Part shown: positions 1 through 42,469 of the stretch, piece after piece
Numbering within the stretch: position 1 is the stretch's first letter
Layout: each line of letters starts with the position of its first letter
NCBI GenBank assembly: GCA_021789915.1
Contig: JAJYIV010000008.1
Location: 1-42,469 of the forward strand
Length of the DNA stretch: 42,469 bases
Source: a bacterium
Lineage (GTDB): Bacteria > Patescibacteriota > Patescibacteriia > UBA9934 > GWF2-40-263
Reading direction: 5' to 3'
The notes under the pieces: generated by a model
What the model was told of the DNA's origin: nothing
Seen by the model: the letters and a program-made list of their open reading frames with translations, nothing else
Database searches by the model: none
Position numbers and translations under genes: made by a program

Positions 1-1109
<1,109 letters not shown>

Positions 1110-1270
1110 CAGGGAAAAACGAGTTCTCACGGACTCTATCCAAGTCGAGATCAGCCTCTTTGCTGATCGGCTTCGCAAGAAGCCATTAAGTCCCGCGAAG
1201 GATTCAAAACCTTCCGGGCCTCTTCCACAAACACGTTGCAATCACCTAGAAGACGATCGGTCTCAATGTC

Positions 1271-1303
1271 AAAACCCGCCCCGCGAAGGGCGAGTTTTGT
1301 TTT
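1271..1303 (+). terminator. Intrinsic terminator of the 16S transcript
   Basis: AAAACCCGCCC-CGCGAA-GGGCGAGTTTT hairpin (one mismatch) followed by GTTTTC. Confidence 0.65.
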
Positions 1304-1330
1304 CAACGATGGACGAAAACCGATCCGCGA

Positions 1331-1405
1331 TGGTGCCGGGGGTCAGAATTGAACTGACGACACGAGGATTTTCAGTCCTCTGCTCTACCACTGAGCTACC
1401 CCGGC
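1331..1405 (-). tRNA. tRNA-Phe(GAA)
   Basis: Reverse complement GCCGGGGTAGCTCAGTGGTAGAGCAGAGGACTGAAAATCCTC...GTTCAATTCTGACCCCCGGCACCA; cloverleaf, GAA anticodon, encoded CCA. Confidence 0.95.
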
Positions 1406-1427
1406 AACAGCGCTGATCGATTTTCCT

Positions 1428-1504
1428 TGGTGGGCGTGGATGGACTCGAACCATCGACCTTCACATTATCAGTGTGACGCTCTAACCACCTGAGCTACAC
1501 GCCC
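1428..1504 (-). tRNA. tRNA-Ile(GAT)
   Basis: Reverse complement GGGCGTGTAGCTCAGGTGGTTAGAGCGTCACACTGATAATGTGAAG...GTTCGAGTCCATCCACGCCCACCA; GAT anticodon, encoded CCA. Confidence 0.95.
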
Positions 1505-1589
1505 TCGAATGTGGGCACATCTTAAAGAGACGCGATGGAACGGTCAAGCCATAGTCATGACCATAAGGTGTATACTTGAGAAAAATCCT

Positions 1590-2528
1590 ATGCGCCGTCT
1601 CGTAATCACTTTTACCGCCGCGGTCTTGCTGGCCGCCGCAAGCCGCGCATCGGCCGGGGGTGTTTCAGCGTACCCTACGTCGGCCAGCCAAGTCTCCAAC
1701 CAGGTCTATCAGCCGAACAACCTGCTTGGCGCGCCCGACGGGCAGTACGCCACGTTCCAAGCCGATCAAGCGAGCGTCGTTTTGAACTTCGGACAGGATG
1801 TGACGGGGAATCTCACCGTCACCTACCAGCTTCTGCAATTCGGTGCGAAGTACCGCGTCGACTTCCTGGATGGAAACGGCAATACGCTCGCATACGGCGG
1901 AGGCACCTTCAACATCGGCACTACAGACGTCGTTCCGTTCAGCGCGGCGCCGACGTATCGCGCCGTCCGGCTGACGGACACCGATTCGCAAACATTCAAC
2001 ATCGATGCGGTCGCCGCGACGGCCGCGACGGCAGAGACGCCCGTTTCATCGACGCCGGCCCCCGCCCTCGCACCATCGAGCGGCGCGGCCCCGTCGCCTT
2101 CCCTGCCTCCCCAGGGTTCGCTCATCAAAGGCACCGAGACAGCGGCCGTCTATGAAGTGGGGGTGGACGGAAAGCGCCATGCCTTCCCTTCGTCGTCCGT
2201 GTACTTCTCGTGGTACCAGGATTTCTCCGCCGTGCAGACGGTGTCCGCAGATGTCCTCGCGAGTTTCCCGCTCGGCAAGAACGTCACGATGCGGCCGGGG
2301 ACGAACCTGATCAAGATTGTCAGCAGTCCGGATGTGTACGCCGTCTATCCTGGCGGGGTCATCCGGTGGATTCCGGATGAAACCGTCGCGCAGATTCTCT
2401 TCGGTTATGATTGGAATAAAAAAGTGGTCGACGTGGCGGACGTATTTTTCACGAACTACAGGATGGGAGGGACGCTGACGTCGTCGGACGTTGCTCCGTC
2501 TCCGGATGCGGCGCAGGTTCCTTTTTGA
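1590..2528 (+). CDS. Secreted protein with two tandem C-terminal ~50-aa repeats
   Basis: Start at MRRLVITFTAAVLLAAASRASA (signal peptide); -10-like TATACT upstream; repeats GSLIKGTETAAVYEV...HAFPSSSVY and GTNLIKIVSSPDVYAVYPGGVIRWIPDETV. Confidence 0.8.
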   Translation: MRRLVITFTAAVLLAAASRASAGGVSAYPTSASQVSNQVYQPNNLLGAPDGQYATFQADQASVVLNFGQDVTGNLTVTYQLLQFGAKYRVDFLDGNGNTLAYGGGTFNIGTTDVVPFSAAPTYRAVRLTDTDSQTFNIDAVAATAATAETPVSSTPAPALAPSSGAAPSPSLPPQGSLIKGTETAAVYEVGVDGKRHAFPSSSVYFSWYQDFSAVQTVSADVLASFPLGKNVTMRPGTNLIKIVSSPDVYAVYPGGVIRWIPDETVAQILFGYDWNKKVVDVADVFFTNYRMGGTLTSSDVAPSPDAAQVPF

Positions 2529-2552
2529 CTTTTTTTTCTTCGCTTCCCGACA

Positions 2553-2628
2553 TGGTCGGGCCGGCGAGATTCGAACTCGCGGCCTCTTGGTCCCAAACCA
2601 AGCGCGCTACCACCTGCGCCACGGCCCG
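2553..2628 (-). tRNA. tRNA-Pro(TGG)
   Basis: Reverse complement CGGGCCGTGGCGCAGGTGGTAGCGCGCTTGGTTTGGGACCAAG...GTTCGAATCTCGCCGGCCCGACCA. Confidence 0.95.
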
Positions 2629-2731
2629 GCCGTGTTGGGAAACCGCGGCGAGTATAGCATGTTCTTGCTTCCGGGCAAGCGCATTGACGACGCCCGAATG
2701 GGCGGATATCTTGGAGGCCTTCTCATAGCCT

Positions 2732-3565
2732 ATGCGTTTTTCCCGCCTGTTCCCTGTCCTCTTTTTGACGGCCGCATTGTCCATTCCCGCTCGAGCGCAG
2801 ACGCCCGGCCAGACGGCGGGAACGGACGCATACCTCTTAAAACACGACCCGAACGCGAGCCAAGACCTCCTACCGATGAATACGGAAGACCGCCAAGCTT
2901 TCGCCGTTTCGACTTCCTTACAGGAGACGGACCCGACCGGCGACGTCGTAAGCCGCATGGGGACGCCGTCGATGCTCAACCAGGGATGGGCGGATCTGAC
3001 GGGCGTCGCGTGGACCAAGGACGACGCCGGCAAGGCGTGGGTCGTGCATGCGACGTTCGCCGAAAGCATCCCGGCGCAGCCGCCTTTCCAGACACAACTC
3101 ACCGTCTATGCCGATGCGGACGACGCGGCCGCAGATGACTACCATGGCGGCGGCACGCGCAACGGCATGGATGCGGCCTGGAACATAAAATACAGCGCCC
3201 AATACGGCTGGGGCATTGATTTCCAATGGTTCAATCCGAAACCGCAATTTTGGGCGACGAACCGCAAGACGCAGGCCGTGCCGTCCATCCAAGGATCGAC
3301 GATCAGCCTGCGCATTCCCTTCGCGGAACTTCCCGCCACGTGGTCGCCGCGGTGGCGCGTGATGATGGCTCTGCAAAGCAGCACGGATACGCAGATCGAC
3401 GTCGTGCCCGGCGCAGGGTTTCCGCCGGCAAAATCCGCCGCGCCTGCGTCGGCGTCCGTCCGTCCGCTCCCCTCAAAAACCTGGGCGCTGGTCGCCGCCG
3501 GCGTCATTGGGCTGGTCGCCGCGGGGTTCGGCGTCTGGACGCGGAAACGCCGCGGCAAGATGTGA
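2732..3565 (+). CDS. Secreted/membrane-anchored protein of unknown function
   Basis: 277 aa; N-terminal signal MRFSRLFPVLFLTAALSIPARA; C-terminal TM helix plus basic tail (RKRRGKM). Confidence 0.75.
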   Translation: MRFSRLFPVLFLTAALSIPARAQTPGQTAGTDAYLLKHDPNASQDLLPMNTEDRQAFAVSTSLQETDPTGDVVSRMGTPSMLNQGWADLTGVAWTKDDAGKAWVVHATFAESIPAQPPFQTQLTVYADADDAAADDYHGGGTRNGMDAAWNIKYSAQYGWGIDFQWFNPKPQFWATNRKTQAVPSIQGSTISLRIPFAELPATWSPRWRVMMALQSSTDTQIDVVPGAGFPPAKSAAPASASVRPLPSKTWALVAAGVIGLVAAGFGVWTRKRRGKM

Positions 3566-3569
3566 TCGT

Positions 3570-4133
3570 ATGTCCGCCTTCGTCTCGCGGGCGGGAGAAA
3601 AGCTCGCGCATGGATTGTCCGCCTGGCGTCTCGACGTCCACCGCCTGACGTGCGCCGATTTCGGCTGCTCGACGGGCGGCTTCACAGATTGCCTGCTGCA
3701 AAACGGCGCCGTCAAAGTCTACGCGGTGGACACCGGCTACGGCGTGCTCGATTGGAAGCTGCGCAACGATCCGCGCGTGGTCGTGATGGAACGGACGAAC
3801 GCGATGCACGTCGAGCTGCCGGAGAAGATGGATTTCATCTCCATCGACGCGTCATGGACGAGGCTCGAAAAGCTCGCGGAAAACGCCTTGCGCAATCTCA
3901 AACCGGACGGGCGCATCGTTGCGCTGCTCAAGCCCCATTACGAAGCCGACCCGTCACTGCTGCGCAAGGGGAAACTGCCGCCCGCGCGCGTCGGCGAAGT
4001 CGTGGCAGGCGTCATCGGACGTCTTGAACAGCTGGGTTTGAAAACGTCCGCGCAGACCATGTCGCCTCTCACGGGCAAGAAGGGCGACAACGTGGAAATC
4101 CTGCTCCTGCTCTTGCCGAAGGCGATGGCATGA
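3570..4133 (+). CDS. TlyA/FtsJ-like RNA methyltransferase lacking the N-terminal S4 domain
   Basis: MSAFVSRAGEKL (TlyA linker motif), DFGCSTGGFTDCLL SAM-binding motif, LLKPHYE. Confidence 0.85.
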   Translation: MSAFVSRAGEKLAHGLSAWRLDVHRLTCADFGCSTGGFTDCLLQNGAVKVYAVDTGYGVLDWKLRNDPRVVVMERTNAMHVELPEKMDFISIDASWTRLEKLAENALRNLKPDGRIVALLKPHYEADPSLLRKGKLPPARVGEVVAGVIGRLEQLGLKTSAQTMSPLTGKKGDNVEILLLLLPKAMA

Positions 4134-4172
4134 CGTACTGTTCGAACGCGTCGGGCGCAGCCTCGGCAACAA
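4112..4172. repeat. Hairpin-family copy A0 overlapping the end of the tlyA-like CDS
   Basis: TTGCCGAAGGCG...GACGTACTGTTCGAACG...CGCAGCCTCGGCAA; right half matches copy A (CGCAGC-TCGGCAACAACGCCAGAA). Confidence 0.5.
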
Positions 4173-4197
4173 CGCCAGAACCCGTGGACGTAAAGTG

Positions 4198-4319
4198 AAG
4201 AGCTCCTAAAATGCGTTCTGGCTAGGCGCCGGGCGAGCACCGACCGAGACGTACTCGAACGTACGGCGAGCGTCGAGCGCAGCTCGGCAACAACGCCAGA
4301 ATCCATTTTAGGAGCTCTT
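4198..4319. repeat. Long imperfect inverted repeat/hairpin copy A
   Basis: AAGAGCTCCTAAAATG (4198-4213) is the perfect reverse complement of CATTTTAGGAGCTCTT (4304-4319); TTCTGGC/GCCAGAA and GCCGGGC/GCTCGGC inner stems; apical CGTAC-TCGAAC-GTACG. Confidence 0.9.
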
Positions 4320-4393
4320 GCGGGCGTAGTTTAGTGGTCAAACGACTCTCTTCCAAGGAGTAGTCACGGGTTCGATTCCCGTCGCCCGCTCCA
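4320..4393 (+). tRNA. tRNA-Gly(TCC)
   Basis: GCGGGCGTAGTTTAGTGGTCAAACGACTCTCTTCCAAGGAGTAGTCACGGGTTCGATTCCCGTCGCCCGCTCCA. Confidence 0.96.
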
Positions 4394-4429
4394 AGAAAAT
4401 CCCCGTCCACGGACGGGGATTTTCTTTTC
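4393..4429 (+). terminator. Intrinsic terminator after tRNA-Gly
   Basis: AAGAAAATCCCCGTCC-AC-GGACGGGGATTTTCTT followed by TTC. Confidence 0.85.
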
Positions 4430-4459
4430 GGGTGTATACTCCTTTATGGATAGATATTT

Positions 4460-5446
4460 ATGAGTAGTGCTAGTTCTTCCGTTCTCCAAAACAGAAGAAC
4501 GGGGCTATGATGCAGGCATATTCACCCACGCTAATAGGAGGATATGCCCGACATGGCCACCGTTCTGACGACCATCTTCACATACGTCGACGACTTCTGC
4601 CAAGCCCAGCCGATCAAGCGTCGATCGGGTCCTGAACCGGAAGTGAGCGACAGCGAAGTGATCACGGCGGCCTTGTGGTGCGAACTGGTCGGGATCGCGT
4701 CGGAACACGAGCAGGTGCGTTTTGTCGAAACATACCTGCGTCCGTTCTTTCCAAGATTCCTCGACCGTTCCCGTTATCACCGAAGACGTTCGGTGATGGC
4801 GGGAACGTTCGAACGGATGCGCCGGATGGTGCTTGCCGAGCTTCCTCTGGCGCTTCAGGACCTGCATATCCTCGATTCGACACCCGTACCGGTCATGTGC
4901 TTCCGACGATCAGGATTGACTCCGCTCTTCCCGGAAGCGGCCTACGGCTATTGTGCAGCCAAGCGGGAGCATTACTTCGGCTTCAAGCTTCATCTGGTCG
5001 TCGACCGTACGGGAATCCCCCTCCACTTCGAGCTGACCCCGGCGAATGTGGCTGATGGCTCTATGAGCGAGGAGCTGCTCACGGTTTCAAGCGCGGGCCA
5101 CGTCGTGCTTGGGGACAAGGGATACCTGTCGCAGAAGACGCAGACACAGCTCTTCTCACGGCAGGGAACATTGCTTCTCACCCCGACACGACGCAACCAG
5201 AAGCGGCGTGAGTCGAAAGCGGAACGCGATCTCCTTAACGCCTGGCGTCAACGCATCGAAGTGGTCAACGCCATGCTCAAAGACCGCTTCGAGATCGGTG
5301 CCACGCTCGCCAAAACCCTGAAGGGGCTCGTCGTGCGGCTCGTGGCCAAACTCACGGCATTCGTCTTCGGCATCTTCATCAACCGTCTTCACGGCCGCCC
5401 GCCCCTCGCCCTCGCTGACTGGGCCGTGTGAACTAGCACTACTCAT
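4460..5446 (+). mobile_element. IS982-like insertion sequence
   Basis: 17-bp TIRs ATGAGTAGTGCTAGTTC (4460-4476) / GAACTAGCACTACTCAT (5430-5446); flanking ATATTT at 4454-4459 and 5447-5452 as TSD; encodes one DDE transposase. Confidence 0.9.
4544..5431 (+). CDS. IS982-family-like DDE transposase
   Basis: 295 aa; VSDSEVITAALWCELVG, HILDSTPVPV, GYCAAKREHYFGFKLHLVVD, VLGDKGYLSQ, RQRIEVVNAMLKDRF; SD AGGAGG upstream. Confidence 0.9.
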   Translation: MPDMATVLTTIFTYVDDFCQAQPIKRRSGPEPEVSDSEVITAALWCELVGIASEHEQVRFVETYLRPFFPRFLDRSRYHRRRSVMAGTFERMRRMVLAELPLALQDLHILDSTPVPVMCFRRSGLTPLFPEAAYGYCAAKREHYFGFKLHLVVDRTGIPLHFELTPANVADGSMSEELLTVSSAGHVVLGDKGYLSQKTQTQLFSRQGTLLLTPTRRNQKRRESKAERDLLNAWRQRIEVVNAMLKDRFEIGATLAKTLKGLVVRLVAKLTAFVFGIFINRLHGRPPLALADWAV

Positions 5447-5468
5447 ATATTTATTATTCATCAGACGA

Positions 5469-5672
5469 ATGCGTATGTATGCGATCGCGTGCGCAGATAT
5501 GGGTTTCAAGGCTTGCCCCTACGTGGCCAAAGGAGAGACGGTGGAAGCCGCCGCTGACGACCTCAAGACCCACGGCATGAGCGCCCATGCCACGGAAGTC
5601 GGCGAGATGATGGAGAGGATGTCGGCCGAAGAAATGATGAAAAAGATGACGGCGGCCGCCAAACAAAGCTGA
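5469..5672 (+). CDS. DUF1059-like small protein
   Basis: 67 aa; YAIACADMGFKACPYVAKGETVEAAADDLKTHGMSAH resembles the DUF1059 pattern. Confidence 0.7.
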   Translation: MRMYAIACADMGFKACPYVAKGETVEAAADDLKTHGMSAHATEVGEMMERMSAEEMMKKMTAAAKQS

Positions 5673-5712
5673 ACAAAAATCCCCGTCCGACCGGACGGGG
5701 ATTTTTGTTCAG
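5669..5712. terminator. Bidirectional intrinsic terminator between convergent genes
   Basis: CTGAACAAAAATCCCCGTCC-GACC-GGACGGGGATTTTTGTTCAG, perfect 20-bp stem. Confidence 0.9.
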
Positions 5713-6065
5713 ACGCTGTACGACTCCACGGCCAATTCGATCCCAACGACACCCCAGCGGGTCTCTTCTTCCGGCGGATAAAAGCGGTGTATGTCGGCGA
5801 CAGCCTCGTCAAACGACGGGAGAGGGGAGGACCATCCGCAACGCGTGAGATCAAGCTGCGTCAGCAAGTCGCCGAAGGTCGGTGCGACGCGGAGTGCGAC
5901 AATCGCGGCGACGAACCGTCGGCTCGATCCGCGTTCCTCAAATTCAATCTCGTCACCAACGTGCAGCTTCCGACGTTTTTCGTCGTTCACGCGCAATTCG
6001 ATGTCTTTGTGTCCCGTTTGGATCTTTTCAAACGGCGATGTGTTGAGGTGCATGTGATGGGTCAT
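5709..6065 (-). CDS. ASCH-domain-like protein
   Basis: MTHHMHLNTSPFEKIQTGHKDIELRVNDEKRRKLHVGDEIEFEERGSS...; start overlaps the ruvC stop (ATGA). Confidence 0.75.
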   Translation of the reverse strand: MTHHMHLNTSPFEKIQTGHKDIELRVNDEKRRKLHVGDEIEFEERGSSRRFVAAIVALRVAPTFGDLLTQLDLTRCGWSSPLPSFDEAVADIHRFYPPEEETRWGVVGIELAVESYSV

Positions 6066-6535
6066 AATCGTTCGCTCACGCCCATGAGCGCGAGCGCCAG
6101 CGCGTCGGCGGCGTCGTCGATCTTGGGGGCGGATTTCAAGTTCAGTATCAACTTCACCATCTTTTGGATACCCTTTTTGTCGGCCCTCCCGTCGCCGCAG
6201 ATCGCGCTTTTCACCTGCGACGGCGTGTACTCGACGACCGGGATGCCGTGGCGGGCCGCCAACAGCAGCAGCACGCCGCGTGATTCGGCGACTTGCATGG
6301 CCGTCTTGGCGTTCTTGGTGAAGTACAGTTTTTCGACGACGAGCTTGGACGGCTTCAGCTCCCGCAGCAGCGTCTCCGCATCGTCCGCCATCTGCGCCAG
6401 GCGCGTGCCGAACGCATCGCCCGTTTTTGTCGAGATGATGCCGCAGTCGAGAACGCACGTGCGGCCGCCCGCGATGGACACCGCGCCGAATCCGAGCCGG
6501 CCGTAGCCTGGATCGAGACCGAGAACGCATGCCAT
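6062..6535 (-). CDS. ruvC: Crossover junction endodeoxyribonuclease RuvC
   Basis: MACVLGLDPGYGRLGFG, VVEKLYFTKNAKTAMQVAESRGVLLL, DDAADALALAL. Confidence 0.95.
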   Translation of the reverse strand: MACVLGLDPGYGRLGFGAVSIAGGRTCVLDCGIISTKTGDAFGTRLAQMADDAETLLRELKPSKLVVEKLYFTKNAKTAMQVAESRGVLLLLAARHGIPVVEYTPSQVKSAICGDGRADKKGIQKMVKLILNLKSAPKIDDAADALALALMGVSERL

Positions 6536-6569
6536 AGGCCTTCATTATGGCGTAAAGCGAAACGAGGCG

Positions 6570-7358
6570 CTAGGCCTCGTTGGTGAACACGGCATCCACG
6601 TCGTCGTTGTCCTCCAGCCGTTCGACGAACGCGGCGATGCGCTCCGTGTCTTCCGCCGGCGGCAACATCGTCGTCTTGGCGACGTATTCGAACCCGCTCA
6701 TGTCCGCTTTCAATCCCTGCACTTCGACGGCCTCCGTGAGCTTTTTCAAGTCAGCAGGATCGCAAATGATTTTGAGTCCAGCGCCTCCTTCGGGGTTCCC
6801 TCGGCCTGCTGGCCTCGGGATGCCGCCGTCTCCCGTCGCTGACAACGGCGTCACTTCCGGCTGGATGTCGGAGGCGCCTGCGTCGATCAAGGCCAGCTCC
6901 AGCGCATCGCGATCCTTTACACCGGAAAGATCGGCCACGTGCACCACGCCCTTGCGCTCAAACATCCACATCACGCTTCCAGGCGCGCCGATCGAGCCGC
7001 CGTTCTTGGACGCGATGGTTTTCACTTCGGCAACCGTACGGGTGGGATTGTCCGTCAGACAGCGAATAATGATGGCGACGCCGCCCGGCGCAAACCCTTC
7101 GTAAATCGTCTCCTGCAGCGCCGACCCTTCGCCGCCCACGGCCCGCGCGATCGCGCGTTCGATATTGTCCTTCGGCATCGAAACGGCCCGCGCGGCGTCC
7201 ACGGCCATGCGCAGCTTGAAGTTATAAGACGGGTCTCCCCCGCCCTCGCGCGCCGCCACGACGATGTTCTTCGTGAGCTTGGCGAAGACGCCGGCGCGCT
7301 TGGCGTCGGCCTTGCCCTTGGAAAGCTGGATATTGTGCCAGTGGGAATGACGGGCCAT
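6570..7358 (-). CDS. yebC: YebC/PmpR family protein with a repeat-derived in-frame insertion
   Basis: MARHSHWHNIQLSKGKADAKRAGVFAKLTKNI...; IGAPGSVMWMFERKG; insertion VTPLSATGDGGIPRPAGRGNPEGGAG before GLKIICDP. Confidence 0.95.
   Translation of the reverse strand: MARHSHWHNIQLSKGKADAKRAGVFAKLTKNIVVAAREGGGDPSYNFKLRMAVDAARAVSMPKDNIERAIARAVGGEGSALQETIYEGFAPGGVAIIIRCLTDNPTRTVAEVKTIASKNGGSIGAPGSVMWMFERKGVVHVADLSGVKDRDALELALIDAGASDIQPEVTPLSATGDGGIPRPAGRGNPEGGAGLKIICDPADLKKLTEAVEVQGLKADMSGFEYVAKTTMLPPAEDTERIAAFVERLEDNDDVDAVFTNEA
6793..6854 (-). repeat. 62-bp palindromic repeat copy inside yebC
   Basis: Aligns without gaps to 22143-22204 (48/62 by hand count); core TCGGCCTGCTGGCCTC also at 24058-24090. 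Confidence 0.85.
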
Positions 7359-7425
7359 AGGGATCTTTTGCCCGGAGCTTAGCCAAACCACCCGCATTTG
7401 GCAAGCCAAAATCCGCCCGTCCATC

Positions 7426-7509
7426 GTGTCATTCGGAGCCCATTCGACTTCGCTCAGGACTGGCTCCGACGAAGAATCTCGAGATCCTTCGCTCCGCTCA
7501 GGATGACAC
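7426..7509. repeat. Intergenic palindromic repeat, outer stem plus two arms
   Basis: GTGTCAT...ATGACAC outer stem; TCGGAGCC...GGCTCCGA arm; GAGATCCTTCGCTCCGCTCAGGATGAC unit. Confidence 0.8.
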
Positions 7510-7553
7510 GGTGGGTTGGGCGGATGTTGGTTCGTCGGCGGTTGAGTTCCTTC

Positions 7554-7577
7554 CCCCGCCTGCTGCAGCAGGCGGGG
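7554..7577. repeat. 24-nt perfect palindrome
   Basis: CCCCGCCTGCTGCAGCAGGCGGGG; relative CCCCGCCTGCATGCAGGCGGGG at 23882-23903. Confidence 0.8.
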
Positions 7578-7604
7578 TCAGGACGTCGCTGCTCCCGTTG
7601 GGGC

Positions 7605-11540
<3,936 letters not shown>

Positions 11541-11543
11541 GGG

Positions 11544-14816
<3,273 letters not shown>

Positions 14817-14830
14817 TTTTTACGAACGAA

Positions 14831-14938
14831 AGCCACCTCGCTCAACGAAGCGAGGTGGCTCTTAACGCAATTGCGCGCTGCGGGTAGGCATGGAGTAAAG
14901 GGGGGATTTACTCCGAATTCGTCTCAAAAACGAATTCG
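14831..14938 (-). promoter_or_regulatory. Structured rpoB 5' leader: three consecutive stem-loops
   Basis: CGAATTCGT/ACGAATTCG (14914-14938), GGAGTAAA/TTTACTCC (14892-14914), AGCCACCTCGCT/AGCGAGGTGGCT (14831-14860). Confidence 0.6.
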
Positions 14939-15116
14939 CTTACCGAACCCGGTGGACCATGCAGCGCGAAACGGGGTTGGGCGTCGCCCTCCGACAGGAC
15001 GGAGAGGCCGTTGATTGCGCCGGCAACGTATCATGGGGCTGAAAAAGCGTCAAGTTTCGGTGACCGACGTTTTCCCCTTCAAAGGGTTCCGCCCGACGTG
15101 CTACTCTTGGTCCACT

Positions 15117-16022
15117 ATGCGCGGGATTCCATCTGATCGACTGCTGGCCTTCCACGGCGACACCGTCCTGCCCCCGGATTTCCGCTTGGATCGGGAAACG
15201 GAGGCGGTGGTGGACCGCGAGGTGCGCGTGTACCGTCAATTCCAAAAAGTCCGAGCCGGCGGCGCGGTCGGTTTCCGTTTCCGTCTGGGTCCGGTCGTGA
15301 CGGATTACTTCGTCGGCAACCGCGAGCCGACTGTCGATCCGAAGGAAGGGCCGCTGCGGCGCGTCACGTGGCAGCCGACGTCTCGGAATGACATCCCTCC
15401 CGGTTGGCGGCCGAGCCTCATCCGCAACACACTCAAGCGCTCCGGGTTCACCCGTTTGGACGGCTCTCCCGATTACCGAAAAACTTGGACGCAGCATGCA
15501 AGACGACATGTGCGAAAATGGGAACAGCAGACGGAATGGGAGATTCGCGAGGTCGAGCTCCGACCATTCCTCGAAGCCTATTGGAAATCGCCGAAGGATC
15601 CCGTGCTCAAAGGGATGTTCAAACATTTTCTGAAAAAGAAAGTGGAAGCGGACGGCCCTCTCGTGCACTTGGCAGCCGCCGTGCGGCGGAGCAAGCCCGA
15701 AGAGATTGGGGCCGGCTTCGCCTTCGTCGACGCGCCGGAGGCCAACATGTCCATCCACGCCATTTCCTTCATTCGCGGCATGGCCAAAGACAGCTCGGCC
15801 GGGCACGGGCTCATCGACTATTGGTTCCAACACGCTCGGAAAACCGGCATCGCGTATTTGAACTTCGGCAATTTTTGGGCGCCGGGCTGCCCGGGCGAAT
15901 GGCTCGGCTTCTCCGAATTCAAATCGCAATTTGGCATCACCTTCATCGAGCATCCGAACACGCTCGGTCGCTGGGCCGGCACGCTTAAGGAAAATTTCTT
16001 CCCGCGCAAAACCCAGGCTTGA
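15117..16022 (+). CDS. GNAT/FemAB-like acyltransferase, putative
   Basis: MRGIPSDRLL...; AGFAFVDAPEANMSIHAISFIRGMAKDSSAGHGLIDYWFQHARKTGIAYLNFG; start codon uncertain (ORF opens at 15015). Confidence 0.55.
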   Translation: MRGIPSDRLLAFHGDTVLPPDFRLDRETEAVVDREVRVYRQFQKVRAGGAVGFRFRLGPVVTDYFVGNREPTVDPKEGPLRRVTWQPTSRNDIPPGWRPSLIRNTLKRSGFTRLDGSPDYRKTWTQHARRHVRKWEQQTEWEIREVELRPFLEAYWKSPKDPVLKGMFKHFLKKKVEADGPLVHLAAAVRRSKPEEIGAGFAFVDAPEANMSIHAISFIRGMAKDSSAGHGLIDYWFQHARKTGIAYLNFGNFWAPGCPGEWLGFSEFKSQFGITFIEHPNTLGRWAGTLKENFFPRKTQA

Positions 16023-16033
16023 TGCCTGGGTTT
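16008..16033 (+). terminator. Hairpin overlapping the stop codon of the acyltransferase-like gene
   Basis: AAACCCAGGC-TTGAT-GCCTGGGTTT; the TGA stop lies in the loop. Confidence 0.7.
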
Positions 16034-16293
16034 CCGGCACGATCCGCTCCGGGCTGCAAAGCGCGGCCACGATGAAAGGGTCGCATCTTTATCCGCGAGC
16101 AGAGGAGACCCGCTTGTAGCCAATCGGCCATGCGGCGGGCCCGCAAAACGGCAGTCGCCTTTTGGCGGGGAACGTTCCGCTTGAGCGGAACGCGCTCTTG
16201 AAAAAAGGATGCAATGATCGTACCGATCTTCGCAGCCCGCGGCGGACCGTTGGCATTATGTTAGCAAAGAGAGTCTTCCATTCCAAGAGGAAA

Positions 16294-16323
16294 AAGCCGC
16301 GTCCAGCGAGTTGGACGCGGCTT
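16294..16323 (-). terminator. Intrinsic terminator for a minus-strand transcript
   Basis: AAGCCGCGTCC/GGACGCGGCTT, followed on the minus strand by TTTTTCCTC. Confidence 0.75.
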
Positions 16324-16330
16324 GTCGTCT

Positions 16331-16484
16331 GGACGTGCACGTCCTTTCAAGGGAGCCGAGAACCGCCAGTGGCCGAAAGGCATGGCGGGGTGGACGACCA
16401 GCGGTGCGAAGAAAGCCGTGGCCTTGAACGCATCGTGAATGCGTCCGCAAGTCAGAGGTCACCCCGCCGAGGCAGAGCGTCTGC
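16331..16484 (-). ncRNA. Candidate structured RNA segment upstream of the terminator
   Basis: Stem 16384-16392 (GGCGGGGTG)/16460-16468 (CACCCCGCC); hairpin CCGCCA..GCC-GAAA-GGC..TGGCGG (16363-16388); ACGCATcgtgaATGCGT; GCAGA-gcg-TCTGC; palindrome GGACGTGCACGTCC. Confidence 0.35.
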
Positions 16485-16518
16485 TTGTCCTTTTCTCGTT
16501 CTCCCTTCAAAGGGCGTT

Positions 16519-16682
16519 AGAGCCTGTTCAAAATCTTTTCTTCCGGCTCCATTCGGCCCCGTTTTGGCTGCAAAAGTCTCAGGCCTCCTCACCGTAGCTT
16601 CGGCTACGCTTCGTCGGCCTTCGCCTTTTTCGCCTAAAACGTCATCCGCATGTCCCTGGAAGAAAGATTCTGAACAGGCTCT
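16519..16682. repeat. Long imperfect hairpin copy B
   Basis: AGAGCCTGTTCAAAATCTTTTCTTCC (16519-16544) versus GGAAGAAAGATTCTGAACAGGCTCT (16658-16682); apical CGTAGCTTCGGCTACG; GAGG motif shared with copies A and C. Confidence 0.85.
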
Positions 16683-16812
16683 TAAACTCCGGATCGACGG
16701 GCGAGAAGATTCGCCGGCCGATTGAGAGCCCCCGTCGCCGCGCAGAGCCGCATGCAACGACGGGGGAAGAACAGCACTAGGTGAAGCCTTGCCGACGTGT
16801 CAGCCACGCCGC

Positions 16813-16880
16813 CATGGTTTCTCCTTTCTCGGATGCGGGACGAGCCGATGGTCGGCGTGGCTCGTCCTTGGGTTTTCCGT
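16813..16880 (-). promoter_or_regulatory. Leader repeat LR2 upstream of a 12-codon ORF
   Basis: Minus strand ACGGAAAACCCAAGGACGAGCCACGCCGACCATCGGCTCGTCCCGCATCCGAGAAAGGAGAAACCATG; GGACGAGC/GCTCGTCC hairpin plus SD. Confidence 0.55.
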
Positions 16881-17015
16881 CCTGCGCCGGGTGTGTCTGC
16901 GCCGGTAGGGACGGTCGATTTTGTGGGGGGGCGCTGGGAGGTGGACGCATCGGGACGGTCAACGCCGCCCGAGCGTCTTTCCTCGCTTGCCCCTGTCCGT
17001 CTGTTGAAAGACGAA

Positions 17016-17089
17016 CATGAGCACCTCCTTTCTTTCTGGATGCGGGACGGGCAGGCGGTCGGCAGAAGCTTGTCCCTGGGTTTTCCGCC
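17016..17089 (-). promoter_or_regulatory. Leader repeat LR1 upstream of a 19-codon ORF
   Basis: Minus strand GGCGGAAAACCCAGGGACAAGCTTCTGCCGACCGCCTGCCCGTCCCGCATCCAGAAAGAAAGGAGGTGCTCATG; GAAAGGAGGT is fully complementary to this genome's 16S 3' end. Confidence 0.55.
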
Positions 17090-17180
17090 ACGGCAGATCC
17101 GGGGTCGCATACCGGACGATGCCCGGTCCCCTGAGGCAAGCGCCTGGGGACGGCACCATGCCGTGCGGCGGGTCCGAACA

Positions 17181-17375
17181 TTACTCCGGCTGGGCACGCC
17201 AACCGTCGCGCCGGCGGTTGTACCGATGCCGATCAGGCATCCGCGCCCCGCGCGGCTGTCCGCCCTGCACCTGAACGAGGTGCAGCTTGTTGCGAACCGG
17301 TGCACGGCCGACGACGATCGGCGCGTGCCGTTCGTCGCCGCGGACTTGCTTCGTCTGCTGCGGCCGCTTGGCCAT
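17181..17375 (-). CDS. Small basic protein (64 aa), unknown
   Basis: MAKRPQQTKQVRGDERHAPIVVGRAPVRNKLHLVQVQGGQPRGARMPDRHRYNRRRDGWRAQPE; GGAGCC upstream of ATG. Confidence 0.4.
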   Translation of the reverse strand: MAKRPQQTKQVRGDERHAPIVVGRAPVRNKLHLVQVQGGQPRGARMPDRHRYNRRRDGWRAQPE

Positions 17376-17505
17376 GGATGGCTCCTTGGCCGCGTGGCCA
17401 GAGATGGGGTTCATTCCCCGCTTCCGTCTTCGATGGTCGGGATCGAAAACGGGAGTGGGGACCGAGCTCGATGAGAGCTTTACACCGGTTCTGGCCGGCA
17501 AGCAA

Positions 17506-17575
17506 AACCCCGTTTATCCAAGAGAAAATACTTATTTGTCAGTCTAAACCTGACAAATCTCGAACAAACGGGGTT
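17506..17575. promoter_or_regulatory. Nested inverted repeats, possible operator/promoter region
   Basis: Outer AACCCCGTTT/AAACGGGGTT (17506-17515/17566-17575); inner ATTTGTCAG/CTGACAAAT (17534-17542/17550-17558). Confidence 0.55.
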
Positions 17576-17748
17576 ATTCCAAGCGCTCTCTCAATCGCCT
17601 GAAAACGGGAGGTATTCATCAATGAGCGAAGAAAGCACTCTACGCTAAAAGCGCGATTCTGTCAAGGGCCGGCGGACAATCCAGCGTTCGCGTGTAGCGC
17701 ATATGCTACAATGTGATCGCTTCGGACATGGTCCTGTTGTTTTTTCGT

Positions 17749-17772
17749 CGGAGGCCGGTACGCCGGCCTCCG
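17749..17772. promoter_or_regulatory. Stem-loop in the ftsK 5' leader
   Basis: CGGAGGCCGG-TACG-CCGGCCTCCG, 10-bp perfect stem. Confidence 0.6.
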
Positions 17773-17785
17773 AATCCAGATTCCT

Positions 17786-20032
17786 ATGCCCCGTCGGAAA
17801 AAAACATCCCGCGCCCAACCAAAAGACGACCTCATCGACCTTTCCTTAAATCCAGAAACGACGCGCGGTATTTTTACCGTGCTTCTTCTTGCCGGCGGTC
17901 TGCTTTTGTTCCTTTCCTATTTCGGCGCGGCAGGCAGTATTGGAGAGAGGCTGGACGGTCTCATGCGCCTTTTTTTCGGCTGGGACCGTTTCCTCGCGCC
18001 CATCCTGCTCATCATCCTCGCGGCGGCCTTGCTCTTCCCCGAGCGCAGCCGCTTGGCGTGGTGGAACGGGCTTGGGGCCGTCGCATTCCTTTTTTCCTTC
18101 AACGCCCTGCTCAATATCTTCCTGGCCGGCACGACGGGAAATGCGGCATCTGCCGGCGGAGAGCTTGGCCAGCTGCTGGCAGTCCCTCTCCAGCACGCCA
18201 TGGGGTTTTGGGCTACGCTTGTCATCGTGAGCGCCCTGCTGCTTTGTTCCATCCTTCTGCTTTTCAACCTGTCGCTGCGCCACATCGTCATCGTCCACCG
18301 GCGACTGACGGGATGGATCGGCGCGCGGGCGGGCTCGGATGACACGGAGGCCTGGGACGAGCGGGAAGACGGAGCGGAACGCCGCCAAAAGCCGGAACCG
18401 GAGCCGGGAGAAGACGAGGAGGACGAGGAAGAAGGGATTCTTCCACCCGTCGTCAAAGGCAAGCCGGCGTCCCGTGGCCTCTTCGACGCTCCGGAGGAGC
18501 ACGTGCTCACGACGCGCGAAAACCGCGAGATCAATTTGTCGCTGGATTTGCTCGACCGACGGTCGAGCAAGGCAAACTCGGGCAATATAGACCGCGCCAA
18601 GGAGATCATCCAACGGACGCTCCATCAATTCCACATCGACGTGGAGATGGGCGAGACGGCAACGGGCCCGACGGTCACGCAATACACCCTTCGCCCGGCC
18701 CAAGGCGTGAAACTCTCGCGCATCGTCGGGCTGCAGAATGATCTAGCCCTGGCGTTGGCGGCGCATCCGATCCGGATCGAGGCGCCGATTCCCGGCAAGT
18801 CGCTGGTCGGCATCGAAGTGCCGAACCAAACCGTCGCCACCGTCTCGCTGCGCGAGATCATGGAATCCAAGCCGTTCACGCAGCGCAAAAGCGACTTGTC
18901 CATTCCGCTCGGCAAGGACGTGATGGGGCAATCCTGGGTGGTGGCGCTCGACAAGATGCCGCATGTGCTCGTGGCCGGCGCGACGGGTTCCGGCAAGTCG
19001 GTGTGCTTGAACGCGCTGATCATCGGGCTGTTGTACGAAAACGGGCCGGATGCGCTTAAGTTCATCATGGTGGATCCGAAGCGCGTGGAGCTCTCCGCAT
19101 ACGAAGGCATTCCGCACCTGCTTATTCCTCCAATCACCAAGGCTGACGATACGGTGAACGCGCTCAAATGGACGGTGCGCGAAATGGAGCGCCGTCTGGA
19201 CGTGCTCTCCAAGTTCGGCGCGCGCGACATCAACTCTTACAATGCCCGGGCGGAGGAGAAGATGCCAAAGATCGTCATCATCATCGACGAATTGGCCGAC
19301 CTCATGTCGCAGAACGGCCGCGAGGTCGAAGCAACCATCGTGCGCATCGCGCAGATGGCGCGCGCGGTAGGCATCCATTTGGTGCTTGCCACGCAGCGCC
19401 CGTCGGTCGACGTCATCACGGGCCTCATCAAGGCCAATATTCCGGCGCGCATCGCCTTCTCGGTGGCGTCGCAGACGGACTCGCGCACGATCCTCGACGT
19501 CTCCGGCGCGGAGAAGCTGCTCGGGCGCGGCGACATGCTGTACTGGTCCGCGGAACTCTCCAAGCCCAAGCGCCTGCAAGGGCCGTTCGTGTCGGAGGAC
19601 GAAGTCGGCCGTATCGTCGCAACCCTCAAGAAGGAGGGTCCGCCGGACTACAACTACGCCATCACGGAAACTTCCAGGAGCGGCACGACGTTCAACAACG
19701 CCAGTGATGACGGAGACCTCTTGCTGGACGACGCCGTGCGCGTCGTGCTGGAATCCGGAAAGGCCTCCACCTCGCTCCTGCAGCGCCGTTTGAAAGTCGG
19801 CTATGGCCGGGCGGCCCGCATCATGGACTTGATGGAGGAGCGCGGCGTCATCGGCCCCGGCGAAGGCGCCAAGCCGCGCGAAGTACTGGTCTCGGAATGG
19901 CCGCCGGAGGACGGCGGTGACGCCATTGCCGAGTCCATCCCAACGGCGCAAAATGATCTGGATGAAGCCGCCGAAAGCCCCGGGAAAGAAAGGGAGGAAG
20001 AGGGCGCGGGAGAAGAAGGGGAGCGAGGTTGA
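17786..20032 (+). CDS. ftsK: DNA translocase FtsK/SpoIIIE
   Basis: N-terminal TM helices; VLVAGATGSGKSVCLNALI, FIMVDPKRVELSAYEGIPHL, IVIIIDELADLM, VLATQRPSVDVITGLIKANIPARIAF, C-terminal winged-helix gamma domain. Confidence 0.97.
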   Translation: MPRRKKTSRAQPKDDLIDLSLNPETTRGIFTVLLLAGGLLLFLSYFGAAGSIGERLDGLMRLFFGWDRFLAPILLIILAAALLFPERSRLAWWNGLGAVAFLFSFNALLNIFLAGTTGNAASAGGELGQLLAVPLQHAMGFWATLVIVSALLLCSILLLFNLSLRHIVIVHRRLTGWIGARAGSDDTEAWDEREDGAERRQKPEPEPGEDEEDEEEGILPPVVKGKPASRGLFDAPEEHVLTTRENREINLSLDLLDRRSSKANSGNIDRAKEIIQRTLHQFHIDVEMGETATGPTVTQYTLRPAQGVKLSRIVGLQNDLALALAAHPIRIEAPIPGKSLVGIEVPNQTVATVSLREIMESKPFTQRKSDLSIPLGKDVMGQSWVVALDKMPHVLVAGATGSGKSVCLNALIIGLLYENGPDALKFIMVDPKRVELSAYEGIPHLLIPPITKADDTVNALKWTVREMERRLDVLSKFGARDINSYNARAEEKMPKIVIIIDELADLMSQNGREVEATIVRIAQMARAVGIHLVLATQRPSVDVITGLIKANIPARIAFSVASQTDSRTILDVSGAEKLLGRGDMLYWSAELSKPKRLQGPFVSEDEVGRIVATLKKEGPPDYNYAITETSRSGTTFNNASDDGDLLLDDAVRVVLESGKASTSLLQRRLKVGYGRAARIMDLMEERGVIGPGEGAKPREVLVSEWPPEDGGDAIAESIPTAQNDLDEAAESPGKEREEEGAGEEGERG

Positions 20033-20051
20033 AGAAGTTCGCGCATTTGCC

Positions 20052-20762
20052 ATGCCCATCGTCATACGTAAATTCAACCACACGGAGACGATAGGAGACG
20101 CTCTGCGCTCCCTGCGGTTTTCCATTCCGCGCACGCTCAGCGAAATGGCGGCGGCCACCAGGATTCAAAAGACCATCCTGGATGCCTTCGAACGCAATGC
20201 CTTCGACCGCCTGCCGGCGCCCTCGTACGCCCGACGTTTCCTGCGCACCTACGTGCGCGCCCTGGGCGGGGATGAGGCGTACTTTCTCCAGCGTTTCGAC
20301 GAGGAAAACGGTTGCTGCGACCTGACGCACGTTGCGCGCCTTCCCCCCAGGCGCACCGGACGCCTCTGGCGGTGGACGGGCCTGACCGCCGCGAAAGCGA
20401 TCGGCGTCGCGCTCGCATCCGTCTCTATCATCGGCTACCTTGGGTGGGAGGTACGCAATATCACGGCTCCCCCGAGACTCGGCGTCGACTTCCCGGTTGA
20501 TGGATACGTTACGCACGATGCGATGATCCGTTTGCGGGGCCAAGCCGACCCGAAAGCGACGGTCAAAGTGAACGGCACGGAAGTTTTGACGCGCCAGGAC
20601 GGCACCTTCGAAGCGGACGTGGCCCTGCAGCGCGGGTTGAATGTCGTGACGGTCGAGGGCGCCAAGCGCTATTCCCTGCCGGCGGAAACTTACCGACGCA
20701 TCATCCTGGAAGAGACGACGCAAAATGCGCTCGGGTCCCTTCCTTCTTTGACGGCCAACTGA
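20052..20762 (+). CDS. RodZ-like helix-turn-helix membrane protein
   Basis: HTH-like N-terminus GDALRSLRFSIPRTLSEMAAATRIQKTILDAFERN, single TM helix, extracellular beta-domain. Confidence 0.7.
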   Translation: MPIVIRKFNHTETIGDALRSLRFSIPRTLSEMAAATRIQKTILDAFERNAFDRLPAPSYARRFLRTYVRALGGDEAYFLQRFDEENGCCDLTHVARLPPRRTGRLWRWTGLTAAKAIGVALASVSIIGYLGWEVRNITAPPRLGVDFPVDGYVTHDAMIRLRGQADPKATVKVNGTEVLTRQDGTFEADVALQRGLNVVTVEGAKRYSLPAETYRRIILEETTQNALGSLPSLTAN

Positions 20763-20765
20763 TTT

Positions 20766-21818
20766 TCAGGCTTCCTCTGCCGCAGGGACGGAGACATCCG
20801 TCTCGCCTGTCGCGGCGCGTTTTTCAATCTCCTTCCGGACATTCGCCAGGACATTCTGGTTTTCCTGCAGGTATTGCTTGGCTTTTTCGCGCCCAACGCC
20901 CATGGCCGCCTCGCCGAAACCGTACGAGTTGCCGTTCTTGCGCACCACGCCCATCGCGACGCCTAAATCAAGCACGTCGCCGGCGATCGAAATGCCCTCG
21001 TTGTACATGATGTCGAACTCGCACGACCGGAACGGCGGCGCTACCTTGTTCTTCACGACCTTCACCTTGGTGCGGTTGCCGATAATGCGGTCGCCCTGCT
21101 TGATCTGAGCGCTGCGGCGTATCTCCACGCGCACGGATGCATAAAACTTGAGCGCATTGCCGCCGGTCGTCGTCTCCGGGTTGCCGAACATGACGCCGAT
21201 CTTCATGCGGATCTGGTTGATGAAGACCACCGTCGTCTTCGTCTTGTTGATGATGCCGGCAAGCTTGCGCAGCGCCTGACTCATGAGACGCGCCTGAAGC
21301 CCGACGTGCTGGTCGCCCATTTCCCCTTCGATTTCCGCCTTGGGCGTGAGAGCCGCGACCGAGTCGACCACAATGATGTCCACGGCATTGGATCTGACCA
21401 GCGTATCGACGATTTCCAGCGCCTGCTCGCCGTTGTCCGGCTGCGAGATGAAGAGATCGTTGATGTTCACACCGATCTTCTCGGCGTACTCCGGATCCAG
21501 CGCGTGCTCGGCGTCCACGTATGCCGCAACGCCGCCCGTCTTTTGCACCTCGGCGACAATGTGCTGGGCAAGCGTCGTCTTGCCGGAGGATTCCGGCCCG
21601 AAAATCTCGATGATGCGGCCGCGCGGAACGCCCATGACGCCCAGCGCCAAATCCAGCGACAGGCAACCTGTGGTAATGGCGTCCACTTCCATGGTTTTGG
21701 CCTCGCCAAGCCGCATGATGGATCCGTCGCCGAAGCGCTGTTTTATCTGCGACACGGCTTCGAGAGCGGCCTTGGCTTTGGCGTCTGCCTGAACGTCCGG
21801 CGTGACGTGTTTTGGCAT
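20766..21818 (-). CDS. recA: Recombinase RecA
   Basis: [74 protein letters not shown]. Confidence 0.99.
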
Positions 21819-22142
21819 ACAAAGAAGCGTGAAATCGGGGGAAAGAATAAAGCACGAACCCTGACGTGAGCGTCGTCGCGCCCGCAGGATGGCGGGCAAG
21901 GTCCGCAAGCGCCACCAGCGTAGCCCGCTTGCTTTGCTGGCGCAAGGAAATTGTCTGTCCACACAGACAGCATGGGGATTCCTGTCAGGAATGACTGCTT
22001 CAAATCGGTCGGAGGATGCCAACAAAAAATCGCCCATGTTTCAGGAGGTCGAGATCCCCACATGAAAAACGACCCCGCTCGGGGTCGTTTTTGGGATCCT
22101 TCGATCTGTTGGCATGTTTGGAAACGGTTACAGGCGACGTCA

Positions 22143-22204
22143 GGGATCCCTCGCGCTGGTGCGCTCGGGATGACGCCGCCTCCGGCGGCCGACAGCGGCG
22201 TCAT
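22143..22204 (-). repeat. 62-bp palindromic repeat copy overlapping the efp stop codon
   Basis: ATGACGCCGCTGTCGGCCGCCGGAGGCGGCGTCATCCCGAGCGCACCAGCGCGAGGGATCCC on the minus strand; ungapped match to 6793-6854. Confidence 0.85.
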
Positions 22205-22764
22205 TTGGCGACGCGCTCGCTATAGGAGCCGTCCTCCGTGTTCACTGTGATTTCGTCGCCCTCGGCGATGAAGATCGGCACGCGGATCTTCAGCCCGTTG
22301 TCGAGCTCCGCATCCTTCGTGACGTTGCCGGAAGCCGTATCGCCCTTCACTGCCGGTTCCGTGTACTTCACCGTGTACTGGATCTTCTTCGGCAGCGACA
22401 TGGTGAGCGGCGTGCCGTCGTGCGTGATGATCATGCACTCGATTCCTTCCTTGAGGAACTTCGCGTCGTCGCCGATGTCGTTCTTGGACAACGTGATCTG
22501 CTCGTAATTCGCGTTGTCCATGAATGTGTACAGGTTCCCGTCATTGAACAGGTATTGCATGCGGCGGTACTGCACTTCCTCGAAATCGAGCGAGTCGGAG
22601 GACTTGAAGTTGTTCTCTACGACTTTGCCGGTTTGCAGGTTCTTCATGCGCGTGCGGACGAAAGAGGATCCCTTGCCGGGCGAAACGCGCTGGAAATCGT
22701 TGACGATCCAAAGTCCGCCCTCGTAGCGGATGACCGTTCCTTTTTTAATGTCGTTCGGAGACAT
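22201..22764 (-). CDS. efp: Elongation factor P
   Basis: MSPNDIKKGTVIRYEGGLWIVNDFQRVSPGKGSSFVRTRMKNLQTGKVVENNFKSSDSLDFEEV... Confidence 0.97.
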   Translation of the reverse strand: MSPNDIKKGTVIRYEGGLWIVNDFQRVSPGKGSSFVRTRMKNLQTGKVVENNFKSSDSLDFEEVQYRRMQYLFNDGNLYTFMDNANYEQITLSKNDIGDDAKFLKEGIECMIITHDGTPLTMSLPKKIQYTVKYTEPAVKGDTASGNVTKDAELDNGLKIRVPIFIAEGDEITVNTEDGSYSERVAK

Positions 22765-22819
22765 AATAAGCCTTTAGCCATTAGCTATTAGCCTTTAGCA
22801 GCACCGTCCGGCCTAACGG

Positions 22820-23794
22820 CTAACGGCTTTCATTAAACAAATCCGCAGCGGGAAACAGCAGCACGTCCCTGATGGACCGGGTCCCGGCGCACAGCATGTG
22901 CAGACGGTCGACCCCCAGCGCGTTCCCAAACGTCGGATGACGGACGGATGGTAGCCGTTTGAGCAGTTCCTCGTCAATGGGGAAGCGCGTCTTGCCCAGC
23001 GCGGCACGCTCCTGCTGCTCGGCTTCGAACCGCCGGCGCTGTTCCGCGGCATCCGTCAACTCCGTGAAGGCGTTGCAGAGCTCCAGCCCGCCGACATAGA
23101 GCTCGAAGCGCTGCCCGTACTTCCCGTCCGGCGTCAGCCGCGACAAGGCGGCTTGATGTTTGGGATAGTCGTAGACGAAGACCGGATCTTTCCCGAGATT
23201 CGGTTCGACTTTGGCAAGGAACAGGCGGTAGAAAAGATCGCTTTCCGTGTCCGTTGGCGATGGGTGCAGCCCAAGCCGTTCGCAAGCGGCGCGCTGATCT
23301 TCCGCGGTCGCCGTGTCGAGGTCGACGCCGGCGCGCTTGAGCATCACGTCGCGCACGCGCATGCGGCGGAACGGCGGCAGCGGCTCCTTTCCGAACGCCC
23401 TGAACGCCGCCTGCACGAGCGCCTCCGTCTCATCCATCCCGAAACGGTAATCCTTCCCCTGCCGGTACCATTCGAGCATCGTGAACTCGGGGTTGTGCGT
23501 GCCACCAAAATCTTCGCCGTCGCGGAACACTTTGGCCAGCGAATAGATCGATTCCAAGCCCGCGCCAAGCAGCTTCTTCATCGAAAATTCAGGACTCGTG
23601 ATGAGCGCGCCGGCGTGCTTCGTTCCGTCCGGTTCGGCCGCCGATGTCTCAAACGGCGTTAGATTCGGCGAGAGATCCGGGCTGGGGACGAACAGCGGCG
23701 TCTCGACTTCAAGATACCCGCGCTCCTCGAGGAACGCGCGGATGGTCTTGTTGAGCAGCGCCCGCTCGCGGGCGACGGTTTGCACATTGGACAT
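22820..23794 (-). CDS. epmA: EF-P--lysine lysyltransferase (EpmA/PoxA/GenX)-like class II LysRS paralog
   Basis: 324 aa, no N-terminal OB fold; ETPLFVPSPDLSPNLTPFET, ITSPEFSMKKLLGAG, FRDGEDFGGTHNPEFTMLEWYR, GGLELCNAFTEL, ALGVDRLHML. Confidence 0.92.
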   Translation of the reverse strand: MSNVQTVARERALLNKTIRAFLEERGYLEVETPLFVPSPDLSPNLTPFETSAAEPDGTKHAGALITSPEFSMKKLLGAGLESIYSLAKVFRDGEDFGGTHNPEFTMLEWYRQGKDYRFGMDETEALVQAAFRAFGKEPLPPFRRMRVRDVMLKRAGVDLDTATAEDQRAACERLGLHPSPTDTESDLFYRLFLAKVEPNLGKDPVFVYDYPKHQAALSRLTPDGKYGQRFELYVGGLELCNAFTELTDAAEQRRRFEAEQQERAALGKTRFPIDEELLKRLPSVRHPTFGNALGVDRLHMLCAGTRSIRDVLLFPAADLFNESR

Positions 23795-23825
23795 AGATGG
23801 ATGACGAATAACAGCCAGTACTCGT

Positions 23826-23923
23826 CACGGCGAGCGCGGCGACGCCACCCTGCAGCCAGTGAAGGCGGGATTGCTTCGTCCCCCCGCCTGCATGCAGGCG
23901 GGGTCCTCGCAATGACAAGGCAT
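23826..23923. repeat. Intergenic palindromic repeat with GATTGCTTCGTC...CCTCGCAATGAC half
   Basis: GTCACGGCGAG...CCTCGCAATGAC outer ends; internal CCCCGCCTGCATGCAGGCGGGG. Confidence 0.65.
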
Positions 23924-24005
23924 TAGGCAATATTCGGCGGCGCGTGGTCCAACATACGAGTGCGCGGAGAATACGAGATTCCTCCAAAAGAGACAAGGGA
24001 TGAAT

Positions 24006-24038
24006 AAAACGCCCGCCTTTTCGGGCGAGCGTTTTTTC
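24006..24038. terminator. Intrinsic terminator
   Basis: AAAACGCCCGCCTTTTCGGGCGAGCGTTTTTT. Confidence 0.75.
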
Positions 24039-24057
24039 TTGTCGGTCGGATTCCGAC

Positions 24058-24090
24058 GGGGATCCTTCGGCCTGCTGGCCTCAGGATAAC
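24058..24090. repeat. Partial copy of the yebC/efp palindromic repeat
   Basis: GGGATCCTTCGGCCTGCTGGCCTCAGGATAAC versus GGGTTCCCTCGGCCTGCTGGCCTCGGGATGCC at 6793. Confidence 0.8.
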
Positions 24091-24120
24091 TTCACATCAG
24101 TTGGGGGGGGACCAGTGAAG

Positions 24121-24360
24121 TTAATTCTGCACGAACGGGAGCAGGGCCATGATGCGCGCGCGCTTGATCGCGTTGGCGAGCATGCGCTGATGCTTGGCGC
24201 AGACGCCGGAACGCTTGCGCGGCACGATCTTGGCAAAGGAGGACAGGAAGCGGCGCAGGTATTGCGTCTCCTTGTAATCCAGTTCCTGGATGTTCTTGAC
24301 GCAGAACGGGCACTGGCGCTGCCTGCGCATGGCCGAAGGCTGTTGTGGCTTGTTCATCAT
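24121..24360 (-). CDS. rpsR: 30S ribosomal protein S18
   Basis: CPFCVKNIQELDYKETQYLRRFLSSFAKIVPRKRSGVCAKHQRMLANAIKRARIMALLPFV. Confidence 0.96.
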   Translation of the reverse strand: MMNKPQQPSAMRRQRQCPFCVKNIQELDYKETQYLRRFLSSFAKIVPRKRSGVCAKHQRMLANAIKRARIMALLPFVQN

Positions 24361-24361
24361 A

Positions 24362-24832
24362 TTAGAAAGGGATGTCTTCCACTCTGATTTCCTGTTCGAC
24401 GGCCGGATCGTCCTTAGGCGGGCTGCCTGAGGCGGAACCGTCCTCCGCGGGCGGGGCTGCCGGGGCGCGCAAGGCGGCATTCCCCGCGCCGGTTCCGGCG
24501 CCGGCGCGGTCCAGCATGATCACGTTGTCGGCGACGATCTCCGTGCGATAGCGCTTCACCCCGTCCTGGCCCTGCCAATCGCGCGTTTGCAGACGGCCCT
24601 CGACATAGACCTTCGATCCTTTCTTCACGTAGGATCCGATGATCTCCGCAAGCTTGCCCCAAGCGACGGCATTATGGAATTCGGCTTGCTCCTGTTTGGC
24701 GCCGGAAGCGTCCGTCCATGCGCGGTTCGTCGCAACCGAGAACGAACAGACGCGCTGGCCGGATGCGGTTTGGCGCAGCTCCGGGTCGCGGGTCACATTG
24801 CCAAGGATGGTGGCGCGGTTGAGGGAATACAT
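24362..24832 (-). CDS. ssb: Single-stranded DNA-binding protein
   Basis: MYSLNRATILGNVTRDPELRQTASGQRVCSFSVATNR..., acidic C-terminal tail. Confidence 0.97.
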   Translation of the reverse strand: MYSLNRATILGNVTRDPELRQTASGQRVCSFSVATNRAWTDASGAKQEQAEFHNAVAWGKLAEIIGSYVKKGSKVYVEGRLQTRDWQGQDGVKRYRTEIVADNVIMLDRAGAGTGAGNAALRAPAAPPAEDGSASGSPPKDDPAVEQEIRVEDIPF

Positions 24833-24841
24833 AGGGGAGGA

Positions 24842-25321
24842 TTAGGCTTTCTTGGCAATGTCCTCGTCCAGCATTTCATCCAACTTCTTGTTGATGGCCT
24901 CGACATTCATGGAAGCCTCCCCCGCCCTGGCCGGCACGGGAGGCGGCGCCTGGCGGGGCGGGCGCGCGGATTCCTGGCGGCCCTCCTCCGACAGCGGCGC
25001 GACATACGGCGTCAGCTTATACGCCTTCTTGTCGGCGCCGGATGGCATCAGCGTGAGCTGATGGCGAAGCACCTCGTCGGTCAAGTGCCATTGGCGGTCC
25101 AGGGAGTTGACCATGGCCGGCTCGCCGTCAAACTGAAGCAGCGCGTACACGCCGTGGCGGTTCCCCTTGATCGGGTACGCCAGCTTCTGGCGTGAGAGCA
25201 TCTCGCTGCGCGTCACCTTGCCTCCCGCCTTCGCGACCATCCCGGCGATTTTCTCCATGACGCCTTGCACCTCGGCATCGGTGTAACTCGTCGGGACAAG
25301 ATAGAACAGCTCGTACATCAT
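24842..25321 (-). CDS. rpsF: 30S ribosomal protein S6
   Basis: MMYELFYLVPTSYTDAEVQGVMEKIAGMV...LAYPIKGNRHGVYALLQFDG; rpsF-ssb-rpsR order. Confidence 0.93.
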   Translation of the reverse strand: MMYELFYLVPTSYTDAEVQGVMEKIAGMVAKAGGKVTRSEMLSRQKLAYPIKGNRHGVYALLQFDGEPAMVNSLDRQWHLTDEVLRHQLTLMPSGADKKAYKLTPYVAPLSEEGRQESARPPRQAPPPVPARAGEASMNVEAINKKLDEMLDEDIAKKA

Positions 25322-25436
25322 AGCGTTTCCGGCCCTCCGCAAAGGCGGAGAGCGGCCCCTTGCGGGACCTCGGACAGAAAAGAATTAGTGCGGGCAGCTT
25401 AGCCAAAACGCCCGCGACGGTCAAGCGGGCCGGAAG

Positions 25437-25462
25437 AAAAAGCCCGGCGCGGGAGCCGGGCG
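25437..25462 (-). terminator. Intrinsic terminator for the 25478-26176 gene
   Basis: Minus strand GCCCGGCTCCCGCGCCGGGCTTTTTC. Confidence 0.75.
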
Positions 25463-25477
25463 AGGAAACGGCCGCCT

Positions 25478-26176
25478 TCAGTGCAACGTGACCAACATCA
25501 GGATCGCGACCACGGTAAAAAAGAGAGCGAGGGAAGGCTGACCCGTTTTTTCATGAAACCGCTTCCCAAGCTCCCACAGGCGCTTCGCCTGCGGCGGGAA
25601 GCACGCGACGAAAATAAGCGCCGACACGAGAAGGACGGGGAGACCGAAGAACATCAGCGCCATCGCGTCGATCCACGTGAAGGACGCGCCTCCCGCGGAG
25701 GCGGGTTGAACCGCCTCGAGGCGCAGCACGTTGGATGGCAGGCGATGGACGCGCGCGGCTTCGAACGGACCGTGATTCCACGGACTCGTCGGCTGCGACG
25801 TCGTGAACGCGCGGCAAGCCGTTGCGTGAAGGAACACGGGGGCCTGCGCCGCCGATTTGCCCGGCGCCCAGTACTCCGCGCACGCGCCGTCGCGCGCCGA
25901 GGTCATCCGGTACGTCACCATGACCGGCTCCCCTTTCGTCACCGCGAGAAATTCCTTCAGCGGCACGTCCGGGAAGGCGCTCGCGTACGGGCGCACTGTC
26001 GCTCCCGGCGGAACCTTCATTGCCTGATACCCAGACGGCGAAACCTTCTGTGTGAAGTCGGAAGCGAAGGAGAACCACGCGAACGTACCCCACATGGCGA
26101 CGAGCAGGACGACACCCAAAACGCGGCGGCTCGCCTTCCATCCTTTCGCGAGGGCAAGACCAAGCGGCTTCCACAT
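25478..26176 (-). CDS. Membrane protein, unknown
   Basis: TM helices at the N-terminus and two near the C-terminus; long ectodomain. Confidence 0.65.
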   Translation of the reverse strand: MWKPLGLALAKGWKASRRVLGVVLLVAMWGTFAWFSFASDFTQKVSPSGYQAMKVPPGATVRPYASAFPDVPLKEFLAVTKGEPVMVTYRMTSARDGACAEYWAPGKSAAQAPVFLHATACRAFTTSQPTSPWNHGPFEAARVHRLPSNVLRLEAVQPASAGGASFTWIDAMALMFFGLPVLLVSALIFVACFPPQAKRLWELGKRFHEKTGQPSLALFFTVVAILMLVTLH

Positions 26177-26295
26177 GGCGGACTCCTTTGAAGGGCCAAG
26201 CGCGGCGGCGTGCCGCGCGTGCGGGCAGTAAAACACCCGCGGCCCGGCACGTCAATGTCGACAAGGCCGCCGCGGGCGGCTACACTCGTCCGCGT

Positions 26296-27585
26296 ATGAC
26301 GCGTTTTTTCGTCCCGGGCTCCCATCCCGCCTTGTCGCTCGCGGAGCTTGCCGCCGTCCTCGCGACGGGCGACTTTTCGCGTTGCACGGACGGCGTGTTT
26401 CTCGTCGAGACGGATCGCGGCGCCGAGGAACTGCAAGCGCGTCTGGGAGGCGTCGTGAAGATCGGCCGCGTCGTCGGCGAGCTTCCCCGCTACAACGTGG
26501 CCGCGGCCGCCGATGTGCTCGTGGATTTGGCACGCCGCACGTCAGAGGCAAGCGAAGGAAAAATCTCTTTCGGCCTGTCCGTATACGACGCGGGCAACAA
26601 AAGTATGACGGCACAGCTCAAAAAAGACCGTCAGCGCGTCGGACTGGAAATGAAGAAGCGGTTGAAGGTCACCGCCTCTTTCCAAGAGGGGGCTGTGGGG
26701 AGTCCGCGCAGCGTGCGCTATGTCGACTCGAAGGAACCGAATCTGTCCGCCGTGATCGTAACGGAAAACGGCCTGCTGGAAAGCGGCGGCGAGTATTGCC
26801 TGATGGCTGCGCCGACGCGCGTCTATGTCGGCCGGACGGAAACCGTGCAGGATTACAAAGAGTGGAGCCGGCGCGATTACGGACGGCCGGCGAGCGACGC
26901 AATCTCCGGCATGCTGCCGCCCAAGCTCGCGCGCATGATGGTGAACATGTCCATGACCCCCTCTGGCGGCAGAATCTCCCCCTTGCAAGGGCAGGGGGAG
27001 ATGTCTCGCACAAGCGAGACAGAGGGCGTCTCGCTTCTCGATCCGTTCTGCGGATCCGGCACGGTTCTCGTCGAAGCCGGTTTGCTCGGCTTCGACCGCC
27101 TCATCGGCAACGATCTGGAAGCGAAAGCCGTCGCGGATACCAAGAAGAATGTCGCGTGGGCCGGACTCGAAGCGGACATCATCCAGGGCGACGCGGCCAA
27201 CATCGCCGAGCGTGTGCGTGGGCCGGTCGATGCCGTGGTAACCGAACCGTATCTCGGCCCGCCGCGTCTCAAAAAGCCAACGCCTAAGGAGGCAGGCCTC
27301 ACGGTCGGCACATTGATGACGCTGTACGAACGGTCGTTCATGTCGATCCACTCCCTGCTCGCCGAGGGCGGCCGATGCGTCGTCGCATTTCCCGTGTTCG
27401 AGACCACGGAGCATCGCCTATTCCTTCCGCTTGCGCCGATGCTAAAAAAGATCGGCTACAAGATCGTCGTACCCGTGCCCGACACGGCGCCGATCGCCTT
27501 CAAGGAGCGCACGCCAAACGGCGGCTTGCTGTATCGCCGCCCGGATGCCATCGTCTCGCGCGAGATTCTCGTGGTGGAGAAATGA
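26296..27585 (+). CDS. Trm11/TrmG10-like THUMP-type RNA methyltransferase with repeat-derived in-frame insertion
   Basis: RRDYGRPASDAISGMLPPKLARMMVNMS, LLDPFCGSGTVLVEAGLLGFDRLIGNDLEAKAV, AVVTEPYLGPP. Confidence 0.85.
   Translation: MTRFFVPGSHPALSLAELAAVLATGDFSRCTDGVFLVETDRGAEELQARLGGVVKIGRVVGELPRYNVAAAADVLVDLARRTSEASEGKISFGLSVYDAGNKSMTAQLKKDRQRVGLEMKKRLKVTASFQEGAVGSPRSVRYVDSKEPNLSAVIVTENGLLESGGEYCLMAAPTRVYVGRTETVQDYKEWSRRDYGRPASDAISGMLPPKLARMMVNMSMTPSGGRISPLQGQGEMSRTSETEGVSLLDPFCGSGTVLVEAGLLGFDRLIGNDLEAKAVADTKKNVAWAGLEADIIQGDAANIAERVRGPVDAVVTEPYLGPPRLKKPTPKEAGLTVGTLMTLYERSFMSIHSLLAEGGRCVVAFPVFETTEHRLFLPLAPMLKKIGYKIVVPVPDTAPIAFKERTPNGGLLYRRPDAIVSREILVVEK
26955..27030 (+). repeat. Palindromic repeat R1 inside the methyltransferase CDS
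   Basis: GACCCCCTCTGGCGGCAGAATCTCCCCCTTGCAAGGGCAGGGGGAGATGTCTCGCACAAGCGAGACAGAGGGCGTC; outer stem plus two hairpins. Confidence 0.9.
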
Positions 27586-27631
27586 CCCCCTCTGGAGCAG
27601 AGTCTCCCCCTTGCCTTGCAAGGGGGGAGAT
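27584..27631 (+). repeat. Palindromic repeat R2 at the methyltransferase stop / DUF559 5' flank
   Basis: GACCCCCTCTGGAGCAGAGTCTCCCCCTTGCCTTGCAAGGGGGGAGAT. Confidence 0.9.
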
Positions 27632-27639
27632 CCCATCCC

Positions 27640-28047
27640 ATGGCCTACCGATGCCGACACGACCAAATTCCACTGCGACGGCTGCTGCGAAAAAAGCAGA
27701 CTCCCATTGAAGCTCTCCTCTGGGCGCGATTAAGGGACAACCGTCTGCATGGCCTGTCATTTCGACGACAACACGGCATCGGACCGTTTATCGTCGACTT
27801 TTTCTGTCCAAAAAGCCAGCTGGCCATCGAGATAGACGGATCGCAGCATTTCACTCCCGCTGGAAAAGTCTACGATGAAGAACGGACGCTTTATCTGACA
27901 TCCCTTGGCATCCGCGTGATTCGATTTTCAAACGCCGAAGTGAATAAGGATGTCGAAGCCGTGCTGGAAGCCGTCTTGCAGGCAAGTCGCTTCTCCCCCT
28001 CGGAACGAGGGGGAGACTCTGCCGCCAGAGGGGGTCTTTCGCCATAA
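27640..28047 (+). CDS. DUF559 (Vsr/VSR-like) endonuclease-domain protein
   Basis: KKQTPIEALLWARLRDNRLHGLSFRRQHGIGPFIVDFFCPKSQLAIEIDGSQH...RTLYLTSLGIRVIRFSNAEV. Confidence 0.9.
   Translation: MAYRCRHDQIPLRRLLRKKQTPIEALLWARLRDNRLHGLSFRRQHGIGPFIVDFFCPKSQLAIEIDGSQHFTPAGKVYDEERTLYLTSLGIRVIRFSNAEVNKDVEAVLEAVLQASRFSPSERGGDSAARGGLSP
27991..28035 (-). repeat. Palindromic repeat R3, inverted relative to R2, encoding the DUF559 C-terminus
   Basis: Reverse complement GACCCCCTCTGGCGGCAGAGTCTCCCCCTCGTTCCGAGGGGGAGAA. Confidence 0.9.
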
Positions 28048-28086
28048 AAATCCCGCCTCTCTCGTCGTCCGAGAGGCGGGCATTTT
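28046..28086. terminator. Bidirectional intrinsic terminator
   Basis: AAAAATCCCGCCTCTC-tcgtcgtcc-GAGAGGCGGGCATTTT. Confidence 0.8.
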
Positions 28087-28093
28087 GCGTTCG

Positions 28094-29212
28094 TCACTTC
28101 TTCGCGGGCAGCTCCATCAGACAGAGAAACCGTCCCGTGATGCCGTAGTAGCGCCAGCGTCCGTCCCGTTGGAACAGGTCGGTGATCTGCTCGCGTCCGC
28201 CCCACGCTTCACCGAAGGCCGGCTGCTCCTGCCCGTCGACGATCCACGCCGCGCGCTCGTGGCGGCGCGTCTTGCCGATGAAGGCGAACCGGCCGTCGGG
28301 CAGACGCGTGAAGCGGGAGACGAAGCCGTGCTTGGAATCCAGCCCCTCACCCGTCGCCCCCCCTTCATGCGCAAGATCTCGCTCCGTAACGACCCCCTTT
28401 GCATCGATGCACCACAGACCGTCTTCCGTCCACACGGTGGCTTCCGACCGGAACCAAGAAAAGAACTGCAAGCGTTGCAATGAACCCCCATGGATCAGAT
28501 GCGCGGCACAATCGCCATGACGCTCCACCGAGAGGATGTCGCCGCCGGGACCCGCCACGAGGAAATCAGCAGGAGGCGCTTCCTTGACGAGAACTTCCGT
28601 TGTCCCGTCGCACCCGCGCCGCATGATGGTGCACGTCTCCTGGGGATTGCCCCCAGGGGGGGGCGACCACACCCGCTCGGTGACGGCGTAGAGCAGGCTG
28701 CCATCCGTTTGGATGGAGAGTCCGCACGTCCACGTCGTCGTGCCCACGTCCTCCGCGTCCGGCAGCATCTCGTCGCCGACGAAGTAGCGCGTGGGTGGTT
28801 CCAATCCGACATCCAAGGAGTTGTGGGCATCAAACCACACCTCGATGACGGGCTGGCCGTCCGACACGAAGCCGAGGAAATGGGCCATGGATGACCAGGA
28901 GTCGGAGTCCATCACCGAGAAGGCATAGAGACGCTCGCGCCCGCGGAAGATCTCGATCGCGTGCTCCTTCTCACGGATGCTCCAGAGCGTGCCGTTCCTG
29001 TCCGCGGCGATCGCGGCAAGCGGCCACTCGTGCGGACCGAACGCGTCCTCCAGCCGCGTCACGGAGACACAGCTCTCCGGCAGGATAGGTCCGCCCGGAT
29101 TCCGGCGGAACGCCCAGACCTGATCCGACGTGATCGGCGACTCGCCCAGCATCTCCTGCAGAAGCTGGGTCGCGTGCGCCAGAGAAACGTCGCCTTCCCT
29201 TTCCTTTCTCAT
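28094..29212 (-). CDS. Hypothetical protein, possible beta-propeller
   Basis: Long ORF; repeated strand-like motifs (GTLWSIREKEHAIEIF, GSLLYAVTERVW, GGDILSVERHG, DGRFAFIGKTRRH). Confidence 0.6.
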   Translation of the reverse strand: MRKEREGDVSLAHATQLLQEMLGESPITSDQVWAFRRNPGGPILPESCVSVTRLEDAFGPHEWPLAAIAADRNGTLWSIREKEHAIEIFRGRERLYAFSVMDSDSWSSMAHFLGFVSDGQPVIEVWFDAHNSLDVGLEPPTRYFVGDEMLPDAEDVGTTTWTCGLSIQTDGSLLYAVTERVWSPPPGGNPQETCTIMRRGCDGTTEVLVKEAPPADFLVAGPGGDILSVERHGDCAAHLIHGGSLQRLQFFSWFRSEATVWTEDGLWCIDAKGVVTERDLAHEGGATGEGLDSKHGFVSRFTRLPDGRFAFIGKTRRHERAAWIVDGQEQPAFGEAWGGREQITDLFQRDGRWRYYGITGRFLCLMELPAKK

Positions 29213-29405
29213 GACGTGCTCCTCTGTTCCCAAAAGGACGCAGGACCGCCGCTTTGGCCCATGTTCGGGCTACCGCCGCGTGCATCATCCTTGGAAGGAA
29301 CGGAACGCCTGCCGACATGGCCGACGGACCTTTCGGTCGCCGTCGCTTTATCATGCCGCGCTGCCGGCGTCAAGACGTCGAAACCGGCTTTGTGGCCGGT
29401 TTCTG

Positions 29406-30479
29406 CTACGCCCCCACGCGGAAATGACACACGTCGCCGTCGCGCATCACGTACTCCTTCCCTTCGATGCGCAGCTTGCCCGCCTCGCGCGCGCCCGCTT
29501 CGCCGAGCGCCACGAAATCCTTCCAATCGATCACCTCGGCGCGGATGAACGTCTTCTCGAAATCCGTGTGGATGACGCCGGCGGCCTGCGGCGCCTTGGT
29601 GCCGCGCGCAATCGTCCACGCACGCGTTTCCTTTTCGCCGGACGTAAAGTACGTGATGAGACCGAGAAGCTCGTACGTCATGGCGATCAGCCGGTCGAGG
29701 CCTGATTGCTTCAAGCCGAGCGCCTCGAGGAAACTCTTGTGCTCCGCCTCCGGCATCTCGACGATTTCCGATTCGATTTTCACGGAGAGCGGAAGGGCCA
29801 GGCGGTCCGGCCCGAGCGGGCTCTGCCACGCCGCATCCGACGCCGCCGCCTCGTCCACGTTGACGACGTAGAGCATCGGCTTGGCCGTCAGCAGGTTCAG
29901 CTGCCTGAGCGCCGCGCGATCATCGTCCTCAACCGCGACCGCGTTGGCCATCCTTCCCTGCTCCAGCGCGGCATACAGGCGTTTCAACAGCGCCAGATCC
30001 CGCTCCAATTCCTTGCCGACGCCCGCTTTCATCTTGCCTTCAACCGCGCGCAGGCGTTTTTCGACGACCTCAAGATCGGCCATGGCCAACTCGATTTCGA
30101 TCATCTCAGCGTCGCGCATCGGGTCCACGCCGCCGTCGACGTGATGCACGTTCGCGTCCTCAAACGCGCGCACGACGTGCACGATCAAGTCCGTCTCGCG
30201 GATGTTGGAGAGGAACTTGTTGCCGAGACCTTCGCCCTTGTGCGCGCCCTTGACGATGCCGGCAATGTCGACGAACTCCACGGCCGCCGGGATGATCTTC
30301 TGCGACACCGACTTGGCGGCCAAGAGGCCGAGGCGCGCGTCGGGAACTTCAACCATCCCCACGTTCGGCTCGATCGTGCAGAACGGAAAATTTTCGCAGG
30401 GCACCTGCTTCTTGGTGAGCGTCTTGAAGAGGGTGGACTTGCCGACGTTGGGCAAGCCGACGATGCCGGCGCGGAGCAT
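29406..30479 (-). CDS. ychF: Redox-regulated ATPase YchF (OLA1 family)
   Basis: [67 protein letters not shown]. Confidence 0.98.
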
Positions 30480-30567
30480 AGTGCTGCGAGCATAGCGGAA
30501 GGCGACACCCATGTCGATGGCCTTGACCAACCGCCTATCGCACGATATTCTGCCGGCACGAAATCGC

Positions 30568-30643
30568 GGGCCTTTAGCTCAGCTGGTAGAGCGCCTCCAT
30601 GGCATGGAGGAGGTCAAGGGTTCAAGTCCCTTAAGGTCCACCA
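30568..30643 (+). tRNA. tRNA-Ala(GGC)
   Basis: GGGCCTTTAGCTCAGCTGGTAGAGCGCCTCCATGGCATGGAGGAGGTCAAGGGTTCAAGTCCCTTAAGGTCCACCA; G3:U70 pair. Confidence 0.96.
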
Positions 30644-30689
30644 AAAACCGCCGCGGATGCGTCCCGTCCGAGGACGCCGCGGCGTTTTT
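30644..30689 (+). terminator. Intrinsic terminator after tRNA-Ala
   Basis: CGCCGCGG...CCGCGGCG followed by TTTTT. Confidence 0.7.
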
Positions 30690-30776
30690 ATGCACAGCGT
30701 GGGCATGACGAAAGGACAACTAGTGATATAGTACTGGTAAAGGTCTCTTAAAGACCTATAAAACCTATGTAGCCCT

Positions 30777-30929
30777 ATGTGGCAACAGTGGGTAAACGCG
30801 ATCTTGGGCCTTTGGCTCATTTTGTCCGCCTTCCTCGGGTTCTCTGCCTCGGCGCAGACGACGAACCTGGTGATCGTGGGCATCATCGTCGCCGTCCTCG
30901 GCTTCTGGGGCGCCGGCATGAAAAAGTAA
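30777..30929 (+). CDS. SPW-repeat-like small membrane protein (50 aa)
   Basis: MWQQWVNAILGLWLILSAFLGFSASAQTTNLVIVGIIVAVLGFWGAGMKK; below the ORF-track size cutoff. Confidence 0.7.
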   Translation: MWQQWVNAILGLWLILSAFLGFSASAQTTNLVIVGIIVAVLGFWGAGMKK

Positions 30930-30943
30930 GGCCCGTCCACAAG

Positions 30944-30977
30944 AAACGCACACGCCTTCCGCGTGCGCGTTTTTTTG
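30944..30977 (+). terminator. Intrinsic terminator
   Basis: AAACGCACACGCCTTCCGCGTGCGCGTTTTTTT. Confidence 0.8.
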
Positions 30978-31019
30978 ATGGGGTATAATGCCGCCGGATC
31001 CGTTCCTCGAGGAGGACCT

Positions 31020-31577
31020 ATGCCCGGCAGCATCACGCTCATCACCGGCGGCATGTTCGCCGGAAAGACGGAAGAGCTCGCGCGCCGCATCGAACGGGTG
31101 CGCATCGTGTCGCAGATGGGGCGCACGGAACGTGCGATCGTGTTCAAGCCGACGCGCGACACGCGCCGCGAACGCGCCGGCGAACGGATGGATCCCGTCC
31201 GCGTCGAACGCCCGGCAGACATCCTTCCGCTGGCGGAAGGATATACCGTCGTCGGCATCGACGAGCCGCATTTTTGGAACGAGCCGGAGGAGGCGGAAGA
31301 GGTGCGGCGCGTCTGCCTCGCGCTTGCCCGCGGCGGGACGGAGGTGCTGGTGTCGGTGCTGAACGCCGACTTCCGCGGGCGCCCCTTCCTCGTCGGCGGC
31401 CTTTTGTTCGCGATCGCGACCGACATCGTCCTGCGGAACGCCGTGTGCACCGCCTGCGGGGCCGACGCGAGCTTCAGCCAGCGCGTGGCGGGCGGGCAGG
31501 ACACGCTGCAGGTCGGCAACGGCGATGCCTATCGCCCCTGCTGCGTCCGCTGCTTCAAGGATCCTCCGACGGCGTGA
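31020..31577 (+). CDS. tdk: Thymidine kinase (type II)
   Basis: MPGSITLITGGMFAGKTEELARRI, VVGIDEPHFW, ADFRGRPF, zinc cysteines CTAC/CCVRC; TATAAT at 30984 and SD GAGGAGG. Confidence 0.92.
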   Translation: MPGSITLITGGMFAGKTEELARRIERVRIVSQMGRTERAIVFKPTRDTRRERAGERMDPVRVERPADILPLAEGYTVVGIDEPHFWNEPEEAEEVRRVCLALARGGTEVLVSVLNADFRGRPFLVGGLLFAIATDIVLRNAVCTACGADASFSQRVAGGQDTLQVGNGDAYRPCCVRCFKDPPTA

Positions 31578-31654
31578 ATCGCCTCTCTCACGGCGCCCTC
31601 ACCGGAGCCGTTTTTTCTTGCCTTCCGCTGCCGGCGCTCCCATAATGGCGGCGT

Positions 31655-32680
31655 ATGATCGAACGGGACGCCTTGGAAGAACCGACAGACGTGCTGGACG
31701 GCGACGCCGCGCCGCTCGAACGGGAATTCGAGGCGGGATTGCGCCCGCAGCGGCTGGACGATTTCATCGGCCAAACCGCGCTCAAGGAAAACCTGCACGT
31801 CCTGATCGACGCGGCAAAAAAGCGCGGCGAGCCGCTGGAGCACGTGCTGTTCTACGGCCACCCAGGCCTCGGCAAGACGACGCTCGCGAACGTCCTCGCC
31901 CACGAAATGGGCGCGCAGGTCAAAGTGACGAGCGGCCCCGCGCTGGAGCACACGGGCGACCTGGTCGCCGTGCTTTCCAATCTCTCGAAAGGCGACGTGC
32001 TGTTCATCGACGAGATCCATCGCCTGAACCATGCGATCGAGGAAGTGCTCTACCCCGCCATGGAGGATTTCGCGATCGACATCATCACCGGCAAGGGGCC
32101 GACGGCGCGCACGCTGCACTACCGGCTGGAAACATTCACCATCATCGGCGCCACGACGCGCCTGTCGCTGCTGTCTTCCCCGCTGCGGGACCGCTTCGGG
32201 GCGATTTACCATCTGGATTTCTACGCGGAAGGCGACGTGGCGCGCATCCTCGAGCGCAGCGCCCGCCTGCTCGGCGTCCCGGCCGACGCGGACGCCCTGG
32301 CGCTGCTCTCCACCCGCGCGCGCCGCACGCCGCGCATCGCGAACCGGCTCTTGAGGCGCCTGCGCGACTACGCGCAGGTGCGCGCCGACGGGCGCGTCAC
32401 GCGCGCGACGGCCGAAGCGGCGCTCGGGATGCTGGACGTGGACGCATTCGGCCTGGATCAGGCAGACCGCCGATTGCTTTCCGCCATCGTCGAGACATTC
32501 CACGGCGGCCCGGTCGGCCTTTCCACGCTGGCGGCGGCCACCCAGGAAGAGCTCGCGACGATCGAAGAAGTGCACGAGCCGTTCCTGCTGCAGCTCGGCA
32601 TGATTCAACGGACGCCGCGCGGCCGCGTCGCCACGGAGCGCGCCTACCGCCATCTCGGCCTGACGCCGCCGGTGGCGTAG
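31655..32680 (+). CDS. ruvB: Holliday junction DNA helicase RuvB
   Basis: [78 protein letters not shown]. Confidence 0.99.
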
Positions 32681-34170
32681 GTGCTATACTGGTCCCAGTC
32701 CGCAACTGGCAACATTGTTTGAAAATCGTTCGGTTTGGGTGTTTTTGCGATGAGCGCAAAGACGGGTTTGTATTGTAAATCCTGCACAATCTTGTTGTGG
32801 AAGGAAAGGTTCCAGAGTAAATCTTGGAGCAATATTCTTTTTTCCTCCGGTTCTGCTTCGGTGTAGTCATTTTGTGCGGAAATGCCTTGTAAAAAGTAAT
32901 TTTTTATCGGTTCCAAAGTTGCAAACTGCTCATCGGACTTGCCCTGCATTTTCTTGATTTCGGCATTTACGGCGATCGCTTCGTTGGTAAGAGCCTTCAT
33001 TTTCGGCGCGTAAATCGCCTCGGGGGTGATTTCTGCCGCGAAACTGTCCGCAAGCTTGGATTGGGCCGTCTCGATTTGCTGGAGGCGATTCTGGAGCGAT
33101 GCAATAGACGATGCGGCGTAATAGTTCTCATGGGCGAGCCGTTCCTTCGCCGCTTGGTAGGCAAGCTCGACGAGATCGGGATCGCATTGGAGTTTTTCAA
33201 GCAGGCCGCCGATAACGCCGTCGAGAAATTCGGACCGCATATAAACATGGTGCTGATCGCAGACGCGCTTGCCGTTCGTGCAGAAATAATAATCGTGGCC
33301 CTTGCGCTTGCTCGCTGTGATCGCGCAACCGCAGTTCGCGCATTTCAAAAATCCACGGAGGTGGAAAAATCGCTTTTGTTGTCGGCCATGTAACTTGCCA
33401 TCCAAAACGGCGTTCGCGGTATCGTAGAGTTCTTTAGAAATTAAAGGCGTATGATTGCCTTGATAATATTTTCCGTTGCGGAGCATCACGCCCATATAAA
33501 ACGGATCGCGAAGAACGCGATGGATAAAGCCCTTGTTCACTTTTGTGCCGGAGCGTGAGCGCAAGCCCCGTGCATAGAAAATATCGGAAACTTCTTTCAA
33601 GCTGATGCCGCCCTGCGCATACATCTCGAAGATGCGTGGAATGAACGGCGCGATTTTCTCATCGAGATACAATGTCTTGGTTGCCTTGTCGTTTATATAT
33701 CCGAACGGCGCATGGTTCGGCCAGCCGCCGCGCTCAAGCTTCGCCCGATTGCCGCGCTTCACATTGGCAGAAAGATCATCGACATACTTTTTGGCGATGC
33801 CAAAATCGAGCGTCATCATAAACTTGTCGTCCGAGGTATTATGGAAAGATTTTTCCGGCGTGCGAATTTCTTTGATGAAGCCCTTGTCCATAAGTTCGAT
33901 CGTGAGGCCACCGTCCACCATGTTGCGAGCGATGCGATCCGGTTTCCAGACGAGCAAGATGCACTCGCCGGATTTTTGGATATATGCCAGCATCTCATTG
34001 AACACCGGGCGCCCGGAGGACTTTGCAGACTTCGATTCCTTGAAGGTTTTAGAGATGACAAAACCATCGTGATCAGCGATACGCTGTAACTCCGCTTCTT
34101 GTGAGTCGATGGATAGGACTTGCCGATCTTCGGCTTCGGTCGATTTCCTGCAATATGCTATGTATTTCAT
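32644..34170 (-). CDS. Large serine recombinase
   Basis: [33 protein letters not shown], recombinase domain, zinc ribbon CANCGC...CTNGKRVC; 37-bp convergent overlap with ruvB. Confidence 0.96.
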
Positions 34171-34256
34171 GATGGTTTTGCTATGGAAATTGGCTTCGGT
34201 TCGCTTCTTCCTTCAAGGTTCTTTTCTTCGGTTATATGGCATGGGGTTGTCCGCCG

Positions 34257-34781
34257 TCAATGCGGCATTCGCCAGTCGAGCTCGTCATGGATTTTCGCCA
34301 TATTAAGAAACATTTTGTCTTTCTTTAAGATTTCTTTCTTTAATTTCTTTACAGAACGCGATTGAAATTCGGAATCGTCAATTTCATCGAGCTTTTCATC
34401 GGGCAACGTTCTCAAAACAGGAACATTTTTGAGCTGTTTTGATATCATCTCGCGTATCAAATCAGGAACAGAATCGGCGTCGATGTTCCCGTTCCGGGAA
34501 CGCTGCCATGCTTCGATATGAGGGTTCACCCGGATGGTTTTCCGTTCCTCGTCCATATCCAAAACGCGGAGCTCGACGAGCTGCCGAAGTTCGTGTCCGA
34601 TCGCGCCGCGGTGGAGGCCTGCGACCCGGAAATATTTCTTTTCGTAGAACGCCCACGGCACCTGGCAGCCATAGGTAAGACGCAAAATGAGCAGGACGAT
34701 TTTCACCTGCCGCTTTGTGAGATCACGCGTGATGAGCGCCGTGAGGATGCTGTTCGGTACGCGGGTGAATTTAACTTTCAT
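34257..34781 (-). CDS. Phage replication protein O-like (N-terminal domain)
   Basis: MKVKFTRVPNSILTALITRDLTKRQVKIVLLILRLTYGCQVPWAFYEKKYFRVAGLHRGAIGHELRQLVELRVL. Confidence 0.75.
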   Translation of the reverse strand: MKVKFTRVPNSILTALITRDLTKRQVKIVLLILRLTYGCQVPWAFYEKKYFRVAGLHRGAIGHELRQLVELRVLDMDEERKTIRVNPHIEAWQRSRNGNIDADSVPDLIREMISKQLKNVPVLRTLPDEKLDEIDDSEFQSRSVKKLKKEILKKDKMFLNMAKIHDELDWRMPH

Positions 34782-34959
34782 GGGCTTGGTTTTCCTGCTT
34801 GTTTTTGTGCTTCCGCGCCCTGATTTTCGAGAAGGTGAGATAGAGATTTCCCAAAGAGCGCAAATACTCCACCGCTTGTTCCCGTGAAATGCGGAGGTTG
34901 TATTTCGTGAGCGCATAGGCGACCATGCGATCGATAAGTTCTTCGCTGTAGACTTCCAT
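34771..34959 (-). CDS. Small helical protein of the integrative element
   Basis: MEVYSEELIDRMVAYALTKYNLRISREQAVEYLRSLGNLYLTFSKIRARKHKNKQENQAHES; stop overlaps the start of the replication gene. Confidence 0.6.
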   Translation of the reverse strand: MEVYSEELIDRMVAYALTKYNLRISREQAVEYLRSLGNLYLTFSKIRARKHKNKQENQAHES

Positions 34960-35034
34960 GCGTCCAGTTTCGCAAAACAAACAGGGACTCACTTTGGAGT
35001 CCCGGTGAATCCCAAAAAGAAATGCAGGGAAATA

Positions 35035-35649
35035 CTACTTTGTCCGCTTGATCGTCTTTCCTTGCCAGACAAAAAGATCGTCGATGCCGAGGTCGTGCTT
35101 TGCGCGGGCGTTCAGCGCTTTCGTCGTGTCGTATACCATCCGGCGTGCTTTCTCCTGTTGCGAGGGATCATACCCCTTGTTCACATCCGCACCTGTCATC
35201 TCGTCGTACGGCAACGACCAATCGACATATTCATTCACGCGGTGCTTGAACATCGCCCGGCAGAGGCAGTGCTCGTTCTTCGTTGGCGGCAGTTTGGCGA
35301 CGGAGTCGCCGAGCATCAAAGTTGCCTCGTGATCGACAAAGACGAGGTTGGCAGTTGCAAGAACAGCGACGGGTGCGGGTTCGGTCGGCGTAATCGGGGG
35401 CACCGTTGCTTCGTTTTTCTTCATGCGTTCCCATTGGACAAGTGCGATGAGTTCCGCCACGGGCAGGCCGCCAAAAAAGAGCAGGCCGAAAATATCATCG
35501 ATCGGGGTTGTATAGGGCAAAGTGATCGGGCCGTAGTATGCAAATGCAGCGATGCGGAACACGCCGAAAAGGGCAATGCCGAGCGCCCCGATTCCGCTCA
35601 AAAGAGCGCCATAACGGAAATGTTTTGAGGTAAAAAGATGATGCCACAT
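35035..35649 (-). CDS. Membrane protein, element cargo
   Basis: Two N-terminal TM helices plus a soluble C-terminal domain. Confidence 0.65.
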   Translation of the reverse strand: MWHHLFTSKHFRYGALLSGIGALGIALFGVFRIAAFAYYGPITLPYTTPIDDIFGLLFFGGLPVAELIALVQWERMKKNEATVPPITPTEPAPVAVLATANLVFVDHEATLMLGDSVAKLPPTKNEHCLCRAMFKHRVNEYVDWSLPYDEMTGADVNKGYDPSQQEKARRMVYDTTKALNARAKHDLGIDDLFVWQGKTIKRTK

Positions 35650-35681
35650 AACGCTTTTATTTTAACAGAAAATAAAAGGGC

Positions 35682-35775
35682 GCAACCGTGTGCGCCAGAA
35701 ATCTATAATACGCTTGGTAACGTGCGCCATAATCAGATGGCTGCGCGTTCGCGCAAGCGTATTATAGCGGTTGCG
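35682..35775. promoter_or_regulatory. Compound inverted repeat between divergent element genes
   Basis: CGCAACCG/CGGTTGCG (35682/35768); CTATAATACGCTTG/CAAGCGTATTATAG (35703-35716/35754-35767); inner GCGC-GTTC-GCGC. Confidence 0.75.
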
Positions 35776-35852
35776 GATACGGAAAGTCCAGCGAAATTCT
35801 TATGCACATCTTTGCTATTTGCCCCCCCCCTATTTTATGCTTTAATTAAGCT

Positions 35853-36839
35853 ATGAGTAAAAATGGGTTTGCTGGCATAGCTATCCTACTTATTGTCCTT
35901 GCTTTGGCGGTAGCTGGGGGAATCGCCTATGTGCATTACGTTGTTTTGCCACGGCAAAATAGCGCAAACGGAACTACTCCATCTCCGGTGGCATCGACTA
36001 CGACTGCGGCTGTGGCTACGACTACGGCATCACCCGTCGCACCCGCAGGTTGCAATGATTTAGATTGTCTCATCACGGCGGCAAGTTCTTGCGCCCCGAT
36101 CACCTCAACGATAACCGAATCAAATAGTTTGGGATTTTTGGCGTTGGGCATTTTACAAAATTCAGTTACCGATAGGCAAATAAAAGGGCCTTCTGGCGCG
36201 AATTGTATTTACGTTTCAAAAGTTGAAAGTGCGAGCGCGGTTGTGGATCAGAAATTTTTTAGCGATCCTACCTATCAGAATCAGATTCTGAGCGGTCTCA
36301 AATCATTCCCTGGCGTTACCGACGCAGATATTCAAAAGGTAAAAACGGCCATACAGGACGGATCGGCTCTAAAGCAAGTCCAAACCCAGTTGGCGCAGAT
36401 GAATCAGAGCCTACAGGCCTCGATAAGCAGTATCACTACGTGCACGATACCGACCACAGAGTTAGTGAAGCGTCTCCAAGATGAAAAAGCTGGCAATATA
36501 AATATTCAATACCCTGATCCTTACTGCAAAGTTCAAATGGGACCTGCTGCAGCTACCACTCCGTCTGGCGTTGGATCAGTTACGCTTTACCTATATGCCA
36601 ACTCGACCAATGGAATAAACGGCGTAACATTCAAGGTTAATTCTCTTACCTCAACCGAGGTGAATGTAACCGTAACCGACCAGAAAACGGGAGCGAGCCA
36701 AACGGCGACCCTCACACCAAACAATACTGCAACGGTTGCGGGACATACGATGACCGTTACCAGTATCAAGCAGGTTAAAACCGGCACAATAAACGGCCAA
36801 CCTTCTTATGATGAGCAGGCGGCAGTAACTTTTCACTAG
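35853..36839 (+). CDS. Secreted/membrane-anchored Thr/Ser-rich protein, element cargo
   Basis: MSKNGFAGIAILLIVLALAVAGGIAYVHY N-terminal TM helix, then a large ectodomain. Confidence 0.7.
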   Translation: MSKNGFAGIAILLIVLALAVAGGIAYVHYVVLPRQNSANGTTPSPVASTTTAAVATTTASPVAPAGCNDLDCLITAASSCAPITSTITESNSLGFLALGILQNSVTDRQIKGPSGANCIYVSKVESASAVVDQKFFSDPTYQNQILSGLKSFPGVTDADIQKVKTAIQDGSALKQVQTQLAQMNQSLQASISSITTCTIPTTELVKRLQDEKAGNINIQYPDPYCKVQMGPAAATTPSGVGSVTLYLYANSTNGINGVTFKVNSLTSTEVNVTVTDQKTGASQTATLTPNNTATVAGHTMTVTSIKQVKTGTINGQPSYDEQAAVTFH

Positions 36840-36873
36840 GTCGAAATAATGTAAATAATTTAAATTAAAAAAT

Positions 36874-37632
36874 ATGAATATTTTCTCAACCTTAAAACAA
36901 GACGCCATAAATTTCCTTGAGCCGTACAAGACAAAAGAGCCGGCCAGCTATGCAGCGGCAGAACAAGCGCTCGGCGCTATCCTTATAACCGATGGTTTTA
37001 TAGGCATCAGCAATCCATTTGGGCGCAAAAAACGTTCTGGTATATTCGGCACATTAGGAGGAATGGTTCTCGGAGTTATCTTCATGCTCATTCCGACGTT
37101 TTTTGGGAATATAACGGGCATCAACAATATGACCGCAACGACTTCGGCAACAGTCGCTTCGGTTGGCGCACCGTCTTATACGGGAGGAACTAATTCACAG
37201 CATAGCAGTCCAGCATGCTCACTGGCTGTAAATTACTCGGTCAATGGTCAGCAGTACACAAATCAACAGTCCTCTTTCTCCTCATCGGATAACTGCTCTC
37301 TGGTTTCGGGACAAACAATCACCATCAACTACAATCCGGCCAATCCGGGTTCGTGGGCTTATGGAGCCAAGACGGTCAGTATGTTTCTTCAAATATTCTT
37401 TTGGGCGGGATTGTTGGTTTTAATCTCCAGTATCATCACCTTCTTTATTCGGTTGTTCAGCATCATTTTCGGCTGGAAATTATTAAGGGATGGTCGAAAG
37501 AACGCCGCCAATTTGCCGCCGGGCACAAACCTTCAAACCATGATTGACGAAATTAAACAGAACTTTATCTCATCAACTTTTGGCTTTGGAGCTGGGGTGA
37601 ATCCTTCCGTTCCTAACATATTGAATCAGTGA
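36874..37632 (+). CDS. DUF3592-like membrane protein, element cargo
   Basis: TM helices flanking CSLAVNYSVNGQQYTNQQSSFSSSDNCSLVSGQTITINYNPANPGSW. Confidence 0.65.
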   Translation: MNIFSTLKQDAINFLEPYKTKEPASYAAAEQALGAILITDGFIGISNPFGRKKRSGIFGTLGGMVLGVIFMLIPTFFGNITGINNMTATTSATVASVGAPSYTGGTNSQHSSPACSLAVNYSVNGQQYTNQQSSFSSSDNCSLVSGQTITINYNPANPGSWAYGAKTVSMFLQIFFWAGLLVLISSIITFFIRLFSIIFGWKLLRDGRKNAANLPPGTNLQTMIDEIKQNFISSTFGFGAGVNPSVPNILNQ

Positions 37633-37689
37633 TTCGGTTGATTTTGTAGTGCCACCAGCGTTCCAACTTCGTCCCACAACCGCAGCCAT

Positions 37690-38013
37690 ATGGCGCTCGA
37701 TCCGACATTTTCCATCCCGAACAGCATTCTCTACGTCCCGCTGCTGCTGCTGGCGGCGTATTTCGCGTTCCGCGCGCTGGCGGACGTCTACATCCTCGTC
37801 CATTTCGGGCAAAATGGCGGCACGCTGCGGAGCGTCCTTCTCCTGTTCTTTGCCGGCACGGCCGTGATTTTCGGCGGCATGATGTACGCCCTTTCCGGCT
37901 ACGACCTGGCACGTCCCATCCCGCTGCCCGCCCTGTCGAACCTGCTTTCCCCGAGCGTCCAATCGTATCCGTCCCTGCTTCCGCCCGCAGCCGCGAAACC
38001 GTCGCTCAAGTGA
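37690..38013 (+). CDS. Small membrane protein
   Basis: MALDPTFSIPNSILYVPLLLLAAYFAFRALADVYILVHFGQNGG..., two TM helices. Confidence 0.7.
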   Translation: MALDPTFSIPNSILYVPLLLLAAYFAFRALADVYILVHFGQNGGTLRSVLLLFFAGTAVIFGGMMYALSGYDLARPIPLPALSNLLSPSVQSYPSLLPPAAAKPSLK

Positions 38014-38014
38014 T

Positions 38015-38584
38015 ATGCCCAACACCTCGCGCACCGAAGAGCTCCAGCCGGGAGAGCAGGTCGTTCTGTTCCTGCGCCCGGTCTGGTACATCCTCCTTGG
38101 CGACCTGATCGGCGCCGCGCTGCTCTACCTCGTGCCGGCCGTGCTCTGTTTCATATTCTGGGGCACGCTGTCCTCTTGGTTCGCGATGCCGCTTGTCGGC
38201 CCGTGGCTGGTGCTGCTGGTTGGCGCCTATGCCGCCATCATCTGGCTGTTCCTGTTCCGCGCCTTCACCGATTACTACCTGAACACGTGGCTCGTCACGT
38301 CGTTCCGCATCATCGACGCCGACCAGCTCGGCATCTTCAAGCGCCGCGTTTCCGAGCTGCACCTGGCCAACGTGCAGGACGTGACGACGGAAGTGAAGGG
38401 CGTGTTCCAGACGATGCTCAATTTCGGCGACGTGCTGGTGCAGACGGCCAGCGAAGAGGACCTGTTCCGCTTCGAGAACGCGCCGCGCCCTGATCACGTC
38501 AAGGAAGAGATCATGAAACTGGTCGAGGCGGAGAAGGCGAAGTATCGCGTGCCCGCGCCGGGCGTGCCCGGCTCGCCGGTGTGA
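38015..38584 (+). CDS. PH-domain (bPH2/YdbS-like) membrane protein
   Basis: LQPGEQVVLFLRPVWYILLGDLI...DYYLNTWLVTSFRIIDADQLGIFKRRVSELHLANVQDVTTEVKG. Confidence 0.8.
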   Translation: MPNTSRTEELQPGEQVVLFLRPVWYILLGDLIGAALLYLVPAVLCFIFWGTLSSWFAMPLVGPWLVLLVGAYAAIIWLFLFRAFTDYYLNTWLVTSFRIIDADQLGIFKRRVSELHLANVQDVTTEVKGVFQTMLNFGDVLVQTASEEDLFRFENAPRPDHVKEEIMKLVEAEKAKYRVPAPGVPGSPV

Positions 38585-38596
38585 TGAGCGAATCGA

Positions 38597-38727
38597 AAAG
38601 CCGGCCGTAAACTCGATGAGATTGCGCTGAACGGGGCAGCCGACCTCCGAGACGTACTCAAAACGTACGTTGAGGAGGCGGCGGGGCCCCGTGAGGCGCA
38701 AGATCGCGAGGTTACCGCCGGCTTTTT
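38597..38727. repeat. Long imperfect hairpin copy C, also acting as bidirectional terminator
   Basis: AAAAGCCGGCCGTAAACTCG...CGAGGTTACCGCCGGCTTTTTT arms; TTGCGCTgaACGGGG/CCCCGTGAGGCGCAA; apical GACGTACTCAAAACGTACG. Confidence 0.9.
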
Positions 38728-39833
38728 TATTTCCACGCGTAGTGCCCCCACGCCCACTGCGCCAGGGCGTGCGCGTCGGCGGAGGCGTCCGCGAGCATCG
38801 GCTCGCCGAACATCACCACGAGCAGCTCGCGGCCCTTCGCCGCCACAGACGGACGCAGGGACACCGCAAGATTCCATCCGTTCGGCGGCCCAAGGTATCC
38901 AGTCTTTCCCGCCGTCACGTACACGTCGCTGTACGCCGGTTTCGTCAACAGGAAGTCGCTGTTTTTGACCGTGAGCGGCACGCGGCGCGGCAGGAGCGTC
39001 AGCGTGCGCTGCGGCGTCGTCGCGTCGCGCTTCACCGCGTAGAAGGCGAAGACGCGATCCGCAAGCGCCGCCAGCTCGCGCGGCGTGGAGACGTTTCCCT
39101 CATCCAGTCCCGTCGGATCCGCAAAGACCGTGCGCGGCAGGCCGAAAGCCCTGGCCCTGGCGTTCATCGCGCCGACGAAAGCCGGGCGCGACAGCCGCGT
39201 GGCGTCCGCCAGCGCGTTGGCGGCGTCGTTGGCCGACGGCAGCAGCGCCGCGTACAGCAAGTCGTTCACCGTGAGCCGGGTGCCAGGCTTCACGCCAAGC
39301 GAAGACCCGCCCACGATGTCATCCCGCGAAATCGACTGCACGCGCCAGGGGGAGACGCCGCGCGACAGGACGACGTCCACGGTCATCAGCTTGGTCAGCG
39401 ACGCCAGCGGGCGCGGCACGCCGGCGTTCTGCTCCGCGAGCATCAGGCCGGACGTCCGGTCCAACACGACATAGCCTTCCGCCTGCGTCGCCGGCGCAGA
39501 GTCGGCGGCCCCTTTGACCGGCGTCGGGATGACGGTTTTCGGCTTGTAGAAGAGAAGCTTGGGGTCCTCGCGCCACCCGTCCTGGCGAGCCCAATCTTCC
39601 AAACTGACCGACGGCACGGTCGCCGTCGAACGGACGAGATACGTGCGCGGATCAAACAGCGCCCGCAGGTCGGCGCGACGCGCGTACACGGAACGCAAAT
39701 ACGGCCCCGGCGCCGCGAAGGCGAGGGCCGGCACGGACAGGAGAAGAAACGCAACGGCGCCGAATGCCGAGGGCTTCTCCCACAAAGATGACGACCAAAT
39801 CGCTTTGTGATCATTCAAGCGCATGTTTTTCAT
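38727..39833 (-). CDS. D-alanyl-D-alanine carboxypeptidase (peptidase S11)
   Basis: PLASLTKLMTVDVVLSRG (SxxK), LPSANDAANALA (SxN), TAGKTGYLG (KTG). Confidence 0.92.
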   Translation of the reverse strand: MKNMRLNDHKAIWSSSLWEKPSAFGAVAFLLLSVPALAFAAPGPYLRSVYARRADLRALFDPRTYLVRSTATVPSVSLEDWARQDGWREDPKLLFYKPKTVIPTPVKGAADSAPATQAEGYVVLDRTSGLMLAEQNAGVPRPLASLTKLMTVDVVLSRGVSPWRVQSISRDDIVGGSSLGVKPGTRLTVNDLLYAALLPSANDAANALADATRLSRPAFVGAMNARARAFGLPRTVFADPTGLDEGNVSTPRELAALADRVFAFYAVKRDATTPQRTLTLLPRRVPLTVKNSDFLLTKPAYSDVYVTAGKTGYLGPPNGWNLAVSLRPSVAAKGRELLVVMFGEPMLADASADAHALAQWAWGHYAWK

Positions 39834-39884
39834 GATAGCAGATCGCCGATTGAAGCGGCCTGCGTTTCATGCCAAGATGCGCCC

Positions 39885-41318
39885 ATGCTGCGCGCGCTCG
39901 CCAAAAATTTCATCATCCAGACGGCCGGCAAGGGATTGTCCGTGCTGTTTGGCATTTTCATCCTCTCGCTGCTGACGCGCGCGCTCGGCGCGGAAGCGTT
40001 CGGCGAATACACCACGGCCACGACCTTCCTGCAGTTCTTCGGCGTGCTCGTCGATTTCGGGCTGACGCTGACGCTCGTCGTGATGATTTCCGAGCCCGGC
40101 GCGGACGAAGCGCGCGTGACGGGCAATATCTTCTCGCTGCGGCTCGTCTCGGCCATCGCCTTCTTCGGCCTGGCGCCGCTCGTCGTCCTGCTGCTGCCGT
40201 GGAACGCCGTCATCAAGGAAAGCGTCGCCGTCGGCGCCGTCGCCTACGCGTGCATGGCGGCGGCGGCCATGCTGGTCGGCGTCTTCCAGAAGCACGAAAG
40301 CATCTGGCGCGCGTCCACCGGCGAGCTCGTGAACCGCGTGGTGCTGTTCGCGCTCGCCGCCGTGTTCCTCGCCTTCGGCTGGGGCGTCATCGCCGTGATG
40401 TGGGCGCTCGTCGCCGCCAACGTCGCGTGGCTCGCCGCGATGCTGCTGTTCGCGCGGCCGTTCGTGCGCATCCGGCTGCGCTTCGAGTGGCCCGTGTGGA
40501 AGCGCATCTTTGCCATCAGCTGGCCGATGGCGCTTTCCATCGCGTTCAACCTCGTGTACCTGAAAGGCGACTTGCTGACGCTCGCCCTGTTCCGCACCCA
40601 GACGGAAGTCGGCTGGTACGGCGCCGCGTACAAAGTGATCGACGTCGTCACGGTGGTCCCGAACATCTTCATGGGACTGCTGCTGCCCGCGCTTGCGGCG
40701 GACTGGAAGGCGGGGCGGCGCGGCGAGTTCGGCGCGCACCTGCAGCGCGCGTTCGACGTGTTCGCGCTGCTGTTCTTGCCCATCGTGGCGGGCGCGGAGC
40801 TGCTGGCGGCGCCTCTGCTGACGCTGATCGCCGGGCGCGGCTTCGCCGCTTCGGGAGGCGCGCTTCAGCTCTTGGCTTTCGCCGTGCCGGGCGTCTTCCT
40901 CGGCGCGCTGTTCGGCTACGCCGTGGTCGCGGTCGAGCGGCAGCGCAAGATGATGTGGGGCTATCTCGCCTGCGCGATCGTCTGCGCGGGCGGCTATCTG
41001 CTGCTCATCCCGCCCTTCGGCATCCCGGCCGCCGCCGGCGTGACGATTTTCTCGGAGTGGTTCGTCGCGCTCGCGGCGTTCTTGGTCGTGCGGCGCGAAG
41101 AGCGCTTCCGGCTCTCGCTGACGCGCGCCGGGCGCGCACTGCTCGCCGCGCTGGCGATGGCGCTGGCCTTGTGGTTCCTGCCGCGCGTGAACGTGCTCGT
41201 CCTGATCGTGCTGGGCGCCGCGCTGTACGCGGGGTTGCTCTTCGTCTTCCGCGCCGTGGACCGACAGACCTTGCGCGCGCTCATGCCGCGGCGTTTGGCC
41301 GCGCATGAAGAGAGATAA
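39885..41318 (+). CDS. MOP superfamily polysaccharide flippase (Wzx-like)
   Basis: MLRALAKNFIIQTAGKGLSVLFGIFILSLLTRALGAEAFGEYTTATTFLQFFGVLVDFGL; about 12-14 TM helices. Confidence 0.9.
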   Translation: MLRALAKNFIIQTAGKGLSVLFGIFILSLLTRALGAEAFGEYTTATTFLQFFGVLVDFGLTLTLVVMISEPGADEARVTGNIFSLRLVSAIAFFGLAPLVVLLLPWNAVIKESVAVGAVAYACMAAAAMLVGVFQKHESIWRASTGELVNRVVLFALAAVFLAFGWGVIAVMWALVAANVAWLAAMLLFARPFVRIRLRFEWPVWKRIFAISWPMALSIAFNLVYLKGDLLTLALFRTQTEVGWYGAAYKVIDVVTVVPNIFMGLLLPALAADWKAGRRGEFGAHLQRAFDVFALLFLPIVAGAELLAAPLLTLIAGRGFAASGGALQLLAFAVPGVFLGALFGYAVVAVERQRKMMWGYLACAIVCAGGYLLLIPPFGIPAAAGVTIFSEWFVALAAFLVVRREERFRLSLTRAGRALLAALAMALALWFLPRVNVLVLIVLGAALYAGLLFVFRAVDRQTLRALMPRRLAAHEER

Positions 41319-41370
41319 AAACGCCCCAGCACAAGCGTTTGGTGCGGGGGCGCGATTGACGCGAACGAGG

Positions 41371-41994
41371 TCAGACCTTCACGGGCTTGCCGCGGGCGAA
41401 GATCCAGCGGCAGCCTGAGCGCCAGACGCGGTCGGGGCGGCCGCTGCGGGCGCTGAGCCAACGGTCGTCGTCACTGTGTGCGACGAGGAACACGCTGAAA
41501 TTGTCGTCGGAATCCGCGACGGGTTCCATAGCCACGTGGAGCCCCTCACCCTTCGGCTGCTCCGGGTACTGCTCCCGAAGTGCCGGGCCGACTTCCGCCG
41601 GGCACTTGAGGAGGCCGTGGGCTTCGGCGGCGGCGTTTACCTGCGCGGTGGTGTACCGGCCTTCGAGGCCGACGTCGGAGCCGGTGATGACCACCAGATC
41701 GAGTTCCGTCGGCTCCTTGGCGAGCGTCACCTTGGTGATGATGTCCCGCGCCCACTTGCTGAGCTGGGAACCGCCCGCCTCGATCGCCGTGATGAACTCC
41801 TCGACCGTCTTGTGCGTGCCGAGCTTGACGGTGCGCCAGGTCGGGAACTTCGGCCACGGGTTCTCCTTGCGGAGGAACCATTTAAAAGCCGAGAGCCACA
41901 TGGGGCCATTTTTGCCTGCGAGCTTGTCTTGCAAGTCGCTCATCGGTCCCTGAACCTCGGGGAGCGGGAGCAAGCCGAGCATGCCTTCCGACAT
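41371..41994 (-). CDS. Hypothetical protein
   Basis: 207 aa from ATG at 41994 with SD AAAGGAGG; MSEGMLGLLPLPEVQGPMSDLQDKLAGKNGPMWLSAFKWFLRKENPWPKFPTWRTVKLG. Confidence 0.75.
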   Translation of the reverse strand: MSEGMLGLLPLPEVQGPMSDLQDKLAGKNGPMWLSAFKWFLRKENPWPKFPTWRTVKLGTHKTVEEFITAIEAGGSQLSKWARDIITKVTLAKEPTELDLVVITGSDVGLEGRYTTAQVNAAAEAHGLLKCPAEVGPALREQYPEQPKGEGLHVAMEPVADSDDNFSVFLVAHSDDDRWLSARSGRPDRVWRSGCRWIFARGKPVKV

Positions 41995-42171
41995 GGTCAG
42001 CCTCCTTTGTGCCATCGGCGGAAGCGGGATGCTCCGCGCCGGGCGCCTCCGTGGTAGCGCGAACGGACGAGAATGTCAACGCGAACCGCAGACGGGGCCG
42101 GTTCGTTTGTCGCGCAGGGAGAAAATGGGGAAGCGAACGGTTCTACGCGCGAAGATCCACGCGCCGTCTCG

Positions 42172-42316
42172 TGATCCCTCACTTCGTTCGGGATGACACC
42201 GGGGACAAGCCCTTCACGTCCCTCCCCTGTGTCATCCCGAAGCGAAGGGACGTCCGACGCGCGCGGGCAGCAGGATTGCTTCGTCGCCACCGATGGGATC
42301 AGCTCCTCGCAATGAC
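42172..42316. repeat. Composite intergenic palindromic repeats
   Basis: GATCCCTCACTTCGTTCGGGATGACAC...GTGTCATCCCGAAGCGAAGGGA followed by GGATTGCTTCGTC...CCTCGCAATGAC. Confidence 0.7.
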
Positions 42317-42469
42317 GAGAAGGGGGGGGTTTCAAAGGTCTCCACAGTAGATAATAGCAAACGGTTACTGAAGGACCCCCCGTGAGCTCGGTTGCTCGTG
42401 TCGCTTTTGGAGAGCAAACACCCGCTTGAGCCGTCGGTCAATCTCGCGTTTGAGGAGAAGAGGATTGAG

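Follow-up and report, generated by a model that had tools for sequence, protein, structure and literature searches.

A DUF559 nuclease gene between inverted intrastrand-triplex motifs as a probable repeat-bounded mobile element

The window, which is the whole stretch of 42,469 nucleotides analysed here, contains a gene coding a DUF559 protein of 135 aa (ATG at 27640, stop codon at 28045-28047) downstream of a UPF0020-type methyltransferase gene. The DUF559 gene is real, as the original prediction had it, and is flanked by two copies of a repeat, R2 and R3, in opposite orientation; a third copy, R1, is located in frame within the methyltransferase gene. All three repeats were confirmed where they had been predicted (Table 1). 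The stop codon TGA of the methyltransferase gene shares two bases with the start of R2, and the 3ʹ end of the DUF559 gene overlaps R3, from which the last ~20 residues of the protein are read, also as predicted. R2 and R3 matched in inverted orientation at 73% over 37 nt, and the inverted match of the flanks scored 31, well above the score of dinucleotide-shuffled flanks (11.7 +/- 1.6).

R1 was 97% complementary to R3 over 29 nt. It consists of a triplex motif (26955-27001) followed by a hairpin and a second tail up to 27030, and the residues it adds to the methyltransferase were absent from the homologs in relatives. In this in-frame insertion R1 resembles the Rickettsia palindromic elements, which are palindromic repeats inserted in frame in protein genes. 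When the 42-kb window was scanned with the strict motif detector, four motifs were found, three of which were R1, R2 and R3 within 1.1 kb. The fourth was called more weakly, some 250 bp ahead of R1, and is possibly a decayed copy from a second insertion, or a chance match.

The source genome (1.06 Mb) possessed five DUF559 genes. Related palindromes were recognized by eye on both sides of the copies L005, L006 and L007, and the inverted flank score was above that of every one of 200 shuffles for L006 and L007, while for L005 a single shuffle was not exceeded. L006 (C41:22445-22765) contained an in-frame TAG stop, thus decay is apparent in at least one of the five.

Table 1. Coordinates of the genes and repeats in the window.
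Feature	Position	Strand	Evidence
UPF0020-type methyltransferase gene, host of R1, upstream of DUF559 gene	26296..27585	+	
Weaker triplex-motif call inside the methyltransferase gene	26673..26703	+	Strict TM detector
R1, solo element without nuclease gene	26955..27030	-	~18 extra residues compared with 29 homologs
R2, triplex motif at the upstream end, third strand outwards	about 27584..27631	-	Repeat comparison, TM detector
DUF559 (PF04480) gene, Vsr/EDxHD-type PD-(D/E)XK nuclease	27640..28047	+	PF04480 E 3.8e-32, AlphaFold/Foldseek
R3, triplex motif at the downstream end, inverted relative to R2, third strand outwards	about 27991..28036	+	Repeat comparison, TM detector

The repeats had been described as palindromic. 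This was correct for the hairpin part but not for the full unit, which is longer and consists of a hairpin and a third strand, R1 being tailed at both ends. R1, R2 and R3 are class II intrastrand-triplex motifs (TMs) of the boxC/PIT/TM_ECO kind, in which a pyrimidine arm, a loop, a purine arm, a short linker and a third strand mirroring the purine arm follow one another. The motifs are ~32-47 nt, with a hairpin such as CCCCTCC..GGAGGGG and a third strand such as GGGGTGG, in which A is matched by T or A. The G-rich tail usually begins ~3 nt after the purine-rich 3ʹ arm and mirrors it, as in the arm-linker-tail combinations AAGGAGGGG-TTA-GGGGTGGTT, AAGGGGGAG-TCT-GAGGGGGTT and AGGAGAGGG-ACA-GGGTGAGGT. 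The same mirror correspondence (G to G, A to T or A) was found in R1-R3, with linkers of about 11 nt, some containing a small hairpin, instead of the typical 3 nt.

Judged from this pattern, the G-rich tail is predicted to be an antiparallel purine-motif third strand. The mirror rule was obeyed by 170 of 354 hairpins (both strands counted), compared with 41 (maximum 52) when the arms were shuffled, and 178 distinct combinations of stem, linker and tail were obtained. We also considered the tail as an ordinary second Watson-Crick arm, but this was rejected, as the reverse-complement model fitted 30 motifs and the mirror model 170. Folding in vitro was shown for the E. coli motif in the boxC/TM survey of 2015 by Holder et al., which reported no mobility activity near the E. 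coli motifs and mentions neither DUF559 nor endonucleases (PMC4666352).

In Pfam, the window gene matched DUF559 (PF04480) and, more weakly, MTES_1575 only. The residues E24, D53, E64, D66, H70 and D79 were invariant in 14 homologs, and by the profile together with these conserved catalytic residues the protein belongs to the DUF559/EDxHD Vsr-like nucleases. The predicted structure (AlphaFold, pLDDT 84) was closest in Foldseek to NGO0050 (PDB 3hrl), followed by the homing endonuclease I-Bth0305I (3r3p; profile E 1e-4, Foldseek 3e-4), while AbaSI/PvuRts1I matched more weakly and Vsr was found beyond E 0.05. The model also matched several mitoribosome proteins of Toxoplasma and Tetrahymena. YcjD of E. 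coli was earlier predicted to be a PD-(D/E)XK nuclease (PMC1189080), and the Caulobacter DUF559 protein VsrA was tied to DNA damage and SOS in a report that does not mention palindromic repeats (PMC12907096).

The enrichment of the repeats around DUF559 homologs had been named in advance as a check of the original prediction. It was examined in 80 DUF559 loci from Bacteroidota, several CPR phyla, Nitrospirota, Desulfuromonadales, cyanobacteria, proteobacteria and others. As these loci had been collected for their similarity to short DUF559 proteins of the CPR type, they represent that subfamily type, and the genome collections held one genome per species. With the strict detector, 160 of 209 motifs were located within 250 bp of DUF559, where the density was 3.6-4.8 per kb compared with ~0.1 per kb further out, an enrichment of about 50-fold across phyla. 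Of the 80 loci, 67 had a TM no more than 400 bp from DUF559 and 44 had TMs on both sides; about 16% had none within this distance. The inverted flank score was at least 20 in 62.5% of DUF559 loci and in 0.8% of control intervals. An independent count gave TMs at 25 of 32 CPR DUF559 loci. Of 41 additional loci, from related genomes and from genomes with several copies, 38 had TMs when a laxer linker was allowed, and 34 had them on both sides. The observation is far more general than one window could show.

That G-rich composition and the shared ancestry of neighbouring DNA merely mimic this association is hardly credible. The motifs are indeed low in complexity and rich in G+C, but the reversed-sequence control gave one motif against 209, TMs were found at none of the 30 Y1_Tnp loci of the same relatives (the single control family), and dinucleotide shuffles and the existence of non-syntenic copies with unrelated flanks also argue against it.

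The nearest TMs were inverted in 74 (86%) of the 86 loci that had strict TMs on both sides, 49 of them tail-in and 25 tail-out, and the other 12 were mixed. Always-inverted flanks can be rejected as a rule: whole 250-bp flanks matched better as direct repeats in 25 of 84 loci, owing to composite double elements that recur on the two sides.

Repeat load in relatives was higher in the presence of DUF559 (median 5) than in its absence (median 1, p 0.0035). Repeats common in genomes lacking DUF559 would have spoken against the original prediction, and this was partly the case: at least 5 repeats were present in 6 of the 34 relatives without detected DUF559 (G004, G017, G025, G052, G054 and G058), though loads remained significantly higher with the gene. 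TM-rich genomes without DUF559 are as expected of surviving solo copies. No convincing DUF559 relic was found between TMs at ten repeat sites in G004, G017, G019 and G022. The PF04480 profile search gave no match in the control E. coli genome, though ycjD is annotated as DUF559 in MG1655.

TM-DUF559-TM moves between genome sites as one piece. In non-syntenic copies, DNA homology began and ended at the outer TM edges, for example at -92 and +107 in the pair L206/L207 (TM edges -88 and +101) and at -80 and +56 in the pair L107/L103 (TM edges -79 and +56). In Pontibacter (50 genomes), a 451-bp unit with the ends AAAGTCCCCCTTTGAAGGGGGCAGGGGGATGA was found at unrelated loci; its gene body was ~70% identical and its 32-bp ends were near-invariant, while the flanks were unrelated. 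Comparison of relatives for empty sites, which had also been proposed, showed that some species had the Pontibacter gpx-argS site filled, many had it empty, and one had a solo palindrome there. In Pedobacter alluvionis (L201), the unit was tandemly duplicated, with 509 bp at 97.8% identity, identical domains and triplex motifs as boundaries.

Derivatives without the gene were present as well. In the CPR relative G019, both distinct arms of the cassette were joined without the gene at three loci (L297, L298 and L302), and the arms also occurred singly, some apparently within coding genes as far as the frames could be followed by eye. By the same inspection, triplex repeats or two-arm elements at L294, L297 and L298 of this genome apparently lie in methyltransferase-like and ksgA-like genes.

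Target-site duplications of length at least 5 were found at 3 of 86 loci, compared with 1.5 expected, thus none beyond chance. The DUF559 unit lacks what characterizes DDE insertion sequences and MITEs, namely a DDE transposase and target-site duplication, and the gene gave no transposase match. A RAYT/Y1 transposase was rejected as mobiliser, as the source genome contained only a contig-edge fragment and Y1 loci in relatives were free of TMs.

The main rival explanation, which we regard as unlikely though not negligible, is a homing-type selfish gene: DUF559 would cut at or near chromosomal TMs and be copied into the break, so that TMs serve as targets and homology arms and spread by other means. 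After NGO0050, the nearest solved relatives are the I-Bth0305I EDxHD homing endonucleases, which share the fold and profile family and are likewise selfish single-gene nucleases; plentiful solo TMs could be the targets, the lack of target-site duplication fits, and a solo palindrome occupies one orthologous Pontibacter site where others hold the cassette. This palindrome, however, could equally be a deletion scar, many empty gpx-argS sites contained no TM at all, and the homologs of the coding gene into which R1 is inserted give no sign of an earlier TM. Therefore, TM units enter sites without TMs. The homing enzyme is intron-encoded, whereas the DUF559 gene has its own inverted terminal repeats, and the copies of its unit are at unrelated sites with non-autonomous offspring.

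TM type was paired with the type of DUF559 protein. Over all loci, similarity of the TM stem followed protein similarity (rho 0.20, beyond all 500 permutations). Among paralogs within single genomes, the relation to protein similarity was reached by 4 of 5000 permutations for the stem and by 14 of 5000 for TM orientation; an earlier form of the within-genome test, in which loci were incompletely assigned to genomes, gave 114 of 5000. Phylogeny was corrected only in part in these permutation tests. In Pontibacter fetidus, two paralogs with 82% identity both had CCCCCTTTGAAGGGGG in tail-in orientation, and two others with 73% identity both had CCCC(G/T)CCTTAGACAAGGAGGGG in tail-out orientation. 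On the protein tree, TM orientation required 20 changes, compared with a minimum of 23 in 200 shuffles.

The original prediction had allowed that the cassette is a passive passenger of repeat activity. This reading is disfavoured by the way TM type follows DUF559 clade within individual genomes. In a broader form, in which unrelated host or transposon activity moves the TMs and DUF559 is either carried along or kept to resolve hairpin or triplex lesions at TMs, it seems improbable to us. It could draw on the TM-rich genomes without DUF559, on the link of TMs to genome instability in the literature (PMC4666352), and on the tie of Caulobacter VsrA to DNA damage and SOS (PMC12907096). A general repair role, however, does not predict that paralogs in one genome should each retain a particular TM subtype and orientation; the gene-less elements correspond exactly to the ends of the cassette, and Y1_Tnp, the tested control family, was not bracketed.

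We consider it likely that the DUF559 nuclease drives the repeats in a RAYT/REPIN-like manner with an unrelated enzyme and, to the same degree, that the window contains one copy of such a repeat-bounded single-gene mobile element, TM-DUF559-inverted TM. The proposal that DUF559 is the nuclease of this repeat family gained support from the 50-fold enrichment, the absence of TMs at Y1 loci, the mobility of the unit and the gene-less derivatives. What is shown is a unit that moves, together with its cognate repeats and its non-autonomous derivatives; we infer catalysis by DUF559, its cut site and the joining. DUF559 may recognize its cognate TM extruded as a hairpin or triplex, for instance where DNA is single-stranded at a fork, and may nick or cut at the foot of the extruded TM, probably the hairpin foot. 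Host repair would then copy or paste the unit elsewhere. Host repair is invoked because a PD-(D/E)XK hydrolase is not known to be able to join strands itself; we know of no strand transfer by enzymes of this fold. R1 and the dispersed boxC/PIT/TM repeats would be non-autonomous offspring, like the REPINs of RAYT loci. Several points weigh against the mobile-element model: the model does not account for strand joining, some TM-rich genomes (such as G004 and G017) have no detectable DUF559, some loci lack TMs, no target-site duplication fixes the insertion chemistry, and ycjD has TMs only downstream.

The DUF559 unit works like RAYT/REPIN but is not a member. Both have a single nuclease gene between inverted short palindromes with cognate pairing, non-autonomous paired and solo repeats, and no target-site duplication. 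The fold here, however, is PD-(D/E)XK/Vsr, whereas RAYT (TnpA_REP) is an HUH Y1 transposase (PF01797), which is absent from the DUF559 unit, and the repeat is a triplex motif instead of the GTAG-tagged REP. MITEs and IS200/IS605 share terminal or subterminal hairpins, small size and gene-less derivatives with the DUF559 unit, which has neither a DDE nor an HUH transposase; IS200/IS605, like the DUF559 unit, make no target-site duplication. With boxC/PIT/TM_ECO the repeats share the pyrimidine arm, the purine arm, the mirrored third strand, the ~3-nt linker and the inverted pairs, and the E. coli copies adjoin the DUF559 gene ycjD. Unlike the motifs as published (PMC4666352), the TMs here frame a nuclease gene across many phyla and are mobile together with it.

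No earlier report of a link between TMs and DUF559 was found in the open-access literature. To our knowledge, the triplex-forming repeats of bacteria, known for about two decades, have lacked an explained origin, and the widespread protein family DUF559 has no settled function; the two now appear to explain each other, and the long-known boxC-type repeats likely gain a driver. On balance, though with less assurance than for the mobile element itself, we favour DUF559 proteins as mobilisers of a widespread class of elements whose triplex-hairpin ends are recognized as structure, with the boxC/PIT/TM repeats of E. coli, Neisseria and hundreds of genomes as non-autonomous descendants. If true, a class of mobile elements with the RAYT/REPIN way of life would have evolved independently from a Vsr-like nuclease and non-B-DNA ends. 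E. coli K-12, with ycjD and boxC, offers a direct test system, and for NGO0050, which is flanked by TMs, a crystal structure is already available (3hrl).

The ycjD gene was present in 3366 of 5426 E. coli genomes, MG1655 included, and adjoins TMs, as does NGO0050 of N. gonorrhoeae, which belongs to the same group. The TMs of ycjD were found only downstream, with no sign of recent movement. In the sapF-fabI interval (L163-L166), ycjD and the efflux operon eefRABCD were alternative occupants, a swap that was already described (PMC12817139). E. coli was thus rejected as an empty-site system, because strains without ycjD hold the eef operon and no clean empty site is left. The nrdA-nrdB slot was likewise rejected as a precise empty site. 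At this intergenic position (nrdB-nrdA, L240-L246), some strains had boxC/TM and others had REP/BIME-like repeats, as if two unrelated repeat systems replaced each other.
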